Of a stretch of 64,000 nt of DNA, positions 1 to 64,000 are shown piece by piece. The position numbers were made by a program, and so were the translations under genes. Origin of the DNA: a virus; the IMG/VR virus record IMGVR_UViG_3300022751_000017, positions 1-64,000 of that record, one strand, 5' to 3'. Every line of letters begins with the position of its first letter. The first letter of the stretch is position 1. The notes under the pieces were generated by a model that ran no database searches, was not told the origin of the DNA, and saw only the letters and a program-made list of their open reading frames with translations.

Positions 1-56
1 GGTGGGGTGCTTCGCTTTGTGGGGGTTGTTTCTTTGGGGGGTCAGGGTTCGGGGTG
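1..56 (+). other. G-rich non-coding end of the window
   Basis: The plus strand carries five G runs of 3 to 6 bases (4-7, 21-25, 36-41, 45-47, 51-54) in an otherwise AT-rich genome. The last three runs are separated by 3-base loops, so a G-quadruplex is possible. It lies directly downstream of the leftmost minus-strand gene, where transcription would end. No gene is seen here. Confidence 0.5.
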
Positions 57-530
57 CTATAGGGCAGCGGTGGCGATGGCACCGGGAAAGGGGAGAATAA
101 ATTTATCAGTTAACAATGCTATGTACATATTAGCAACGGCAGATGCGGCAGTCTCTCCATACCAGCTGCGCCAAGATTTACTTACCTTGCTGCCATCAGC
201 CAGTTCTCCCATTTCGGCACAATCAATTTCAACCTTATATTGTTGAAACCCAGTAATGTTCAGTGTCTTGAAAACCAAGGGTTGAGAAACTCCCTCCGAC
301 ACCTTAAACCTTCGACAATCTGGCATGTATTCCAAAATTTCAGCGGCAGTCCACGCCGGATACACCTCCACTGCATCGTCATGTACATCCCACATGCCGG
401 GTGGTAATACTTCCCATCCGCATTTACGGCCCTGGTTAATGTGGTGAAAATAACTTGGCGCAGTGATACCCAACTCCTGTAGGCGTATTGACTGCTCTCT
501 AGTGCATACTAATTGTTCCGGTGTTTGCAT
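57..530 (-). CDS. Conserved Bacteroidetes phage hypothetical protein
   Basis: 157 residues. The beginning (VCTREQSIRLQELGI) followed by an AAEILEYMP segment and an AASAVANMYIALL helix is the layout I know from a small protein family common in Bacteroidetes phages and prophages; its function is unknown to me. It is the last gene of the leftmost minus-strand operon and overlaps the upstream gene by 22 bp. No signal peptide or membrane segment is visible. Confidence 0.7.
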   Translation of the reverse strand: MQTPEQLVCTREQSIRLQELGITAPSYFHHINQGRKCGWEVLPPGMWDVHDDAVEVYPAWTAAEILEYMPDCRRFKVSEGVSQPLVFKTLNITGFQQYKVEIDCAEMGELADGSKVSKSWRSWYGETAASAVANMYIALLTDKFILPFPGAIATAAL

Positions 531-976
531 AGTGCTGATTTTGTCGTGTCAAGTAAGAATTGCTTACCCTCATTTTTGAAAAGAAAGTTCTCCGATACGG
601 TGGCTCCATTCTGCATTACTGAGTATGGAAGGAATACTGTAGCCATATCCGCCTGGTCAGCCTCTACAATAGCCATCTGCGCAGATATCCAGTCCTTAAT
701 GATACGCCAGCACACGCGCATAGCATGCTCTTCTGTATGATACTTCTTGGCGTTAGTTTGCTTTATGAGCGCTTTCTGTACTCCTTTGAAGTTTGCCGGC
801 AAACGAAACAATATGCTCATGTCATTGGAGAGTATTGTAAATGATATTCCCACCAATCTCTGCTTAACATCATAGTCCAGCATGATCTGTCTGGCACCCT
901 TAGATGACAGAAGCTTCTGTATGTCAGCACAAGTGGCATGCTCACTGATCGTAGTTGTGTAATTAAGAATTGCCAT
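509..976 (-). CDS. Conserved phage hypothetical protein (MAILNYTT-type)
   Basis: 155 residues. The start MAILNYTT, a central FRLPANFKGV segment and the helix RVCWRIIKDWISAQMAIVE followed by a FLPY motif match a conserved hypothetical protein found in many phages and prophages; I know of no assigned function. It overlaps the upstream gene by 14 bp and the downstream gene by 22 bp, showing translational coupling within the operon. Confidence 0.75.
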   Translation of the reverse strand: MAILNYTTTISEHATCADIQKLLSSKGARQIMLDYDVKQRLVGISFTILSNDMSILFRLPANFKGVQKALIKQTNAKKYHTEEHAMRVCWRIIKDWISAQMAIVEADQADMATVFLPYSVMQNGATVSENFLFKNEGKQFLLDTTKSALCKHRNN

Positions 977-1415
977 TGGTCTTGTTTCTTTTTATGTATG
1001 CTTCATACTCTTCTTTTGTGGCGGGAACGAATATGTTTATTCGGCTCTTATGCCCTATATCTTTATTCGCATCACTGATAAAACAGTCCTCATTTTCTAC
1101 CCATTTATGTACCTTGATAACTATCCTACCTGCGACATTATCTTTTACATATTCAGGCATATCTTCTGGTTTAATAAAATTCCACCACTTCTGGTCATTT
1201 ATGTTAGATAATGTCTTATCAGTATTGGAATATGCGATTCCTAGATTTACGGCCTTGCAGAGCGCACTGAAAATACACTCCTCTAAGTGCTGAAAATCAC
1301 CTATCGTAACATCTATTTTATCATGTATTCGATTAACGCCTTCAATTAATTCCTCCGGGATGTCTGCAGTTGGCTTATTGCTGGTTTCATGACCATATAC
1401 TATCTCTTCGCTCAT
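963..1415 (-). CDS. Hypothetical protein with C-terminal PATKxxYEAY motif
   Basis: 150 residues, not recognised. The C-terminus (FVPATKEEYEAYIKRNK) and an inner EDMPEYV segment recur in the product of 4922-5356, so the two are distant paralogues in the same operon, probably an old duplication. Mostly polar, no membrane segment. Confidence 0.65.
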   Translation of the reverse strand: MSEEIVYGHETSNKPTADIPEELIEGVNRIHDKIDVTIGDFQHLEECIFSALCKAVNLGIAYSNTDKTLSNINDQKWWNFIKPEDMPEYVKDNVAGRIVIKVHKWVENEDCFISDANKDIGHKSRINIFVPATKEEYEAYIKRNKTNGNS

Positions 1416-1456
1416 GTTTCGTAGTTGAATATTTTTGTTGAAAAGTTGTTTGATGT

Positions 1457-1780
1457 TTATTTCTCTGTTTGCATATTACTTTTGATCATTAAAAAACGAT
1501 CAAAAGTGCACTGCGGAGGATTGTGAAAGTATCTGAATTCCAAGTTGCCTATCTGCTTATCAAATCCCTTTAATTCTCCCCAGCCATGATTTATATTAAG
1601 CCCTGGCAGAGGGACATTAAATGTTAGTGCATGCCTTGGATTTAGGTGCCTATTCGCTATGGAATCCGGGCTTTTATCTCTTATTGCAGTTGTATCGTGC
1701 TTTAGAGATAGGTTTATGGGCATCTGCGTACTCACCCACTCTTTAAGTATCTCAAATTTTTGTTCTATAGTCATGGTCAA
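1457..1780 (-). CDS. Hypothetical protein
   Basis: 107 residues, not recognised. Soluble and polar, without cysteine motifs or membrane segments. It overlaps the upstream gene by 4 bp in an ATGA arrangement and is followed by a 41-bp gap, consistent with membership of the operon starting at 7135. Confidence 0.55.
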   Translation of the reverse strand: MTMTIEQKFEILKEWVSTQMPINLSLKHDTTAIRDKSPDSIANRHLNPRHALTFNVPLPGLNINHGWGELKGFDKQIGNLEFRYFHNPPQCTFDRFLMIKSNMQTEK

Positions 1781-2097
1781 AAAAGTTTAAGTTGAATTTT
1801 ATCGGCTATGCACCAAGCACACTCACCATTATTCAGTTTAACATCAGATAATGGATGTGCCATATCAATGTTGTCGCATAGATCAACTCCTGTGTTTTCA
1901 AGAGTATCAATGGCTATCCCTGAATCCAGGTATATTTTATTATCTGACAGACTGTGCACAGTGAAAGGACCATACATGTCTTCGTTGTAGTTTATACGCT
2001 TACCATCTACTGATGTTCGCATGTTGTCCTTCTCGTAGTGGTCTGCCGGTAATATGTAACCATTACCTTCTGGTATACCACATGTTTTACAATTCAT
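1777..2097 (-). CDS. Small protein with paired CxxC motifs, possible zinc ribbon
   Basis: 106 residues. An N-terminal CKTC and a C-terminal CAWC could together bind one zinc ion; between them lies an acidic, aspartate-rich stretch. No named family recognised. The zinc role is inferred from cysteine spacing only. Confidence 0.55.
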   Translation of the reverse strand: MNCKTCGIPEGNGYILPADHYEKDNMRTSVDGKRINYNEDMYGPFTVHSLSDNKIYLDSGIAIDTLENTGVDLCDNIDMAHPLSDVKLNNGECAWCIADKIQLKLF

Positions 2098-2110
2098 GGG
2101 ATGTATGTTT

Positions 2111-2500
2111 TTAAATGTTGACTGTAAGATGATTACCGGAACTTACAAATGTCCAGTTCTGCAGCTGGTGCAAATGAAGGATATGCTTTCGTATTGAGTT
2201 CCCAGCAGTGACAGACTCTATCTCTCCGGATCTGAATAATACCCTGATAGCAGGATATCTGTAGCTGAGTAGGCTCTCCCCGTAAGCATCCGTGTCTTCG
2301 TATTCTTTTATGAAACCACATTTTTCCAGTATACTGGGAGTGATGCTTATAGGGTCTATGTGTGGTGCATCATAATACCGGCGCTCACTACCCTCAAGCT
2401 CCGCCAGGGCAACTGAGAACTTCTCTACTGATACTACAACCCTGTAAATTCCATTAGGGTCGCATACGTAGTTATCTATCATTAGTTCTTTAAGGTCCAT
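2111..2500 (-). CDS. Conserved Bacteroidetes hypothetical protein (LHQLQN family)
   Basis: 129 residues. The pattern of an N-terminal ELMIDNYV segment, a PISITPSILEKCGF segment and a C-terminal HLHQLQNWTF segment is characteristic of a hypothetical protein family that I know as very common in Bacteroidetes genomes and their phages. No biochemical role is known to me. Its presence is one of the host-range clues in this window. Confidence 0.75.
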   Translation of the reverse strand: MDLKELMIDNYVCDPNGIYRVVVSVEKFSVALAELEGSERRYYDAPHIDPISITPSILEKCGFIKEYEDTDAYGESLLSYRYPAIRVLFRSGEIESVTAGNSIRKHILHLHQLQNWTFVSSGNHLTVNI

Positions 2501-2501
2501 G

Positions 2502-2918
2502 CTATTTTGTTTTGCCGGTTAACAATCTGCGCTGCTCCAGCATATCGAGTGCGAAATCATAACATTCAATGGCCATCATGTCATTGCTCTGGCTGCTTGC
2601 CCCGTATACGTGTGCCGCAATGCTCATCGCCACCTTATCCACGTACTCGATCTCTGCAGGTGTGTAGAGCGAGCCGACTTCGACCTGCTCGGTGTTTGAG
2701 GCTATAAATTCGGCAGCGGGGATGTGCCTTGAATGGGAGTCTATATCTTTGATATAGTACTGACCGGTTTGGCACAAGGCTATTGAAAGCCCATTTGTGA
2801 CGCCTATAATGCAACTGGGTGTCCCCTCACGTTCCAGTATCTCAACGCACTTATACCGTTCCTCGATGTTCTGGCATATTATATCGACCTGCTGATCTAT
2901 GGCTTGTTTGATGTGCAT
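2502..2918 (-). CDS. Hypothetical protein
   Basis: 138 residues, unrecognised. The C-terminal half (TPAEIEYVDKVAMSIAAHVYG and FALDMLEQRRLL) is predicted helical. It lies one base from both neighbouring genes, as expected in a compact phage operon. Confidence 0.55.
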   Translation of the reverse strand: MHIKQAIDQQVDIICQNIEERYKCVEILEREGTPSCIIGVTNGLSIALCQTGQYYIKDIDSHSRHIPAAEFIASNTEQVEVGSLYTPAEIEYVDKVAMSIAAHVYGASSQSNDMMAIECYDFALDMLEQRRLLTGKTK

Positions 2919-2919
2919 G

Positions 2920-3189
2920 TTATTTGGTTAATTGTGAAAAATCGAATTGCTTATCTGTTATTTGCCATTGATGGATATTATGCCCAAGATTTATGTTTTT
3001 AATAAACCCATGATGCTCTAAAGTCCTTAATACCTGCCTAAGTTTCGGCTGATCGTTTTTGTTTCTGAAAGTAGAATTAAGTCCAGCCAACATAAATGTA
3101 TATTCAGGTTTTCCGGTTTTCAGAACGTCCATGATTGCAATTATTGACGGCTTGTAATAATACGCATCGGATGGGCTAAGTAGCTTCAT
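2920..3189 (-). CDS. Hypothetical protein, possible winged-helix fold
   Basis: 89 residues from the ATG at 3189; an upstream in-frame start at 3219 would extend 17 bp into the previous gene and is less likely. The sequence around LRQVLRTLEHHGFIKNI followed by a short beta-like segment resembles a recognition helix and wing, so DNA binding is possible, but this is a weak inference. Confidence 0.5.
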   Translation of the reverse strand: MKLLSPSDAYYYKPSIIAIMDVLKTGKPEYTFMLAGLNSTFRNKNDQPKLRQVLRTLEHHGFIKNINLGHNIHQWQITDKQFDFSQLTK

Positions 3190-3202
3190 GTTTTTATTTA
3201 TT

Positions 3203-3523
3203 TTATTGTAAATCGCCACATGTTGGGCACTTAATCATTATTTCCCCAGGTATTCTATCCGGGTAGCATCTTGAATTTAATATCTGATCACCAGGCTTAA
3301 GGAATTTGCGGACCGCGTGGCAAGATGGCTTACCTACTATTTTCATTTCATTGAAAACGTACTCTACAAGCATGAGCTCTGCCGGTCTGTAATATGAAAG
3401 GTCAAGTTCGTAATCTCTTACCTTATCATATATAAATGTTTTGCCGGCGCTGTCCATTATGGTATCTCCATCTGTTATCTGCTTGTCTGCAGGGAGATAT
3501 ATGGCGTGATAGGTTTTACTCAT
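3203..3523 (-). CDS. Hypothetical protein with C-terminal CPTCG
   Basis: 106 residues. Only one CxxC pair (CPTCGDLQ at the end) is present, so a complete zinc site would need a partner or the single upstream cysteines. Overlaps the upstream gene by 4 bp (ATGA). Function unknown. Confidence 0.55.
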   Translation of the reverse strand: MSKTYHAIYLPADKQITDGDTIMDSAGKTFIYDKVRDYELDLSYYRPAELMLVEYVFNEMKIVGKPSCHAVRKFLKPGDQILNSRCYPDRIPGEIMIKCPTCGDLQ

Positions 3524-3846
3524 GACTGTAGTTCAATTAATTTTTCCATCTTAAGCATTTCAGCACGAATAAATCCATATGATGATAATATGCAGCCAAT
3601 TCCATTTATACAAATTATAGACGCATGGTATTGATTATGTGGATATTTACACTCAAGTGAATCATAGTCTTCAATTTTCGTCCACTCTACGCTATTGAAT
3701 AATTTTTTAAATTCCTTATAAGACATCTCCCTGCACTGTTCGCAATTAGACATTGTCATGCCAACATGAGTTGATCTGTATATAGAGTTGTAAAATCCAA
3801 ATGTGCATATGCCTATAAGAAATGACATTAATCTATCAAAAAACAT
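3520..3846 (-). CDS. Hypothetical protein with hydrophobic N-terminus
   Basis: 108 residues. The first 22 residues are hydrophobic and could form a signal anchor. An internal start at residue 30 or 32 would remove this and leave a soluble protein with a CEQC motif. The 22-bp gap to the upstream gene slightly favours the longer form. Not recognised. Confidence 0.5.
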   Translation of the reverse strand: MFFDRLMSFLIGICTFGFYNSIYRSTHVGMTMSNCEQCREMSYKEFKKLFNSVEWTKIEDYDSLECKYPHNQYHASIICINGIGCILSSYGFIRAEMLKMEKLIELQS

Positions 3847-3868
3847 GCTTTCAAATTTAATGATGAAC

Positions 3869-4423
3869 TTATACTGTCTTATGCTTTAATACTATTGTCC
3901 TGCTATCCCTTCTTACTGCAGATACTACTTCTCTGGAATGCTCTGCAATGAAAATACTCTTGGTGCCTGGTAACTTCAGCATGTTGGGCAGATCATCCGC
4001 TGGGTTACTGCGTGTCTTCTCAGGCTTTACCTCCTTTACGGGCTTAATTACCTTCGGCGCTAGTATATGTACCACCTTTTTCTTTTTGGGCACCGGCTCC
4101 ACATGTATGCCCTTGCGCAGGTAAGGAATCTCTATGCCATCAATGCGCCACTTTGATATTTGCCGGCGCAGGGCTCCATTCGTAACGCCTATATGCTGCG
4201 CAACCTTTTCGAATCCATCAGCACGAACATTGTCTATAACATACTGTAGGACTTCTTCCGTGTATGTCTTACATTCACGAGTATACCTCCTGGCACAGCT
4301 TCGGGAACAATAAATATTTTTTGACCTCTTGATTTTTGCAGCAGTACGGAATGAAGTGTTATCACATCCTTCACGAGCGCATACAATTTCAAAAAGAGGA
4401 GATGGTGCGTGTTGATTAGCCAT
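3869..4423 (-). CDS. Zinc-finger / helix-turn-helix DNA-binding protein
   Basis: 184 residues. An N-terminal zinc-finger-like region (C15, C20, C39, C43) is followed around residues 53-95 by a helix-turn-helix candidate (VAQHIGVTNGALRRQISKWR). A basic, proline-rich linker (KPVKEVKPEK) leads to a short C-terminal domain. Likely a phage transcriptional or DNA-handling factor. It overlaps the upstream gene by 8 bp. The DNA-binding call rests on motif reading, not a database match. Confidence 0.6.
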   Translation of the reverse strand: MANQHAPSPLFEIVCAREGCDNTSFRTAAKIKRSKNIYCSRSCARRYTRECKTYTEEVLQYVIDNVRADGFEKVAQHIGVTNGALRRQISKWRIDGIEIPYLRKGIHVEPVPKKKKVVHILAPKVIKPVKEVKPEKTRSNPADDLPNMLKLPGTKSIFIAEHSREVVSAVRRDSRTIVLKHKTV

Positions 4424-4925
4424 TGATATCAGTTGGTTTTATTGCTATTCCTGCTTCGTATATATCTATACCCATGTATGGTACCATATATCCCAGATCT
4501 CGGATTTTATCAACCATGCGATACGACTGCCAGATAGGTTCCGGATTTTCTTCATTCTCATCCTGCATTTCAAAATGTAGCATCATATTATCCAGAGTGC
4601 CAATGAGAAAATAACCTTCAAAACAAATGAGAGAGTATTTAATTTTTACACACTCTTGCATTCTTAATATACGCTCTACATGTAAGTCACAGATAATGTC
4701 TTCGTACTCGTCCTTTATCTGTGGATGCCAACATGCTATTTTCAGGAGTTCCACCGCATCATCATCACTGATTTCTGATATAGGTTTGATAATGAGCTTC
4801 GCATTTATTATAGCCTCATGATGGCTATACTCCAGCATAAAAGGACCATCTTCCCCGTACATTACCATACAAGGCGCGTACATTGCGAATACCTTATCCT
4901 TCTGCTCGTTTGTTAGTGTGTTCAT
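4416..4925 (-). CDS. Hypothetical protein
   Basis: 169 residues, unrecognised. It begins TNEQKDKVFAMY and is acidic, with no metal or membrane motifs. Coupled to the upstream gene by a 4-bp ATGA overlap. Confidence 0.55.
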   Translation of the reverse strand: MNTLTNEQKDKVFAMYAPCMVMYGEDGPFMLEYSHHEAIINAKLIIKPISEISDDDAVELLKIACWHPQIKDEYEDIICDLHVERILRMQECVKIKYSLICFEGYFLIGTLDNMMLHFEMQDENEENPEPIWQSYRMVDKIRDLGYMVPYMGIDIYEAGIAIKPTDING

Positions 4926-5356
4926 TTATTAGTTTTTAAGTATGCTTCGTAATCTTGTTTGGTTGCGGGGATGAAAGCCCATATACAGATACCACCGTAA
5001 GCGCTTACGAATCCGTTTTCTTTTGTAAATTCAGTGCTGTTCCAAAAAACATCAACGCCGCACTTAATCACAACATTTGAAAAGCGAGTATAATGATTTA
5101 TTGGCTTATCCCATGACCTAATATACTCCGGCATATCCTCAATCTTACGTTCTGCGTACCACGGAAGTGGCTGGAAGATGGCGGGTGATTTATCGACTTC
5201 TTCTACCATTTCTACAGTGTGTTTACTGGTCAGCACACCTACTTTGAAGTAGTAATTCAATGGTGACTTTTGAAGTATATCGCCAGTTTCAAATTTACTG
5301 TTAGGATAGTAGTTTGTTACCTTTACCCTCGGCATCATTAGTTCTTCAGGTGTCAT
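4922..5356 (-). CDS. Hypothetical protein, paralogue of the 963-1415 product
   Basis: 144 residues. The C-terminus FIPATKQDYEAYLKTNK and an EDMPEYI segment are shared with the product of 963-1415. Small paralogues of this kind are common in phage early operons, but I know of no function for this pair. Confidence 0.6.
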   Translation of the reverse strand: MTPEELMMPRVKVTNYYPNSKFETGDILQKSPLNYYFKVGVLTSKHTVEMVEEVDKSPAIFQPLPWYAERKIEDMPEYIRSWDKPINHYTRFSNVVIKCGVDVFWNSTEFTKENGFVSAYGGICIWAFIPATKQDYEAYLKTNK

Positions 5357-5670
5357 TGTTTACAGTGTTTAATAAGTTCGTCAACTAAGTTTTTGAGATG
5401 TGTAATTCTGTCTTTGGGTAGCTTTTTTCTTGAAATTTCAAGGTAATTAATGCCGAATTTACCGACTATATAATCTGAGTTACATTGACCGATAAACTCT
5501 TTAAATGTCTCAGGACCATAACTTCGCCATGCATACCCATACATGCCCCAATCTGAGTTTAGAAATAAATCACCTACCGAGTTGAAGCAGAATATGCCAT
5601 AGCTACTATCAGGATGATTAATGTATAATGTTTCTGCCGTGTGTTGAATTGTTTTTATTTCCGGTGTCAT
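5353..5670 (-). CDS. Hypothetical protein
   Basis: 105 residues from the ATG at 5670 (MTPEIKTIQH). The frame stays open to 5907, but that extension lies inside the well-supported gene 5681-6016 and is spurious. The upstream gene ends 10 bp away and the downstream gene overlaps by 4 bp, which fits the shorter start. Function not recognised. Confidence 0.6.
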   Translation of the reverse strand: MTPEIKTIQHTAETLYINHPDSSYGIFCFNSVGDLFLNSDWGMYGYAWRSYGPETFKEFIGQCNSDYIVGKFGINYLEISRKKLPKDRITHLKNLVDELIKHCKQ

Positions 5671-5680
5671 TTCTTTGGTT

Positions 5681-6016
5681 TTATTCAATATGATTGGAAT
5701 TACATACAGGGCACGTAGGATCTTCATAATCTCCAGTGTCAGCAATCGCTCCGCCTCCATTGCAGTATTCGCTGCTTCCCCACCATCCGCAATTACCGCA
5801 CACGGCATCATACCATTTCTTTTCTTCCTTGGAAACTTTCTTATACCAATTACCGAACTGACCAATATTGTATATAAGCCTGTGAAGCGTTTCATGTATC
5901 TCAACATTCTCCCAGTCTACATTTGTTTCGTCTGTCTGGTCTTGCTTTTTTACAATCAGCAACGCCTTATTCAAGTTGCCGATGTCATCCTTTGTTGCAA
6001 ATATTTTATCGCTCAT
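5681..6016 (-). CDS. Hypothetical protein with C-terminal zinc-ribbon-like motif
   Basis: 111 residues. C-terminal CGNCGWWG and CPVCNS motifs about 30 residues apart form a likely zinc ribbon. The N-terminal half is helical with the segment IHETLHRLIYNIGQFGNWY. Overlaps the upstream gene by 4 bp. No named family recognised. Confidence 0.6.
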   Translation of the reverse strand: MSDKIFATKDDIGNLNKALLIVKKQDQTDETNVDWENVEIHETLHRLIYNIGQFGNWYKKVSKEEKKWYDAVCGNCGWWGSSEYCNGGGAIADTGDYEDPTCPVCNSNHIE

Positions 6017-6351
6017 TTCTTTCGTTTTTTATACTCACCGCTGTTAGTGGCGAAGCGTTTTTTAAGATGTATTTTAGGCAATGATATTCCAGATACTCCG
6101 GCAAGCATTGCGGCGGAAAGTGCCAGTTCTGTAACCACTCTGCTACGGCCTATATGTTGCTTAGGCTGCTGTTCTGAGACTACGAATACCGGTTGCTCTT
6201 TATTTTCCGTGAACAGGCCCTTAATTATGAGTTCTGTGTTTTCATCACACTCCGGCTGAATGCAAGCAGGAGATTGTGCGTGATTCACCCCCCATGCCGC
6301 TAAGATTAAGGGGCTTCCTATTAATCCAAAATGTGTGTTTTTTATACTCAT
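6013..6351 (-). CDS. Hypothetical protein
   Basis: 112 residues with a hydrophobic, alanine- and leucine-rich stretch near residues 74-92 and a very basic tail (KKRK). It could be a peripheral membrane or nucleic-acid-associated protein; neither can be settled from the sequence. Confidence 0.5.
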   Translation of the reverse strand: MSIKNTHFGLIGSPLILAAWGVNHAQSPACIQPECDENTELIIKGLFTENKEQPVFVVSEQQPKQHIGRSRVVTELALSAAMLAGVSGISLPKIHLKKRFATNSGEYKKRKK

Positions 6352-6386
6352 TGTTTACTGTATTTTAGCCTTTGTGAGTAAATCTT

Positions 6387-6740
6387 CTATAGCCCGTATC
6401 GCTGTTTCGGAAGCGTATTGTAAGCCATCGCGAATTCTACGCAAAGCATCCATAAATCCTCAATATCTATGTCCATAGAAACGTTAAGCACTGCACCGTA
6501 GTCTAAGCGAAAATCATTATCATAACGAAGTGTTTTAATTACAGCTACACACTCCATAATCCAGCTCCAGTTACTACGGAATAGCATATCCTCAAACTTA
6601 AAGAACTTGCTGTTTGATTCATAGTCGCCGCTAATGCGATTGTCTATGAAGTTCCCGTTTTCGCTGTAGGGTATATTACTATCTGACACCAAAATGCTTA
6701 GGTGCTTATTCCCGAGTTTTATTAATGTTTGGTCTGCCAT
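6387..6740 (-). CDS. Hypothetical protein
   Basis: 117 residues from ATG 6740 (MADQTLIK). The longer frame to 6773 would overlap the upstream gene by 29 bp, whereas this start leaves a normal 4-bp gap. No motif recognised. Confidence 0.55.
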   Translation of the reverse strand: MADQTLIKLGNKHLSILVSDSNIPYSENGNFIDNRISGDYESNSKFFKFEDMLFRSNWSWIMECVAVIKTLRYDNDFRLDYGAVLNVSMDIDIEDLWMLCVEFAMAYNTLPKQRYGL

Positions 6741-6744
6741 GTTT

Positions 6745-6951
6745 TTATTTATGAAACTCATCCAGGTATTCACTTACAGACATCCCTTTTAGAAAAGACT
6801 TGCTTGCCAATATGGAGTCAATCCTGAATTTCTTTTGCGTACCATTTATGCCATCATGCCTATGCTTAAGGTCTGATAGCCAGCTTCTGAACTCAGGGTC
6901 TGTCTGCCGGTAATAAACTGTTTCAAATAATTCAAGATTTGACATCTTCAA
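6745..6951 (-). CDS. Small hypothetical protein
   Basis: 68 residues, polar and basic. Start at 6951, or at 6945 for MSNLEL; both overlap the 3' end of the upstream small DNA-binding candidate by a few codons. Not recognised. Confidence 0.5.
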   Translation of the reverse strand: MKMSNLELFETVYYRQTDPEFRSWLSDLKHRHDGINGTQKKFRIDSILASKSFLKGMSVSEYLDEFHK

Positions 6952-7135
6952 TATTAAGTTTTATGTGCTTTGTGGCTTTCTCCATTTCATGTATCACCTG
7001 CATAGACTTAGTACGGTGCTCCTGCTCTGATAGCTTATCTATTTTTTTGGATAATTCAATAGAGCAGTTTACATAAAAACCACCTCTACCTTCTGGGCGT
7101 GGACTCTTCGATATTTTCTTTTCTTTGTTTTTCAT
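6932..7135 (-). CDS. Small DNA-binding protein, ribbon-helix-helix-like
   Basis: 67 residues from ATG 7135, chosen because a perfect promoter (7151-7181) sits just upstream; the frame open to 7231 would run through that promoter and the terminator. A basic N-tail (KNKEKKISKSPRP) precedes a beta-like FYVNCSIEL and two helices (SKKIDKLSEQEHRT, SMQVIHEME), the order of ribbon-helix-helix repressors. It is the first gene of the leftmost operon, a usual place for an autoregulator. Confidence 0.6.
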   Translation of the reverse strand: MKNKEKKISKSPRPEGRGGFYVNCSIELSKKIDKLSEQEHRTKSMQVIHEMEKATKHIKLNIEDVKS

Positions 7136-7150
7136 AGATTTATTATGACA

Positions 7151-7181
7151 CAAATGTACTAAATTAAACCAACAAAGCAAA
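7151..7181 (-). promoter_or_regulatory. Bacteroidetes-type promoter for the leftmost operon
   Basis: On the minus strand TTTG (7181-7178), 19 bp spacer, TACATTTG (7158-7151). Both boxes match the Bacteroidetes sigma consensus perfectly. The start codon of the first gene is 16 bp downstream of the -7 box. Confidence 0.85.
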
Positions 7182-7201
7182 TTTATTTTTTGGAATAAAA
7201 A

Positions 7202-7232
7202 AATGCGCATGTTGAGAGTCAACATGCGCATT
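7202..7232 (-). terminator. Intrinsic terminator ending the replication operon
   Basis: Perfect 14-bp stem (7202-7215 with 7219-7232) around a GAG loop, followed on the minus strand by a run of T residues (A run 7196-7203 on the plus strand). It separates the operon that starts at 15435 from the one that starts at 7135. Confidence 0.8.
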
Positions 7233-7246
7233 ATAAAAACAAGTCT

Positions 7247-7784
7247 TCAGCTAACTACACACCAATCTTCAGCCAGCATATCTGTCTGTGATGCCAGCCA
7301 ACCATTCACAATAGATCCATCAGCGGCCCTCATGCATATGTAGGCATTGAATTTTATTGTGCTCAACCCCCTGCTCTCCTGGCATTTCCTTGCTGTCACG
7401 ATTCTGGTAGTATTCCTTCACAGATGCCGGCAGACTCTTTACCTTCTCAATAACCATTGATATACTCAGGTCATCTGCAGGACGCATAAATATGAACATG
7501 TTCTTGCCGTTCCATCCTTCTCAAGCAACCATTTTACCATTTTTAAGAGCTAGTATGGCAAAGTCGAAACCAAGGCGCCCTTCAGTTATCTCAAAGTCAT
7601 CCCGAGTGCTGTATTTATCTATCCATGGGCTGTTCAGGATATCACCCACCCTAGTGAACACCTTTATGTCATCTGCAGGGTCACTACTTACATTCCCATC
7701 GGGAATAAACCAGTATCCCATCCACTCAGGCAATTTAACCTTTTTGCCAGACGCCATTTCGATAATTGCTTCTTGTAAATTCAT
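7247..7784 (-). pseudogene. Broken Tad2/DUF2829-like anti-Thoeris gene
   Basis: Read through two lesions this stretch gives one protein of about 178 residues. The first 87 residues (MNLQEAIIEMASGKKVKLPE...) form a DUF2829-like module that stops at an in-frame TGA (7521-7523), where the family normally has a basic residue. The same frame continues EGWNGKNMFIFMRPADDL and [16 protein letters not shown]. After a one-base shift in a C run (7367-7371) it ends [24 protein letters not shown]. These are the signature blocks of DUF2829 (Tad2), whose characterised members bind the Thoeris signal molecule. The gene is either decayed, read by recoding, or damaged by sequence errors. Confidence 0.75.
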
Positions 7785-7832
7785 CTTGTGTTTATTGGTT
7801 CACCTATACACCATAAGGTTTTAGATTGTTAG

Positions 7833-8063
7833 TTAATCCCACTTGAATGGGTTTTTAGCTTTTACCTGATTGATAAATCCGAGCACCCCCATCATAATTA
7901 AACTGGCTAATAGCACTAGAACAATAAGAATATAAGACAATGGGTTATATGGATTCAGCCGCTTGGCAACAAAAAATCCCCGGCCAAGTTTATCCATCCG
8001 TTTGGTGTTATCAATTTCCTGGATAACACGTAGCTGCTTGAGTATTTTTACATTAAAATTCAT
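7833..8063 (-). CDS. Small single-pass membrane protein
   Basis: 76 residues with one strong membrane segment (LSYILIVLVLLASLIMMGVL, about residues 42-61). It is flanked by a basic N-terminal half and the basic tail KAKNPFKWD. Function unknown; not an obvious holin, because it lies in the early region. Confidence 0.6.
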   Translation of the reverse strand: MNFNVKILKQLRVIQEIDNTKRMDKLGRGFFVAKRLNPYNPLSYILIVLVLLASLIMMGVLGFINQVKAKNPFKWD

Positions 8064-8073
8064 ATTCTGTTTT

Positions 8074-8478
8074 TTAGTAGTGCTTATTTATCTTATCGTA
8101 TATCTTCTCTGTAAGGTAGCTTATTAAGTAAGCATAGGCCTCATCAGACACCAGCAACTTAAGTTTCATTCCTATGCGGTCCATCACAAAGGTGACGATG
8201 TGGAATATCTCATGCGCCAGGGTAGCAAAGTCACGAGCGCTACTTGGCAGATGCCGGAGCCTTATGAAAGAACCATTGGTGCTGAACATAACTGCACGAC
8301 CAATTGCAGTGGTGCTGGCATACCGGCAAAGCTCTATATCCGCAACAGAAAGGTCCAGCTTATCCAACACTGCACCCAGCTGCTCATCACTCTGCCCTAT
8401 GCTTACCATTACATCAAATGGATATACCTCTAAGGGTATTATGAAATTAAGAGATGGTGGTGTTTTCTTCTTGCTCAT
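8074..8478 (-). CDS. Putative zinc metallopeptidase (HExxH)
   Basis: 134 residues. HEIFH at residues 89-93 lies in a helix, followed by a glutamate in SDEAYAYL (E113), the layout of a minimal gluzincin: two histidines, the catalytic glutamate and a third zinc ligand. Small HExxH proteins of this size are frequent in phage genomes; targets are unknown. It overlaps the methyltransferase gene by 4 bp (ATGA), so the two are co-translated. Confidence 0.65.
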   Translation of the reverse strand: MSKKKTPPSLNFIIPLEVYPFDVMVSIGQSDEQLGAVLDKLDLSVADIELCRYASTTAIGRAVMFSTNGSFIRLRHLPSSARDFATLAHEIFHIVTFVMDRIGMKLKLLVSDEAYAYLISYLTEKIYDKINKHY

Positions 8479-10124
8479 TGGTTGATGGTTTTTATTTGCT
8501 CAAGCGCTGCGTGAACCATATCTATTCGCTTACCTATAAACTGCATGACGTGGGTTGTCATTGAGTTACCGAGCGCTGCGTATCTCTTACTGTCAGATGC
8601 GCCAGGGATATCAGTATAGTTATCAGGGAATCCCTGCAGGCGCTCACACTCCAATGGTGTAAGCCGGCGAACCAGTGTTTTGTAAATTACAGCAGGGGTT
8701 TTACTTTTGTCTAAAGTTGGGGTCACATTTCCTACCGAATCTCCTTGCTGGTGCGAATTTTGCCATCCAAATGCTAATGGAGACTCCTGAACAATAATTG
8801 GCTCGTGACCGTGTGCTTGCGCCCTCAAGGTTCCAGTTATACCGTTCTCATAAACAGACATAACACTACCGTCTTGATCATCAAGAATTATTGGTTGAGA
8901 TACCAGCAATGGTACGTGCCCATTCTTTACCAACGGGTGACACGGGTCTCCGGGTTGAGGGTTTGACCCATTAGTAGGCGATGTAACCTGAGTAGTGTCG
9001 AATATCACATGACATACTGCATGCCTGTCCACCTTAGTCAATGTAGGTGACTGTTCTACTTTTATACCCATACCATTCCCTCCGTTTTCTGGCTGACGGC
9101 CAATTGCTACAGATTGTATTCCATATGCCGGGGTAGACACAACCAAATCCGTGGCATCCTTATAATCTCGCTTCTTTAGCGCTGAGGCAGTGTCGGAGGC
9201 AGTGTAATCACCGAATCCTCTTTGTCTAAATCCAACCTCTACTTGCAATGGAACAAATAATGGCGCACCGCTATTGATATGCTGATTTTCAAGACCCATT
9301 TTATCACCATAAGCACAATTGAGCGTAGAGGCCAACTCTGCCGGCCTACTCTGCCGGCCTACTCGTTCACTATCTCCTCCAACGCTATTCTTAGAATTTC
9401 CGGGAGTGCCTTTCCTCTTCTTTCCGCCCGGCGTAAAATCCCTTCGCAAGCTGTCTTGCTCAAACAATACCGCAACAGGTGGTCTCCAGTCTTTTCCAAG
9501 ATGTCCGACAACAAAGATTCTTCTGCGTCTCTGTGGCACTCCGAAATATTGGCTATCAAGTATGCGCCATGCAATAGAGTAAAATTCACCTTCGATGGCA
9601 CCGGATTTTTCAAAGTCCTGGGCTGCGATATCCCTTCCTGTGAAGGCGGAAAGAATGCAAGCAAAGTCGCTTGATGATCCTTCTTCTTCTGATTCTTCAT
9701 CGCTTTCGTCTCCGTTTTCATCTGTTCCTGAAGTAATAACCCCCGGAACATTTTCCCAGACGAACCACTTGGGCCGTTTTTCAATAAGAATTCTGACAAA
9801 TTCAAGGGCGAGGTTACCACGCTCATCACCCAGTCCTTTTCTGAGTCCGGCAATACTGAATGACTGGCAGGGAGTTCCTCCAACGAGAAGATCGAATTGT
9901 TCATCATGATATGTTTTTAAGTCTCTTAATTTAAGCATGTCACCCAGATTAAGTACATGCGGATAATGATGCTGCAGCACTTCGCTTGGAAAGTCCAGTC
10001 GTTTGCTATAGTCATTCTCAGGGTCATACTGACTGAACCATACAGGCTTCCAACCGAGCGGATGCCATGCTACGGTCGCAGCCTCTATACCAGAGCAAAC
10101 TGATGCGTATTTTAATTTTGCCAT
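8475..10124 (-). CDS. DNA (cytosine-5-)-methyltransferase, orphan
   Basis: 549 residues from ATG 10124 (MAKLKYASVCSGIEA); an upstream in-frame ATG at 10175 would run into the next gene. Motif I is SVCSGIEAAT (8-17), the catalytic PCQ loop is GTPCQSFS (C86), the ENV motif is 124-126 and QRRRR is 198-202. The family C-terminal blocks LTPLECERLQGFPDNY and ALGNSM are present. Between QRRRR and the end lies a long variable region holding the target-recognition domain. It transfers methyl groups from SAM to cytosine C5. No restriction enzyme is adjacent, so it probably protects the phage DNA. All catalytic motifs are intact. The frame also carries an acidic insert (about residues 136-153). Confidence 0.93.
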   Translation of the reverse strand: MAKLKYASVCSGIEAATVAWHPLGWKPVWFSQYDPENDYSKRLDFPSEVLQHHYPHVLNLGDMLKLRDLKTYHDEQFDLLVGGTPCQSFSIAGLRKGLGDERGNLALEFVRILIEKRPKWFVWENVPGVITSGTDENGDESDEESEEEGSSSDFACILSAFTGRDIAAQDFEKSGAIEGEFYSIAWRILDSQYFGVPQRRRRIFVVGHLGKDWRPPVAVLFEQDSLRRDFTPGGKKRKGTPGNSKNSVGGDSERVGRQSRPAELASTLNCAYGDKMGLENQHINSGAPLFVPLQVEVGFRQRGFGDYTASDTASALKKRDYKDATDLVVSTPAYGIQSVAIGRQPENGGNGMGIKVEQSPTLTKVDRHAVCHVIFDTTQVTSPTNGSNPQPGDPCHPLVKNGHVPLLVSQPIILDDQDGSVMSVYENGITGTLRAQAHGHEPIIVQESPLAFGWQNSHQQGDSVGNVTPTLDKSKTPAVIYKTLVRRLTPLECERLQGFPDNYTDIPGASDSKRYAALGNSMTTHVMQFIGKRIDMVHAALEQIKTINQ

Positions 10125-10140
10125 AATGGTTGTGTGAAAT

Positions 10141-10371
10141 TTATTGTTTGAAAATATCCCCTTGCACCGGCGCACTCACCACCACTGCATTATCTGCCAG
10201 GAAACCTGCAGCACGCTCCGCTACTTCTTCTCTTGTATCTCCCCATATGTGAGCAGATATAACACGAGCGCCATTGTCTACTGATACTTTGCAAGTGAAA
10301 CGGCCCTTGGATGAGCGAATTGGCGTGCTGCTATGTGATAGCATATTGTTTCCTTCTTGTTGGACACTCAT
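10141..10371 (-). CDS. Small hypothetical protein
   Basis: 76 residues. A central KGRFTCKVSVDNGARVISAHIWGDTREEV block looks like a small beta-beta-alpha domain. Overlaps the upstream gene by 4 bp and lies 16 bp before the methyltransferase start. Not recognised. Confidence 0.5.
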   Translation of the reverse strand: MSVQQEGNNMLSHSSTPIRSSKGRFTCKVSVDNGARVISAHIWGDTREEVAERAAGFLADNAVVVSAPVQGDIFKQ

Positions 10372-10517
10372 CTCTCCATCCCTTGTTTATGATATTCAAA
10401 ATGTCTCTGATCGCAGACCTCCTTGTAGGTGTAACAATACCTTTGGCGCTCTACATATCCATTTGTGGATTGGAGCTTAATAAACTTATTTCTCCTGTTT
10501 TGGTTGCGCATAGTCAT
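10368..10517 (-). CDS. Very small basic hypothetical protein
   Basis: 49 residues from ATG 10517; starting at 10559 would overlap the upstream gene by 41 bp. Rich in arginine, tyrosine and glutamine. Evidence is limited to its position between two tightly packed genes. Confidence 0.4.
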   Translation of the reverse strand: MTMRNQNRRNKFIKLQSTNGYVERQRYCYTYKEVCDQRHFEYHKQGMER

Positions 10518-10518
10518 T

Positions 10519-10836
10519 TTATTTTTTAGTAAAAACAGGTACCGGCATCCAGTACTCACCGGCGAACTCTATACCTGGCATTGCAAATCCGTGATAGTCA
10601 CCCCTGCATCCCTGGTATGAACCGGCTAACACTCTGCTGTTGTATTGTTTGTCGTGACTTACCACAACAAACAGGCATTGCTGATATTGCTCTGGCTCCC
10701 GATCTTTCACACTCACCCATTCATTAGCTGCTGCATAGCCTGCTAGATAAGCACGTGATAAGTCTACCGGTCCTAAAACAGGGTGTTTTATTGTTGCATC
10801 TGAAGCATACTCATAAGATTTATTTTCTGGTGTCAT
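10519..10836 (-). CDS. DUF551-like protein
   Basis: 105 residues. The block NEWVSVKDREPEQYQQCLFVV and the C-terminal EYWMPVPVF match the DUF551 pattern, a tryptophan-initiated SVKDxxP strand with a terminal WMPxP, which is common in phage accessory genes. Function unknown. The N-terminal 35 residues are a helical extension. Coupled to the upstream gene by a 4-bp overlap. Confidence 0.65.
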   Translation of the reverse strand: MTPENKSYEYASDATIKHPVLGPVDLSRAYLAGYAAANEWVSVKDREPEQYQQCLFVVVSHDKQYNSRVLAGSYQGCRGDYHGFAMPGIEFAGEYWMPVPVFTKK

Positions 10837-11423
10837 GGCTGCGCTACTTTAGCTTCGTTACGAATAGTTGTCCTGTATACCCCTGCGCTCCAGCTTATAG
10901 GCGCCTGATTCTCAATTATGGCGTTGAGTGCATCCAAGGCAGCCTGAACTTCTTTTGGCAATTCACCATCGCCATCCGTAGGCATGTCATCTGCCCAGTA
11001 TCCGCTGTCTATTTTGGACATTTTATTTGGCTCACACACAACCAAAGACAAATCTTCTGGCTGCATATCATTATCTACGCAGTATTCACGAACCTCATCT
11101 TCGTCCATGAAGAACCTGTCATCATCGTGCAGTGTAAGCATTGAGGATCCATCGTATTCCATAAATGGCTTAGCCAGATATTGCGCATGTCGTTTCTTCT
11201 CGTGGCATGGGTGGCAATAGCGATTTATTTTGTTAATATTCCCGCACGATTCGCATTTGCGATGTGTAGCCCCATCCGTCCTAGCCTGATGTTCTATGGT
11301 GTAAAACCGCATGTTGGCAGATACCCATCCTTTACCATAAGGAGTGCCATCTAATAGCTTCAGGCTTACAATTTGAGCAGCTTCCGGGCTGTCATACAAG
11401 ATTACTTTTTCTTCTGGTTTCAT
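10833..11423 (-). CDS. Conserved phage protein with zinc motif
   Basis: 196 residues. The N-terminal block VILYDSPEAAQ, the zinc-like CESCGNINKINRYCHPCHEK region (about residues 57-76) and the C-terminal ISWSAG block form a layout I know from hypothetical proteins of phages and prophages in Proteobacteria and Bacteroidetes. The middle is very acidic. I know of no demonstrated function. Confidence 0.65.
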   Translation of the reverse strand: MKPEEKVILYDSPEAAQIVSLKLLDGTPYGKGWVSANMRFYTIEHQARTDGATHRKCESCGNINKINRYCHPCHEKKRHAQYLAKPFMEYDGSSMLTLHDDDRFFMDEDEVREYCVDNDMQPEDLSLVVCEPNKMSKIDSGYWADDMPTDGDGELPKEVQAALDALNAIIENQAPISWSAGVYRTTIRNEAKVAQP

Positions 11424-11426
11424 GAT

Positions 11427-11702
11427 TTACTTCTTTAAATAAATTACAAAATAGCTCCCGTTAACTCCTTTCTCACACAGGTAAAATGCCGGTAGTACAA
11501 GTGACTCGTAAATCTTGCGGATCTCCCGGTACATTGCCTCAAAACCCAGCACGCGTTCCCTCCTGGGGTACACACATACTACTGAGTAGTACTGATCACA
11601 GTCATATACCTGCTCGTATACTTTGTTTGGTATTATTCCCTTAAGGAAGGTCTTATCTGTTTTTTCTCCTGAAATAAGAGAATAGAAGAAGTTGTGGGAC
11701 AT
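11427..11702 (-). CDS. Hypothetical protein
   Basis: 91 residues, mixed hydrophobic and polar, ending SYFVIYLKK. No motif recognised. Lies 3 bp from the downstream gene. Confidence 0.5.
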   Translation of the reverse strand: MSHNFFYSLISGEKTDKTFLKGIIPNKVYEQVYDCDQYYSVVCVYPRRERVLGFEAMYREIRKIYESLVLPAFYLCEKGVNGSYFVIYLKK

Positions 11703-11721
11703 TGATTGTGGTTTATGATGG

Positions 11722-11961
11722 TTACTTAAGTGTAGTCAGACATTCAAGTCCTCGCTGCATATCCTCATACGTCTGATAACTATCCAATTTTGAATTCTTA
11801 GCTCCAAACCCACAAACTTTTAAAGTATCATTCAAAGGCTTAATAACCCTTGACCACACCTCATGCCAATGCGTATACAGTCCCGATGTATTATGCTTAA
11901 CTACAGCGTCCATCAGCTTCTGAAAATCGATATCCATCAATAAAATGTCTTGATTTGTCAT
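11722..11961 (-). CDS. Small hypothetical protein
   Basis: 79 residues, apparently all helical and soluble. Not recognised. It follows the helicase gene by 33 bp. Confidence 0.5.
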   Translation of the reverse strand: MTNQDILLMDIDFQKLMDAVVKHNTSGLYTHWHEVWSRVIKPLNDTLKVCGFGAKNSKLDSYQTYEDMQRGLECLTTLK

Positions 11962-11994
11962 TTCTTACTTGTTTTATATATTAAATATTAATGA

Positions 11995-13461
11995 TTAAAA
12001 TGGAGCATCTTCGTCCACAAATGATGATGAAGATGAGTTTCTTATTCCCGACCTTGGGTTATCATTTTTGCGCATATCGGCAAAATCATCTATCAATTCT
12101 TTATTCTGCCACTGCTGGATGCCGCCTACAAAAAGAACCTCTAGTTTTCCTAGTGTACCGTTTCTATTTTTAGCTATGGTTATGTAGTTTTTATATTCTC
12201 CGAATTCATCCAGGTCGTGCCATGGGAAAACTACAATATCTGCATCCTGCTCAATAGCGCCACTCTCCCTTAAGTCGGATAACTGGGGCTCTGGCGGCTT
12301 CCTTGTTTCGGCATTTCTATTAAGCTGAGAAAGAAGTATTATTGGCAAATCCAACTCCTTAGCAAGCATCTTCAATCCTCTGGTTATGCCAGCTATTTCC
12401 TGCTCCCTATTACCGTTTTTATTTCCCTTTTCACCCTTTATCAACTGCAGGTAATCTATAACCAATAATTGAATTTTATACTTCTTTTTCCACTGCCTGG
12501 CCTTTGCACAAATCTGCATGAATGAAAATGTTTTATCATCCATCCTGATAGGTAATTTGGAGAAATAATCGGTGTAGTAATTGAGCTTATTGAACTGCTC
12601 TTCTGTCACCTTCCCATTGCGGACAAATTCGAACGGAATCTTGGTTACTGTGGATACCATACGCTGCAAAAGTTGCTTGCTTCCCATCTCCAAACTGAAT
12701 ATCCCAACATTTTTCTTTTCTACTATCTCACTTATCGCCGCATTTAGAGCCAAATTAAGCCCCAAAGCGGTCTTCCCCTTACTAGGACGCCCACCTATGA
12801 TAATTAGGTCCGTATTCTGCCAGCCATTGGTCATTGCATTCAATTCTATGAAGCCAGTGTCTACCCCAGTGAGTACAAAATGGTTATTTCTCTGAAAATC
12901 GATGTCTTTTACCACTTCCCGGAAGATGCTACCCACCGCATAGTCGGTTCCGCCAGACACTAAATCAGTAACTTTCGTGTATTCGGTATGCAAGGTGTCG
13001 ATAAGTTCAAAAACATCGGTACTATCCTCGTAAGCAGCATTAACAACTTCACCGCAAATTCTGATAATTTCGCGCTGCATGTGTTTCTCCAGAACTATGC
13101 GACTATGTGTGACAATATGGGCACTGCTCAGGACTGCCATGGTTATCCTAGTCAAGGCGTAGGCGCCCCCGATAATTTCCAGTGTGCCATCCTTACGCAA
13201 CTGCTCAGTAATCGTCAGTAAGTCCACCGCATGCCCTAACGAATATAAATTCTTCATGCAATCGTAAATTGTCTGGTGAGCCGGCGCATAGAAGCACTCC
13301 CCTTTAGGCAATATGCCGATTACCTCTTCAAACGAATTTCGCTCCAACATGCAAGCGCCTAAAACGGCAGCTTCTAGATCTGTAGCTTGTGGAGGAACCT
13401 TGCCGTAAATCAATGAGTTTATTTTAGGTTTAACCTTTGATTTGTCAAATGAGTTTTCCAT
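11995..13461 (-). CDS. dnaB: Replicative DNA helicase, DnaB family
   Basis: 488 residues. An N-terminal DnaB domain (about 24-125, starting PPQATDLEAAVLGA) is followed by a linker helix and a RecA-type ATPase. Walker A is GGRPSKGKT (223-231), Walker B is LLVIDYLQLI, and the SQLNR and LRESGAIEQDAD motifs of DnaB helicases follow. It unwinds DNA at the phage fork. The length matches cellular DnaB. The initiator-like gene is 2 bp upstream and both share the promoter at 14749-14779. The serine-rich C-tail ends DEDAPF. Confidence 0.95.
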   Translation of the reverse strand: MENSFDKSKVKPKINSLIYGKVPPQATDLEAAVLGACMLERNSFEEVIGILPKGECFYAPAHQTIYDCMKNLYSLGHAVDLLTITEQLRKDGTLEIIGGAYALTRITMAVLSSAHIVTHSRIVLEKHMQREIIRICGEVVNAAYEDSTDVFELIDTLHTEYTKVTDLVSGGTDYAVGSIFREVVKDIDFQRNNHFVLTGVDTGFIELNAMTNGWQNTDLIIIGGRPSKGKTALGLNLALNAAISEIVEKKNVGIFSLEMGSKQLLQRMVSTVTKIPFEFVRNGKVTEEQFNKLNYYTDYFSKLPIRMDDKTFSFMQICAKARQWKKKYKIQLLVIDYLQLIKGEKGNKNGNREQEIAGITRGLKMLAKELDLPIILLSQLNRNAETRKPPEPQLSDLRESGAIEQDADIVVFPWHDLDEFGEYKNYITIAKNRNGTLGKLEVLFVGGIQQWQNKELIDDFADMRKNDNPRSGIRNSSSSSFVDEDAPF

Positions 13462-13463
13462 TA

Positions 13464-14603
13464 TTAATTTTTTGATTTTAAGTTTCTATGATGCCATGTT
13501 GACAACCTCATTGCCACATCCCACGATTTTTCTAGTTCCCATCTCAGGTAAATTCCATTCTGTGCAGGTTCCGCCCAGTATCTGAAAAATTCATTTAGCA
13601 TCTCTGCACCGTATTTTTTAAGATGTGGCTGCAATGACTCGGTAAAGGCTTCTTTCTTTTGCTTGATAGTCTTAAATTTTTCTTTTGCATCTTGAGGAGA
13701 CTTATTCAGATTTTTTTGAGTAAGCCAATTATGAAAATGCTGTACCCAAGAGTCAGCGCCACGCATGCACCTATTCGGATATTGACCAGCTTTTGCATCA
13801 TTGAACATTTCGGCCCATGTATTCAAGTACCCCCATATCTGCTCATCACTGAATTCCACATACTGACGCTTGAATAATTCAAAGCCTCTCATTCGGTCAT
13901 CATAAAAATCATCATCATGCAAATAGTAATATATACAATCCTTGACATTTGTTTCAAGGTGCCAGTTGCCGGCATAAAAATCTACCTCTTCCTTTTCTTC
14001 TTCTCCCCCCAACTTTTCGCCCCCCTGCACCCCCTTAGTATTACCTATACCCCCCTCATTATCTATACCTTCTTTATAGTTATAGTTATAGTTAGGCTTT
14101 TGCTGGTTATTTTGCCGCAGCAAAATCTCGGCTAATTCTTCTGCATCTTTCTTCTTTTTATTAGTTGCTTCAGCACCTTTTCTCCCATTTTCGCTTCTTG
14201 AATTACTGACTTTGTTATCATTAATCATCCTTTTTTGGCACAAAAACAGACCTTCTATATACAAAACGTCCTGTTGCAGCAATTCGATTATTGACCGCTC
14301 AATCTCTTTAATAGTGAACGGCAAATGCTTAGCTAAACGTTCGGTAATGCACCGGCTAATTTCCGCTATATACTGATATATTTGCTGATTGCTTTGCTGA
14401 GTATTTTGCCGCGGCAAAATGTCGGCAAATTGAGATAGGCATTCAGACTGCATTAGATATTTCCCTTTCTCTTTGCAGTCAAAAAGCATGCACATGAGGT
14501 GTATGTACACCCCATTAGCTTCTGCACTGCAATCATTTAGTTTACGATCATTTTTGAAGTCTTTGGTGAAAAACTTCATATAGAAATGCTTTTTGGCAGC
14601 CAT
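13464..14603 (-). CDS. Replication initiator / DnaD-like protein
   Basis: 379 residues. The N-terminal 120 residues (HFYMKFFTKDFKNDRKL, ANGVYIHLMCMLFDCKEKG) resemble the DUF1376-type domain of phage replication proteins. A low-complexity middle (a NYNYNY segment and glutamate/glycine-rich stretches) leads to a C-terminal helical domain (FKRQYVEFSDEQIWGYLNTW). It probably brings the origin to the helicase encoded next, which it precedes by 2 bp. First gene after a perfect promoter and a structured leader. The exact family is uncertain. Confidence 0.65.
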   Translation of the reverse strand: MAAKKHFYMKFFTKDFKNDRKLNDCSAEANGVYIHLMCMLFDCKEKGKYLMQSECLSQFADILPRQNTQQSNQQIYQYIAEISRCITERLAKHLPFTIKEIERSIIELLQQDVLYIEGLFLCQKRMINDNKVSNSRSENGRKGAEATNKKKKDAEELAEILLRQNNQQKPNYNYNYKEGIDNEGGIGNTKGVQGGEKLGGEEEKEEVDFYAGNWHLETNVKDCIYYYLHDDDFYDDRMRGFELFKRQYVEFSDEQIWGYLNTWAEMFNDAKAGQYPNRCMRGADSWVQHFHNWLTQKNLNKSPQDAKEKFKTIKQKKEAFTESLQPHLKKYGAEMLNEFFRYWAEPAQNGIYLRWELEKSWDVAMRLSTWHHRNLKSKN

Positions 14604-14748
14604 AGGTTATAAAAGCAAAGTGCCCCTTTCCCGCAAGCAGGCTACCCAAATAAATAACCAAAGGATGGAGATAAATCGGCAACTTGCGGGAAAGAGGCGT
14701 ATAATTAAATGTAAAGTCAATTTCATTTTATTTATTTAAGTAGCAATT
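14604..14748 (-). promoter_or_regulatory. Structured 5' leader of the replication operon or candidate origin
   Basis: The leader of the replication transcript contains a long inverted repeat: 14626-14637 pairs perfectly with 14683-14694 (12 bp, CTTTCCCGCAAG). After one C-A mismatch three more pairs (14622-14624 with 14696-14698) extend it. The 45-nt loop is AT-rich. In RNA this could control translation of the initiator; in DNA it could be an origin element. The rest of the 14604-14916 gap is AT-rich and holds only the promoter at 14749-14779. Confidence 0.55.
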
Positions 14749-14779
14749 CAAAGGTAATAAACTACTTGTAAATTCCAAA
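14749..14779 (-). promoter_or_regulatory. Promoter for the replication operon
   Basis: Minus strand TTTG (14779-14776), 19-bp spacer, TACCTTTG (14756-14749): a perfect Bacteroidetes promoter. Predicted start near 14742, giving an untranslated leader of about 139 nt before ATG 14603. Confidence 0.85.
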
Positions 14780-14916
14780 TTGTGTAATAAAATAAATTAA
14801 GTATGCCCTTATTTTGCTGAATTATATTAAATAAATTGAATACAACAGGCAATATAGTAATACAGCAAAACAGATAGTTCAAAGTGTAATATTAAAATAA
14901 TTTATTTAAAAATCAC

Positions 14917-15435
14917 TTATGGAATACGAACGTCGAAATCATTCATAAGTTCAATCTCTCGTTCTGTGAATGAATTCGGGAGAGAGGAGTTCCTTGGTAG
15001 CGAAATCCCCTGGCGAATAGCCTCTTCACTGTCATCTGTTGCTATTCGATGGCAAGAACTGCAGATAGGCATAAAGTAGGCGCTCATGATCAGAAAGTAA
15101 TTTGCCCGGCCACCCATATGGTGATTTTGATCTGCTTTAATCCGGCAACCCGGGAGCATAGCCTTGCATACCTGATTACCCGGGAGAGCCATGAATTCAG
15201 CATGTACGATCTTGTATATCTCATCCAGTACTTCTCCTAGTGCGGAGCGCTTTCTAATGCTGAGCCGTTTTGTGTTGGTCTTCGGCGGTGCTACCGATAA
15301 ACTTTTTAATTCGCTGGCCATGTAAGGTACGTTGTCTATATAGTACCGGCCATTTTCTATGCGCTCTATTTTGCCCTTCTGGTCGGTATCTTTTATAATT
15401 ACTGTAGAACCTGTCTTCATTGATTGAACTCCCAT
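14917..15435 (-). CDS. HNH-type / NinG-like nuclease
   Basis: 172 residues. The C-terminal half carries CKAMLPGC, QNHHMGGR and ICSSCHRIATDDS: two cysteine pairs around an HH motif, the arrangement of phage HNH endonucleases and of lambda NinG-like recombination proteins. The N-terminal part (residues 8-45) looks like a small beta domain. Start is 15435 or 15420 (MKTGS); the promoter at 15455-15485 lies directly upstream. It is the first gene of the leftward region, so it is probably expressed early. Confidence 0.7.
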   Translation of the reverse strand: MGVQSMKTGSTVIIKDTDQKGKIERIENGRYYIDNVPYMASELKSLSVAPPKTNTKRLSIRKRSALGEVLDEIYKIVHAEFMALPGNQVCKAMLPGCRIKADQNHHMGGRANYFLIMSAYFMPICSSCHRIATDDSEEAIRQGISLPRNSSLPNSFTEREIELMNDFDVRIP

Positions 15436-15454
15436 GTGTTGTGATTGTGTGGAG

Positions 15455-15485
15455 CAAAGATAGCAGCAAATATCAACACTAACAA
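15455..15485 (-). promoter_or_regulatory. Leftward promoter of the divergent early region
   Basis: Minus strand TTG (15485-15483), 20-bp spacer, TATCTTTG (15462-15455). It faces away from the rightward promoter at 15519-15549, forming the divergent early control region. Confidence 0.75.
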
Positions 15486-15518
15486 CATTCCCAAAAAAAT
15501 AAAAAAAAATAGGAAATA

Positions 15519-15549
15519 TTTGGTTAATTGAAAAAGATGTTTACCTTTG
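15519..15549 (+). promoter_or_regulatory. Rightward promoter of the divergent early region
   Basis: TTTG (15519-15522), 19-bp spacer, TACCTTTG (15542-15549). The ATG at 15558 is only 9 bp beyond the -7 box, so the transcript is leaderless or nearly so. This also decides the start of the first gene. Confidence 0.85.
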
Positions 15550-15557
15550 TGATAATT

Positions 15558-15845
15558 ATGGAAAATGCAACTATAGAGAACACCGATCTGAAAGAAATGT
15601 CGGTCAAGATAAAAGCGCTATATCCAAATTGGATAAGCAAAGTGGCCGAGTATATTTCCAGGGATAAAGACTGGAAAGAATATTCAAACAACCAATGTAC
15701 TGAGGATAATGCCCGACATATATCAAACGGGACTATCAAATCTCAGTTGCATCGCCGGCTGTTTATGAAGGCTGCGGCGAAAATGCTTCTGGATGTAAAG
15801 AAGGATATGCAGGGAATAGAGTCACTTGTAAATCAAACAGCATAA
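15558..15845 (+). CDS. Small helical protein, first rightward gene, regulator candidate
   Basis: 95 residues from ATG 15558 (MENATIENTD). A TTG-initiated frame from 15528 would start upstream of the promoter -7 box and cannot be translated from it. Helical and basic in its second half (SQLHRRLFMKAAAKMLLDVKK). First gene after the divergent promoter, the usual site of an early regulator, but no helix-turn-helix is clear. Its stop overlaps the next start by one base. Confidence 0.55.
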   Translation: MENATIENTDLKEMSVKIKALYPNWISKVAEYISRDKDWKEYSNNQCTEDNARHISNGTIKSQLHRRLFMKAAAKMLLDVKKDMQGIESLVNQTA

Positions 15846-16378
15846 TGGGATTTGCGGAATATCCGGGAATAGAAGAGGTTTATGTGCTACACCATACAGA
15901 GGGATTTGGTGTGATGGAAAGTCAGATGGTCACTCTTGAAATAGTTGGACAATCTAATTCAGAAGATGAGCTAGTGGATTTGGGACATAAATTATACCCT
16001 CGTAGTGGCACAGGATGGGATTATGATGGGTGGGTTATACACATAAATATCTGCAGTGAAAAAGGCCGCGAACTATATGATGTATATAAGATAAAATCAG
16101 CGACAAGACGGAAAGAATGGGAGAATGACATGAGGATGTATCCAGATAAATACACCTCAACTAAATTCGGCGGCTATACAATAACAATGAAAAAATTTCC
16201 AGAACTGGAAGATGCTGCCGAAACTAGTAGTTTCACAAAAATGATGTTTCTGCTACCATCCGGTGGTGGGTTGCTATCGGATAAACACATGGTAGTAATT
16301 GGTGAGGGAGAAATAAAAGATCCAGACAATAAATTGCCGGAATTCTTTGATATGATGATGGGGGAAAAGAAAGATTAA
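15845..16378 (+). CDS. Hypothetical protein
   Basis: 177 residues, mixed alpha/beta, not recognised. No catalytic or metal motif stands out. Starts on the last base of the preceding stop codon. Confidence 0.55.
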   Translation: MGFAEYPGIEEVYVLHHTEGFGVMESQMVTLEIVGQSNSEDELVDLGHKLYPRSGTGWDYDGWVIHINICSEKGRELYDVYKIKSATRRKEWENDMRMYPDKYTSTKFGGYTITMKKFPELEDAAETSSFTKMMFLLPSGGGLLSDKHMVVIGEGEIKDPDNKLPEFFDMMMGEKKD

Positions 16379-16399
16379 TTTACTACATAAATAATTAAA

Positions 16400-16643
16400 A
16401 TGGCAGCAAAAGACTATGAATTAGCGGTTACAGGTTTAACCAATACTGTTTGGATATTAAGCCGAGTAAGAAAAAAGGATTAATGACGGATGATAGAGTT
16501 AAAGTAGAAAAAAGCCATTTTTTAGGCGTTGTTCTGGAGTGGGTGAATGGTGAACTTGAAGATGATAAGAAACTCTAAGCATTACAGTAGATGGGGAGGT
16601 AGTTGCCGAAATAAAAATATTCAAGGATAAATTATTTAAATAA
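16400..16643 (+). pseudogene. Frameshifted small conserved Bacteroidetes protein
   Basis: Three frame segments join into one protein of about 80 residues: MAAKDYELAVTGLTNTVW... (16400-16480), GLMTDDRVKVEKSHFLGVVLEW... (through 16573), and TLSITVDGEVVAEIKIF... ending at TAA 16641-16643. The order (AAKDYxLA, LMxDDRxxV, a V..WV helix and a final VVAEIKI strand) is that of a small family I know from Bacteroidetes and their phages. Both shifts fall in A runs and both need a -1 change. The first, at 16471-16477, is exactly the slippery heptamer A AAA AAG in the right phase. Function unknown. Confidence 0.65.
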
Positions 16644-16649
16644 TCACAC

Positions 16650-16937
16650 ATGTCTGACCAACTAAACAAACTGGAAGAAGCCCAGAGAATAAATTACAAA
16701 ATCAAGGGCGTAGAAAAATACAGAGACCTCATAAATAAGGTTCTGATCAATCACGTAGAAGCTGGTACGCCACTGCCGCCAATATGGACCAGGCCTAATG
16801 CTATTCATTCAGGGTCTATGGATCTTAATCCATTGTATCTACCAATGCAGCTGGAAGAATTCTGGCATGGATATGTATCCAACATAGAACTGCATATAGA
16901 AAGCCTTAAAGGTGAACTGGAAGAGGTAATGAAGTAA
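16650..16937 (+). CDS. Small coiled-coil hypothetical protein
   Basis: 95 residues, helical and charged at both ends (KLEEAQRINYKIKGVEKY and LEEFWHGYVSNIELHIESLK) around a proline-rich turn (GTPLPPIWTRP). Not recognised. Confidence 0.55.
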   Translation: MSDQLNKLEEAQRINYKIKGVEKYRDLINKVLINHVEAGTPLPPIWTRPNAIHSGSMDLNPLYLPMQLEEFWHGYVSNIELHIESLKGELEEVMK

Positions 16938-16975
16938 ACAAAAATGTTCTATTTGGGACAACTAAAAAAATAAAC

Positions 16976-17611
16976 ATGAAATTTCTCTCCATAGATTTAG
17001 AAACAACCGGCCTGGATAGTGCTCGTGACCAGATACTTGAATTTGGTGCTGTATTTGTTGATACGACCAAAATCCCAAATGATTGGCCACAGCTTACTAT
17101 GATAATTAATCACCGGATAATATCAGGGGGTGCTGTAGCGCTCCATATGAATAGTCGTATTATCGAGCAACTTGCTGGGTATGCCAAGCGTAAAGATGTT
17201 GATCAGCACATGGTAAGCCCGGACCAGCTATTATACAAAATAACCTCATTCCTTTCTGAGAGTATGTCAGAAGATGAAATTCAGGATGTTGTGATAAATA
17301 TCACTGTAGCAGGTAAAAATCCATCTGGTTTTGATATCCCGTTTCTTAAAAATCACTTTAATAAGCATAATTTTAGCGGTACGGAACTATATACATCGGT
17401 AAATGATAACCCGGAAAGTCAGAATGTGCTCAACTTCAGAAGAAGGGTAATTGACCCGGCTGTGCTTTATGTAGACTGGGATAAAGATGAAATACTTCCT
17501 GACCTGGAAGAATGTAAAAGGCGCGCCGGCATGACTGAGCATGTTGCTCATACTGCACTGGAAGACGCCATGGATGTGGCTATGCTTATTTATAAGAAAA
17601 TACACGGGTAA
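16976..17611 (+). CDS. DnaQ-like 3'-5' exonuclease (DEDDh)
   Basis: 211 residues. ExoI motif SIDLETTGLD (D7, E9), ExoII GKNPSGFDIPFL with its aspartate in the middle, and ExoIII HTALEDAMDVAML near the C-terminus, where the histidine and aspartate place it in the DEDDh class. It removes nucleotides from 3' ends, probably as a proofreading or DNA-processing nuclease in replication. It stands alone, not fused to a polymerase. Confidence 0.85.
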   Translation: MKFLSIDLETTGLDSARDQILEFGAVFVDTTKIPNDWPQLTMIINHRIISGGAVALHMNSRIIEQLAGYAKRKDVDQHMVSPDQLLYKITSFLSESMSEDEIQDVVINITVAGKNPSGFDIPFLKNHFNKHNFSGTELYTSVNDNPESQNVLNFRRRVIDPAVLYVDWDKDEILPDLEECKRRAGMTEHVAHTALEDAMDVAMLIYKKIHG

Positions 17612-17674
17612 TGTAATTTATAGTAGCGCCTTTTCTTATGTACTGATTATTAGCATAAATAAAAAAATCAAACA

Positions 17675-17998
17675 ATGAGCACAATAACCATAAACAATAA
17701 GGGATATGTAGGTAATAGTATAACCATCATAAACGGAGTAGTATCCATAGATGGCAAAGTACAGGATGCCGGTAATGAAAAGCAGATTAATATAACAGTT
17801 ACCGGAGACATCACTAACCTGTCAGTTGATGCATGCATATCATGCCAAATTACTGGTAATGCAGGCTCAGTAAAAACTGTATCGGGCGATGTAACTTGTG
17901 GTGATGTGTCTGGTAGTGTAAGTACTGTCTCCGGAGATGTAGTAGCTTATATTATACATGGGTCGGCATCTACCGTATCTGGTGATATTATGAAATAA
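17675..17998 (+). CDS. Small beta-helix repeat protein (VSGDV repeats)
   Basis: 107 residues. The C-terminal half contains three turns of the pattern V-x-TVSGDV (KTVSGDV, STVSGDV, STVSGDI) alternating with short GDVSGSV-like turns, as in bactofilin-like or right-handed beta-helix proteins. Such short repeat proteins are frequent in phages and prophages; their role is unknown. Two cysteines sit in adjacent turns (DACISCQI). Confidence 0.65.
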   Translation: MSTITINNKGYVGNSITIINGVVSIDGKVQDAGNEKQINITVTGDITNLSVDACISCQITGNAGSVKTVSGDVTCGDVSGSVSTVSGDVVAYIIHGSASTVSGDIMK

Positions 17999-18005
17999 CT
18001 TAGTG

Positions 18006-18296
18006 ATGGCAAAGACAACCCATAAGCAACCTGCAATCCGTACTGGAGGAGATGGCTTGTCTCCGTACCCATCAAAAATAGATAGAGAAGAAAAGAGAGA
18101 TGGCGCATGCTATGAACTTACTTTACCTCTTGACATTGAGCGCATACCCAGGATAATAGGTGTAGGAGGTAAACTCAGGGAATGCCTTGATGGTTTCTTC
18201 TCTGTATATGATGAGCGCGGAGGTGTTACCTTCTTCAGGGTGGGTCCGCAGATAATAGATCAGCTGAAATTAGAAAACAAAATAATTAAAATTTAA
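18006..18296 (+). CDS. Hypothetical protein
   Basis: 96 residues from ATG 18006; a GTG three bases upstream is also in frame. The second half (IPRIIGVGGKLRECLDGFFSVYDERGG) is beta-rich. Not recognised. Confidence 0.5.
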   Translation: MAKTTHKQPAIRTGGDGLSPYPSKIDREEKRDGACYELTLPLDIERIPRIIGVGGKLRECLDGFFSVYDERGGVTFFRVGPQIIDQLKLENKIIKI

Positions 18297-18312
18297 AAAC
18301 TCCACACACAAC

Positions 18313-18831
18313 ATGGAATTTGCTAAAATGAGTAAGGGCACCACCTATAACTTGAAGGTGACCAAAATAACTGAAAACGTCAAGTCTATAAATACCAGGA
18401 GTGGCACGCGATACAGGCATGACATAGAGGGTATAGATACAGGAACAGGCTTCAAGTATAAGTGTGAGTATCTTACCCGGGAGACAACCCAAGATCAGTT
18501 CGCACTACACTGCTATTCCAAAGTAAGGTGCATCAGTGATTATGCTGAAGGAGATACCATAGAGCCATGCACGCTTGAGGTATGTGATAGTCCTGCAAGT
18601 AGAGATCGGAAACTTCCAGCCTTCCATGGAGATGATCCGGCACCATCTGCCAAGTCTGTAAACGTTTCTGGATTGAGTACTACATTTGCGCATGCATATG
18701 CTAAGGATATACTGGTGGCAGAGATGTCCAGGTGGCATCCAGCAAGGGCAGTAACACCTGAAGATATAGCCCGTATGAATCTGAATGCGGAAATGATAAA
18801 CGCATCTATTGTCAGCAGTATAATTTTCTAA
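18313..18831 (+). CDS. Putative single-stranded DNA-binding (OB-fold-like) protein
   Basis: 172 residues. The first 80 residues read as a series of beta strands (TYNLKVTKITENVKSI, RYRHDIEGID, FKYKCEYLT, FALHCYSKVRCIS) in an OB-fold order, and the neighbouring exonuclease fits a replication role. The C-terminal third is helical and lacks the usual acidic tip of bacterial SSB. This call is structural inference only. Confidence 0.45.
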   Translation: MEFAKMSKGTTYNLKVTKITENVKSINTRSGTRYRHDIEGIDTGTGFKYKCEYLTRETTQDQFALHCYSKVRCISDYAEGDTIEPCTLEVCDSPASRDRKLPAFHGDDPAPSAKSVNVSGLSTTFAHAYAKDILVAEMSRWHPARAVTPEDIARMNLNAEMINASIVSSIIF

Positions 18832-18836
18832 AGCTT

Positions 18837-19007
18837 ATGAAAGAGATAAAGAGGTTATTTGTATATATATGGCAGCACATGTGGTTTAGTCATTGTGATT
18901 TATGTGATAAGCGCAGTAGTAGAGAATATATCATAGAATATAGTGGAATTGGGATCAATTTATGTCCTGAATGTTACGCTAAAGAAATGAAAGATAATGG
19001 GAAATAG
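18837..19007 (+). CDS. Small zinc-ribbon protein
   Basis: 56 residues. CDLCDKR and LCPECYAKEMKD form two CxxC knuckles about 22 residues apart, a minimal zinc ribbon of the type used in small DNA- or protein-binding adaptors. It overlaps the next gene by 11 bp. Confidence 0.6.
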   Translation: MKEIKRLFVYIWQHMWFSHCDLCDKRSSREYIIEYSGIGINLCPECYAKEMKDNGK

Positions 19008-19839
19008 GCGCTATCATATACACATACCCTCATTCTCGGAATATGCATACCGCATGCTAATGGGTTTATCTGAGCAGCAGAAACTTCAGCTACATGAGGA
19101 CGAACAAAAAATCGTATCCTCTGCCAGGAACATAAGTAAGTTCACAGCACATGAGCCATTTGAGAAGATACTTCTGCTACTTACTAAGGTAGGATACGAG
19201 TGGGTGCTGCTTATGGGGCCTACAAAAGAGGCTATAGAGCAGGTGCACTTCGCCACATTCAACCAGTACGATTTTGAATCCAAGAGAGTAGATGCAATAA
19301 ATGCTGCAGCAAGAGAGCGTGTGTGCGCAGCATCCAGTCACCAGGTAATGCTTACGGCACATATGTGTGCACAGAACTGCCAGACCAGTGTATATAACCT
19401 CTCTCAGTACAGTAAGGACCTGGTAAAGGCCGGACGAAGCTTCAATAAAATGAAGACCACGGACGAAGAGTTGCAGGAAGCTACGGAGTCTTATCAGTAC
19501 ATGAATAGAGTGCTCTGCGCACAATTAAATAGCATGGACTGGGCGCTCAACACGCTGGGACTGGATCAGCAGGAGTTAAGGATATTATCTATCCTTTTTG
19601 ATAAGCAGACCAGCGCGCGGTCGCAGCAGGAAATATCGGAAGGAGCTCAACTGAAGGGGAAGAAGGCCTACCTGAAAAAATATCTGGATAAACTACAGGC
19701 AGATGGGCTCATAACCAGTGACAAGGATAACTCCGGGCGCATAAAGACCCGTAATCACTACTACTTAATAACCGGTAAGGGGATTGAGAAGATGATGAAG
19801 TATAGGTTGTATATTCACAAAAAAACTTTCAATAAGTAA
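18997..19839 (+). CDS. Helical protein with C-terminal winged helix-turn-helix
   Basis: 280 residues. Residues 1-185 are almost all helical with several cysteines. Residues 190-275 form a MarR-like winged helix: QQELRILSILFDK, an ISEGAQLKGKKAYLKKYLDKL recognition region, then DGLITSDKDNSGRIK and HYYLITGKGIEKM as the wing. A DNA-binding regulator is likely; the long N-terminal domain is unfamiliar. Confidence 0.55.
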   Translation: MGNRRYHIHIPSFSEYAYRMLMGLSEQQKLQLHEDEQKIVSSARNISKFTAHEPFEKILLLLTKVGYEWVLLMGPTKEAIEQVHFATFNQYDFESKRVDAINAAARERVCAASSHQVMLTAHMCAQNCQTSVYNLSQYSKDLVKAGRSFNKMKTTDEELQEATESYQYMNRVLCAQLNSMDWALNTLGLDQQELRILSILFDKQTSARSQQEISEGAQLKGKKAYLKKYLDKLQADGLITSDKDNSGRIKTRNHYYLITGKGIEKMMKYRLYIHKKTFNK

Positions 19840-19845
19840 ATCGCT

Positions 19846-20001
19846 ATGAAATATTACTATGCATTAATTATCGCTATTGCCATTTGTTATTTATTAATCC
19901 AAATATTCAATCATGTTGATCCATGGATTGCGATTTTACTTCTCGTTGTTATAATAGGTTTTATTATTAAATTCATCATAAACAAAACAAAAAATAAATG
20001 A
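19846..20001 (+). CDS. Very small membrane protein
   Basis: 51 residues, nearly all hydrophobic, with two membrane segments (residues 5-21 and 27-45) around a NHVDPW turn and a basic tail. It overlaps the next gene (a lipoprotein) by 4 bp (ATGA), so the two probably act together at the envelope. Confidence 0.6.
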   Translation: MKYYYALIIAIAICYLLIQIFNHVDPWIAILLLVVIIGFIIKFIINKTKNK

Positions 20002-20786
20002 AAAAAACAATCATGGCGCTACTTAGCGCATGCGTATTGCTCGCATCATGCGAAAGGGTAGCCCCGAATTATCAAGGTGTTCTTATGGAAAATTACGGCA
20101 AGTCGGGTAAGTCTGATTTTAGCTTGCAAAAAGGACGTGTGTGGACCGCCGGGTTTGGGAAGGAGTTGTTCCAAGTCCCATTGTGGGAACAGAGGGGAAA
20201 TTACGGAGATCAAGTGCTAAGGCTTAAGGCTTCGGATAATACTGAGTTCAGTGCAAAACCGATATATTCTTTCAAGGTTATTGAAAGCAGAGCTATTGAT
20301 GTTGTATTTGAAAATAAACAGCTTGGCGCAGGGGAGGACTTCATACAGTCATTAGAGGATAATATTTTGGAGAATAAAATATACGATTTGATGAAGGAAG
20401 AAAGCAGGAAGTACACGACCGATACACTTATGGCTAATGGCGGGTCCTTGCGTTTTGAGGAAACCGTACAATTGCTAGTGCGGAAGGCATTCTCAGAAAA
20501 AGGGTTAGATCTTATGACATTCTCCTGTCAACTAGATTTTAGCGACAAGGTGAAGGCCCGGATAGATACAAGGAATGAAGTAAATACTAATGTCACCGTT
20601 ATTGACCAACAGATAATTGAGCAGCGCAAGAAAAATGAACTTGCTGCATTGCAGCGCGATTACAATAAAATACTTAGCGAGGGAATTACCCCTCAGTTGC
20701 TGCAGCAGCAGTTCATCGAAAAATGGGATGGTCATACTGCCATTTACGGAAGTGCCCCATTTTTTATAAAAGATATAAAACAATAA
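19998..20786 (+). CDS. SPFH/Band-7-like lipoprotein
   Basis: 262 residues. The N-terminus MKKTIMALLSACVLLASCE is a lipoprotein signal with lipobox LASC, so it is anchored to the periplasmic face of a membrane. The body (NYQGVLMENYG, TAGFGKELFQVPLWEQRG, then a long helix with EQRKKNELAALQRDYNKIL) has the order of SPFH/prohibitin-like domains. Such proteins in phages may alter the host envelope. A strong terminator follows. Confidence 0.65.
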   Translation: MKKTIMALLSACVLLASCERVAPNYQGVLMENYGKSGKSDFSLQKGRVWTAGFGKELFQVPLWEQRGNYGDQVLRLKASDNTEFSAKPIYSFKVIESRAIDVVFENKQLGAGEDFIQSLEDNILENKIYDLMKEESRKYTTDTLMANGGSLRFEETVQLLVRKAFSEKGLDLMTFSCQLDFSDKVKARIDTRNEVNTNVTVIDQQIIEQRKKNELAALQRDYNKILSEGITPQLLQQQFIEKWDGHTAIYGSAPFFIKDIKQ

Positions 20787-20795
20787 GTTCAAGGT

Positions 20796-20830
20796 GCGTG
20801 GTGCAGGGTTGATTATATCCTGCACCACGC
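20796..20830 (+). terminator. Intrinsic terminator
   Basis: Perfect 12-bp stem GCGTGGTGCAGG / CCTGCACCACGC (20796-20807 with 20819-20830), loop 11 nt, then ATATTTTG. It ends the early operon after the lipoprotein. Confidence 0.75.
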
Positions 20831-20858
20831 ATATTTTGTATTTAATAAAAACATTCTG

Positions 20859-21884
20859 ATGAGCGCACAAGAACTACCATTTATCCTTGAAGACATAGTA
20901 GCTTCAAGAGAGACAATAAGAGCCACTTCAAAGAATTCAGATGCATTACGTAAGGTGCAGCTGAGGAGTATCCGTATCCGACCATGCTTCAATGCCCGGC
21001 GCCAAGGGTTCCACACAGAGCATATGTGGGAACTGCTGTTAGGTATACCAGACCTGGCAGAGGCTATCTTTCAGAACAATGGCCCTGCTACTCCTTTGCT
21101 GGGCGATATAACTGTAGATGGTGTATTCTACCAGACAGATGGAGAGCGCCGCATACGTGCCCTACGACACCTCATAAGAGAGGGTAAAACAGTGTACCCT
21201 AATGGAGATTCAGTAGATGAAGTGCTGGTACTGCTGAACCCAAGAAATACCACAGACCTGGAGCGCAAGAGAAAGGTGCTTACCACGGAAGATAACCTGA
21301 AGCTGCGTCCTATGGACAAAGCCTGGTTTTACAAGTCCTTTGAGACAGAAGGTGCTGGCATGACCCATGATGAGATAGCCAAGTTCCTCAATGTTTCCCG
21401 GCAATCAGTAGACAACTACATCCAAGCCTCGGAGCTTTCTCAGGAGGTGCAGGATAAGATAGACTGCGGAGAGATTACTATGACCAAGGCCCTGGCTGAT
21501 TACCGCGAAGCAAACCCTAAGCGTAAAACAAAGCTGGTAGAGGTAGATATAGAGTCTGGCGAAGTACTGGAGCAAAAGAAGCCAGAAGAAAAAGTCATGA
21601 ATGGTGACGAAGATGAATTCTTGGACCAGCAGGATAACAGCATATCATCTGCCGGTACGAAAGGTGGTCCAAAGGAAGGCGGCAGCGGAGAAGTAGTGAT
21701 CGGCAAGGATAGCATATACATGGATGGTCAGAAGCTGGCGCTGTGGAAGCAATTCGTAAACCGGTACGAGAAACTAAAGACCGAGATAATAATGGGCGCC
21801 ACACTAGAAAATGGGCACTTGCTGAAAGTTGACGACATGCTTGCGGAGAGGCTGAAAAATGAGTATAATTTAACCGTAAAATAA
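20859..21884 (+). CDS. ParB-like protein
   Basis: 341 residues. A ParB/Srx-type N-domain contains the DGERRIRAL motif (about 93-101). It is followed by a helix-turn-helix (MTHDEIAKFLNVSRQSVDNYIQ, about 168-189) and an acidic linker with a C-terminal helical domain. ParB proteins bind DNA as CTP-switch clamps or act as nucleases. No ParA partner is in the window, so a regulatory or DNA-modification role is as likely as partition. The terminator at 20796 lies upstream, but I see no convincing promoter. Confidence 0.75.
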   Translation: MSAQELPFILEDIVASRETIRATSKNSDALRKVQLRSIRIRPCFNARRQGFHTEHMWELLLGIPDLAEAIFQNNGPATPLLGDITVDGVFYQTDGERRIRALRHLIREGKTVYPNGDSVDEVLVLLNPRNTTDLERKRKVLTTEDNLKLRPMDKAWFYKSFETEGAGMTHDEIAKFLNVSRQSVDNYIQASELSQEVQDKIDCGEITMTKALADYREANPKRKTKLVEVDIESGEVLEQKKPEEKVMNGDEDEFLDQQDNSISSAGTKGGPKEGGSGEVVIGKDSIYMDGQKLALWKQFVNRYEKLKTEIIMGATLENGHLLKVDDMLAERLKNEYNLTVK

Positions 21885-21889
21885 AAACC

Positions 21890-22324
21890 ATGAACACATT
21901 TTCATTGAACATTATTACCCTGCAGCATCCGGACGGCAGCTACATATCATCATCCCCTCAATTATTGGATACTGAGGCATCTGGAGTTACAAAAGAAGAG
22001 TCCATAGAGCAATATAAAAAGCTTATCCCTTCTCTTATGCTGGATAAAAGAAATGACATGATCCAGTACCTTACTAAAGAAGGAATAGAGTTTGATATAA
22101 CGAGCATACCTTGCGTACTTAATGAAGTGGTAGCAGCATCTGTATCCAGTGATAGCACAGTAGATGTCTCACGTAAGCTTGAGATACTGCATCTGTATCA
22201 AAGAGTAGGCTACCCACAGGCAGAGCTATCGCTCTCCAGGCATTGTGAGCTACAGTATCTGGGAATGATAAAGGATATAGAACTCGACAAGGAAAAGCTC
22301 AGGCTTGAGCAGAAAATAAGATAA
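21890..22324 (+). CDS. Hypothetical protein
   Basis: 144 residues, soluble, with a helical C-terminal third (KDIELDKEKLRLEQKI). It follows the ParB-like gene by 5 bp. Not recognised. Confidence 0.5.
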   Translation: MNTFSLNIITLQHPDGSYISSSPQLLDTEASGVTKEESIEQYKKLIPSLMLDKRNDMIQYLTKEGIEFDITSIPCVLNEVVAASVSSDSTVDVSRKLEILHLYQRVGYPQAELSLSRHCELQYLGMIKDIELDKEKLRLEQKIR

Positions 22325-22364
22325 TTTCACACAACAGAACACCGGTCAGGGCCGGATATATTTT

Positions 22365-22634
22365 ATGGAAACTAACCAAGACAAGACATCTGCACAATTA
22401 CATGGTAAAAAATTGATTGATTCAGTACAATATGAGGCTGAGGCGAGAGATTCCAGTATCCGTAAATCTTGCGAAGAAATGGCTAAAGAAAACGGATTTT
22501 CTGAAGATTTTGCCAGGGCGTGATATGCTTGGAGAATGTTTATCAGAACCAGCATACCAGGTAAGATTGATTATGAAGGCTTGAAGCAGCGATGGCTTAA
22601 GATTAAAGAATTAGGTGAGTTAAATCATGGTTGA
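22365..22634 (+). pseudogene. Small gene interrupted by an in-frame TGA
   Basis: METNQDKTSAQLHGKK... runs 52 residues to FSEDFARA and stops at TGA (22521-22523). The same frame then continues YAWRMFIRTSIPGKIDYEGL for 36 residues to a second TGA (22632-22634), just before a terminator. The second part looks like natural protein, so the first TGA is either a nonsense mutation or a readthrough site. Not recognised. Confidence 0.5.
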
Positions 22635-22657
22635 TTTTCGGTTTGTTAAAATAGAGG

Positions 22658-22688
22658 GCTGCATGTTTCTACATGCAGCTTTTTATTG
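22658..22688 (+). terminator. Intrinsic terminator
   Basis: Perfect 9-bp stem GCTGCATGT / ACATGCAGC with a TTCT loop (22658-22679), followed by TTTTTATTG. It closes the rightward early region immediately before the accessory island. Confidence 0.85.
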
Positions 22689-22699
22689 TACAAATAGTG

Positions 22700-22725
22700 T
22701 AATTTTAACCCATTGGCGGAATTAA
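22700..22725 (+). repeat. Left copy of a 26-bp perfect inverted repeat bounding the island
   Basis: The 26 bases beginning TAATTTTAACCC and ending GGCGGAATTAA are the exact reverse complement of 30880-30905; the match stops on both sides. The two copies bound an 8.2-kb mixed-strand accessory region with a transposase inside. Each copy lies 19-26 bp upstream of an inward-facing small gene. Confidence 0.9.
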
Positions 22726-22744
22726 TCCCCGCTGGCAGGTGTTT

Positions 22745-22966
22745 ATGAAAATGGATATACTTTCAACTTGGAGTGGTATCATCGCAAATTTATCCCCGGT
22801 ACATCCTGGAATTGTTCCGTTAGATATTTTTTCCAGACCCCGTCAAGAAGATAGTGATTTGAAATCATTGCATAAAAATTCTGACGAACTAGACTCGGAT
22901 AAGAAGCAGAAACTTGTTGAACAGCTATGGGGTCTTCAGAACCGACGATTTTCAGAAGGAGTGTAA
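22745..22966 (+). CDS. Small hypothetical protein (uncertain)
   Basis: 73 residues from ATG 22745; 22751 is also possible. Charged second half (SDKKQKLVEQLWGLQNRRF). An antisense frame covers the same bases, but the plus-strand product has the more natural composition. Not recognised. Confidence 0.4.
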   Translation: MKMDILSTWSGIIANLSPVHPGIVPLDIFSRPRQEDSDLKSLHKNSDELDSDKKQKLVEQLWGLQNRRFSEGV

Positions 22967-23042
22967 GAAGCGTTTTCTGAGCCTCCACCTGAGCCTATCG
23001 CTTTTCCGTTTCCTTCTCTCCCAATATTGAAAAATAATTGAA

Positions 23043-23228
23043 ATGCAGCATCAATCAATTTTAGATAAAATAGATGTCCCGGAAACACTCATGGACATGA
23101 ATTTGCGGCTGAATATCATTCAGCTTATGTCTGATCCCTCAACAGATAAAGAACGTCAGCGCAGCAACATAAGAGTTGCACAGAAGTATCTGGCATCTTT
23201 ATCTAAATCTAAGTTGTTGAAGGATTAA
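23043..23228 (+). CDS. Small hypothetical protein
   Basis: 61 residues, helical and polar (MDMNLRLNIIQLMSDPSTDK). Not recognised. The 76 bp before it show no feature. Confidence 0.4.
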   Translation: MQHQSILDKIDVPETLMDMNLRLNIIQLMSDPSTDKERQRSNIRVAQKYLASLSKSKLLKD

Positions 23229-23307
23229 TCTTGCTTGATAATTATGGTGGGTGACTTACCCATTTACACGCAAGTCGCACTATTTAAATAAAACAGTATA
23301 TTTGAAT

Positions 23308-23457
23308 ATGAAAAAGTCTAAGATAACCATTGACCCGGATTTACCTCATAACCATATTTTATTTGTCCCTCTTGATCTACATGTGAACGTAGAGGAACGC
23401 TCAGAAGGTTTGCGCCGCCTTTTAAATCACCTCTTCCAAATAAAACCAATAGTATGA
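23308..23457 (+). CDS. Small hypothetical protein
   Basis: 49 residues from ATG 23308. This start is chosen because a TATATTTG box lies at 23297-23304, immediately upstream, and A-rich codons follow. No good -33 box is seen. It overlaps the next gene by 4 bp (ATGA). Confidence 0.45.
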   Translation: MKKSKITIDPDLPHNHILFVPLDLHVNVEERSEGLRRLLNHLFQIKPIV

Positions 23458-23603
23458 AAAAAAATGTCAAAACAGGACCAGGTCATCATCCACGGGAAAC
23501 CCATATTTCAGAGATACATCTGCCTGAACGTATTGACGCAAAGAAACTGATAGAAGACTTACGCCCATTCTTAAATTCGTGGATGAAGAAAGCACGACAG
23601 TAA
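23454..23603 (+). CDS. Small basic hypothetical protein
   Basis: 49 residues (MKKNVKTGPGHHPRETH...), with helices in LPERIDAKKLIEDLRPFL. It starts in an ATGA overlap with the previous gene, which supports it. Its last 137 bp overlap the 3' end of the opposite-strand gene 23467-23847, so one of the two ends may be wrong. Confidence 0.45.
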   Translation: MKKNVKTGPGHHPRETHISEIHLPERIDAKKLIEDLRPFLNSWMKKARQ

Positions 23604-23847
23604 AATTATCATCTCTAACTCTAGCCTCAAATAAATCTAGGTCTATTTTATTTGCACCTTGGGTTTGAATGAATGTCGTTAAGATTTCTCTAAACTCATC
23701 TATCTCATTAACCGGAACTGGGTTAATAGTGATTACATCGTAAATAAATCCATTTTCAGTATATTTAAATTGGCTTCCTATAAGGTGATTAAAAGATTGA
23801 CATACCTTTAATGCCTCTGCGTGAGGTAAGTATATTTCTGCTCCCAT
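23467..23847 (-). CDS. Hypothetical protein
   Basis: 126 residues. The first 95 or so (GAEIYLPHAEALKVCQSF to FTVVLSSSTNLRM) look natural; the remainder is antisense to the plus-strand gene 23454-23603 and may be a readthrough tail. The 34 bp upstream of its start are an inverted copy of the leader of 26688-27095, so the two genes share a promoter-like region. Confidence 0.5.
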   Translation of the reverse strand: MGAEIYLPHAEALKVCQSFNHLIGSQFKYTENGFIYDVITINPVPVNEIDEFREILTTFIQTQGANKIDLDLFEARVRDDNFTVVLSSSTNLRMGVSLLSVSLRQYVQADVSLKYGFPVDDDLVLF

Positions 23848-23851
23848 GTTA

Positions 23852-23885
23852 TTACATTTTGATTAGACACCATAAATGTAAAAAA
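23852..23885 (-). repeat. 34-bp promoter-region repeat, copy 1
   Basis: Read on the minus strand this matches 26649-26682 at 33 of 34 positions. It contains TACATTTA (7 of 8 bases of the -7 box) and a TCTAATCAAAATGTAA block a few bases before the start codon in both places. Confidence 0.75.
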
Positions 23886-23911
23886 GGTTCACTCTTCTAG
23901 TGAACCTTTTT
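23881..23911. terminator. Bidirectional hairpin terminator
   Basis: Perfect 13-bp stem AAAAAGGTTCACT / AGTGAACCTTTTT around CTTCT. A run on one side and T run on the other allow termination in both directions. It lies directly upstream of the promoter-like repeat 23852-23885 and insulates it. Confidence 0.75.
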
Positions 23912-24005
23912 ATTTTTCCTGCAATAAATCACCGACTTATACGCACTAAAAACATTTTTATGTTTAAAGTTGAAAACTTTAAACTATTTGGTTTAATTTC
24001 ACAAA

Positions 24006-24194
24006 ATGAAAACAAATAAACCGGACATAGACAAGCTCCGAACTATTAAAAACTATGCTGTCAAAGAGGGGGTCACCCCGGCTTATATTTATAAGCTGAA
24101 CAAGGCCGAAAAAATGGAGATAGTATCAATTGACGGGGTGCAGTTCGTGGATACGGATCAGTATCCAACGCTACCTACCAGGAAGGATAAATAA
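24006..24194 (+). CDS. Excisionase/MerR-like small DNA-binding protein
   Basis: 62 residues. LRTIKNYAVKEGVTPAYIYK is a helix-turn-helix of the excisionase/MerR type and is followed by a short wing (EIVSIDGVQFVDTDQYP), a layout typical of small Bacteroidetes DNA-binding proteins. It lies between two terminators as its own unit, directly before the transposase; a role in regulating or assisting recombination is possible but unproven. Confidence 0.6.
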   Translation: MKTNKPDIDKLRTIKNYAVKEGVTPAYIYKLNKAEKMEIVSIDGVQFVDTDQYPTLPTRKDK

Positions 24195-24198
24195 AAAG

Positions 24199-24236
24199 GC
24201 AAAAGCCCATCAAGTTTGGCGACCGAGGGCTTTTGC
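24199..24236. terminator. Intrinsic terminator
   Basis: Perfect 10-bp stem GCAAAAGCCC / GGGCTTTTGC (24199-24208 with 24227-24236). It ends the small gene upstream and shields the transposase from readthrough. A TTG at 24233 that could extend the transposase frame lies inside the stem. Confidence 0.7.
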
Positions 24237-24244
24237 TAGTAAGA

Positions 24245-25228
24245 ATGACAGGCTATAAACCCATCTTCTCTGCAGCAAATGTAGAGGAAATTTTGTATTG
24301 CTACAAGATTTTCGTAATGCATTGCATCAAGTCAAATTTTGATAAAGTGATGTATGCCCTAAAAGTGGTTTTAGGCAACGATTTTCCTATTGGTGGCAAT
24401 TACCTGCGCAGGGAGCCTAAGCCTTTATTTACCGACATGGAAGTGATAGCACTTAGCCTTACTGCTGAAGCGATGAGCATAGATAGTGAGTGCTATCTGT
24501 TCGCCAAGTTACAAGCCAATTACAGCGCTGATTTTCCGCATCTCATCAGCCGGAGACAGTATAATGACCGAAGAAAGATATTGTTCGATGTGCAGGAGCA
24601 TGTACGCGCTAAGATGGCTGATACGCTCAATGATATAACGGAGGTTTATGTCATAGACAGCATGCCTTTGGAGATATGCAAGATATCCAGGATGGAGCGT
24701 AATAAAATGGGCAAGGAAGAAGAGTACAGCTGTCCTGATAAAGGGTACTGCGCATCTCAGGACAAGTGGTTCTACGGGTACAAGCTGCATGGGGTGTGTT
24801 CTCCATCCGGGGTGATGCAGACAATAGATCTTACACGCGCCTCAGTGCACGACAATAAGTATCTGTATGACGTAGCAAGTAACCTAAGTGATTGCCTTGT
24901 CGTAGGAGACAAAGGGTATATTACCAACAAGGATGATGCTAAATCGCTCTCAATAAAAGAGGCTGGCGTATGCATGGAGGTTCCTTACCGGGCCAACCAG
25001 AAGGATAAGAAACCGCAGATGTATGTCATGAAAAAAATAAGAAAAAGGATTGAGACGGTATTTTCTCAATTGTGCGATCAGTTCATGATACAGCGCAACT
25101 ACGCTAAATCATTTACAGGCTATAAGACCCGGATATTGGCTAAGGTAAGCAGCATGACCGTCCTGCAGTACCTCAATAAGTTTGTGAATAATAGGCCGGT
25201 GGGGAACTTAAAGTATGCGCTGATGTAA
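24245..25228 (+). CDS. IS982-family-like transposase (DDE)
   Basis: 327 residues from ATG 24245. The DDE triad is visible: D138 in VIDSMPLEIC, D222 in GDKGYI, and E270 in RKRIETVFSQL. The sequence YGYKLHGV, the VHDNKYL block and the C-terminal LQYLNKFVNNRPVG are typical of IS982-type transposases. It is full-length and intact. I found no terminal inverted repeats or target duplication immediately around the gene, so it may be a remnant or may act on the larger inverted-repeat island. Confidence 0.85.
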   Translation: MTGYKPIFSAANVEEILYCYKIFVMHCIKSNFDKVMYALKVVLGNDFPIGGNYLRREPKPLFTDMEVIALSLTAEAMSIDSECYLFAKLQANYSADFPHLISRRQYNDRRKILFDVQEHVRAKMADTLNDITEVYVIDSMPLEICKISRMERNKMGKEEEYSCPDKGYCASQDKWFYGYKLHGVCSPSGVMQTIDLTRASVHDNKYLYDVASNLSDCLVVGDKGYITNKDDAKSLSIKEAGVCMEVPYRANQKDKKPQMYVMKKIRKRIETVFSQLCDQFMIQRNYAKSFTGYKTRILAKVSSMTVLQYLNKFVNNRPVGNLKYALM

Positions 25229-25265
25229 ACTCCTGTTTAATGGGAATAGGATGCAGTGCCCAATA

Positions 25266-25484
25266 TCAGCACCCCATATACTTCATAGCGCTCCCTGGAT
25301 CAATCGTGGTGTGATAAGCCGCTCGGATGCAGCCAAAATAATCAAGCTCATTCGTTATAAGCTCATCGCCTCTCCATGCCTCGTAAAGCACACGGCCGGC
25401 TACATTCTTGCGCTTGAACGTGAAGTCTGCAACAATGTACACATCGGTTGTCGCGTTAAGGCGGGTCCAGGGGATTTCGAACAT
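25266..25484 (-). CDS. Hypothetical protein
   Basis: 72 residues (MFEIPWTRLNATTDVYIVAD...), alpha/beta in character. A terminator (25499-25527) sits directly upstream of its start, leaving little space for a promoter, so expression is uncertain. Not recognised. Confidence 0.4.
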   Translation of the reverse strand: MFEIPWTRLNATTDVYIVADFTFKRKNVAGRVLYEAWRGDELITNELDYFGCIRAAYHTTIDPGSAMKYMGC

Positions 25485-25498
25485 GGGCGTTAAGGTAA

Positions 25499-25527
25499 AA
25501 AGGGTGCGGGGATTAGCCGCACCCTTT
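25499..25527. terminator. Bidirectional terminator
   Basis: 11-bp stem AAAGGGTGCGG / CCGCACCCTTT with a 7-nt loop. It terminates the leftward pair 25558-26222. Confidence 0.75.
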
Positions 25528-25557
25528 ATTTGTGTATCCGATTCGGATATTTTAGTA

Positions 25558-25866
25558 TTAATTTTGTCTTGAATTTAAACTGTACTCTCCCTCAACCCAC
25601 CCCCTGTTACTTTTAAGCCAATCCATAAGTTCAGACAAAAACCCTAAATTAATTGCATGTGCGCTTGCCTGAAAGTATGAAACCTGACTATCTTCTATCT
25701 CTCTAATAATGATAAGGCGTTTATGCATAGGTTTGTTTCCTTTCTTTACATACATGGTAGTTCGCCCTACCTTCTGTTTACTTCCTTCTATGATGCTGTC
25801 GCATATATCCATTCTGCTTTCTATGAAAGACATATCTATAGTGGGGATGTAATTATCTTCTAGCAT
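25558..25866 (-). CDS. Hypothetical protein
   Basis: 102 residues, basic in the middle (KKGNKPMHKRLIII) with a C-terminal helix (FLSELMDWLKSNRGW). Overlaps the upstream gene by 7 bp. Not recognised. Confidence 0.5.
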   Translation of the reverse strand: MLEDNYIPTIDMSFIESRMDICDSIIEGSKQKVGRTTMYVKKGNKPMHKRLIIIREIEDSQVSYFQASAHAINLGFLSELMDWLKSNRGWVEGEYSLNSRQN

Positions 25867-26222
25867 TCTGCAAGTTCTAATTGTTCATAATATTGCTCGC
25901 CAGTCTCCATAATTTGCTCCATAACTGGACTACTTTCCATGAACTCCATCGAATTATTAATGGGCTTCCATCCAAGTGAAATAAGCTCAGTTTCTATTCC
26001 TGATCCGTATTTTTGCGAGGCTATAAAAAAGCATTTAAGTGCTTCGTCTACTGCTGAGTTTGTTTCTTCCTCTGCCTTGACATAGGTTTTAAGTCCAAAC
26101 AAGGGGATATTAATTGCAAGTGTGTTTTCTGAAATTTGCTTACGCCAGATGGGCATAACTACAGATATTTTCATGCTTTTATCTTCCCTTAAAACTTCTA
26201 TGCTGGCTTCTGTGTTTCCCAT
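25860..26222 (-). CDS. Hypothetical protein
   Basis: 120 residues with beta strands at the N-terminus and an acidic helical C-terminus. First gene of a two-gene leftward operon with its own strong promoter at 26297-26327. Not recognised. Confidence 0.5.
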   Translation of the reverse strand: MGNTEASIEVLREDKSMKISVVMPIWRKQISENTLAINIPLFGLKTYVKAEEETNSAVDEALKCFFIASQKYGSGIETELISLGWKPINNSMEFMESSPVMEQIMETGEQYYEQLELAEC

Positions 26223-26296
26223 AATAGGCTATTTAAGTTGGTTAGATATTTAGCAAACAAGTATAAATATCATACCTGCTATTTTGCTTTTCATTT

Positions 26297-26327
26297 CAAA
26301 AGTAGTTCGTTTTCTTGTAGTAACAAA
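26297..26327 (-). promoter_or_regulatory. Bacteroidetes-type promoter for 26222-25558
   Basis: Minus strand TTTG (26327-26324), 19-bp spacer, TACTTTTG (26304-26297): both boxes perfect. The start codon is about 75 bp downstream. Confidence 0.8.
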
Positions 26328-26470
26328 GTTAAATAGCACAATGGCAATACATTTGTTTTATGACAATTCCAATAGTTTTCGAGCATTGTGCAAAACTTTA
26401 AAGCTATAACAATCATCATCCCATCAGGGATACTTTTTACATTAATAGCTAAAATCATAAGATATGGATA

Positions 26471-26607
26471 TCAAGTAGCAAATGGAGTGCCACATGGCTG
26501 CGATACCTCTACGTGCTGCGATTGCCCGTTATGGTCTGTGAATGTTATGTCTATAATTGTGCGCATGCTATCATCGTATTCTGTCGGTGTCACAGTGTCT
26601 CAAACAT
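26471..26607 (-). pseudogene. Possible gene remnant
   Basis: A minus-strand frame reads TPTEYDDSMRTIIDITFTDH, then SQHVEVSQPCGTPFAT, to a TGA at 26471-26473 and stays open beyond it. An ATG (26605-26607, MFETL) lies upstream in another frame. The reading looks like protein, but nothing is recognised and the start is broken. The plus-strand frame over the same bases looks less natural. Confidence 0.3.
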
Positions 26608-26621
26608 GAACCAAAGATAAA

Positions 26622-26653
26622 AGTAGCCCTTGGTTTTATCAGGGCTATTTTTT
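26622..26653 (+). terminator. Intrinsic terminator
   Basis: Stem AGTAGCCCT / AGGGCTATT (26622-26630 with 26641-26649, one G-T pair) followed by a T run to 26654. It lies just upstream of the promoter-region repeat copy 2, as the other terminator does at copy 1. Confidence 0.65.
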
Positions 26654-26682
26654 TACATTTATGTTGTCTAATCAAAATGTAA
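26649..26682 (+). repeat. 34-bp promoter-region repeat, copy 2
   Basis: Inverted copy of 23852-23885 (33 of 34 identical). TACATTTA at 26654-26661 would be the -7 box with TTG at 26630-26632 as the -33 box (21-bp spacer). Confidence 0.75.
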
Positions 26683-26687
26683 CTATT

Positions 26688-27095
26688 ATGGTAGAAATTA
26701 CCGAAGGTCATCTCATCAATTTGAAGGTTGATATGAATGATGCATTCATGGGTGCTACAACAAGAGAGCAGGTCACATTGTCCTATGATCTCATAGTTCC
26801 TCCATCGGAGCCGCAAAATGTAATTCTATATCTTACCTACTTTCAGTCAACGTCAAGCATAGAAGGTGATGACTTTGTCTTTAAACTTCAATCGGTATGG
26901 GAATATAAACTTTCTCCAAAACTTAACATCACACCAAAAGATGTTTATGAATGTGTTGTCAAAACTCAAAAGCATATGCAAGAAATATCTTCTGCTATCT
27001 TTTCAAAACAAAAATCATTTATTGAGATAAGAATTCCTGCTTTTGAACACGAAGTTGATGAAATATCTTCTTCGCTTCAGAGAATGATTGAGTAG
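26688..27095 (+). CDS. Hypothetical protein
   Basis: 135 residues from ATG 26688 (MVEITEGHLINLKVDMN). The ATG at 26661 is rejected as start because it lies inside the duplicated promoter-like block, and alignment with the other copy puts the start here. Beta-rich N-terminal half, helical C-terminal half. Not recognised. Confidence 0.55.
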   Translation: MVEITEGHLINLKVDMNDAFMGATTREQVTLSYDLIVPPSEPQNVILYLTYFQSTSSIEGDDFVFKLQSVWEYKLSPKLNITPKDVYECVVKTQKHMQEISSAIFSKQKSFIEIRIPAFEHEVDEISSSLQRMIE

Positions 27096-27171
27096 TTTTT
27101 TCTTTTGGATATTTAACTACAACAATCATTGATTTCTTTTCTTTCCTGGGTATGGTTACCTTATTTTTCAT
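27019..27171 (-). CDS. Small basic hypothetical protein (uncertain)
   Basis: 50 residues (MKNKVTIPRKEKKSMIVVVK...), strongly basic. It overlaps the 3' end of the convergent plus-strand gene by 77 bp, which lowers confidence. Confidence 0.3.
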   Translation of the reverse strand: MKNKVTIPRKEKKSMIVVVKYPKEKTTQSFSEAKKIFHQLRVQKQEFLSQ

Positions 27172-27217
27172 GTTGATGGTTTTATTTGGGAGAGGGGGCA
27201 AAAATAGCTGTCAGAAT

Positions 27218-27427
27218 TTACAGTATGTGCTTTCTCAGTCGATCTATAAGACACATCCAATAATCATGGGATGCAGTTGCACCCTTTGCAAACAGTAGTG
27301 GATGCGGATTCTGGAGAGCTGGCGTATGGATTTGGGATAGTGACTTAGTTTGTACCGCTATTCCCATGGCGGATAGTTTACTTTCAGAAATAGTAATGTC
27401 AGATGCCGTCTTTAGTGTGCTTTGCAT
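27218..27427 (-). CDS. Small hypothetical protein (uncertain)
   Basis: 69 residues, serine- and threonine-rich (TASDITISESKLSAM). A terminator hairpin lies upstream at 27469-27504. Not recognised. Confidence 0.35.
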   Translation of the reverse strand: MQSTLKTASDITISESKLSAMGIAVQTKSLSQIHTPALQNPHPLLFAKGATASHDYWMCLIDRLRKHIL

Positions 27428-27468
27428 AACAAAAATGTTTTAAATTTGTGATGCAATTTTATTTAAAG

Positions 27469-27504
27469 CGAAAAACCTCCCCACCTGCTAAGTGGGGTTT
27501 TTCG
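27469..27504. terminator. Hairpin terminator
   Basis: Stem CCCCAC / GTGGGG flanked by CGAAAAA / TTTTTCG with a small bulge; works in either direction. Confidence 0.65.
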
Positions 27505-27660
27505 TTTGTGGCTTAAAGGTAATCATATTTAAAAATACTTTTCAGTTTTTCACCTGTATAAAAATGTGAGAAATATTTTTAGCTTTGCAAATTACCTTTT
27601 AAAATGCTATACGTATGAATATATAAAAAACATTGGCGACTTTTATCTTTTATACGCTTT

Positions 27661-27798
27661 TCCCTAAATTACCACCTTTACAAAAGCTTATCCACGCTCG
27701 ATATAAATAGATATGCCTAAATTATGGCGTAACTGTGTCTTTATGCGTGGATGGGTTGTGGTAAACCTAAGGGATGCACAGAGAACTACAGTTACGCC
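27661..27798 (+). ncRNA. Structured RNA unit A with predicted pseudoknot
   Basis: Part of a 670-bp gap without genes. Four helices can be drawn by eye. Outer helix: TCCCT/AGGGA (27661-27665 with 27770-27774) and TTACCAC/GTGGTAA (27669-27675 with 27758-27764). Inner helix: ATCCACGC/GCGTGGAT (27690-27697 with 27745-27752). Pseudoknot: GGCGTAACTGT in the inner loop (27726-27736) with ACAGTTACGCC (27788-27798). A T run follows. Unit B has the same four helices with different bases in them, which supports an RNA. No known family recognised. Confidence 0.6.
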
Positions 27799-27923
27799 TT
27801 GTTTTTTTCAAACGGCTGCAAGGTAAATGTATTTTGCTAATGCTTTATGTTTAAATTTGCCGGTACACAACAAACCAGATAAACACATATGGATAGATAA
27901 AAAACTGCATTCCGAGAAGATTA

Positions 27924-28062
27924 TTGCACCTTGAATTACCACAGTTTGAATTGCAAATTCCTTCCTTACACAAATGACTATGACGATGCGCCGCATGGCG
28001 TAGTTGTGTCTTTGTGTAAGAGGCCGTGGTAAGCCTAAGGTGCAAGGAATAACGACTACGCT
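27924..28062 (+). ncRNA. Structured RNA unit B with predicted pseudoknot
   Basis: Same layout as unit A. TTGCACCTT/AAGGTGCAA (27924-27932 with 28037-28045) and TTACCAC/GTGGTAA (27936-27942 with 28026-28032) form the outer helix. CTTACACAAA/TTTGTGTAAG (27965-27974 with 28011-28020) is the inner helix. GGCGTAGTTGT (27997-28007) pairs with ACGACTACGCT (28052-28062). The outer 5' arm is repeated as CACCTT-AAA-TTACCAC at 28081-28096, ending two bases before the start codon of the next gene. The 3' arm could therefore switch partners and cover that start. Confidence 0.6.
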
Positions 28063-28098
28063 ATTTTATTTTATAACGGCCACCTTAAATTACCACAA

Positions 28099-28752
28099 AT
28101 GAAGAAGCCACTAATTGCTATCCTGGCGCTGCTCAGCACTGGGGTAAAAGCGCAGGATATTGCGCCAAAGAATCACACCAAAAATCAACACGTATTTGAG
28201 ATATATGCAAATTACGGCATAGGGTTAAGTACATCCATGTCCGGGAATGCACTTTCTAATACTACAAATGAAAAATGGACAATTAAAGATGTTCCGTCCT
28301 ATTCTGGCGGAGCCTCCATTTACATCATAAAGAGGCTGAATGTCGGTATATCTGCGCGCTCGTCTGTGTGGAATACGACATCTAAGCTAAGCGACAATAT
28401 TACGGGTCCTACGGTATCTCCCAGGGTTACTACAGGCAAGACTTCGGTACTCTCTGTTTCTGCCTTTGCAAATTATAATCAGCCCATTGGTAAAGGTGTT
28501 ATCTATGTCGGAGGATCTGTTGGGTATGCCATTGCCAATGGTGACACGAAGCATCTTGCCAAAGGGAAAGGCCGCGATATGAATGGCCATATAGGCTATG
28601 CTCATCCTGTAGTAGGCCAAATATTATGGGTCACAGCTGAAGCCGGTATGTCCCAGGCAAAGATCACTCCCGATGGTCAGGTATTCTCGATAAAGCGAAT
28701 ATATTCTGTCACTAACTATCCGGTTTCTCTTGGATTAAAGGTCAGGATTTAA
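28099..28752 (+). CDS. Outer-membrane beta-barrel-like secreted protein
   Basis: 217 residues. A Sec signal peptide (MKKPLIAILALLSTGVKA, cut before QD) is followed by alternating beta strands ending in SLGLKVRI, as in small Bacteroidetes outer-membrane barrels. It is not a virion-type protein, so it resembles a cargo (moron) gene that may modify the host surface or block superinfection. The leader is the structured RNA region 27661-28096, whose last element touches the start codon. Confidence 0.6.
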   Translation: MKKPLIAILALLSTGVKAQDIAPKNHTKNQHVFEIYANYGIGLSTSMSGNALSNTTNEKWTIKDVPSYSGGASIYIIKRLNVGISARSSVWNTTSKLSDNITGPTVSPRVTTGKTSVLSVSAFANYNQPIGKGVIYVGGSVGYAIANGDTKHLAKGKGRDMNGHIGYAHPVVGQILWVTAEAGMSQAKITPDGQVFSIKRIYSVTNYPVSLGLKVRI

Positions 28753-28762
28753 AACGTATGGC

Positions 28763-29251
28763 ATGATAGTAAAGATTATTCCAGAGGATAAGTACAGCCT
28801 ATTTTATAAAAAGGAGACTTTAGCTGCTCATGTGGGCATTGGGATGATAGTAGCTGGGGGTGTGGTGCTTCCGTTATTAGGGACTACACCTGGTATGTTC
28901 AGAATGATGTATTTGGGCGCCGGGATATTTTCGGCAATATGGGTCCATGCAATAGCTGAAGATCAAAACAGAGAGCCCTTATGGCTTTCAATAGCGGCAT
29001 TCCTGTTCCCTGTATTTATGCTTATTGTGATGGGTTATTCCAGGAAAATGAATCTAGTGTTTTCTATTGATAATTCATATAGCGAAGAAGACAAGTATTA
29101 TTCATTGAAGGGCTACGCTGATAAATTTGTAGAAAAAGGAAAGGTTGAAGAGGCGGAGATTGTATACCGCTATATCATCAGCAACCTTTTACATGATGAG
29201 GAAGATGAAGTATTGTATAGTAAACTTTTAAATAAGCTTACGCATGTCTGA
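28763..29251 (+). CDS. Membrane protein with C-terminal helical-repeat tail
   Basis: 162 residues. Three hydrophobic segments lie in the first 95 residues. A soluble C-terminal part (KGYADKFVEKGKVEEAEIVYRYII) resembles one tetratricopeptide-like repeat. It overlaps the next membrane gene by 8 bp. Function unknown; part of a three-gene membrane cluster. Confidence 0.55.
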   Translation: MIVKIIPEDKYSLFYKKETLAAHVGIGMIVAGGVVLPLLGTTPGMFRMMYLGAGIFSAIWVHAIAEDQNREPLWLSIAAFLFPVFMLIVMGYSRKMNLVFSIDNSYSEEDKYYSLKGYADKFVEKGKVEEAEIVYRYIISNLLHDEEDEVLYSKLLNKLTHV

Positions 29252-29975
29252 ATATATAAGTCAACACGATAATAAAGCGTATAATCATTATGCTATTTTC
29301 GGAGTAATAACAATGGTTGTAACTCAATGCTATCTGAGTTACGTCACCTATCTACATGGAGGCATTAATGGGGTACTTGATGTGTTTTTATCTATATTCA
29401 GTGTTCTTGTTTTATGTGTCGGGATTGCATATATCGCTTTCTGGTCTTTAATAGTTGATAGATTCCCTAAAAAAGGTGATTTAAATCATCCCAAAATGAT
29501 AGTAATATTTGGATTTTATGCTTTTGTGTCAGCTATAGGGTATTTAGTCATGCTGTACTTTTGGAATGATGTTATAGAGGACATAAGCAATCCCATTTTT
29601 ATCTACACTATTTTTTCGTTGCTGATATTAGCAATTGAATGTTTTTTAGTACGCAGAAAATTGAATTCAAGAATTAAAGAAGTGCACAAAGAGTACATAG
29701 ATGTGTATTCTTATATTGAAGAAGAAATCGAAAATATAAAAGAAGACAAATTGAGTTACGGCTATGCCTTCCAGCGATTAGTGGATAAAAGATTCAAGAA
29801 GCATTATGAAGATTATGCAATGGAGCATTTGAGAGTTAATTACTGCATGTTGACTACGGATGAAAAAGTAAAGGATTTCGAAAAATTTTCGCAACAATTT
29901 GAGTTGTTACATCCTGTAGTCATAAAAAATATTATTTATTTTCCCACGTATGGGTATAGGAAAATAAAGGCATAA
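29244..29975 (+). CDS. Multi-pass membrane protein
   Basis: 243 residues with about four membrane segments in residues 15-135 and a soluble, charged C-terminal domain (about 140-243) that contains a long helix (EVHKEYIDVYSYIEEEIENI). Not recognised. Confidence 0.55.
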   Translation: MSEYISQHDNKAYNHYAIFGVITMVVTQCYLSYVTYLHGGINGVLDVFLSIFSVLVLCVGIAYIAFWSLIVDRFPKKGDLNHPKMIVIFGFYAFVSAIGYLVMLYFWNDVIEDISNPIFIYTIFSLLILAIECFLVRRKLNSRIKEVHKEYIDVYSYIEEEIENIKEDKLSYGYAFQRLVDKRFKKHYEDYAMEHLRVNYCMLTTDEKVKDFEKFSQQFELLHPVVIKNIIYFPTYGYRKIKA

Positions 29976-29983
29976 CATTCCAT

Positions 29984-29991
29984 TATATTTG
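29984..29991 (+). promoter_or_regulatory. -7 promoter box
   Basis: TATATTTG, a perfect -7 element, only 4 bp before ATG 29996, implying a leaderless mRNA. No clear -33 box. Confidence 0.5.
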
Positions 29992-29995
29992 TAGA

Positions 29996-30496
29996 ATGAA
30001 ATTCGATAAAATACAGCGGCTATCAAATATTGATTTCATTACTCATTACAGTGAAATGTGGTGGTCATTATCATTATATCCTGCAGAATATAATCATTCT
30101 AAGGTAGGTGAAATATCTATAAAGATAACCAGGGGCGAAGTGACGAGAAAATATCATCCAGTCGACTATTTGAATTACATTATTGAATACTATACCCAAA
30201 AAATGGGTCAAACAACTAATTTGTATGATCAGCACGTAATGGCGATAACGCTTAGGGCTACCATATCAAATCAAATTGAAAGTTTTAAAGAATTATTGGT
30301 AGGCGCAGATGAGTCGACTGAAAAATATGATTTTTCAAGCCAGATGAATAAGGCTAACAATATAGCTGAGTTATCTAAAGGGAAAATAGATATAGCCGGA
30401 TACAGGCGAGAAAGATACAAGTTTTGGTATGGTGTTTTTACTGGCGCAGCAACTGCGTCCATAGGTTTGCTCACGCTCTATTTCAACACAAAATAA
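29996..30496 (+). CDS. Tail-anchored membrane protein
   Basis: 166 residues: a soluble domain followed by one C-terminal membrane segment (WYGVFTGAATASIGLLTLYF). Not recognised. Last gene of the membrane cluster. Confidence 0.5.
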   Translation: MKFDKIQRLSNIDFITHYSEMWWSLSLYPAEYNHSKVGEISIKITRGEVTRKYHPVDYLNYIIEYYTQKMGQTTNLYDQHVMAITLRATISNQIESFKELLVGADESTEKYDFSSQMNKANNIAELSKGKIDIAGYRRERYKFWYGVFTGAATASIGLLTLYFNTK

Positions 30497-30558
30497 ACCG
30501 CAGTAATTATGATTACGCCAAGAAATCCAATAGTAAATCCTTTAATAAACTGTTTCAT
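30478..30558 (-). CDS. Tiny membrane peptide (uncertain)
   Basis: 26 residues, MKQFIKGFTIGFLGVIII and onward, one membrane span with a basic N-terminus. It overlaps the end of 29996-30496 by 19 bp. Supported only by its composition. Confidence 0.3.
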   Translation of the reverse strand: MKQFIKGFTIGFLGVIIITAVYFVLK

Positions 30559-30573
30559 ATTAGCCCAAAAGAA

Positions 30574-30853
30574 TTAATTCCAGAATCCATGAGAAGATGG
30601 AGCGGTTATCGTGGAGTGAGTGCCGTAATTTTTACCGAAATAAGATTTGGTAACGACCTTATATCTGCCCCTTAATTTCTTCTGGGGTGAGTAATTTAGC
30701 TAAAAAAGTATCTTTCCCTAACGAAAATATTATAATTCTATCTTCTTCAGCTCTCCCAAAGTTGAAGTCAACCATGTGAGTTAGCCCTTTGGACTGTAGT
30801 CCCTTTGTTATAGATTTCATCTTACGCTGCCATCCTGTTTCTTTATCTTCCAT
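30574..30853 (-). pseudogene. Frameshifted small protein
   Basis: The 64-residue frame (MEDKETGWQRKM... to LAKLLTPEEIKGQI) ends at TAA near 30659. A one-base shift at the AAGGGG stretch (30673-30680) makes it continue GRYKVVTKSYFGKNYGTH and ITAPSSHGFWN to TAA 30574-30576. The joined protein of about 92 residues reads smoothly across the break, so a single extra base is the likely lesion. The right inverted-repeat copy lies 26 bp upstream of its start. Confidence 0.55.
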
Positions 30854-30879
30854 TGGTTAATGTGGGGGTTTGTGAAAAT

Positions 30880-30905
30880 TTAATTCCGCCAATGGGTTAA
30901 AATTA
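30880..30905 (-). repeat. Right copy of the 26-bp inverted repeat
   Basis: Exact reverse complement of 22700-22725. It sits between the minus-strand gene starting at 30853 and the giant structural gene starting at 30934. No target-site duplication is visible outside the two copies. Confidence 0.9.
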
Positions 30906-30933
30906 GGTAATTTTATCTTGAAAATAAAAATTT

Positions 30934-33900
30934 ATGCCGTTTAAATTTACGCAGTCTTTTAATAAGGGAATGAATATGGATTTCAGTGAATTGCGCCTAC
31001 CACAAGATGCTGTGCAATTTATGAAAAACATGACTGCCAATGTAAACCAGAACACTGGGACTCCTGCCCAGTCTGGAGCAAATATGGATGTATTCTCTCC
31101 TCTGGAAGGGAATGCAGTGCTATCAGTAGCCTTACCTGGTGGGACTAACTATTGTGTGGGGTTCTATAGTAGTGAACAGACAAATGAGGGATATTTCTTT
31201 TTATGGAATAGCAACATGGACCATTCCATATGGGTAATAAGAGGAGATAGTGGACTCTGTGAATTGGTATATCATGGTAATTTGCTGCCGCTACAGCTGA
31301 ATCCACTATATTTTATAGCAGAAGGCAGGTGCACTCTGGAGCTCAGGTCTTATGTAGACCCGGTAACAGGGCTTGAAACAAATTTTAAGTTCCTGATATT
31401 CACTAACAATACTATTCAACAATACTATATATCAGTAGAAGATTCTATAAACACAGATTCATTCACTGCACCGACAGGATATTTCGCCGGCGCCGGCACG
31501 TTTTATGATCCAATTACCTTGATACATCTGGGTGTTCCTACGCCTATAAGTGACATAGGAATAATCAAGGTGCCAATATCAGGTGCTGATGTTGGATTGC
31601 AGAATCAAACAATCAATCAGGCATTTCAATTCAGAAATAAAACCGTAGACGTTTTTGGACGAGAAAGCGAGCATGGCATTATAAGTCAAGTGGCGATAGA
31701 TCGTGTATCTGGTGGATGCTATGGCAGCAGCAATGCGGAGTCAAGATGTTTTGATATTACGTTTGATGCCGGGAATCCATTGGTGGATACCATATCCATA
31801 GAATATAGGACATGGGCTGGCAATGATACGGCTGCAGCACTACAAACCGGGTGGATAAAGTACGCCACCATAAATAAGTGGATAAATTCTACTGGGCTGC
31901 AATGGTATGAGCGGTCTCCCAATACTGTATATTATAATCCAGTAACAAATCTGATTACTTATAGATTTTGTGCGGATCAGCAAAATATTCCCATACCAAC
32001 AGAAGAAACGGCGCGGACAGAGCCTGGATTACCGAGATTATCCAGTGGGGTATTCTCGGTAAATAAGCGAATAGGTTTAGCTAATAACGTAAGGAATTTT
32101 GAGCCTATTAGTCCGGTAGAGACTGACAAAATAAGTTACAGTGCTATTATCCCAGAAGCTCCTGATTGCGGGATATTACCTATGCGTAAAATAGTTGCTT
32201 ATGCCTACATGTACAATTTTGCTAATGTACAGGCTGGGTATATGCAATACGAATTAATAGATGGGGTCAAGACTTATATATGGGGTAACCAGCGAGGTCA
32301 ATGCGGTGATGACACTGGCAATGCGGTGAGATTAGATCAGGTTTTTGGCGATCAGGATAATCCTGGATTTATATTCTATCTGGCTGGAACCCAATACAAC
32401 TGTGTTACTCAGTGGGGCGGCTTATTGCCATCTGGTGTTTTTACTCCATCTCCCATAATGGATGGCACCGGGGCATTCAATAGGAATATTCTTGGAGAGC
32501 CGGTATGCCAAATAACGATAATGGCACCGCCTGGTAAGTATCTCCTGAGGGGCGCCTCTCACAAGGCTAAATTAACAGATCCGGACTATCAAAACACCTC
32601 TACGTATATAGGAGGAATAATAGAGGTTAATGATCTTTATTCAACAGGGGATCCTTCAAATTATTCTTTCAATCCGATAAAGGAAATAGAAATAGATTGT
32701 ACATCAGGCGATGTTTATTTTAGAAATCCTACAGATCCAGCATTTCTGATTATTGACAATAGCTTTGGTGATACATGTATGGTAGATGGATATTTGTGTG
32801 AACAGACTGGGGAGGGTGTTCCTGTAGAGATGAACCCGATTAACTTCTCATCATACCCAGATAATGCGATGCCATGCTATGGAAGTTGGTTTACCGACCA
32901 TAATGGGTTCTTCTTTGGTGGGTGTCCTACGCAGGGTGTATATTTAGTAATAGCCTCTGATATATGTACGGGAACTTATGCTGTAGGAACCATTCTCAAC
33001 AGCGGGATTGATGGAACATTTAAAGGCATATTGCATGGGGATGGTTCTGGAGACGGCAGCTACTGTACCGAATTAAGAAGTGGCAATTGGAAAAATAAGG
33101 TTTATATATCACGTTCCGGCAATGTATTCCCAGCTAATGCGCGTCGTAAAATAACTCAGCAAATAAACTTGTGTGGTGCTGAAGGAGGGGTATCCAATGT
33201 GCCTGTAGTGATGACTAAGGGTGCTATATCATTTACGGACAGTGAAGGGATAGCAACAGTTATTGCGCATAACCGGACTAACTATGCAGCTGTGCCCTGG
33301 AATACATTGACATATCTCAACCCTATAGGTGTGCCAATATTCACAATAAATATACCGAATTACGGAGTGTCGCCATATGCAGATGATAAATTGATAGTGA
33401 CGCAACGGGGATATTGTCGGTGGACCAATTGCGGTGGCTGCGTACCTGCGGTCCCTGATCAGAATATAATATATCAGCCATGCGGTGGCTCAAGAGATAC
33501 TACACTTTCTGATGTCACCATATCTCTTGAAAATATAAATGTTCAAGGGGTGCAGACTGGTGGTAAGTATGCGATGTGTTATTGGCTGGTTGATAATATT
33601 GGCCGGCGCACATTTTCTCAGGTGAGGCAAGGGGAGTCTGGATTTGTCAGCATGCCTAGTTTGAATGATATAGGATATTATAGGCTGCCCCAGATTGGAT
33701 ATACTATAGACCCGTCATTTACAGTGCCGTCCATTTTTAAGAAATTAATATTCGGGGTATCTGCTAATACTAATTTCACAGACTTCTTTTCGTGGTCTAT
33801 TGATTACGTGCAGCAGGTTGATAACACAGGCAATACCAATACGGTCAATCCCACACAGACTAGGATATACTACGGCAGCCTTAATGAGTATAATAAGCAA

Positions 33901-35784
33901 AATAATCTGACGATAAATTGTAACTGGCAATTCATAGCAACTGGTCAAAATGCGCAGGGGCAGCCAGTAATAGGGGATGTTGTACAGTTCATTGCTAAAG
34001 CGGATGGGACATTCTTTCCCCCAGGTCTATTTGCTACCGTAACAAATGATCAGGCTGGGTACTTCTTTACAATAGACTATCAGGCTGCATTATCTGACCT
34101 TACTAATGGTGCGTTGTTCCGTGTCATCCGTCCACAGGCCAATCAGAATAACTATATCTATTACGAACAATGTAAGGTTCTGGATATAGTGGATGGACGG
34201 ATACCTGCAGGTCAACTTACGGGCATAATACCGTATTCCGATAGCTACATGTTATCCAGAGTCTTGCCAGTGCCTATTTTGCAGGGTCAGCCAGGCGTAT
34301 TGGCCCCGGGCGCAACGCCACCAAATCCTATACAGTATACTAGTACCAATCAGAATGTTACACTTGATGAGGCTGGTTATTCTACTTTTAATCCAAACAG
34401 TAATGGTGTTTTGATTAAAAGTGTGAATGATGCACAGACTTCTTTCCCTTTCTATTTTGAGAGTCCATCACCATCTGATTTTTGGGGGAGTCATCTAGCA
34501 AACAGAGGGCGGATAGGGGTAGCTAACCCACAAGAGGCACAGCAGCGTATAGGCACAGAGGTAGCCTTATCAGCGGCACTCGGTGACCGCGGAACATTCA
34601 ATGGACTATCTTATTTTGACAGTGCCAATACCCAAGTATTTGACCGTAATACCTGGGGTAACATAACGGTGGTGCTGGTAGAGGTGGGAGTATGCCTTGT
34701 CATCTGCGATAGCGATCACTTCATGGTGCGCTATAATGCTACACAGCTTACTGTAGATGCTGATGGAAATGTAAATGCTAATAACCAGAATGGTATATTC
34801 ACTACTCCACAGCGTCCTCCCGGCACGCCTTTCGGTTGTACTATGGAGAACATAAATTCTATACGTAAGTACCTGGGCAAAGTGTATTGGATAGATGCTG
34901 ATGGACGCCTTATACTGAACAACTTCAGCACCTCCCATGACGTAAGCACATATGATGCAGAGAAGGGTATAATAGGGGGATACAATGGCTACCTTATGAA
35001 CAAAGTATCTGCTGTAAACCTACGTAATGCCAATCCTGGCGCAAATGGCGTTTACTACTTTGTAGGAGGTATAGACCCGCGCACGAACGAGTACTATCTT
35101 ACCACGTTTAACATACCATCCCTTGCAGTGCCCAGGTATATCAACATACAGCCAGCAATAGACCTGTACGGCCCGGAGACTATATATGTTGACCTTAATA
35201 CCGGTATGCTAAAGGGTATGGCATCATTTACACCGGAGATGTACGGCATGGTACCGGGTTATATCAGCGGCAGGAACTTCTTTACCTTCAGAAGAGGGCT
35301 ACCATACAAGCATCATCAAGGCAGCGCTACTACCACTCCGGCTAAGTACGCTAACTTCTACGGTATACAGTGCCCATGCTATGTCATTCCAGTAGCCAAT
35401 CCGGATAGTGAAAAAGTAAAACGCTATTTCTGGGTAGAGGTGTACACTAAGCAATCAATACCTGGTGCGCCAGGTCAAATGCCTACGGCTCTATTCTATT
35501 GTGAGCAAATAACCACAGAGAAAGGACAGATGTCACGACTTAAGCCGCTGCGCTGGGACATACGGGATGGATTCCAGACTGCAGAGTTGCTGTGCGACAT
35601 GAATACGCCTTTCGATCCAAATCTTCAGCCGCAAACTACAACCAATAAACTTACGGATGGTAATCCTCTCATAGGAAGATGGATGAAGTTGACACTTAAG
35701 ACAAATGATTTGTGGGCCGGCACCTATTTTGAAGTGAGTGCGTCAATAGTTGGCATGAATTATATAAAAATAAGTGGAGAATAG
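30934..35784 (+). CDS. Giant tail/stabilisation protein
   Basis: 1616 residues, mostly beta-rich with many short cysteine-containing segments and no membrane part. The N-terminus (FKFTQSFNKGMNMDFSELRL, then QFMKNMTANVNQNTGTPA) resembles large tail-accessory or 'stabilisation' proteins (P22 gp10-like) of podoviruses and crAss-like phages, which close the portal and carry the tail needle or fibres. It opens the structural region right after the accessory island. The assignment rests on length, N-terminal style and position. Confidence 0.6.
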   Translation: MPFKFTQSFNKGMNMDFSELRLPQDAVQFMKNMTANVNQNTGTPAQSGANMDVFSPLEGNAVLSVALPGGTNYCVGFYSSEQTNEGYFFLWNSNMDHSIWVIRGDSGLCELVYHGNLLPLQLNPLYFIAEGRCTLELRSYVDPVTGLETNFKFLIFTNNTIQQYYISVEDSINTDSFTAPTGYFAGAGTFYDPITLIHLGVPTPISDIGIIKVPISGADVGLQNQTINQAFQFRNKTVDVFGRESEHGIISQVAIDRVSGGCYGSSNAESRCFDITFDAGNPLVDTISIEYRTWAGNDTAAALQTGWIKYATINKWINSTGLQWYERSPNTVYYNPVTNLITYRFCADQQNIPIPTEETARTEPGLPRLSSGVFSVNKRIGLANNVRNFEPISPVETDKISYSAIIPEAPDCGILPMRKIVAYAYMYNFANVQAGYMQYELIDGVKTYIWGNQRGQCGDDTGNAVRLDQVFGDQDNPGFIFYLAGTQYNCVTQWGGLLPSGVFTPSPIMDGTGAFNRNILGEPVCQITIMAPPGKYLLRGASHKAKLTDPDYQNTSTYIGGIIEVNDLYSTGDPSNYSFNPIKEIEIDCTSGDVYFRNPTDPAFLIIDNSFGDTCMVDGYLCEQTGEGVPVEMNPINFSSYPDNAMPCYGSWFTDHNGFFFGGCPTQGVYLVIASDICTGTYAVGTILNSGIDGTFKGILHGDGSGDGSYCTELRSGNWKNKVYISRSGNVFPANARRKITQQINLCGAEGGVSNVPVVMTKGAISFTDSEGIATVIAHNRTNYAAVPWNTLTYLNPIGVPIFTINIPNYGVSPYADDKLIVTQRGYCRWTNCGGCVPAVPDQNIIYQPCGGSRDTTLSDVTISLENINVQGVQTGGKYAMCYWLVDNIGRRTFSQVRQGESGFVSMPSLNDIGYYRLPQIGYTIDPSFTVPSIFKKLIFGVSANTNFTDFFSWSIDYVQQVDNTGNTNTVNPTQTRIYYGSLNEYNKQNNLTINCNWQFIATGQNAQGQPVIGDVVQFIAKADGTFFPPGLFATVTNDQAGYFFTIDYQAALSDLTNGALFRVIRPQANQNNYIYYEQCKVLDIVDGRIPAGQLTGIIPYSDSYMLSRVLPVPILQGQPGVLAPGATPPNPIQYTSTNQNVTLDEAGYSTFNPNSNGVLIKSVNDAQTSFPFYFESPSPSDFWGSHLANRGRIGVANPQEAQQRIGTEVALSAALGDRGTFNGLSYFDSANTQVFDRNTWGNITVVLVEVGVCLVICDSDHFMVRYNATQLTVDADGNVNANNQNGIFTTPQRPPGTPFGCTMENINSIRKYLGKVYWIDADGRLILNNFSTSHDVSTYDAEKGIIGGYNGYLMNKVSAVNLRNANPGANGVYYFVGGIDPRTNEYYLTTFNIPSLAVPRYINIQPAIDLYGPETIYVDLNTGMLKGMASFTPEMYGMVPGYISGRNFFTFRRGLPYKHHQGSATTTPAKYANFYGIQCPCYVIPVANPDSEKVKRYFWVEVYTKQSIPGAPGQMPTALFYCEQITTEKGQMSRLKPLRWDIRDGFQTAELLCDMNTPFDPNLQPQTTTNKLTDGNPLIGRWMKLTLKTNDLWAGTYFEVSASIVGMNYIKISGE

Positions 35785-35792
35785 TATATTTG
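35785..35792 (+). promoter_or_regulatory. -7 promoter box
   Basis: TATATTTG directly after the stop codon of the giant gene and 27 bp before ATG 35820. No convincing -33 box. Confidence 0.5.
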
Positions 35793-35819
35793 CATTTCAT
35801 CTTTTAAACACACAACAAA

Positions 35820-36401
35820 ATGAACGAAACAGAAATTTATTTAAAATGCATTGAATTAGCATCTCAGCCAGTTCATGGCACATCTTACAACTACGATTCG
35901 CTATTAGAAATGGCAAATCGAATTCTTCCAGACACAAGTACCGAACTAGAAAAAATTGCATATGCCATGTTGGTATTTAGCAAGAATGGGAACGATATGC
36001 ATCAGTCTTACTCGAACAGTGACGGCAAAATTCCTCTCAATTCATTGAATTTCCCAATAATAAAAACGCTGCCACTTGATGATATTTTGCAGAAAGCAGA
36101 TTTGATTTTTGATGCGGTTAAGGCAAAAAGTGTGGCCCGGAATGCATCTATGCGGGAATCTCCCCCCATAGATAAATATGTATTGTTATTGCCAAATGAA
36201 GTGTCATTAATAGAGGACCTATGCAATCAAATAAATACTAAAATTGAATTTATTTGGTCAGAGCACTACCATTTAGATAGGACTAAGGATCATTTGAGTT
36301 GCCATTTCGTAAAGAATGGGGAAGCAATAGTTGTGTATAGTGGAGTGGATAAGTCTCAATTAATATCTGTAATAACTGGCATAAAGGAGCTTTTGTTTTA
36401 G
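35820..36401 (+). CDS. Hypothetical protein
   Basis: 193 residues, soluble, alpha/beta. Not recognised. It has its own -7 box and ends immediately before the box that precedes the tRNA. Confidence 0.5.
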   Translation: MNETEIYLKCIELASQPVHGTSYNYDSLLEMANRILPDTSTELEKIAYAMLVFSKNGNDMHQSYSNSDGKIPLNSLNFPIIKTLPLDDILQKADLIFDAVKAKSVARNASMRESPPIDKYVLLLPNEVSLIEDLCNQINTKIEFIWSEHYHLDRTKDHLSCHFVKNGEAIVVYSGVDKSQLISVITGIKELLF

Positions 36402-36409
36402 TATATTTG
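36402..36409 (+). promoter_or_regulatory. -7 box upstream of the tRNA transcript
   Basis: TATATTTG after the preceding stop codon. The following 180 nt before the tRNA contain no gene. They include a T-arm-like element (GGAGGTTCAAACCCTC, 36431-36446) and an AGACG/CGTCT hairpin (36541-36545 with 36561-36565). Confidence 0.45.
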
Positions 36410-36588
36410 CATTAGTAGTGCGCCGCGATCTGGAGGTTCAAACCCTCATAATATGGATGGTATCTTGGAAGGGGATTCGGTAAGGTAGGATAGGATACTC
36501 AAAACTACAGACACTATAATTTAAAACTCAAACTAAAAAAAAGACGTTTGTGGGCGAGGTGCGTCTATAAAATAACCCGGCCCGTCAT

Positions 36589-36661
36589 GGGAATGTAGCT
36601 CAGATGGTAGAGCGCTTGATTGAAGGTCAAGGCGTCAGCGGTTCAAGTCCGTTCGTTCCCG
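36589..36661 (+). tRNA. tRNA-Phe (GAA)
   Basis: All arms fold: acceptor GGGAATG with CGTTCCC (one G-T pair), D-arm GCTC/GAGC, anticodon stem CTTGA/TCAAG with loop TTGAAGG giving anticodon GAA at 36622-36624, and T-arm AGCGG/CCGTT with loop TTCAAGT. Length 73 including the discriminator G. CCA is not encoded. A phage-borne tRNA that may support translation late in infection. Confidence 0.9.
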
Positions 36662-36675
36662 CAATTTTTAAGATC

Positions 36676-36810
36676 GTGCCGGTGTGTGAAAAGAACGCGC
36701 AGAGAGAAAATCACACCAAACAGTCTCTCCTTGTGAATCCCGAGAGTAGGATGCCTAAGTTTGAGGGCACAATAGAAAGGATTCTATCAAACAGGAAAAA
36801 GCCCCGCTAA
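36676..36810 (+). CDS. Small basic peptide (uncertain)
   Basis: 44 residues from GTG 36676, strongly basic (KPR at the end). Its stop codon lies inside the terminator stem. The reading frame continues upstream through the tRNA, so it may not be a gene. Confidence 0.25.
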   Translation: MPVCEKNAQRENHTKQSLLVNPESRMPKFEGTIERILSNRKKPR

Positions 36811-36828
36811 ATTAATAGCGGGGCTTTT
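36797..36828. terminator. Strong bidirectional terminator
   Basis: 13-bp stem AAAAGCCCCGCTA / TAGCGGGGCTTTT (36797-36809 with 36816-36828). It ends the tRNA transcript and, from the other side, the leftward chaperonin transcript. Confidence 0.85.
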
Positions 36829-36902
36829 CTTATCAGGCCCATTGGGTAGGTCCACACAACAAAACCGAAACACTGGATGGCTTGACTGTGGACGAAGGTA
36901 TT

Positions 36903-38522
36903 TTATTTTTCTGGAACTTCCACTATTGCGCATTCAGTTGTTAGGAACATCCCGGCAACGGAGCTTGCATTTTCCAGGGACACACGAAGAACCTTAGCTG
37001 GATCTATAACGCCAGTGGCCAATAAGTCTGCATATTCATTTGTTTTGGCATTGTATCCAAAGTTGGGCGCCATTGATGTGCAGATATCATATTTTATAGA
37101 CGATATTTCAGATTGAGTGATGCCGGCGTTTTTTAGTATCTGTATCAAAGGTGCGGCCAATGATTCTACTATAAGATTGTATCCATGCACTTCATCTGTA
37201 GATTTTGATGAGGTATCTCCTATTGAGTTCTGAGCTTTCAGATAGGCTATGCCGCCACCAGGCACTATACCTTCTTCCAAGGCGGCCTTCGTAGCACACA
37301 GTGCGTCATCTACGCGATCCATCTTTTCTTTCACCTCTATCTCACTGAATCCACCTACATTAATGACCGCCATACCGCTAGTGAGCTTGGCCAGACGTAC
37401 CTCCATCTTAGGCCTTTCATAAGCGGTGATCTCTGTTCCATTGATGATGCCGCGGAGTTCTTCGGCTCGTTCAGATATTGCCAATTGATTGCCTCTTCCG
37501 CCTATTATAGTGGTGCTATCACGACCAACAACCACTTTTTCTGCTGACCCCAGCCATGCGTGTGTGCAGTCCTTAGGCTTCATGTTAAGGTCTTTATCTA
37601 TAACCGTTCCACCTACCTGGATGGCGATGTCCTGCAGCATTTCTTTCTGAGCCCCGCCGTATCCAGGCATACGTATAGCGCATGCTTTAATATTGCCTCG
37701 GACAGTGTTTATACTAAGGGTTGAGAGGGCTTCGCTGTCGGCATCGCTGCATATAATCAGCAATGAGCGCTTCTTGTCAGGTGTAGATCCTTTAGTGCAT
37801 ATTTCCATCACGCTTAGTATGTCAGTGAATGTACTTAGCTTATCCGGGCAAAGCATGATCAGTGGGTTGTCCAATATTGCTTCTGCTTTTGGCTTATCTG
37901 TTATGAATGCCGGGCTCAGATATCCTTTATCAATAGAAAGTCCGGATACTACTGACACAAATGTATCGGTGCTGCGGGACTCCTGTTTTTGTATCAGTCC
38001 ATCATTACCTACGCGCAGGACTGCATCAGCTATGTGTTTACCTATTTCTTCATCATTGTTCGCAGATATGGTAGCAATGCTGAGTACTTCCTGGCTGTCA
38101 TTGGCTATCTGCTTTGCCTGTAGCTTAATATTAGCTACAACATCGGCTACGGCATTGTCCATACCACGTTTTAGTTCTACTGGATTGGCGCCATTGGCAA
38201 CAAGCTTCATGCCCTCAGTAATGAGGTATTGGGTGAGCACTGTTGATGTGGTTGTACCATCACCGGCTTCGCCTGCGGTTTTACGCGCTACCGCCTTGAT
38301 CATCTGTGCTCCGCTATCCTCATAAGGATCTGATAATGTCCTGACGTTCTGCGCCACGGTAACACCATCCTTAGTTATGAATGGGTTCTGGCCACTATTT
38401 TGCTGTATGGTAACATTGCGTCCTTTAGGACCCAGTGTTACTTTTACTGCATCAGCTACCTTGTCTATGCCTGCCTTCATTTTGTTCCGGGCATCGGAAT
38501 TAAATTGCAATTGTGTGCTCAT
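36903..38522 (-). CDS. groEL: Phage chaperonin GroEL (Cpn60)
   Basis: 539 residues, close to the bacterial length of about 545. The ATP site is present: LGPKGRNV (30-37), the catalytic aspartate in GDGTTT (87-92), and EEGIVPGGG with VDDAL in the C-terminal equatorial domain. The apical domain is conserved in outline. It lacks the GGM-rich tail and ends AIVEVPEK. It should form a folding cage, most likely for capsid or tail proteins. Co-transcribed with the multi-domain GroES 27 bp upstream, and leftward between two rightward structural blocks. Confidence 0.95.
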   Translation of the reverse strand: MSTQLQFNSDARNKMKAGIDKVADAVKVTLGPKGRNVTIQQNSGQNPFITKDGVTVAQNVRTLSDPYEDSGAQMIKAVARKTAGEAGDGTTTSTVLTQYLITEGMKLVANGANPVELKRGMDNAVADVVANIKLQAKQIANDSQEVLSIATISANNDEEIGKHIADAVLRVGNDGLIQKQESRSTDTFVSVVSGLSIDKGYLSPAFITDKPKAEAILDNPLIMLCPDKLSTFTDILSVMEICTKGSTPDKKRSLLIICSDADSEALSTLSINTVRGNIKACAIRMPGYGGAQKEMLQDIAIQVGGTVIDKDLNMKPKDCTHAWLGSAEKVVVGRDSTTIIGGRGNQLAISERAEELRGIINGTEITAYERPKMEVRLAKLTSGMAVINVGGFSEIEVKEKMDRVDDALCATKAALEEGIVPGGGIAYLKAQNSIGDTSSKSTDEVHGYNLIVESLAAPLIQILKNAGITQSEISSIKYDICTSMAPNFGYNAKTNEYADLLATGVIDPAKVLRVSLENASSVAGMFLTTECAIVEVPEK

Positions 38523-38549
38523 ATTTTGGTTGTGGGATAAAAATGAAAA

Positions 38550-40235
38550 TTATTCTTCAGTAAAGGTAAGCAGGTCGTTTTGGTGCATCACCAGATGCTC
38601 GACACCATCTATAGCGATCTCTGCGCCGGCCATGCGTTTAAAGTACACGACATTACCCTCTGATACTATCATAGGTATCTTATCGGTGCCTGGGCCAACT
38701 CTTATAACTCTGCCTTTTACAGGGCGCTCCTTGGCATCCTCTGGAAGTATCAGGTGTGATTCTTTCTTATCTTCTATTGGCAGGATAAGAACTTTGTCTC
38801 CGAATGGCGTGTGTATTGTGTTGCCCATGTCGTCTTTGTGTGTTTTAAGTAAAATAAAATGTTCGTGTGCTATTATGAAGTTCTCTCCCAGCAGCGTTAT
38901 TGGGTATAGTTCCTTAAATGTTGCTACTATCTTTCGGTTACCTTTAATCGGGGTGCAAATGACAGCATGATTCTTATTGACATAGGCAGCTTTCTCAAGC
39001 GCATCCGTCTTTAGTCCTTCTATGCTCGTTTCCAATGCTTGCAATTCTTCTTTCTGTGCAGGGTCTGCAGGGTTAAGCATGCGGTGCTTGTTGGATAAGC
39101 GCTGAAATGTAGCAGTGTACTTACCTGCACCTTCTTTCTTCTTTTCAGCTATTATATTCTGAAGTGCCGGCAGTGTTTTTATATCATTGAACGTATAGTC
39201 CATGTTATGCAGTTCAGACCTTGGGATTTCTTTTTTCTCAAAAAGTTCAATCTCTGGCTTAAGAAATATGTTCCTGTCAAATGGTTTGATAGTGCTCAGC
39301 TGTGGTATTGGGTTTGTGGATAGATTATTCCTGGATTCCATCATCCCGAAGATTTCTCTTCCGTCATGTGAGAAACAGTTGATCATAATGTACGCATACT
39401 TTGATTTTCCATCTTTGCCTTTTTTCTCTCGGAGCATGCGGTACTGCTGGTGCTCTACCGTGTGATGGAGTATCGCAAAGCAGCCAGGGCGAAGCTTAGG
39501 GTACATCTTGGCTGCTTCTGAACCTATGCTGACAACTTTAGCATACTGCAGGTTGTACATCATGTGTATATATGCCTCCGGGCGTATCAGGCCACTTGCC
39601 ATTTCAAACCGGCTGCGCTTCTGCTCATTGATGTCTACGCGTACTATTATTTTGTGTGGCGCAGCCTTTTCATTTACTGAGTATATATCACGCTCAAATA
39701 ATACTTCCATGATGCGGCCATCGACATTAGCTGTGGGGTACATGCCTTGTTCTGCCTTCCTGTATTCTACTGTATCCCCTACCTTAAATAAAGAGCCTGG
39801 AGGGACCGCATGTATTATTCCTTTTTGAGGGACCCCCAGCGTTTCGTCAGGAATGATGATACCGCCATCGCTCACCATTTTGCCAGATAGTGGTTCAATG
39901 AATAGCCGGTTGAATGGAGTATTATCAACCGACCATATTTCGTTCTCAAAAAGCAGGTCCAGTTCTTCTCCTGCTATCTCTATTCCGCTGTACCGCTCCT
40001 CCGGGTTATTGCGCTCGATCTTGCGATAAGATACGTGTGCACCCACCGGTATTTCTGAGCCTTCGCAGTTGGAAATAACGACACCGGTTTCGCAAACCAC
40101 ATTTGCATCTTTTGGTATTTCGATACCGTGCTGGTTTACCACTGCAGGATGTTCGTCCGGGCGCACGATAAGGCGCCTTGATATTGCTCCGCTATTGTTG
40201 ATGTAGGGGATGCTGGTTAAATTATGTGTGTGCAT
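38550..40235 (-). CDS. Multi-domain GroES-like co-chaperonin
   Basis: 561 residues instead of the usual 95-100. The C-terminus (475-561: TPFGDKVLILPI, LILPEDAKERPVKGRVIRVG, then VVYFKR and HLVMHQNDLLTF) is a canonical GroES domain. The N-terminal part holds two more recognisable barrels, 20-103 (RRLIVRP, GIEIPKD, TGVVIS, VSYRKIE, ELDLLFENEIWSV) and 109-187 (NRLFIEP, GGIIIPDE, KGIIHAV, VEYRKAE, MEVLFERDIYSV). A more divergent one follows at about 194-310, then a helical linker. It should cap the neighbouring GroEL. This fusion layout is not one I know from other GroES proteins. Confidence 0.85.
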   Translation of the reverse strand: MHTHNLTSIPYINNSGAISRRLIVRPDEHPAVVNQHGIEIPKDANVVCETGVVISNCEGSEIPVGAHVSYRKIERNNPEERYSGIEIAGEELDLLFENEIWSVDNTPFNRLFIEPLSGKMVSDGGIIIPDETLGVPQKGIIHAVPPGSLFKVGDTVEYRKAEQGMYPTANVDGRIMEVLFERDIYSVNEKAAPHKIIVRVDINEQKRSRFEMASGLIRPEAYIHMMYNLQYAKVVSIGSEAAKMYPKLRPGCFAILHHTVEHQQYRMLREKKGKDGKSKYAYIMINCFSHDGREIFGMMESRNNLSTNPIPQLSTIKPFDRNIFLKPEIELFEKKEIPRSELHNMDYTFNDIKTLPALQNIIAEKKKEGAGKYTATFQRLSNKHRMLNPADPAQKEELQALETSIEGLKTDALEKAAYVNKNHAVICTPIKGNRKIVATFKELYPITLLGENFIIAHEHFILLKTHKDDMGNTIHTPFGDKVLILPIEDKKESHLILPEDAKERPVKGRVIRVGPGTDKIPMIVSEGNVVYFKRMAGAEIAIDGVEHLVMHQNDLLTFTEE

Positions 40236-40252
40236 GAATATGTTTTTGAGTA

Positions 40253-40269
40253 ACCTGCAAAGTGCAGGT
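40253..40269. promoter_or_regulatory. 17-bp dyad operator, copy 1
   Basis: ACCTGCA-AAG-TGCAGGT, a perfect dyad. It overlaps by one base the end of the leftward chaperonin promoter, covering its expected start site. On the plus strand TTTTTTTG (40310-40317) lies exactly 40 bp beyond it, one base off the -7 consensus. Confidence 0.75.
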
Positions 40270-40299
40270 AAAGATATTGTAATTAATCAGAAGTGCAAA
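40269..40299 (-). promoter_or_regulatory. Leftward promoter of the chaperonin operon
   Basis: Minus strand TTTG (40299-40296), 19-bp spacer, TATCTTTA (40276-40269; 7 of 8 bases). The operator dyad follows directly. An alternative -7 box TACCTTTG (40303-40296) overlaps the -33 box. Confidence 0.6.
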
Positions 40300-40654
40300 G
40301 GTATGCGGTTTTTTTTGCAGGGTAAAGCGGTTTTAAATTGTTTCATCCCGCGCAAACTGTGCCAAGCTTGCGAATGAAAGGTTAGCTATCAACTCAGGAA
40401 ATCAGTTTAGTTCGATGCCGCAAGGCTGACTTGATAAATTGAAAAGTATTATTCGGTAAAAATGCTGGCAATGTTTGGAAGGTAACAACTAGCAACGGAC
40501 AAGGCAGTGTGTGCTGCACCCAAAACACTGAATACCTATATGAGGAGTAGAAGTTGAGCGTAGCCTGATGTCATCGGCATTAATACAAAATGACATAAAC
40601 TTTTAACTGGTGCCTTACTATAAAGGGACTTGTTTGGAGGAAGACCTTTCTTTG

Positions 40655-40684
40655 TTGATAATCTAATATAAACCATTATATTTG
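40655..40684 (+). promoter_or_regulatory. Rightward promoter of a short RNA
   Basis: TTG (40655-40657), 19-bp spacer, TATATTTG (40677-40684). An inverted repeat CACTGCAA/TTGCAGTG (40685-40692 with 40703-40710) straddles the expected start site and may be an operator. The 40270-40654 stretch upstream has no gene but several short inverted repeats, for example CAGTGT/ACACTG near 40508-40530. Confidence 0.7.
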
Positions 40685-40690
40685 CACTGC

Positions 40691-40764
40691 AACTCTTACA
40701 AATTGCAGTGTCAGTTCTCGCTGACTTAATCCCCAACTGTGGCACTGGTTGGGGATAATTTTTT
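40691..40764 (+). ncRNA. Short structured RNA candidate
   Basis: Predicted transcript of about 74 nt from the strong promoter at 40655-40684 to an intrinsic terminator: stem ATCCCCAAC/GTTGGGGAT (40729-40737 with 40748-40756) followed by TTTTTT. Between them is a hairpin GTCAG/CTGAC (40710-40714 with 40721-40725). No protein can be encoded. Start point and function are inferred. Confidence 0.5.
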
Positions 40765-40772
40765 CTTTAGTA

Positions 40773-40789
40773 ACCTGCACTTTGCAGGT
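40773..40789. promoter_or_regulatory. 17-bp dyad operator, copy 2
   Basis: ACCTGCA-CTT-TGCAGGT, same dyad as copies 1 and 3 in the opposite orientation. It ends exactly 40 bp before the -7 box at 40830, the same spacing as copy 3. Confidence 0.75.
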
Positions 40790-40829
40790 GCGACACTCGC
40801 CAATCACTATAATCACAATCATTAAAAAG

Positions 40830-40837
40830 TAGTTTTG
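40830..40837 (+). promoter_or_regulatory. Late promoter -7 box of the fibre/lysis operon
   Basis: TAGTTTTG, perfect -7 box, 16 bp before ATG 40854. No -33 TTTG at the normal spacing, consistent with dependence on an activator bound at the upstream dyad. Confidence 0.65.
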
Positions 40838-40853
40838 TGCATAATACTACTTT

Positions 40854-41345
40854 ATGTCTGCATATAAGAAAGTCACAGCCCCCGTTCTATGGGATAATGA
40901 TAGTACATTCCAGGGTGGAAGGTACTACACTGTAAGTTCTTCTGCTATAGTAGTAGGAACTGTAAATAAGCCAACTGGTCCTGTTATCCCAGGTGTGAGA
41001 ACAATACCGGCATTAGTGCCTACGCTGCAGATAAAAGACCCGGAGTATAATGACCTATACCTTGCCATGACCTTTGAAGAGTGGATAGCATTAGTAGGTA
41101 TGGCCAACGGGAGTGCCGGGATACCGGAGTCAGTGACATTCACAGGCGGTGATACAATACCTGCCGGCAATACAATATCATCTCCGCTGCTTAAAAATAT
41201 TATTATTCTATCGGTAAACAAGAGCGGCATTAGCATTTACAATTACGTTTACACTAATGGATCTCCGAATGGCACGCTGAATCTAACAGCAGATGGTGGA
41301 TTGGCCGTGGATGAAAAAATACAAATAATCTATAAAAGGGCGTGA
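40854..41345 (+). CDS. Small structural, probably tail-fibre-associated protein
   Basis: 163 residues, beta-rich, ending in a TADGGLAVDEKIQIIYKR strand typical of small virion surface proteins. First gene of the late operon controlled by the dyad. No signal peptide, unlike the next four genes. Family not recognised. Confidence 0.5.
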   Translation: MSAYKKVTAPVLWDNDSTFQGGRYYTVSSSAIVVGTVNKPTGPVIPGVRTIPALVPTLQIKDPEYNDLYLAMTFEEWIALVGMANGSAGIPESVTFTGGDTIPAGNTISSPLLKNIIILSVNKSGISIYNYVYTNGSPNGTLNLTADGGLAVDEKIQIIYKRA

Positions 41346-43069
41346 TGAGAATTATACTGTTGATGTTGTCTTTATTGCTTGTTAATTCTCTGTCTTTCGG
41401 GCAAATAACTCCTTTTGGTAATAAAAATGGTACCGTGGAGGTATTGGGTGGATTACAGGCTGACAGCGCCTTGGGTATACCGGTTGTTCCAAAAGGGTAT
41501 ACCGGTTTTCAGAAAGGCATCACCACTACGGCCAGGCTGATTGCGGATATTAATGATACAATGCTGTATTTTATGCGCAAGGGCGTGTCTGTAAGGACAC
41601 TCACGCAGTTTGATAGTAATATACTGTATCCAACCCTATTTTTCGTTCGTAATAATTATATCCCCTCGTTCTTTATGGGTGTATCTAATGGAGTAGCTAC
41701 ACTGGATGCTACCGGGCGTGTGCCTATTGCGCAGATCCCAGCTTACCCTATCGGTACGACATATGTAGCAAGCAGCCTTCCTGAAATGTTGGCGTTGCCG
41801 GCTACGGTAGGATCCCTATGTGTAAGAACAGATAGTAATTATAGTTTCTCATTGGCCGCTCTGCCGGCTACATCTTATGCGAATTGGGTTAGGTTGCTTT
41901 TCCCTGCTGTGATGTCTTTTAATGGGCGAATGAATGTGGTGACACCTCTGAAGGGTGACTATAATACGGACTCTGTGCTTGAGGGCCCCATAAACAAATA
42001 CTTCACAGCAGCCAGGGCACAAGCCGAGATTGTAGCAGATACACCCACGTTCCTTGCTACCAAAAGTAATATTTCTATGCTTACCAGTGCTACCGGGCAA
42101 ACTCTTTTGGGTAGATACTCTGCTTCTACGGGCGCTGCGCAGTTTATAACCATAGGTTCGGGTCTTACACTTAATACAAGTACGGGCGTGCTTTCAGCTA
42201 CCAATACCGGGAGTGTGACCAGTGTTACAGGGACAACGAACAGGATTACTTCTACTGGTGGCGCAACTCCTGTGATAGATATATCTGCCCTGTATGTGGG
42301 CCAGACCAGCATAACTACACTGGGTACAATAGGTACAGGCACATGGCAAGGTACGGCGATTGCTAATGCATATATTGCCAATCCACAGGTTACAGTGAAT
42401 GGTTCGGCAATATCGCTCGGCGGTTCCGCAACCATATCCGCGGCGCCTAACGGAGCTGCCGGTGGTGATCTTACCGGCACTTATCCTAATCCAACGCTGA
42501 CAACCAGCGGCATTACACCGGGCACTTATGGCGGTGCTTCAGCAATCCCTGTTATTACATATAATGGTAAGGGAATTGCCACCAGTATTACTACTGTGTC
42601 GGTATCAGGAGGTGGCGGATCAGGCGTGACGAGTGTGACATCTACGGATGGCAGCTTATCTGTTACGGGCACAACTATAGTGAATGTAGCGGTCGCCCCG
42701 GTGCCTGTATATACTATAACAGAAACAAGGGCTTTTACGGTTACAGCAACCAATGGCCATGAGCAGCAGGTGACGCTTAATCACAACAACCCGACCGATA
42801 CAATTACATTGGCAGGATTTGGTCCAACAGCTGCCGGTGGTGCCGGGTTCATCAATCAGGTTGTGTTGAACATATACCAGGACGGTACAGGTGGTACGGC
42901 GGTTTATATAGCCGGTACGAATATACTGATACCCATGAACGGCACCAGCAGGTTAATGCCTGTATCAACCACGGCTAATGCCCTGGCTGCCCAGTGGGTA
43001 CTTACCTGGGATAAGCAGCTAAGCAAAGTAAGAGTTCTCTATACCTCAGATTTTATAACACCGCCATGA
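41345..43069 (+). CDS. Tail-fibre-like protein with Sec signal peptide
   Basis: 574 residues from ATG 41345; a GTG three bases upstream is also in frame. The N-terminus RIILLMLSLLLVNSLSFGQ is a clear signal peptide (cut before QI). The rest is low-complexity and beta-rich, with fibre-type repeats such as TSVTGTTNRIT, GAAGGDLTGTYPNPTL and VTSVTSTDGSLSVTG. These repeats are standard in phage and Bacteroidetes fibre proteins, but export signals on fibres are unusual. Confidence 0.65.
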   Translation: MRIILLMLSLLLVNSLSFGQITPFGNKNGTVEVLGGLQADSALGIPVVPKGYTGFQKGITTTARLIADINDTMLYFMRKGVSVRTLTQFDSNILYPTLFFVRNNYIPSFFMGVSNGVATLDATGRVPIAQIPAYPIGTTYVASSLPEMLALPATVGSLCVRTDSNYSFSLAALPATSYANWVRLLFPAVMSFNGRMNVVTPLKGDYNTDSVLEGPINKYFTAARAQAEIVADTPTFLATKSNISMLTSATGQTLLGRYSASTGAAQFITIGSGLTLNTSTGVLSATNTGSVTSVTGTTNRITSTGGATPVIDISALYVGQTSITTLGTIGTGTWQGTAIANAYIANPQVTVNGSAISLGGSATISAAPNGAAGGDLTGTYPNPTLTTSGITPGTYGGASAIPVITYNGKGIATSITTVSVSGGGGSGVTSVTSTDGSLSVTGTTIVNVAVAPVPVYTITETRAFTVTATNGHEQQVTLNHNNPTDTITLAGFGPTAAGGAGFINQVVLNIYQDGTGGTAVYIAGTNILIPMNGTSRLMPVSTTANALAAQWVLTWDKQLSKVRVLYTSDFITPP

Positions 43070-43911
43070 TCCGCCTACTCATTATATTGCTATTTATAGC
43101 AACCAATTCATTTGGGCAGGCTCAGCAAGTGCCAGCCCAGACGCAACGGTTCATGTCCACACTTAATGCTGTAGGGTATGCGCCAACGCTGCCAAATTTC
43201 AGGGATGCTTACTACTTGGGCATGCATCTATACGGCAATGTGACTCACGAGGGCCAGGTATATGTGGAGACAGATACGTTGCTGTTCTACTATTTCCCAT
43301 ATATAGGAAATACATCTGCGGCTTTGAGGGTTGATTTCATAACGTTGGCTTCAGGGTCATTCGTTGGTGGAGTTACCATCGGAACTGATGCATGGAATGG
43401 GAATGGGTCTTCAGGGTATTTCAATACGACAATTACGCCACCATCTAATATTGGCAGCTATCATCTTGGTGTATATTCCTTCACAAATGAAGCGGCTAAC
43501 ACAAAAGTTGATATAGGTAACTCTACGGGCAATTCAATTGCGCATAGATTCCTGATAAAAACCACGCTGGTGGCTAATCCATGCTTTATGCTTGCACTAT
43601 CCATGTCGGCCTCGGTGCCTACCAGTGCGCTGCAGAATGCCCCGGCATCAACAATAGGCCTTTTCATAGCAGCTAGATTAGCCTCAAACACTTCATTAGT
43701 TCAAGGATTTAAGGATGGTGTTGCTCTCCAGGCGGCATCTAATAATGCACCTACAACCGGCACTATTGGGGTGTCTTGGGTAGGGCATGACCAATCTGCG
43801 ACTTTTGGCTACAGCACAAAATCATATGGTGTTGCATTTGCCGGTAAAGCACTTACGACACCCCAGATATTAAGTCTTTCTCAAGCAGGAACATATAAAG
43901 TAACAAAATGA
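43066..43911 (+). CDS. Secreted fibre/receptor-binding-type protein
   Basis: 281 residues. Signal peptide MIRLLIILLFIATNSFGQ, then a beta-sandwich-like region (ALRVDFITLASGSFVGG, YHLGVYSFTNEA, TTGTIGVSWVGHD) that could be a carbohydrate-binding or receptor-binding domain. It overlaps the previous gene by 4 bp and belongs to the run of four signal-bearing genes. Confidence 0.55.
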   Translation: MIRLLIILLFIATNSFGQAQQVPAQTQRFMSTLNAVGYAPTLPNFRDAYYLGMHLYGNVTHEGQVYVETDTLLFYYFPYIGNTSAALRVDFITLASGSFVGGVTIGTDAWNGNGSSGYFNTTITPPSNIGSYHLGVYSFTNEAANTKVDIGNSTGNSIAHRFLIKTTLVANPCFMLALSMSASVPTSALQNAPASTIGLFIAARLASNTSLVQGFKDGVALQAASNNAPTTGTIGVSWVGHDQSATFGYSTKSYGVAFAGKALTTPQILSLSQAGTYKVTK

Positions 43912-44525
43912 AAAAATACATCTATCTGCTGTTAATGATATTGGGAAGTGCCCAGCACACTTTCGCACAGGCGCCACCACCACAATATTGGATAATAATC
44001 CCCCCGGACTTTGCTTTATCCATGCGTGATAGCATTGGCTGTAGCGGTGGTTGCGTATTTGCATGCGCAGTGGATACGTTTGGGCGGTATATAGTGGATA
44101 CATCTACCTCCCATTATTTTGAGGCAGCATTCGATACGATGTATGCGCATACAGGTGGGAGGCATATGGAACTGATCAATTACTACCAGATATGGCAAGG
44201 TGATCCTTACCAGGGCCAGATGCTGGTGGACATGCATATAAAAGTAAGGGATGGGTATATCCCACAAAAGGATACTGCAACAATATCAGGGAGCACAACC
44301 TATGTTCTACCGGCGGGGCGAGTGTTGCTACTATACAGGATAGTGCCGTCAGGGAGCACAACGATCACGGTAGGGTTGACACCCGGAGGGGATGAAATAT
44401 TCCCAGCTACTACCACCAGTCAGCCATTGACATTGCAATCCGGCATAACGTTCGATACAAATACAACTATTTATATAACCGTTACAGGAGGTACATCTTG
44501 TAGACACATTCGCCTTAAAGTATGA
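43908..44525 (+). CDS. Secreted hypothetical protein of the fibre cluster
   Basis: 205 residues. Signal peptide MKKYIYLLLMILGSAQHTFA with a QAPPP junction. The mature part has a cysteine group (GCSGGCVFAC) that may form disulfides, which fits periplasmic or surface export, and a beta-rich C-terminal half. Not recognised. Confidence 0.55.
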   Translation: MKKYIYLLLMILGSAQHTFAQAPPPQYWIIIPPDFALSMRDSIGCSGGCVFACAVDTFGRYIVDTSTSHYFEAAFDTMYAHTGGRHMELINYYQIWQGDPYQGQMLVDMHIKVRDGYIPQKDTATISGSTTYVLPAGRVLLLYRIVPSGSTTITVGLTPGGDEIFPATTTSQPLTLQSGITFDTNTTIYITVTGGTSCRHIRLKV

Positions 44526-45442
44526 GAAACATATTCATAACCGTTATTACCGTAGTTTGTGTCTGTATTGCGGCATTCATTTATATTACGGCCAGGACAG
44601 AAGCTCCGGCGCATGCGCAGACATCTGTGTATATGACAGATGTTCTGAAGCTGGGGTCAAAAATGGCTACATCACTCAGTGACGATACTACCGGTGCCAA
44701 CTGGACTACTCAATCACTAATTGAGGGCTATGCAATCAAGCGATATGTCGCAGGAAGGGTTGCTGCGACTGTAGCCTTGATACCAACCAACAATAATACG
44801 CTGTCCAATGGTGCCGGTTATATTACCGCAAGCTCAGCCTCGGCACTGACCAATAAGAGCGGGAATATATCTATGTGGACGAATGACATAGGCTATATTA
44901 CCGGCATAACAAATGCCCAGGTGGTATCTGCTTTGGCGTATACTCCTACACCTACAACCCGGAATCTCACTATAAATGGCTCTACTCAGTCATTGGCCTC
45001 TGATAGAACATGGACATTGACTACTGCAACTGTGGCGGAGAGTGGTAATCTATATTATACTGATACACGTAGTAGAGCAGCTGTATCTTTGACTACTACC
45101 GGTACCGGAGTTGCGACTTATAATCCTGCTACAGGTGTACTAAATATTCCGGCACCAAATTCCTACAAAATACCTGTACCTTATTCTGGAATTACTAATG
45201 GGTCTGGAGATTATACAGTTACATTTCCGGTTTCTTATTCAGTAGCTCCAAATATACAGGCTAATATAGTAGGTGGTACTGACTTGCAGCGATCCACAAT
45301 AACCACAATAACAACTACTGGATTTACAGTACATGTTGTTGTGCAGAATACTACAACCGTTGCGCTTGTAGGTCTTGTGCTTATACCCGGAACTGCTGCC
45401 GTGGTTGGAGCTAAGGTAGATGTGCTTATAACTGAGAAATAA
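44522..45442 (+). CDS. Fibre-like protein with N-terminal signal or anchor
   Basis: 306 residues. Hydrophobic N-terminus (NIFITVITVVCVCIAAFIYI) followed by APAHAQ, a possible signal-peptidase site. The body has fibre hallmarks (NGAGYITASSASALTNKSG, then TPTTRNLTINGSTQSLASDRTW-like repeats) and a C-terminal beta domain (YSGITNGSGDYTVTFP). The last of the four exported fibre-like proteins. Confidence 0.6.
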   Translation: MRNIFITVITVVCVCIAAFIYITARTEAPAHAQTSVYMTDVLKLGSKMATSLSDDTTGANWTTQSLIEGYAIKRYVAGRVAATVALIPTNNNTLSNGAGYITASSASALTNKSGNISMWTNDIGYITGITNAQVVSALAYTPTPTTRNLTINGSTQSLASDRTWTLTTATVAESGNLYYTDTRSRAAVSLTTTGTGVATYNPATGVLNIPAPNSYKIPVPYSGITNGSGDYTVTFPVSYSVAPNIQANIVGGTDLQRSTITTITTTGFTVHVVVQNTTTVALVGLVLIPGTAAVVGAKVDVLITEK

Positions 45443-45473
45443 TTATAACTAAACAATAAAATCGACCAAGCAC

Positions 45474-45800
45474 ATGTGCAAAGCAACTCGTTTAATGAAG
45501 ATTAAAGATTTCAACCTGTTTTCAGATGATGTGACAGGAATTAATGGTGATGGCATACCAGTAGGCAAGCTGCCATTTTTGCTTGCCGCATACCCTACTA
45601 TGTTTGCTATAGCACCAGATACTGATGGTCAACCTACATTATTTGCGGAGGTGCCGGTAGGTGAAGGCTTGACGTTGAACACTACCTCTATGGATCGCGT
45701 GGCTACTGAGGTACATTCTGTAGAATTTAATGGTGATAATGTACCACTGCTTATCAGACTATTTGGTGCATGGACTAAGCCAAAACCTAAAGTATCGTGA
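45474..45800 (+). CDS. Hypothetical protein
   Basis: 108 residues, soluble, no signal peptide. An internal ATG at 45495 could also serve (MKIKDF). It overlaps the following membrane gene by 4 bp. Not recognised. Confidence 0.5.
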   Translation: MCKATRLMKIKDFNLFSDDVTGINGDGIPVGKLPFLLAAYPTMFAIAPDTDGQPTLFAEVPVGEGLTLNTTSMDRVATEVHSVEFNGDNVPLLIRLFGAWTKPKPKVS

Positions 45801-46123
45801 GGAGATGGGAGCCATTTGTCTGGTGGGGTGTTCTTGCATGTGGGTTCCTCATGGAATATTATAAGGGAACTGACAAAGTCCCTGTTTTTGATGCCATGGG
45901 GAGTGCAATGTTGATTTTTGTCGGACTATTTGGGAAAAACAACAATCTTGTAATTGCATGGTATATATTATTCTTAGGGATAGGCAAGGCATTTGACGCA
46001 ATACAATACCCTTATTTACAAATAGATCATAATGTAGCAGAGATAGTTAACATTATATTTAGCACGATTGGAGCGATAATACTATGGATTAGGAGAAATT
46101 ATCACCATGATACAACAACATAG
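45797..46123 (+). CDS. Holin-like membrane protein 1
   Basis: 108 residues, GTG start in a GTGA overlap with the previous gene. Three or four hydrophobic segments and a short basic, histidine-rich tail. Its size, position before the endolysin and membrane topology suggest a holin or holin partner. Confidence 0.5.
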   Translation: MRRWEPFVWWGVLACGFLMEYYKGTDKVPVFDAMGSAMLIFVGLFGKNNNLVIAWYILFLGIGKAFDAIQYPYLQIDHNVAEIVNIIFSTIGAIILWIRRNYHHDTTT

Positions 46124-46496
46124 AAGAATGGATACTCCTAAAGCCCATGTTACAGATATATTAATGAGGATACTTGCATGGGCCTGGATGGTTTTACCTC
46201 CGGTGATTATAGGTAATCTCACACTATGGTCTGCAATGGAGGTTTCAGAGAAACGCTTATCCTGGAGAGGCAGGTTTTTCATAGTTCTAGGATCTCTAGG
46301 TCTTGCATCAGTGATGCATAGGGTTTGTGAAACGTACCAGCTGCAAAGGCATGAGTGGATATGTATATTCCTTATAAGCTTCGTGAGCCAGCATATCCTA
46401 AAATTTGCCTACGCTGAATTGGGTGGCATAATGAAGGATGCGGTAAGAGCGCAGCTGCAGCGATTTGTTAAGGGTCTTGATAAAGAAAAAGAATAA
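46107..46496 (+). CDS. Holin-like membrane protein 2
   Basis: 129 residues with about three membrane segments and a charged C-terminal helix (KDAVRAQLQRFVKGLDKEKE). Overlaps the previous gene by 17 bp. One of three consecutive small membrane proteins; which one makes the lethal hole cannot be decided from sequence. Confidence 0.5.
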   Translation: MIQQHRRMDTPKAHVTDILMRILAWAWMVLPPVIIGNLTLWSAMEVSEKRLSWRGRFFIVLGSLGLASVMHRVCETYQLQRHEWICIFLISFVSQHILKFAYAELGGIMKDAVRAQLQRFVKGLDKEKE

Positions 46497-46507
46497 AAAC
46501 AATAATC

Positions 46508-46843
46508 ATGCATAGTGACTTAACTTTACTGGGTCTTGGAATGGCAGGGGTGTTATTGCACTGTCTTATCAAGATAAGCAAATTAAAAAAGACGAATAGT
46601 TTCAAGTTCGCTACCTATTTTAGTATGGAGTGGCCGACCATATGTATATCAGCTATAGTTGTCGCTATAGCCATAGTGTGCAAGCATGAGGTTACTCAGC
46701 TGGATCAGGCGAAAAACTGGCTCGGTATCGGGTTTGTATCTATTGGCTATATGGGTCAGTCCATATTGATAACCGTGATGGGTCGTGCAGAAGCTATATT
46801 GACAAGAAAAAAAGAAGAAATTGAAATTAAAACAGGTCTATGA
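46508..46843 (+). CDS. Holin-like membrane protein 3
   Basis: 111 residues, three membrane segments, charged C-tail (TRKKEEIEIK). Directly precedes and overlaps the spanin candidate by 4 bp. Confidence 0.5.
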   Translation: MHSDLTLLGLGMAGVLLHCLIKISKLKKTNSFKFATYFSMEWPTICISAIVVAIAIVCKHEVTQLDQAKNWLGIGFVSIGYMGQSILITVMGRAEAILTRKKEEIEIKTGL

Positions 46844-47415
46844 GATACATTACAGATAGAGCTTACTCCAGGTTATTATTGTTCGCATGCTTGTTTGTAG
46901 CGGTGGTAGTTGTTTTTGCCTCATGTAAAGGAACGAAGGACTACGCTACTGCATTTGATCAACTGAAGAATAAGGCTGAAGCGAGCAAGGTTGATGATGA
47001 TCATGCCATACCGGCTGCGAAGTGCGCTGCGTGGTACCCTGTTCATACTAAGATAGTGACATTGCCGGCTCGTATAATAAAAGGTAAAAGTGACACAACG
47101 GTATTGCCGGGAGAGGTACGATATGTAGATTGCGACAGCGTTAAATCTGCTAATGGCAGTAGCAAGGTAGTTGTGAAATGTCCTCCGGCTCAAATTGTGC
47201 ATGATATAGACACTGTAGTGAAGGAGACTATAAAATTGGTAGAGAACACAGCGCGAGTGCATGAGCTTGAAGTGAAGTTGTCCAATACAGAAAAAAAATC
47301 GGAGAGTATGTACCAGTCTCTGAAAACTTATAAAAAGGTTAGTGCATGTGAGGGAATAATTCTTGCGCTCATTGGTATTTACGGGGTATACAAATTATAC
47401 AATAAAGTAGTCTAA
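46840..47415 (+). CDS. Unimolecular spanin (u-spanin) candidate
   Basis: 191 residues. A lipoprotein signal with lipobox FASC near residue 28 would place the N-terminus in the outer membrane. A C-terminal hydrophobic segment (SACEGIILALIGIYGVYKLY) would span the inner membrane. Between them is a periplasmic domain with a predicted coiled coil (ETIKLVENTARVHELEVKL). Lipobox plus C-terminal membrane span is the definition of a u-spanin, which fuses the two membranes in lysis. The position between holin-like genes and endolysin agrees. Confidence 0.65.
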   Translation: MRYITDRAYSRLLLFACLFVAVVVVFASCKGTKDYATAFDQLKNKAEASKVDDDHAIPAAKCAAWYPVHTKIVTLPARIIKGKSDTTVLPGEVRYVDCDSVKSANGSSKVVVKCPPAQIVHDIDTVVKETIKLVENTARVHELEVKLSNTEKKSESMYQSLKTYKKVSACEGIILALIGIYGVYKLYNKVV

Positions 47416-47429
47416 AATATAAATCTAAC

Positions 47430-48077
47430 ATGAGAAAGTCATTCACGGTTCTTGCATGGCAGGATAGCGCTGGTACATTTTTCCCTGCGGGTGCTCAGCG
47501 GACTATTAGCTGCGATCATATTAATGAGGGTAATTACGGATTGGCACTAAATGGGCAGATAACCAAATTGCCTACAAGTACGGTACCAATAGGGTTTACA
47601 GGCACTGACTTTCAGCACCAGGTGGCAAGCATACACCCAGGCACTTTACTAAGCGATCCTACAGCGTATACAAATTCCAGCTTTAAGGTTGTTACGAGGG
47701 TGAAAGACTTGTCCAATAACAATGTTACGTATGTCGATGCAGCTGACTACCTGGCTAAATTTGGTGATTGCAATAAATGCTGCACACCGATCAACTGCAC
47801 ACCGATATTGAATGTGCGTACTACAGCATTGGGTACAACTACCGCGACTGTTGCATGGGATGCGTCAAGCCAGGCTACAGTGTATGAATATGTGAATGTC
47901 ATAAGGTCTGGCTCATGTGTTACGCCAGCCGGCACCGGCACTATAACCACGGCCACGAGTGTGTCATTTACCGGACTTACAGGCGGGTCGGTTTATTGTT
48001 TTGCGGTAAGGCAGCGATGCAGCGCCACAAATTTTAGTGCATGGACATTGTTCCAATATACCACTGTAGCGCCTTAA
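47430..48077 (+). CDS. Protein with fibronectin type III-like domain
   Basis: 215 residues. A cysteine-rich hinge (CNKCCTPINC) separates an N-terminal beta domain from a C-terminal domain whose pattern (LNVRTTALGTTTATVAWD, then VSFTGLTGGSVYCFAVRQRC) is that of a fibronectin III fold. Such domains decorate phage virions and help attach to surfaces. Confidence 0.6.
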   Translation: MRKSFTVLAWQDSAGTFFPAGAQRTISCDHINEGNYGLALNGQITKLPTSTVPIGFTGTDFQHQVASIHPGTLLSDPTAYTNSSFKVVTRVKDLSNNNVTYVDAADYLAKFGDCNKCCTPINCTPILNVRTTALGTTTATVAWDASSQATVYEYVNVIRSGSCVTPAGTGTITTATSVSFTGLTGGSVYCFAVRQRCSATNFSAWTLFQYTTVAP

Positions 48078-48086
48078 AATATTAAT

Positions 48087-48593
48087 ATGGCGACTTCAAT
48101 AGGTTATTTAAAGGGTATGCTTCTGGATACGGATATTAAGGCCGTACTAAGAACCATCAGGCGCGGCGAAGGTACCATAGCGCCTGATGGTTACAGTTAT
48201 TTATTCGGCAGCTCGCCAAAAAATAACAGGCGCTTTACTGATTTTTCTACGCACCCCAATCAACGCTTTACCTTCACCATAAACGGTGTTACAAATATCA
48301 CAAGCGCTGCCGGAGCCTACCAGATATTAAAGAAGACATTTGATACCCTTTGCTTCAAATATGGGTTTAAAGACTTCACGCCGCAGACGCAGGATTTGAT
48401 GGCATTGGCTCTTTTCGATACCCGTGGATGCCTCAAGGCTGTAGCAGATGGAAATTTCTTCGACCCTGAAATAATGGACCGGTTGAACAATGAATGGGCC
48501 AGTCTTCCGATGGCCGGATACGGACAGCCTGAAAAGAGCATGGACCAGGTAAAGAGGTGGTACATTATGGAAGGTGGAATTATAGCTAAATAA
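48087..48593 (+). CDS. Endolysin, lambda R-like (GH104) lysozyme
   Basis: 168 residues, same size as lambda R (158). Matching blocks: the catalytic glutamate in RRGEGT (E28), RFTDFSTHPN, TSAAGAYQILKKTFDTL, KYGFKDFTPQTQDLMAL, and WASLPMAGYGQ. It cleaves the glycan strands of peptidoglycan. No signal peptide, so it needs a holin; three candidates and a spanin precede it. Confidence 0.88.
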   Translation: MATSIGYLKGMLLDTDIKAVLRTIRRGEGTIAPDGYSYLFGSSPKNNRRFTDFSTHPNQRFTFTINGVTNITSAAGAYQILKKTFDTLCFKYGFKDFTPQTQDLMALALFDTRGCLKAVADGNFFDPEIMDRLNNEWASLPMAGYGQPEKSMDQVKRWYIMEGGIIAK

Positions 48594-48602
48594 AAATAGA
48601 GC

Positions 48603-51248
48603 ATGTTCTTATTAAGGGAATGGATTGAGACCAACGAGGGTGAAAAAAATATTGAGTGGGCTAACCGTATCATCTCATTTGTGCGGATGTATATGTCGCC
48701 ATTGGTCAATCTTGATTCTGCTGAGATGGGTATGAACTACCTGCTCGGGCGCCAGGATATGTCTCCTATACGCAACCTGTTCCAGAATCCTATAGCCCTT
48801 AATCTGAACAACACCACATACGGTAATACAGGATACGGTAGAGTGTTTGGCCCCAATGGGCAGCCGGTAAAGCCCGAAGAGCGCAATCTGCATCCTGAGA
48901 TGTTAGGTGTTGAATTCCGCTCATTACCTGTAATGGAAAAGCTGAGGAACATGCTGGTGGCGGAGATGAAAAAAATGGGGGTAGTGCTCACCGTGAAAAG
49001 CGATGACCCTACCGCTACCATCAACAGGAAAAAGGACGAGGCGTTCATTAAGGACAGGCACAATATAGAAGGGCTTTTAAATTATATTTATACCTCCATA
49101 GGCGAAGCCCCGTTCAAGATAGAAGAGCACGAGGCAAGGTTCGGGGAGAAGCCAGACAATGGCAACACTCAGGATTTTCAGCGTATGAGTCTAAATCCTG
49201 GGAATCCATCTGATGTGGATTTCTTTATGCGTAATTTCCATAAGCTGGATGCGGAAATGGCGGCGGAGAATCCTATTAATTACTTCATGAGATTTAATGA
49301 GGTAGAGGATATATTCTTTGAAAACTGGACTACAGACCTGGTGGCAAAAAAAGCTATTGCCGGGCAGCAGTACGTAAGTAAGCTAAATGGAGCAATAAAG
49401 TTTGATTATCTCACTCCGGAGACAACGTACATATACGGTGGTGGGAGGAGAAAGGATTTTGATGATGCAAATGCCAAGGCATACCAGCAGAATATTACCA
49501 TAAAAGATCTACTTGACAGGATAGGTGATGAATTCGATTTTAATAAAGAGCTTAATCTGCTTTTTCAGGCAGTTTATACCTGCAGCCAAGGATCAATTGA
49601 TATTACCGGTATAGGTACAGACGCCCGTAATGGATGGTTTTGTTCAGCGCGCACAGGCACTAAGTACTCCTACCGGGATTTTATGGACTTTAAGGTGTCT
49701 TTCGGATACATGGAGTGGATCAGCGCAAATGAGACAGATTATGGTGCTGAAGCAAACCTAACAGGTGACAGAAAGTTCGATGAGGACAAGAGCACATTTT
49801 CTTATGGTGGGTCTGGAGGGGAAGAGTCTCCTGAAAAAAGGTACGCAAAAAAAGCGCGCTACGAGGTGCCTACATACAAGGCCTACTATCTTGTTCTTAG
49901 TTCTTATGAGCAGCGGATATTTGATTTTGGCAAAGTAACTTACCAGCAGATAGAAGGGTACAATGACTTTAACTCAAACTGGACCATACTCACTTACAAA
50001 GAGATAGGAGATAGTATTGCTATCAACTGCGCCCCTTTTGTAGACATCATCAATGAGTGCTGGTATAAATGGAAGTACGAGGTTCGCAAGGCAAAGCCCA
50101 GGGGGACTGATTACAACTATGACAGCCTTCTGGATATTGCTGAGGATACCTTTTCTGATACCAACATGACCCAGGCAGATAAGATACAGAAGATGGTGTC
50201 TTGGCTAGATGCATCTGCCAATGGTATGTGGAAATTTCCGCAGATAGATGGGAAGATAGTAGCTATGTCCAACAATGCGCTGAATATAGATAAGCCAAAC
50301 GGACTGACTGCAGAGATCATGCGCTGGTGGGAAATGCTCATCAAGTCATGGGAGCAGATGCTATCGGTAGTAGGCCTTGATGCGCCCCTAAGGCAGGGTG
50401 ATCCCGGCAATGCAAGGGATAGTATGAATAATCAGTTCAAGGCTCTGGAATATAGCCAGAACAATACTTATTATATCCCGGACAGCCTTACGTATATGGC
50501 GCAGAAGCTGGCTACGCGTACTATGCTGCAGGTTCAAGACATTATTCAGTTCAAAGATCATGATACCCTGGCATTTAAATTCCTTGCGGATGCTGTTGGA
50601 GAGGATTGTCTTGCCAGGATATCGCAGCTAGGCAAGAAGGCCATGCACCGGTATGGTATATTCGTGGAGAGCCTTAACCAGGCGCCACAGAAGGCTAAGC
50701 TGGATGCGAGAATAGATGCCGCAATACAGAATGGTAAGATCAGCAATGCGGAAGCGCTAATGCTGGATGAAATAAAAAGCCTCAAGAGCAAGGCGCTAAT
50801 GCTGGCCTATTTTGAGCAGCGCAATGCATCTCTTGTGCAGAAGAACGCTATGGAAATGCAGCAAGCCCAGGCGCAGCAAGCCCAGGCGCAGCTTCAGGGT
50901 GAAAAGGAAAACATTTTGCTCAAGGGCAACCTTGAGATTGAGAAGGCAAAGGTTGAAGGTAGCTTCGCGCTGCAAGGGCACATGATCACACAGCAAGGCG
51001 GCATGGCTAAGCAGGAGATGAAGCATAGTGCAGATAGCAGGCAGATATACGAACAGGCTCAAGCCAATGTGATGGAGCAGCAACAGAGCCTTAATGATAC
51101 CGGCAAGACTACACCGCCGGCGCAATCCGCAATAGTGCCTACGCCATACAGCAACCCTATTAACCAGATACCGCATCAGTCCGGCATCCAGCAGTCGATG
51201 GCTGATTCCCAGCCGATGAGTACTGAACAGGCTGCGATGATTCCATAA
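48603..51248 (+). CDS. Portal protein candidate
   Basis: 881 residues. A large alpha/beta body is followed by a long C-terminal coiled coil and a glutamine-rich tail (KNAMEMQQAQAQQAQAQ and onward), the usual layout of portal proteins of large podoviruses. It is placed before scaffold and major capsid genes, as expected for a portal. The sequence repeats a segment (GTDYNYDSLLDIAEDTF) similar to TSYNYDSLLEMANRIL in the 35820-36401 product, an unexplained link. Assignment is by layout and context. Confidence 0.65.
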   Translation: MFLLREWIETNEGEKNIEWANRIISFVRMYMSPLVNLDSAEMGMNYLLGRQDMSPIRNLFQNPIALNLNNTTYGNTGYGRVFGPNGQPVKPEERNLHPEMLGVEFRSLPVMEKLRNMLVAEMKKMGVVLTVKSDDPTATINRKKDEAFIKDRHNIEGLLNYIYTSIGEAPFKIEEHEARFGEKPDNGNTQDFQRMSLNPGNPSDVDFFMRNFHKLDAEMAAENPINYFMRFNEVEDIFFENWTTDLVAKKAIAGQQYVSKLNGAIKFDYLTPETTYIYGGGRRKDFDDANAKAYQQNITIKDLLDRIGDEFDFNKELNLLFQAVYTCSQGSIDITGIGTDARNGWFCSARTGTKYSYRDFMDFKVSFGYMEWISANETDYGAEANLTGDRKFDEDKSTFSYGGSGGEESPEKRYAKKARYEVPTYKAYYLVLSSYEQRIFDFGKVTYQQIEGYNDFNSNWTILTYKEIGDSIAINCAPFVDIINECWYKWKYEVRKAKPRGTDYNYDSLLDIAEDTFSDTNMTQADKIQKMVSWLDASANGMWKFPQIDGKIVAMSNNALNIDKPNGLTAEIMRWWEMLIKSWEQMLSVVGLDAPLRQGDPGNARDSMNNQFKALEYSQNNTYYIPDSLTYMAQKLATRTMLQVQDIIQFKDHDTLAFKFLADAVGEDCLARISQLGKKAMHRYGIFVESLNQAPQKAKLDARIDAAIQNGKISNAEALMLDEIKSLKSKALMLAYFEQRNASLVQKNAMEMQQAQAQQAQAQLQGEKENILLKGNLEIEKAKVEGSFALQGHMITQQGGMAKQEMKHSADSRQIYEQAQANVMEQQQSLNDTGKTTPPAQSAIVPTPYSNPINQIPHQSGIQQSMADSQPMSTEQAAMIP

Positions 51249-51291
51249 ATAAAAGTGCCCTCAATATTGAGGGCACTTTTATTTATGGAAT
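51240..51291. terminator. 52-bp perfect palindrome, bidirectional terminator
   Basis: Arms of 26 bases, centred on CAAT|ATTG, with no mismatch. The stem is GTGCCCTCAAT/ATTGAGGGCAC with A/T-rich outer arms that provide U tracts in both directions. It contains the stop codons of both convergent genes, 48603-51248 (+) and 51279-51572 (-). Confidence 0.85.
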
Positions 51292-51572
51292 TTCCTGACC
51301 GTTTTCTTTTCAGGGACATGTGCCCTGCTTATATCACGGAGAGCCCTGCTTGATTTATTTTTCCTATAGTCTATATAGTTTCTATTGTTGCTGCAACCTT
51401 TATTCAGATTGCATGAATGGCATAGCGTCTGCAGGTTTGTATAGTAATTGGTGCCTCCTTTTGACAAGGGTATTATGTGGTCTATAGTAAGATTGAATCT
51501 GGCGTTGCAAAGCAGACACATGTTATTATCTCTCTTGAAAATTGCCTCTCTTACTGCTTTGCGTATGGGCAT
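51279..51572 (-). CDS. HNH endonuclease
   Basis: 97 residues. MCLLC (C19, C22), LTIDHIIPLSKGG with the catalytic histidine, the asparagine in YTNLQTLCHSCN and the second CxxC make a complete HNH nuclease. Phage-borne free HNH genes often act as packaging cofactors near the terminase or as homing nucleases. Here it lies between portal and scaffold on the opposite strand, as mobile homing genes often do. The last codons lie inside the 52-bp palindrome. Confidence 0.85.
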   Translation of the reverse strand: MPIRKAVREAIFKRDNNMCLLCNARFNLTIDHIIPLSKGGTNYYTNLQTLCHSCNLNKGCSNNRNYIDYRKNKSSRALRDISRAHVPEKKTVRKFHK

Positions 51573-51576
51573 AGCG

Positions 51577-51879
51577 TTAGTCTATTTTTTTACCTTTGAT
51601 AGCTAAGGATATGAGTGCAGAGAAGGATATGCCGGTATCGTATGATTTACAAAGTATCTTATCGGATACGAATTTAGGGATATCAATTTCGTGAGACTTT
51701 TCTATCTTATCTATGGCTATACCATGGCATGGGGCACACTTGGATACAGACCCGTACTCTTTCATTATCTTATGGTGAATGTACATGCCAATAGATATCT
51801 TCATTTCGGCAGCTTCTGCATAGAAAATGGCCCATTCTGCCTCTGTATACCGGAGCCTGAGTTTAAAACTATTATTCAT
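51577..51879 (-). CDS. Small DNA-binding protein, MobC/ribbon-helix-helix-like
   Basis: 100 residues. FKLRLRYTEAEWAIFYAEAA and ISIGMYIHHKIM form a strand-helix-helix of the kind seen in MobC and other ribbon-helix-helix proteins. The dyad operator copy 3 lies 17 bp upstream of its start, covering its promoter, which suggests autoregulation. It is the best candidate in the window for the protein that binds the three dyads. Both points are inference. Confidence 0.55.
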   Translation of the reverse strand: MNNSFKLRLRYTEAEWAIFYAEAAEMKISIGMYIHHKIMKEYGSVSKCAPCHGIAIDKIEKSHEIDIPKFVSDKILCKSYDTGISFSALISLAIKGKKID

Positions 51880-51896
51880 TAAGGAAGTTGTGAGTT

Positions 51897-51913
51897 ACCT
51901 GCAAAGTGCAGGT
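51897..51913. promoter_or_regulatory. 17-bp dyad operator, copy 3
   Basis: ACCTGCA-AAG-TGCAGGT; here the dyad extends to TTACCTGCA/TGCAGGTAA. It touches the leftward -7 box (51913-51920) and ends exactly 40 bp before the rightward -7 box at 51954. Confidence 0.78.
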
Positions 51914-51943
51914 AAAGCTATGCAAATTCATTCTTATTACCAA
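51913..51943 (-). promoter_or_regulatory. Leftward promoter of the small DNA-binding/HNH pair
   Basis: Minus strand TTG (51943-51941), 20-bp spacer, TAGCTTTA (51920-51913; 7 of 8 bases). Same arrangement with the dyad as at the chaperonin operon. Confidence 0.6.
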
Positions 51944-51953
51944 TAGTGGTTTA

Positions 51954-51961
51954 TACTTTTG
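51954..51961 (+). promoter_or_regulatory. Late promoter -7 box of the capsid operon
   Basis: TACTTTTG, perfect -7 box, 16 bp before ATG 51978. Dyad to box spacing is 40 bp, identical to that before the fibre operon. Confidence 0.65.
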
Positions 51962-51977
51962 ATATGAATTATATTTT

Positions 51978-53027
51978 ATGGCAGTCACAGACACGAACAC
52001 ACAACCAGGTCAGGCGGCGGAACAGGTAAATGCACCAGCAGTAGATAACACTACAGTTGTTGCAGATACTGCTATTCCAGCCCAGGAACCTGCGGATGCT
52101 GAAAAGCCGAAGATTGATATTGACGCAATAGATGAGGATACTCAGCTGCGCCTTATCAATAAAGCGCTTGGCTCAAATTATAAAACTCTGGATGAGGCTA
52201 AGCCGAAGGCTGTAAGGTCCCCGGAAGATATAGCTGCAGAGAAAGAAGCTAAGAAACAAAAAGCGCTGGAGTGGGCTCTAGGTACCGGCAAGACAAAGAA
52301 GGATGAATATGAGAGAGCAATCATAGAGCGCTCTAAGAATACCCGGGATATTGCCATGGCGTTATTTGCAGAGCAGGAGCGCGCAGAAAATCCAAAGATC
52401 AGTGAAGAAGAGATCGCGGCGCAATTTTCTGATGAATACCATGAAGACCTGGATATTGACTCTCCTCTCCGTAAGCGTGCTCTGGCAAGAATGGATAAAG
52501 TTGCAAAAAGTTACCTCGCAGAAATCACCGGTCCTATTGATAACATAGAAGCTGAATACGACAACTACATTTCAGATACAGAGAAGTACACCGGCTACCA
52601 GAAGCAGATAAAGAATGTCGCAAGTGCATTGCCCAAGGAGTTAGTGGTTTCAATACCATACACAGGGGCGGATGGCACCGAGACAACATTGGAATATAAA
52701 GTCCCGGTTGAAGATAATGTGATGACTGCAGTGCGCAAAGAGTTCCTGGACGCCAATACATACCTGGCTATTTCCGGGTCTGGCAGAGAGATAAAGGATG
52801 CTGACATTGCCAACGAAATGACCGCGGCTATCGAAAACCGGATATTGCGCAAGGCGATACCTAAGATGCTGGCCGATCATGGCGAAAAGGTTGCCAAAGA
52901 CTTCGAAGCGCATCTTAAGGCTATACCAAATACAGGGAATAACCTCGGATTTGGGAATACCGCACGCCCCGGGGAGGCAAAAAAGCCACCTGAATATACA
53001 GCACTCCGCGCGCATCAGAAATACTAA
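51978..53027 (+). CDS. Capsid scaffolding protein candidate
   Basis: 349 residues, highly charged and helical, with an alanine/threonine/proline-rich start (NTQPGQAAEQVNAPAVDN) and lysine/glutamate-rich helices (SPEDIAAEKEAKKQKALEW). It sits directly before the major capsid gene, as scaffold proteins do. The assignment is by composition and position. Confidence 0.65.
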   Translation: MAVTDTNTQPGQAAEQVNAPAVDNTTVVADTAIPAQEPADAEKPKIDIDAIDEDTQLRLINKALGSNYKTLDEAKPKAVRSPEDIAAEKEAKKQKALEWALGTGKTKKDEYERAIIERSKNTRDIAMALFAEQERAENPKISEEEIAAQFSDEYHEDLDIDSPLRKRALARMDKVAKSYLAEITGPIDNIEAEYDNYISDTEKYTGYQKQIKNVASALPKELVVSIPYTGADGTETTLEYKVPVEDNVMTAVRKEFLDANTYLAISGSGREIKDADIANEMTAAIENRILRKAIPKMLADHGEKVAKDFEAHLKAIPNTGNNLGFGNTARPGEAKKPPEYTALRAHQKY

Positions 53028-53075
53028 AAAATAACACCCATAAAATAATACAATAACTAAAACAATTTAAAAACG

Positions 53076-54650
53076 ATGATAACCTACGCTTTAACTCCCC
53101 AGCATGCTCCACGTCAGATATTTTCCGTTGGTGAGGCACAGACTCAGTTCCAGCCGTTCTCAGATGTCTACAGGCAACTGTGGGATTTCGTGGAAGATGG
53201 CGGATTAGATGCCTTCGGGATAAACAAGGAAGACCTGGCGCGTTGGCGTAAAAACTTCCGTGAGGGAGTGGTGAACATTGGTGGTAAGCCATCAGAGATA
53301 GACTTCTTCCGTATGATGATGGGTGGCACTCCTAAGGAGACAAACGCCTCTTCAATCAGCGTAGAGTATAACAGTGCGTTGGACTACAACATATACGCAG
53401 AGAATGATGCTACCGGCACCAACGGCGCTGTCACCAATGCATACTTTGGAGACCTGATAAACGGCACTTACAATGGTAACTACGTGGTGTTCGACATTGC
53501 GGTTGATACTTATGCAGATAACGGTACCAAGTCCAATATAAATGTTGGCGACCAGATATTCAACTACATAGATGGTAAGTATCTGGTGGTGATCAAGAAG
53601 GATGTAACCACTCCTTTTGCGCACCATATCTACTGCGCACCTTTCGATGGTAACTATACGCCTCAGATATATGCGAAGCAGCCAATGCAGCCCAACCATA
53701 TACAGCTGGTGTCTGGTTATAGCGATGCTACTACATCTGCGCCGCACAGTGAGTGGGAAACCCTCGGTTACATCAAGGAGTATAACCCATTCTCTCTTCG
53801 TACAGACTGGGAAACACCGCGTAACCTGGAGAAGCCATACAAGGATATTCTGCAGTTCCCGATCATATTCGATATGCATACCGGTGCAGAGATGGACTCA
53901 TGGGACTTCAAAGCGATGGCTGATGGCCGCGAGCGTATGATCATGGGTGAGAACATGATGTTCTTCACAGGTGAGCAGCTGACCAATGTAAGCCTGATAT
54001 CAAATACATATACAAACCAGTATAACGGTTTTGAAGGGCTTCTGACCACCATCTGGTATGGCGGCGGCAATATACAGCAGTATGACAATAGCTATGGTTA
54101 CGACCTGGATGTTGACTTCATGCAGATGGTATTCTCAAACGATGCACTGAAGAAATCTCAGGAGTTCCTGTTCCTGGCCGCAAAGCGCTGGATATACATG
54201 ATGGAGCGCCGTAGCCAGGATATGTTTAAGAATAACTCAGGGGCATGCACTTTTGATACGTTTGAGCGTATGGGTGATGAGCGTGCCGATCTGAAGCGCC
54301 TGGGCATCAACTCATACGAGTGGAGAGGTTCAACAATGCATATCAAGGAAGTCGGTGCATGGTCTGACAGCCGCTGGGTAGGTAATGCTTATTTCCCCGC
54401 TATGGCTATAGTTCTGCCAGGCGATGGTCTTACAGACAGCAAGGGCAATAAAGTATCTCCGGTTGAGTACTGGATACCAGCAGGCCGTAGAGTGTCTGGA
54501 ACATGGCAGGAAGAGTGGAGAGACCACATGAAGCTTTCAGATAAGGCTGATAAGTTCTCAGGTACCATTACTCATGACATTATGATGAGCGTGAACGGAG
54601 TGGAAAATATGTGGGCAGTGATGCCGAAATACATTGTGAGCAATTCTTAA
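53076..54650 (+). CDS. Major capsid protein candidate
   Basis: 524 residues, no signal or membrane segment. Length and place after the scaffold fit an HK97-fold capsid protein of the large-podovirus or crAss-like type. It has a helical N-arm (SDVYRQLWDFVEDGG), a beta-rich middle and a long helix (SNDALKKSQEFLFLAAKRWIYMM-like). Codon use and the following stem-loop suggest high expression. No direct family proof from sequence alone. Confidence 0.72.
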   Translation: MITYALTPQHAPRQIFSVGEAQTQFQPFSDVYRQLWDFVEDGGLDAFGINKEDLARWRKNFREGVVNIGGKPSEIDFFRMMMGGTPKETNASSISVEYNSALDYNIYAENDATGTNGAVTNAYFGDLINGTYNGNYVVFDIAVDTYADNGTKSNINVGDQIFNYIDGKYLVVIKKDVTTPFAHHIYCAPFDGNYTPQIYAKQPMQPNHIQLVSGYSDATTSAPHSEWETLGYIKEYNPFSLRTDWETPRNLEKPYKDILQFPIIFDMHTGAEMDSWDFKAMADGRERMIMGENMMFFTGEQLTNVSLISNTYTNQYNGFEGLLTTIWYGGGNIQQYDNSYGYDLDVDFMQMVFSNDALKKSQEFLFLAAKRWIYMMERRSQDMFKNNSGACTFDTFERMGDERADLKRLGINSYEWRGSTMHIKEVGAWSDSRWVGNAYFPAMAIVLPGDGLTDSKGNKVSPVEYWIPAGRRVSGTWQEEWRDHMKLSDKADKFSGTITHDIMMSVNGVENMWAVMPKYIVSNS

Positions 54651-54665
54651 GCTCACAATGTATTT
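54627..54665 (+). terminator. Stem-loop at the end of the capsid gene
   Basis: Perfect 15-bp stem AAATACATTGTGAGC / GCTCACAATGTATTT (54627-54641 with 54651-54665). The capsid stop codon is in the 9-nt loop. Only a weak U tract follows, so it may be a partial terminator or an mRNA-stabilising hairpin that raises capsid yield. Confidence 0.65.
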
Positions 54666-54706
54666 ATATAAATCAGTAAAAAATCACACAACAAAAATAA
54701 AAAATC

Positions 54707-55717
54707 ATGAGTACTACAACATTGCCAAGGGAAGTCGCAGAAGTAGCTAATATTCATCAGAACATGGTGTTTGAAATGATCAGCCGGTCAACATCCGGAT
54801 TTATCCGCAAGGATGACGTAGGCAAAGTCAATCCGCGCAAAATGAATTCAGCGAAGCGCTTCGACCTCCCGGTTACATCAAGGCACCATATAGGTAAGGG
54901 TAAGGGGTATATTAAAACACAGTATGTTCCTGGCGCCGATACTATATATGTGGATGATTATGTAGATGCAGATGGTAAAATACAGTCCGGACTTAAAAAG
55001 CAGGGGATAAATCTGGAACTGGAGCGTGAGCGTGCAATACAGATGAATATCCATTTTAAGTTCGGCATACTTGATCTCAGGCAATATGGAGAAGATCCAA
55101 TGCTGGTAGAGTTCGTGAATAAACATGAGATGAATGCGGAATCTGCAGCCGGCAAAAACCCTGACCGTACCGTAAGCCGCATGTTCCAGTTCCAGCCAAT
55201 GCGTAAAGAGGAGAAGGCTGCTAAGCGCACTGTAGGCTTTGAAGAGCAGTATGAGGCGATGTCAATTATAAAAGCACTTCGTACAAAGACGGCGGCTGGA
55301 TTTGAATATGACGTAGCACAGGTTGATGCGATCATTAATGTGCTGGGCCTTAAGACAGCCGATCTCGGTGACAGCGACACTGCGCAGAAGTTTGAGATAA
55401 TACTCAAGGCCGCATCTCAGGATGGCATTGAGTTCCTTAAGATAGTGAATGATGCACTGAACAGTACGCGCTTGACAATAGCAAAGGCATTGGGTATGGG
55501 TATCGTTAAGATAAGCAGCAAAGGAGCTGATATAAAGGCTGGTGAAGGTGCGCAGACTAGGGAGGTTTTAAAATTCAAAAACGGAATGGATGAATCTGCG
55601 CGCATGCAGGCGCTCGCTATTCATTTGCTTGGCGGAAGCCCACAGGCGCAAAACGATCTTAATACCATCATCAGCGAGGTAGAGATCGGAGAGATAAGTG
55701 CGCTCTCAAAGAAGTAA
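54707..55717 (+). CDS. Structural protein following the capsid gene
   Basis: 336 residues, helical and lysine-rich in the middle. Not recognised. Located where head-completion or cargo proteins are usually encoded. Confidence 0.5.
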   Translation: MSTTTLPREVAEVANIHQNMVFEMISRSTSGFIRKDDVGKVNPRKMNSAKRFDLPVTSRHHIGKGKGYIKTQYVPGADTIYVDDYVDADGKIQSGLKKQGINLELERERAIQMNIHFKFGILDLRQYGEDPMLVEFVNKHEMNAESAAGKNPDRTVSRMFQFQPMRKEEKAAKRTVGFEEQYEAMSIIKALRTKTAAGFEYDVAQVDAIINVLGLKTADLGDSDTAQKFEIILKAASQDGIEFLKIVNDALNSTRLTIAKALGMGIVKISSKGADIKAGEGAQTREVLKFKNGMDESARMQALAIHLLGGSPQAQNDLNTIISEVEIGEISALSKK

Positions 55718-55752
55718 TACAATAAAATAAAAAAACATAATAATATTATACC

Positions 55753-56694
55753 ATGTCCATCCAATTAGTTCAATCAAATCAGCTAGCTGAAGTTAACGGA
55801 GAGACCTTCGTTAACAGCTTTTATCCTAACGGGCTACAGAAAGCAATCCCATGTCGCAGCCAGGTAGTCGGGGCGTACTGGAAAATACCGGTAACACTTG
55901 GTAACCGAGTGGTGAGCTATAATGAACTGGTGGCTACCGATGCTACGAAGCCAGTGCCTGATGCCTTCAAGATACTGCGTCTTAAAGATGCTCTGGATGC
56001 AAATACCGAGTATGGTATCGTAATTGCGGATGCAGATGCCGTAACTACTAACTCATTTGTGGACAACTGTAACGGCTGCTGCGGCGCTACACCTGTGATG
56101 GCTACGGTGACAATCCCTCAGCCAATACAGGAAAGTGATCCACAGACTGCCATTGCTGGTGTGAACTCATTCATTTTTGCCTTCCCGCAAAATCCAAACA
56201 GCCTCCTGTTCTCTATACCATTCCCATGGTTCAATGGTGCCGGCCCTGTATCTCCTTATGCGCCAACTGGCATCACTACTGCTGCGCAGTTTGTTACCTG
56301 GGCGAATACTAACTGGGAAGAATATGGTACCTGGTCAAGCCCTGCAGCTAATGTAGTGAAGCTTGTGTCCACTCCGAGTGCGGCTATATATGTCCTCAGG
56401 TCTGGTATGCAGGTAGCATTGACTCCGGCCAATTTCTGTTTTACACTGACGTCATTCTCTACACCCGCAGCAATTAACGGAGTGGGATTTGGTGCTGGTC
56501 TGCCTCAGAAGTTCCCATCATTTGCGCTGACCAATGCGAATCAGGCAACTCTTATACAGCGCTTGAAGCCACTTATGCCCGGTGCTACATTTACCATTAC
56601 GACAAATCACCTGCAGATAGCAACAGTTCAGGCGCAGCCCAAACTGTATAACAATGCGAGCGTGATAGCAACGGCAGCCACCGGTGTTTGCTAA
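55753..56694 (+). CDS. Virion protein, head decoration or fibre type
   Basis: 313 residues, beta-rich, proline- and asparagine-rich, with an isolated CNGCCG motif near residue 110. The composition is that of virion surface proteins. Not recognised. Confidence 0.5.
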   Translation: MSIQLVQSNQLAEVNGETFVNSFYPNGLQKAIPCRSQVVGAYWKIPVTLGNRVVSYNELVATDATKPVPDAFKILRLKDALDANTEYGIVIADADAVTTNSFVDNCNGCCGATPVMATVTIPQPIQESDPQTAIAGVNSFIFAFPQNPNSLLFSIPFPWFNGAGPVSPYAPTGITTAAQFVTWANTNWEEYGTWSSPAANVVKLVSTPSAAIYVLRSGMQVALTPANFCFTLTSFSTPAAINGVGFGAGLPQKFPSFALTNANQATLIQRLKPLMPGATFTITTNHLQIATVQAQPKLYNNASVIATAATGVC

Positions 56695-56728
56695 TAATAT
56701 ACAAGCTAATAAAAATAATTAACCCAAT

Positions 56729-56757
56729 AAAGGGATACCTTAAACGGGTATCCCTTT
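56729..56757 (+). terminator. Intrinsic terminator
   Basis: 11-bp stem AAAGGGATACC / GGTATCCCTTT (56729-56739 with 56747-56757), followed by AATAATTT. It separates the capsid block from the next structural gene. Confidence 0.65.
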
Positions 56758-56770
56758 AATAATTTATACA

Positions 56771-59158
56771 ATGCCAGCACTACCAATTACAACATCACCT
56801 GATATTACATCGCTTAATTTCGGGATACTATACGATATCTCTGCCGGTACGCCGTCAATTACACTGACTAACTTATCCGTGGGTAATCCATCCGGATCTA
56901 CCCGGCTGAATAATTGTACCTGGTGGTATAAAATATACTCTCCTAATGGTGTAGCTATTCATGAGGGTTCTGAATCTACACCGGATGTTGATAATAATAC
57001 ATGGTCAACATTGACAATCCCTGCAGGTTCATGGCCAACGCCTTTCGGTATACCTCCATATGGGCAGGTTGAGTTCAGCTGCGCAGTGCCATATGTGGCT
57101 ACATTGTTTGTAAAGGACGGTGTAGGCAACATATACAGTACGGCACCCAAGTCAACACTTCTGTGCCGGCCAAATGGCAATACCGATAAGACAAAGGGGA
57201 ACTTTGGCGCAGCAGAAGTGGGAATGCAGACACAGTGTGCCCAGGCAAAAATATATTCTTCAGATACCACCAATTACACTTATCAGGGCATAATTGGTAG
57301 TTCACAGGCGAGTACCTGGACGCTTGCATATCCAATGGATGCGGATGGTAATCTGCCTGACCCTGTAGTAGTCCTTAATAAGCCTACGGTAATATTCCCT
57401 GTAGGATATAGCTCTGAAGGTTACCAGCTATATCTCAATACATTTTGTACATACAATACAGGCGACAATGGCGCCGTAAAAATACAGTACAAATTTAAGG
57501 AAGTGTTCTCTGTATTCTGTAATGTAGACCTGTGTGCTATACAGTGTGAAATAGACAAGCTATATGCACAGCTGTCACCTAAATGCGGTACTGTGACCAA
57601 TCCTGAATTGCAGGACAGGCTGTTCCGTATAGGTGTGCTAATGGATAAGTGCCTTACTGGCATAGCACAGCCTTTATGCGGCATAGACGTACCGGCAACC
57701 ATACAGGAGATAAAGCGCATAGGTTGCTTTGACTGTGATTGCATGTGCGGTACAGGAGGGGGGATCAATCCGGTAGGGAATACTACGGGCATAATCACTT
57801 TCGACACAGAAACGGTAGGTGATATCACCGCAGTTATAACCAATGTAGGTGACAACTATCTCTTGCATCTGGAAGTGCCGAATAGTGGAGGTGTTCCTAA
57901 TCTGCAGCAGGTAAGCCAGGTAGGTAATGTGACCAACAGGCCTTTATATAGCGGAGTGCAGGCATCATATTATTCAAGTATTGCCTCAAGAAATGTAAAT
58001 GTCGCCAATGGTGCGGACATCCTTATTGCACTTGATAGCTCTACAGGTACCAATTACCTGCGTATAAAGGGTGCTACATCTGGTATTGTTCAGCTTACAG
58101 CTGCAGATGTTACTACCCCATATACTATGAAGCTGCCAGCGGCGCAAGGTACCGGGTATTTGAAGAACCCGGGAGATGGGTTGCTTGTGTGGGATGCAAG
58201 TGGCGGCGGCGGATCTCAGAACCTGCAGCAGGTTACTACTGTAGGCAATGAAACTACCAACCCTATAAACCTTAAGGGTGCAGGAACAAAGCTTATGCAG
58301 CTAACATCAGGCGGGTTTGCTGTATACCAATCTACCGGTGACCTGTGGGCTGGGCTTGATACATCTCTGGGGATAGCAAGATTTATCTTGAGGGGAGGCG
58401 CCGCAGGTACAGGAACTGTTAATATGCAAGCGCCGAGCGCAATATCCGCTTCGTATGACTGGATATTCCCGGCTGCGCAGGGAGGCGCTAATACGTTGCC
58501 GCTGAATGATGGTACGGGCCAGCTGTCATGGTGGCTCGCAAATTTACAGAATGTAACAAATAATGGGTCAATAACAACAAATACGATCACAGTAGGTGCC
58601 TCTGCAGGTTCTAATGCAAAGCTATCTGCGACTGATGTGACAGTGTATAATGCTTCTGTCGTTGTTGCTAGATTGTTAGGGGTAGGAGGTATTGGTATTT
58701 TGACATTAAGAGAATTCACTGGGTTCATTGTCAACTTGAGGGCAGACCCCGGCGGGATGACTTCTAATTTGGATTTTTTCTTCCCGAGATTTAAATCTGG
58801 CACATTGGCATTGAGTGGTGCCGGAACTGCTGTGACCTTTGCGTTGAATGTCGGTGCCGGCACTGGTGCCACTGTAGTAGATAATTTATCAAATGATAAC
58901 GGTGGATCTTTCACAATTACAACAGGTACAAGTCCTGCAGTAGGGAGGGTCATTTTAGTATCATACTCTATGACATATCCTACAACACCGTATAGGCATG
59001 TTGTGATATGCCCTGGTAATGCTGCTACGGCAGCGTTAAGTGGCGCGCAGAATGTATATGCGAATGAAGGCTCTTTGAATAGTTTTGAAATTATATCCGG
59101 TGCCACCCCATTGGCTGCAAGTACAGTATATCGCTGGAATTATGTAGTTAGTAACTAA
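56771..59158 (+). CDS. Large fibre/spike-like structural protein
   Basis: 795 residues. The first 330 residues hold a beta domain and a cysteine-rich module (CNVDLCAIQCEIDKLY, CFDCDCMCGTGGG). The rest has repeated NLQQVTxVGNxTxxP units (LQQVSQVGNVTNRP, LQQVTTVGNETTNP, LQNVTNNGSITTN), a pattern typical of tail-fibre shafts in Bacteroidetes phages, and a C-terminal beta domain. It probably forms an appendage. Confidence 0.65.
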   Translation: MPALPITTSPDITSLNFGILYDISAGTPSITLTNLSVGNPSGSTRLNNCTWWYKIYSPNGVAIHEGSESTPDVDNNTWSTLTIPAGSWPTPFGIPPYGQVEFSCAVPYVATLFVKDGVGNIYSTAPKSTLLCRPNGNTDKTKGNFGAAEVGMQTQCAQAKIYSSDTTNYTYQGIIGSSQASTWTLAYPMDADGNLPDPVVVLNKPTVIFPVGYSSEGYQLYLNTFCTYNTGDNGAVKIQYKFKEVFSVFCNVDLCAIQCEIDKLYAQLSPKCGTVTNPELQDRLFRIGVLMDKCLTGIAQPLCGIDVPATIQEIKRIGCFDCDCMCGTGGGINPVGNTTGIITFDTETVGDITAVITNVGDNYLLHLEVPNSGGVPNLQQVSQVGNVTNRPLYSGVQASYYSSIASRNVNVANGADILIALDSSTGTNYLRIKGATSGIVQLTAADVTTPYTMKLPAAQGTGYLKNPGDGLLVWDASGGGGSQNLQQVTTVGNETTNPINLKGAGTKLMQLTSGGFAVYQSTGDLWAGLDTSLGIARFILRGGAAGTGTVNMQAPSAISASYDWIFPAAQGGANTLPLNDGTGQLSWWLANLQNVTNNGSITTNTITVGASAGSNAKLSATDVTVYNASVVVARLLGVGGIGILTLREFTGFIVNLRADPGGMTSNLDFFFPRFKSGTLALSGAGTAVTFALNVGAGTGATVVDNLSNDNGGSFTITTGTSPAVGRVILVSYSMTYPTTPYRHVVICPGNAATAALSGAQNVYANEGSLNSFEIISGATPLAASTVYRWNYVVSN

Positions 59159-59166
59159 TCAAAAAC

Positions 59167-59949
59167 ATGACACCAATCAACATATTCACTATCTGGCAGG
59201 CATTAATGTCTGAGGTAAATGTACAGCAGGGCGGCCAGATACGCCCTGTGCAGGATTTCCAGAACTGGTATAATGCCGTATCACTGGAACTGTTCCGTGA
59301 GAAGGTAGCAAAGGCAGAAATCAATCAGATGACTGATGATGACCTGTCTCCGTTCCTGCTCTCAATGAATATATCGGTAGGCCAGGTATCTGGGCAGAGA
59401 TACGGGCTTGTCCCATATCCCGCCAATTATGAGGGATTCTCTAACATGCGCGTGCTCAGGCCTAAGGGTGCTACAGCATGCGCGTGTGATGGCTCATTGC
59501 CTATTATGGACAAAGGGAAATGCGTACAGGTAGTAGATCCAGATTATGCAGAGATGGCAGCGCGATTCGCCGGTACTAACCTTGCCGAGTTCACAATGAA
59601 TAAGGTGGATAATCAGGCGTGGGGTAATTGCCTTCAGCATGACACTAAGGGGCCGACTTTTGACAGCCCAAAGCTTACGCAATACTCTTCTGGGTTCCAG
59701 GTGGCGCCGGCAGGAATTTCCATCGTGGTACTGGATTATTACAGGCTACCCCGCAGTGCTGTATTTGCATATACGGTATCCAATGATGATATTGTTATTT
59801 ATGACAGCAATAATAGCGTGCAGCTAGAATGGAGCTCTACGCTGGAGAATGAATTCCTTACGCGCCTGAAGAAAAAGTATGCATTGCATGTTCACGACAG
59901 CGAAACATACCAGATGGCTGTTAATGATAAAAAAGAACTGGTACCTTAA
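59167..59949 (+). CDS. Head-tail connector or tail protein
   Basis: 260 residues. The N-terminal VNVQQGGQIRPVQDFQNWYN block is in the style of connector or tail proteins in large Bacteroidetes podoviruses; I cannot name the exact role. A two-cysteine turn (ACACDGS) lies at about residue 105. Confidence 0.5.
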   Translation: MTPINIFTIWQALMSEVNVQQGGQIRPVQDFQNWYNAVSLELFREKVAKAEINQMTDDDLSPFLLSMNISVGQVSGQRYGLVPYPANYEGFSNMRVLRPKGATACACDGSLPIMDKGKCVQVVDPDYAEMAARFAGTNLAEFTMNKVDNQAWGNCLQHDTKGPTFDSPKLTQYSSGFQVAPAGISIVVLDYYRLPRSAVFAYTVSNDDIVIYDSNNSVQLEWSSTLENEFLTRLKKKYALHVHDSETYQMAVNDKKELVP

Positions 59950-59975
59950 ATTAATTGTATTAATTTTATACCCAC

Positions 59976-60650
59976 ATGGCAACATCATTAAAGCAAGCGG
60001 CGGCAAGGGCAATGGACCTGTACTATCAGGACTATGCTCCGCGTGACTCATTTTTTGATGTTCCTGATTTTAAGTTTCATTTCGCCTCGGTATACAGTGA
60101 TCTGTTCGATGCCGATTTCCAGATGTTCAGAAAGATGACAAGGCAGGAAACGGGATTTAGTAATGTAGAGATAACTGCGCAGTGGCTTGTAAAGGAGAAA
60201 GTGAAAGTAGAGATTTCAGAACATGAGCCGGTGTATTATGCAACTCCTTCAAGCTGTGTATTTGGGTTCGGGTATGATGCCTTCTCTTATTCTCTGGATT
60301 CTGTCAGGCCAGCGAGCCCATGTGGCTGCCGGCTGCAGAAGATATCGAGAGATGAGGTGCCATACTTGGATATTGCCCCTACTACCTCTCTTTGCTATTA
60401 TTGGCTAGAGGCTAATAATAAAATATCGTTTCTTAATGATGTCAAGGAGGTCTTCATATCGTACATCCCATCTGTAGATGCGAATAATGATGATTGTGTG
60501 ATCAGTGACCTGATAGTTAGCAAGGCTATACGGGCGACTCTTGATATCATGTTTAAATCAAAAAATGGCAATGTTATAGACGTTGTCAATGACGGTAATT
60601 CAAATCCTACAGCACAGAACCAGCAAAACCCAGCACTAAATAAACCATAG
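59976..60650 (+). CDS. Structural protein, connector-like
   Basis: 224 residues, alpha/beta. It ends with a disordered NPTAQNQQNPALNKP tail. Adjacent to other connector-type genes. Not recognised further. Confidence 0.5.
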   Translation: MATSLKQAAARAMDLYYQDYAPRDSFFDVPDFKFHFASVYSDLFDADFQMFRKMTRQETGFSNVEITAQWLVKEKVKVEISEHEPVYYATPSSCVFGFGYDAFSYSLDSVRPASPCGCRLQKISRDEVPYLDIAPTTSLCYYWLEANNKISFLNDVKEVFISYIPSVDANNDDCVISDLIVSKAIRATLDIMFKSKNGNVIDVVNDGNSNPTAQNQQNPALNKP

Positions 60651-60652
60651 CC

Positions 60653-60919
60653 ATGAGCAACGAAAACATAAAACTGAACTACTTTCAAGCCAGGTCAAAT
60701 ATATTTGCCGGTACCATGATGCGCAGGGAATCCTGGGCGGAGTGTCGTAAGGTACGTAAATGGGAACAGTCAGATGCAGAGTATGTGGGGTACTTCCCGG
60801 ATATGATCGTTGAAGACTGTCCAAAAAAATGTGATTGCCAGATTGGTCCATTCATTCCCACAAGTGAGGATGAGAATGGTATCGACTGGATTATTGTTGA
60901 AGCAGACCAAAAAATATAA
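60653..60919 (+). CDS. Small structural-region protein with CxC motif
   Basis: 88 residues. The WAECRKVRKWEQSDAEYVGYF block is followed by CPKKCDCQ. It overlaps nothing and lies 2 bp after the previous gene. Not recognised; a small MW1-like head-tail component is possible. Confidence 0.45.
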   Translation: MSNENIKLNYFQARSNIFAGTMMRRESWAECRKVRKWEQSDAEYVGYFPDMIVEDCPKKCDCQIGPFIPTSEDENGIDWIIVEADQKI

Positions 60920-60924
60920 TCATC

Positions 60925-61239
60925 ATGGGCAGAGAACTACCGCAAGAGAAAGTACAACGCATTATTAACCAGAATTCAAGCGGCCTGGAAGAAGAGAATA
61001 AGACTTTGCGTGATCAGATACGCTCTATAGAGGAGTCTAATGACACAATAAAAGGACTGTCGGATATCTGTGAAGGGCTCAATGCTAAGATTAGCCTGCT
61101 TGAGTCGGACATTGCAGAAAAAGATGCGCTCATAGAGAAGCTGAACCAAGCCAATTTTGAACTCATTGAAACTGCCAAGAAATCACCAGCAGAAGACAGT
61201 GCAGAATCAAAGAAGACCGCCACGAAAAATAAAAAATAA
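60925..61239 (+). CDS. Coiled-coil protein
   Basis: 104 residues, almost one continuous coiled coil (EENKTLRDQIRSIEESND, LNAKISLLESDIAEKDALI) with a lysine-rich tail. Such proteins act as chaperones or tape-like linkers in tail assembly, but nothing specific can be said. Confidence 0.5.
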   Translation: MGRELPQEKVQRIINQNSSGLEEENKTLRDQIRSIEESNDTIKGLSDICEGLNAKISLLESDIAEKDALIEKLNQANFELIETAKKSPAEDSAESKKTATKNKK

Positions 61240-61245
61240 ATTCAG

Positions 61246-62334
61246 ATGCCTACCCAGTACGGAAAACAGGTAAAGACCATAAGCGATTTTGTACGCACCT
61301 TCAGCCTTAAGCAAGGTAACACGAAGGCTGCGTACTTTGTGCGTAACCTGGAGTTTGCCGCATGGGCTTGGAAAGAAATGTTCAGGAAGAGCATCTGGGA
61401 GATAAAAACAGTAGTGCTTACCTTGGATAAAGATCATAATATCCGTATCCCGGATGATTGTGAGCGAATGGTAAATGTCAGTGTGGTAGACCGATTTGGC
61501 AAGCTGCAGCCGCTGTCGTACAACCCCAATATGAGCACTGTGGAAGTGATGTGTGAAACTAATTCTTGCGCATGTACTCATTGTCATGGGAAGGATACCT
61601 TATGTGCGGCGGTGGAGAACATCTCAGTTGTATTTGAGGATATAATCATAGATGGGGAGACTTACCAGAAGGTCACTTATATAAAGGCAGATGGCTGCGG
61701 GAATATTATTAAAGAAGAGCACGTACCTGTAACAGAGGCGATATCCGAGAAAGTTGTTACAACAATTGTGACTACTTCTTTGTGTAAGGTAGAGGTAAGT
61801 GATAAGGGGTGTATATTGCCAACTGCCCCAAATATTAATATGTTGCAGACCTATTGCGGCTATAATGGGTCCATGCTGAATAATGGATACCGTGGTAATG
61901 GGTTGGGTTATAACGCTTACCGCAGTTTAATACCGGTGCCATATAATTATTATGGACACTGGAACTGGAATGCTGCATGCCAGGATATTATCCATATATT
62001 CCGTAGCGCTGCAAATAACTGTACTTATATCAACCAGCAGGATACATGCACTGTAAACTGCGCCCAGGAACAGAATGACATTCATAAAGTTATTTTATCG
62101 TACCAGACCATAGGAGCAGAACCTGGCGTTGAAATATTAATACCGGAATATGCAGAGATGGCCATCAGTATAGGTATATTATACCAGCAGGCATTATTCA
62201 ACCCTAAGGACATGGATAGGAATAATGCAATGCTCTACAAATTCAGGGCCGCAAAGAAAGACGTTGACCGGCATCTCAACCCTATCCGCATGGATGACAT
62301 CATTAAAATTCAAACACAGCCACATTTGTGGTAA
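61246..62334 (+). CDS. Tail tube / connector-type protein
   Basis: 362 residues. N-terminal helices (FVRTFSLKQGNTKAAYF, LEFAAWAWKEMFRKS) and a C-terminal helical domain (IPEYAEMAISIGILYQQ, YKFRAAKKDVDRHL) are separated by a cysteine-rich insert (CACTHCHGKDTLC). The end-to-end layout recalls tail tubular or ring proteins of podoviruses. Exact role unproven. Confidence 0.5.
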   Translation: MPTQYGKQVKTISDFVRTFSLKQGNTKAAYFVRNLEFAAWAWKEMFRKSIWEIKTVVLTLDKDHNIRIPDDCERMVNVSVVDRFGKLQPLSYNPNMSTVEVMCETNSCACTHCHGKDTLCAAVENISVVFEDIIIDGETYQKVTYIKADGCGNIIKEEHVPVTEAISEKVVTTIVTTSLCKVEVSDKGCILPTAPNINMLQTYCGYNGSMLNNGYRGNGLGYNAYRSLIPVPYNYYGHWNWNAACQDIIHIFRSAANNCTYINQQDTCTVNCAQEQNDIHKVILSYQTIGAEPGVEILIPEYAEMAISIGILYQQALFNPKDMDRNNAMLYKFRAAKKDVDRHLNPIRMDDIIKIQTQPHLW

Positions 62335-62346
62335 AAACAGGAGCGC

Positions 62347-62619
62347 ATGTATTTCATAGAAGTAAAGACCACAGGCCATATAGACAGGCCAGAGATAGTT
62401 CATCGCGAGCATATAGAGAAACTGAATAACTACCTGCAGACTGGTGTTTCTATTGAGTTCGGGCGGTATGAGAAACTGGCAGAAGACCGGCGCGGCAATA
62501 CAAGCATCATAAGAAATGTATGTAGCCATAGCACTACTAACTATCAATACAATTTTGTACTTACCCTGATAACTACTTTGTGTTGCGAAGGCGAGCATCC
62601 AGATAAATTTTTGCCATAA
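62347..62619 (+). CDS. Small hypothetical protein
   Basis: 90 residues (MYFIEVKTTGHIDRPE...), alpha/beta with a terminal CCEGEHPD. Not recognised. Confidence 0.45.
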   Translation: MYFIEVKTTGHIDRPEIVHREHIEKLNNYLQTGVSIEFGRYEKLAEDRRGNTSIIRNVCSHSTTNYQYNFVLTLITTLCCEGEHPDKFLP

Positions 62620-62630
62620 AATATAATATC

Positions 62631-63377
62631 ATGCTACCATTAGGACTTATAGGCGGAGGATTGCTTGGCGCAGGGGAAATTGCATACGGGCTCATCAACC
62701 AGTCAAAGGCAAGAAAGGCCGCGGCAGCAAACATCCGGCCGAAATACGAAATACCTGACGAAGAGCGCCAGGCTGAAAATCTTGCTCAGGCGGAGAGTAT
62801 GGCGGGGCAGGGCATGTCGGCAGCATCGCGTCAGCAGCTGTATCAGAACACCGCCAACATGCAGGGGCAGTCAATAGATGCTATACTCCGCGCCGGTGGC
62901 GACCCGAATGCTATAAGCAACCTGGCTAATAACACGCAGAACCAGCTCAACCAGAGTTCTATCTATGACAACCAAGCTAGGTTGCAAAATCTGGGTAACC
63001 TGCAGGCCTTACGTTCGCAGATATCATCAAGGAGGTCTGCAAGTAAAGATAAGGCATGGCAGCTCAATCACTACCAGCCATGGGCGGACCGTGCACAAGC
63101 TATTGCCCAGCAATCGCAGGGTGCGCAGAATATGATCAACTCGGGCGTGAACCAGTTGGGTATGGGCTTGGTAAGCGGCCTCGGCAGCCTGTCAAAGCCT
63201 GCTGGAATACCATCGCAACCGCAGGGCATGCCGCCATCACCATGGCAGATGCCTATGCAGCCACAGGCGGACTATTCTCAGGGCAATAATTTTTACCCAA
63301 CACAGCCATTTGGTATGATGGCTGACAACAATACAGAACAGGGCGGCCCTTCATGGAATGGCTGGTCATTTCAATAA
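62631..63377 (+). CDS. Internal virion / DNA-ejection-type protein
   Basis: 248 residues. A glycine-rich hydrophobic N-terminus (LIGGGLLGAGEIAYGL) is followed by glutamine- and alanine-rich helices (AAASRQQLYQNTANMQ-like) and a proline/glutamine-rich tail. Ejection proteins of podoviruses share this composition: they are stored in the capsid and inserted into the envelope. Inference from composition and position. Confidence 0.5.
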   Translation: MLPLGLIGGGLLGAGEIAYGLINQSKARKAAAANIRPKYEIPDEERQAENLAQAESMAGQGMSAASRQQLYQNTANMQGQSIDAILRAGGDPNAISNLANNTQNQLNQSSIYDNQARLQNLGNLQALRSQISSRRSASKDKAWQLNHYQPWADRAQAIAQQSQGAQNMINSGVNQLGMGLVSGLGSLSKPAGIPSQPQGMPPSPWQMPMQPQADYSQGNNFYPTQPFGMMADNNTEQGGPSWNGWSFQ

Positions 63378-63383
63378 ATAAAC

Positions 63384-64000
63384 ATGGCTGACGCACCTTT
63401 TATCACAGGCTCTGACCTGACATCAAACCCCGGCAATGCAGCATTAGGATATAGTTCCGGAATAGCATATAATGCGAACCCGGAGATACAGAATCCTTTT
63501 GCCGGCATCCAGAGCTCGCTTAGTAGCCTTCAGAACGAAGAGGTGTATCGTAGGCAACTTGCTGCGCAGCAGGCCCAGAAAGAAAAAGACGAACTTGCTG
63601 CTCATCTTGCAGAGACCGGTCAGAGCGTGTTCAACATGAAAGGTGAGAATGGACAGAATATGTCCTTCAGTCCACTACAGGAAGACTATGATATAATGAG
63701 GGGTGGCGCAGATGAAATACGCAAGAGTACAATGGGCAACCCTACCGGTTGGAAATTTGACCTGGACCGTATTGCCAAGGAGCAGCGCCAGCAGCAGCTG
63801 GTGAGGCATGCAGGCGTAAGGGCGGTTGAGGTTGCAAAACTCCAACAGGCCGCCGCAGCCACTAACGACCCGCAGGAGCGCGCGGATATCCTGAATCACA
63901 TATCAAAAATAAAATCGCAAAAAGTAGATGACTTCATCTCTCCTGATCCCTATATGCCTAAGGCTAAGTATGATGTAAATAAATTCATACAGGAAGATGT
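63384..64000 (+). CDS. Partial large structural protein (open at the right edge)
   Basis: At least 205 residues from ATG 63384 (MADAPFITGSDLTSNPGN...), with no stop before 64000. Glutamine/alanine-rich helices (YRRQLAAQQAQKEKDELAAH) and DISPDPY-like segments suggest an internal virion or lysozyme-bearing ejection protein of the kind that follows the previous gene in podoviruses. The 3' end is outside the window. Confidence 0.65.
   Translation, partial: MADAPFITGSDLTSNPGNAALGYSSGIAYNANPEIQNPFAGIQSSLSSLQNEEVYRRQLAAQQAQKEKDELAAHLAETGQSVFNMKGENGQNMSFSPLQEDYDIMRGGADEIRKSTMGNPTGWKFDLDRIAKEQRQQQLVRHAGVRAVEVAKLQQAAAATNDPQERADILNHISKIKSQKVDDFISPDPYMPKAKYDVNKFIQED

Follow-up and report, generated by a model that had tools for sequence, protein, structure and literature searches.

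By binding nucleotide alarm molecules, Tad2 proteins stop these from reaching the effectors. According to a review, Tad2 accommodates gcADPR in one pair of pockets and the cyclic dinucleotides of CBASS elsewhere, via a long insertion (PMC12043709). The founding anti-Thoeris protein, SPO1 Tad2 (gp34.65, PDB 8sme-8smg), binds gcADPR but not 3'3'-cGAMP (PMC11722364), and MoTad2, of the MoTad2/ModTad2 proteins of a Myroides prophage (PDB 8v3e, 9eib), binds His-ADPR of type II Thoeris (PMC13299392). As the members differ in ligand, the family name alone does not tell which defence was met. The PDB titles list HgmTad2/AcrIIA7 with 1',2'-cADPR and cGG, and SptTad2 with cGG. Uribe et al., as cited in PMC6739867, discovered acrIIA7 by functional selection.

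We analysed a window comprising bases 1-64000 of the 91,186-base IMG/VR virus record IMGVR_UViG_3300022751_000017, in which an interrupted gene encodes two tandem domains of the Tad2 fold. The closest solved relative was AcrIIA7/HgmTad2 (PDB 8kbi, 8kbj, 8kbk; 9kzr), to which the second domain aligned end to end (7.2e-34; 4.1e-32 for AcrIIA7 9kzr) and with which the gene shares the long insertion and a conserved motif. The 8kbi protein is a single, intact domain of 104 residues, whereas the window gene is interrupted twice and also encodes an additional Tad2-fold domain at the N terminus; the about 49 residues ahead of the domain in 9kzr did not align to the window gene. SptTad2 (PDB 8wjd, with cGG; 1.3e-27) belongs to the same branch and has the KSLPxxVK insertion but, unlike the window gene, is an intact single-domain protein. 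MoTad2/ModTad2 is of the same family (1e-10). SPO1 Tad2 has the Pfam family, the first hairpin and the C-terminal QTDxLAEDW in common with the window gene, but its match was much weaker (4e-12) and it lacks the long insertion that separates the two conserved blocks: this stretch counts 37 residues in the window gene and 15 in SPO1 Tad2. The two-domain architecture is found in the relatives L003/L085 and L259 and in PHROG 1048, all of which, unlike the window gene, have it in one open frame.

Family and branch of the interrupted gene

The joined protein, with X at both breaks, matched the Tad2-like profile PF11195 (formerly DUF2829) over residues 73-177 with 83.6 bits (E 1.4e-23), the curated cut-off being 25 bits. 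When the record itself was searched, the separate pieces, one of them with '1 TGA' inside, gave 41 and 32.5 bits and were thus both above the cut-off, and phrog_1048 was matched over the whole length (residues 1-178, 2.7e-30). The strengths of the PF11195 and PDB matches ruled out chance homology, and the conserved blocks are those of DUF2829/Tad2, as the preliminary description had stated. PADLOC and NCBIfam scans of the gene returned no relevant match. The fold was compared by proxy, using the intact relative L003: its model matched HgmTad2 structures containing cADPR, alone or together with cGG (E 3e-12), and the cGG-bound SptTad2 (E 4e-12), i.e. with E about 1e-12. There is no single open frame for the whole Tad2 domain, which makes this an interrupted (pseudo)gene of the PF11195 family. 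The gene is a member, very probably a decaying one, of the known Tad2 family and not a new kind of system.

By its sequence, the broken domain is a member of the AcrIIA7/HgmTad2-SptTad2 branch, of which it has the long insertion, and it is by homology a predicted sponge for CBASS signals. Because of this insertion, the ancestor of the domain may have countered CBASS, Thoeris or both. The domain had previously been described as a sponge for Thoeris signals, with the conclusion that the phage or its recent ancestor met Thoeris defence. Neither claim was supported as worded. The closest solved relatives (AcrIIA7/HgmTad2 and SptTad2) were deposited with cADPR and/or cyclic di-GMP bound, and the insertion is reported to bind CBASS dinucleotides; the conclusion on Thoeris was over-specific, since CBASS, or both defences, would fit as well. 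Any anti-CRISPR kinship of the window gene with AcrIIA7 would be one of homology only.

Features of the interrupted gene and of the region just after it (window coordinates)
Feature	Position	Strand	Evidence
Interrupted gene; protein of ~178 residues with two tandem Tad2-fold domains	7247..7784	-	PF11195, phrog_1048, intact two-domain relatives
Open ORF, 87 codons + stop; complete diverged N-terminal Tad2-fold domain (~residues 1-70) and start of the second domain	7521..7784	-	Reading frame, AlphaFold2/Foldseek, 62% identity to first domain of L259
In-frame TGA, within a conserved part of the second domain, immediately ahead of EGWNGK	7521..7523	-	Frame reading, relatives
One-base frame change; the interval includes the five-G run 7367-7371 and lies in a variable loop	7357..7394	-	Frame comparison with AcrIIA7/HgmTad2 and L003
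What is left of the canonical (second) Tad2 domain, with the long KSLPxSVK insertion	7250..7520	-	PF11195, PDB alignments
Intrinsic terminator directly downstream of the gene; 14-pair stem, 3-base loop, T run	7202..7232	-	Terminator scan, fold energy

The two lesions and the two domains

An ATG at 7784 (minus strand) starts the 87-codon frame, which ends at the TGA at 7523-7521; the in-frame TGA previously reported at 7521 was thus present. In the alignment of the relatives, the column of this TGA is occupied by one nearly invariant residue. Past the TGA, frame 0 runs through EGWNGKNMFIFMRPADDL and a further conserved block, after which the family pattern is lost and a stop follows near 7320. 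The pattern is picked up again in the +1 frame, which ends at 7247, so that the first two conserved blocks lie in frame 0 and the last in +1. The last codon that is clearly in frame 0 belongs to YYQNRD, ending at 7395, and the first that is clearly in +1 to IKFNAY, starting at 7357. The preliminary description had placed a one-base shift at a five-base G run. Both the shift and the run (five C on the plus strand, G on the coding strand, at 7367-7371) were found; the exact site could be narrowed only to the interval 7395-7357, where the family has a variable loop. The G run is a plausible, though not proven, site within it. In this record, the second domain is inactivated by the premature stop and the frame change, and a complete second domain cannot be made.

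The gene had been described simply as broken. This holds for its second domain, which is interrupted twice while the relatives are intact, but a complete first Tad2-fold domain is still open. This domain, within codons 1-87 upstream of the stop, had been missed in the preliminary description, as had the terminator at 7232-7202 (fold -20.3 kcal/mol, z -6.6; the terminator scan found 1, against 1.3 expected in shuffles).

The approximately 70 residues N-terminal to the canonical domain form a diverged copy of the Tad2 fold with a KLPxWxGYW motif, on which PF11195 gave a weak, sub-threshold match of 17.9 bits. When the 87-aa ORF was modelled with AlphaFold2, the pLDDT was 79, and the model's top 19 PDB matches by Foldseek, among 350,542 chains, were all Tad2 structures (best probability 0.99, TM 0.60/0.67); no non-Tad2 structure among the matches was convincing. 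The E-values were modest (0.1 or higher), because the domain is short. The same arrangement is intact in L003/L085 of Mongoliibacter ruber (187 aa; best segment 48% identity) and in L259 (154 aa), the first domain of which is 62% identical to that of the window gene. Thus, the gene encoded two Tad2-fold domains, and the broken one is the second, canonical one. Another intact two-domain Tad2-type protein is encoded at L260:2019-2591 (+) on a 100-kb viral contig, and its second domain is devoid of much of GWNGK and of another conserved Tad2 motif.

The first domain also occurs by itself, in 21 fetched phage loci with ORFs of 55-91 codons, where the second domain was absent within 700 bases downstream (411 in one case, in which the locus ends there). 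Such stand-alone KLPxWxGYW ORFs were seen in L261-L263, L268, L269, L272, L290, L311, L320, L333, L338 and others. The N-terminal half of proteins of the PHROG 1048 type, for which phages often have a separate gene, is itself a predicted Tad2-fold domain, and the stand-alone proteins may, judging from the model, be uncharacterised single-domain nucleotide binders, which suggests a second group of possible nucleotide sponges. The Staphylococcus phage SpaA1 encodes the two halves in separate ORFs that overlap.

The possibility exists that the window gene was cut back and not killed, the 87-aa ORF being a working stand-alone protein of the N-terminal type from which only the second domain was discarded. 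The ORF contains the whole first domain, with a predicted fold that matched only Tad2 structures at high probability, and both the 21 single-domain loci and the separate halves of SpaA1 are consistent with such an outcome. However, the ORF ends inside the second domain and would carry an odd tail of ~17 residues, which was of low confidence in the AlphaFold2 model; we therefore regard this reading as possible but doubtful. We rejected a neat division into two functional genes like that in SpaA1, given that the first ORF stops within the second domain and the remainder is not in frame.

Probable decay of the second domain

It is very probable that an ancestor encoded a two-domain Tad2 sponge, the second domain of which has now truly decayed through the stop and the frame change. 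The canonical Tad2 domain lay in one open frame in 152 of the 154 fetched relative loci, which are partly redundant, so that the figure is not a rate; in the remaining two the match was partial, covering just ~29 residues, and in one of these it lay where the locus ends. Apart from the lesions, the broken copy has kept the residues conserved in the family, suggesting from the sequence that the loss was recent.

A sequencing or assembly error would mean that the real phage has an intact gene and a working two-domain sponge. Such an error could account for the well-conserved residues flanking each break, which look as if under selection, and one of the candidate sites is a homopolymer run; moreover, this is a single metagenome-type record, and an exact 27-mer from the gene had no match in viral_contigs, i.e. 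there was no other copy. Against this, a stop of the substitution type and a frame change are unlike events, which would have had to arise independently within the same 538 bases while frames as long as 1753 codons stayed open, and a five-base run is short for homopolymer errors on common short-read platforms. Open frames of 1616 and 1753 codons elsewhere show that the record is not generally error-ridden. If lesions fell randomly over the 91,186 bases, the chance of a second in the same 538 bases would be ~0.6%; most other genes of the phage are without homologues, and small lesions in them could have gone unseen. That both lesions lie in the same gene, in a 91-kb record that is otherwise open, favours true decay, and we consider an error unlikely.

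The conserved parts on both sides of the breaks would also agree with programmed recoding, in which stop readthrough and a ribosomal frame shift together give a regulated full-length protein. This would take two separate events in one short gene, neither of which is needed in the 152 relatives, and no known slippery motif was recognised in the gene by eye. TGA ends 13 of the 59 long non-overlapping ORFs in the record; it is thus an ordinary stop in this phage, which excludes an alternative genetic code and leaves recoding extremely unlikely.

True decay very probably came about as follows. The phage ancestor encoded a protein with a diverged first Tad2-fold domain and a second one of the AcrIIA7/HgmTad2-SptTad2 type. 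From knowledge of the family, the second domain would have been a sponge for alarm molecules made by infected cells, namely the cyclic ADP-ribose isomers of Thoeris and/or the cyclic dinucleotides of CBASS; with these signals soaked up, the suicide effectors would not be switched on. In the present record the second domain is lost to the premature stop and the frame change. The homology, the two lesions, the intact relatives and the surviving first-domain ORF are seen directly in the sequences; we infer that the loss of function was recent and that the need for the gene was relaxed in the present host, as we infer the ligands. Relaxed need, with no such defence in the present host, is the simplest reading of the loss.

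By analogy, the sponge domain could instead have been lost by selection through a Panoptes-type guard, which would notice a sponge when the guard's own cyclic dinucleotide disappears. The diverged first domain would then have been retained alone, as a separate protein binding another ligand. Phages escape Panoptes by losing the Acb2 sponge (loss-of-function mutants), and a mild triggering is reported for SptTad2, to which the broken domain is closely related (PMC12657218). We regard this route as very unlikely here. Taken as decay, the locus plainly records a phage losing a counter-defence gene, a kind of loss rarely put on record, since broken genes go unannotated.

The phage and its neighbouring genes

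The phage probably infects Bacteroidota, judging from a Bacteroides-like IS982-type transposase and from the relatives of its terminase. The transposase gene (24233-25228, plus strand) encodes a protein about 48% identical to Bacteroides copies, and this IS982 family is uncommon in phage genomes. When relatives close to the entire phage were sought, only distant terminase relatives emerged (~25-31%; Cellulophaga phi38:1, Flavobacterium elemoE), and no DNA sequence matched closely. The L260 contig also encodes a distant terminase relative.

None of the neighbouring small genes tested had a Pfam family, the exception being a C5 cytosine DNA methylase of 566 residues (8475-10175, minus strand), in which the methylase matches clustered within the first ~270 residues, followed by a long further stretch. 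PADLOC, run on ten proteins, gave methyltransferase matches only.

Scans with the DnaB-like helicase and with a GroES-fusion protein gave no relatives, and for the latter none were found among viruses. The fusion protein (38550-40235, minus strand) has 561 residues, of which the last 85 are GroES (Cpn10, 2.5e-28) and the other ~475 are without any family match. Its gene adjoins a phage GroEL gene at 36903-38522.
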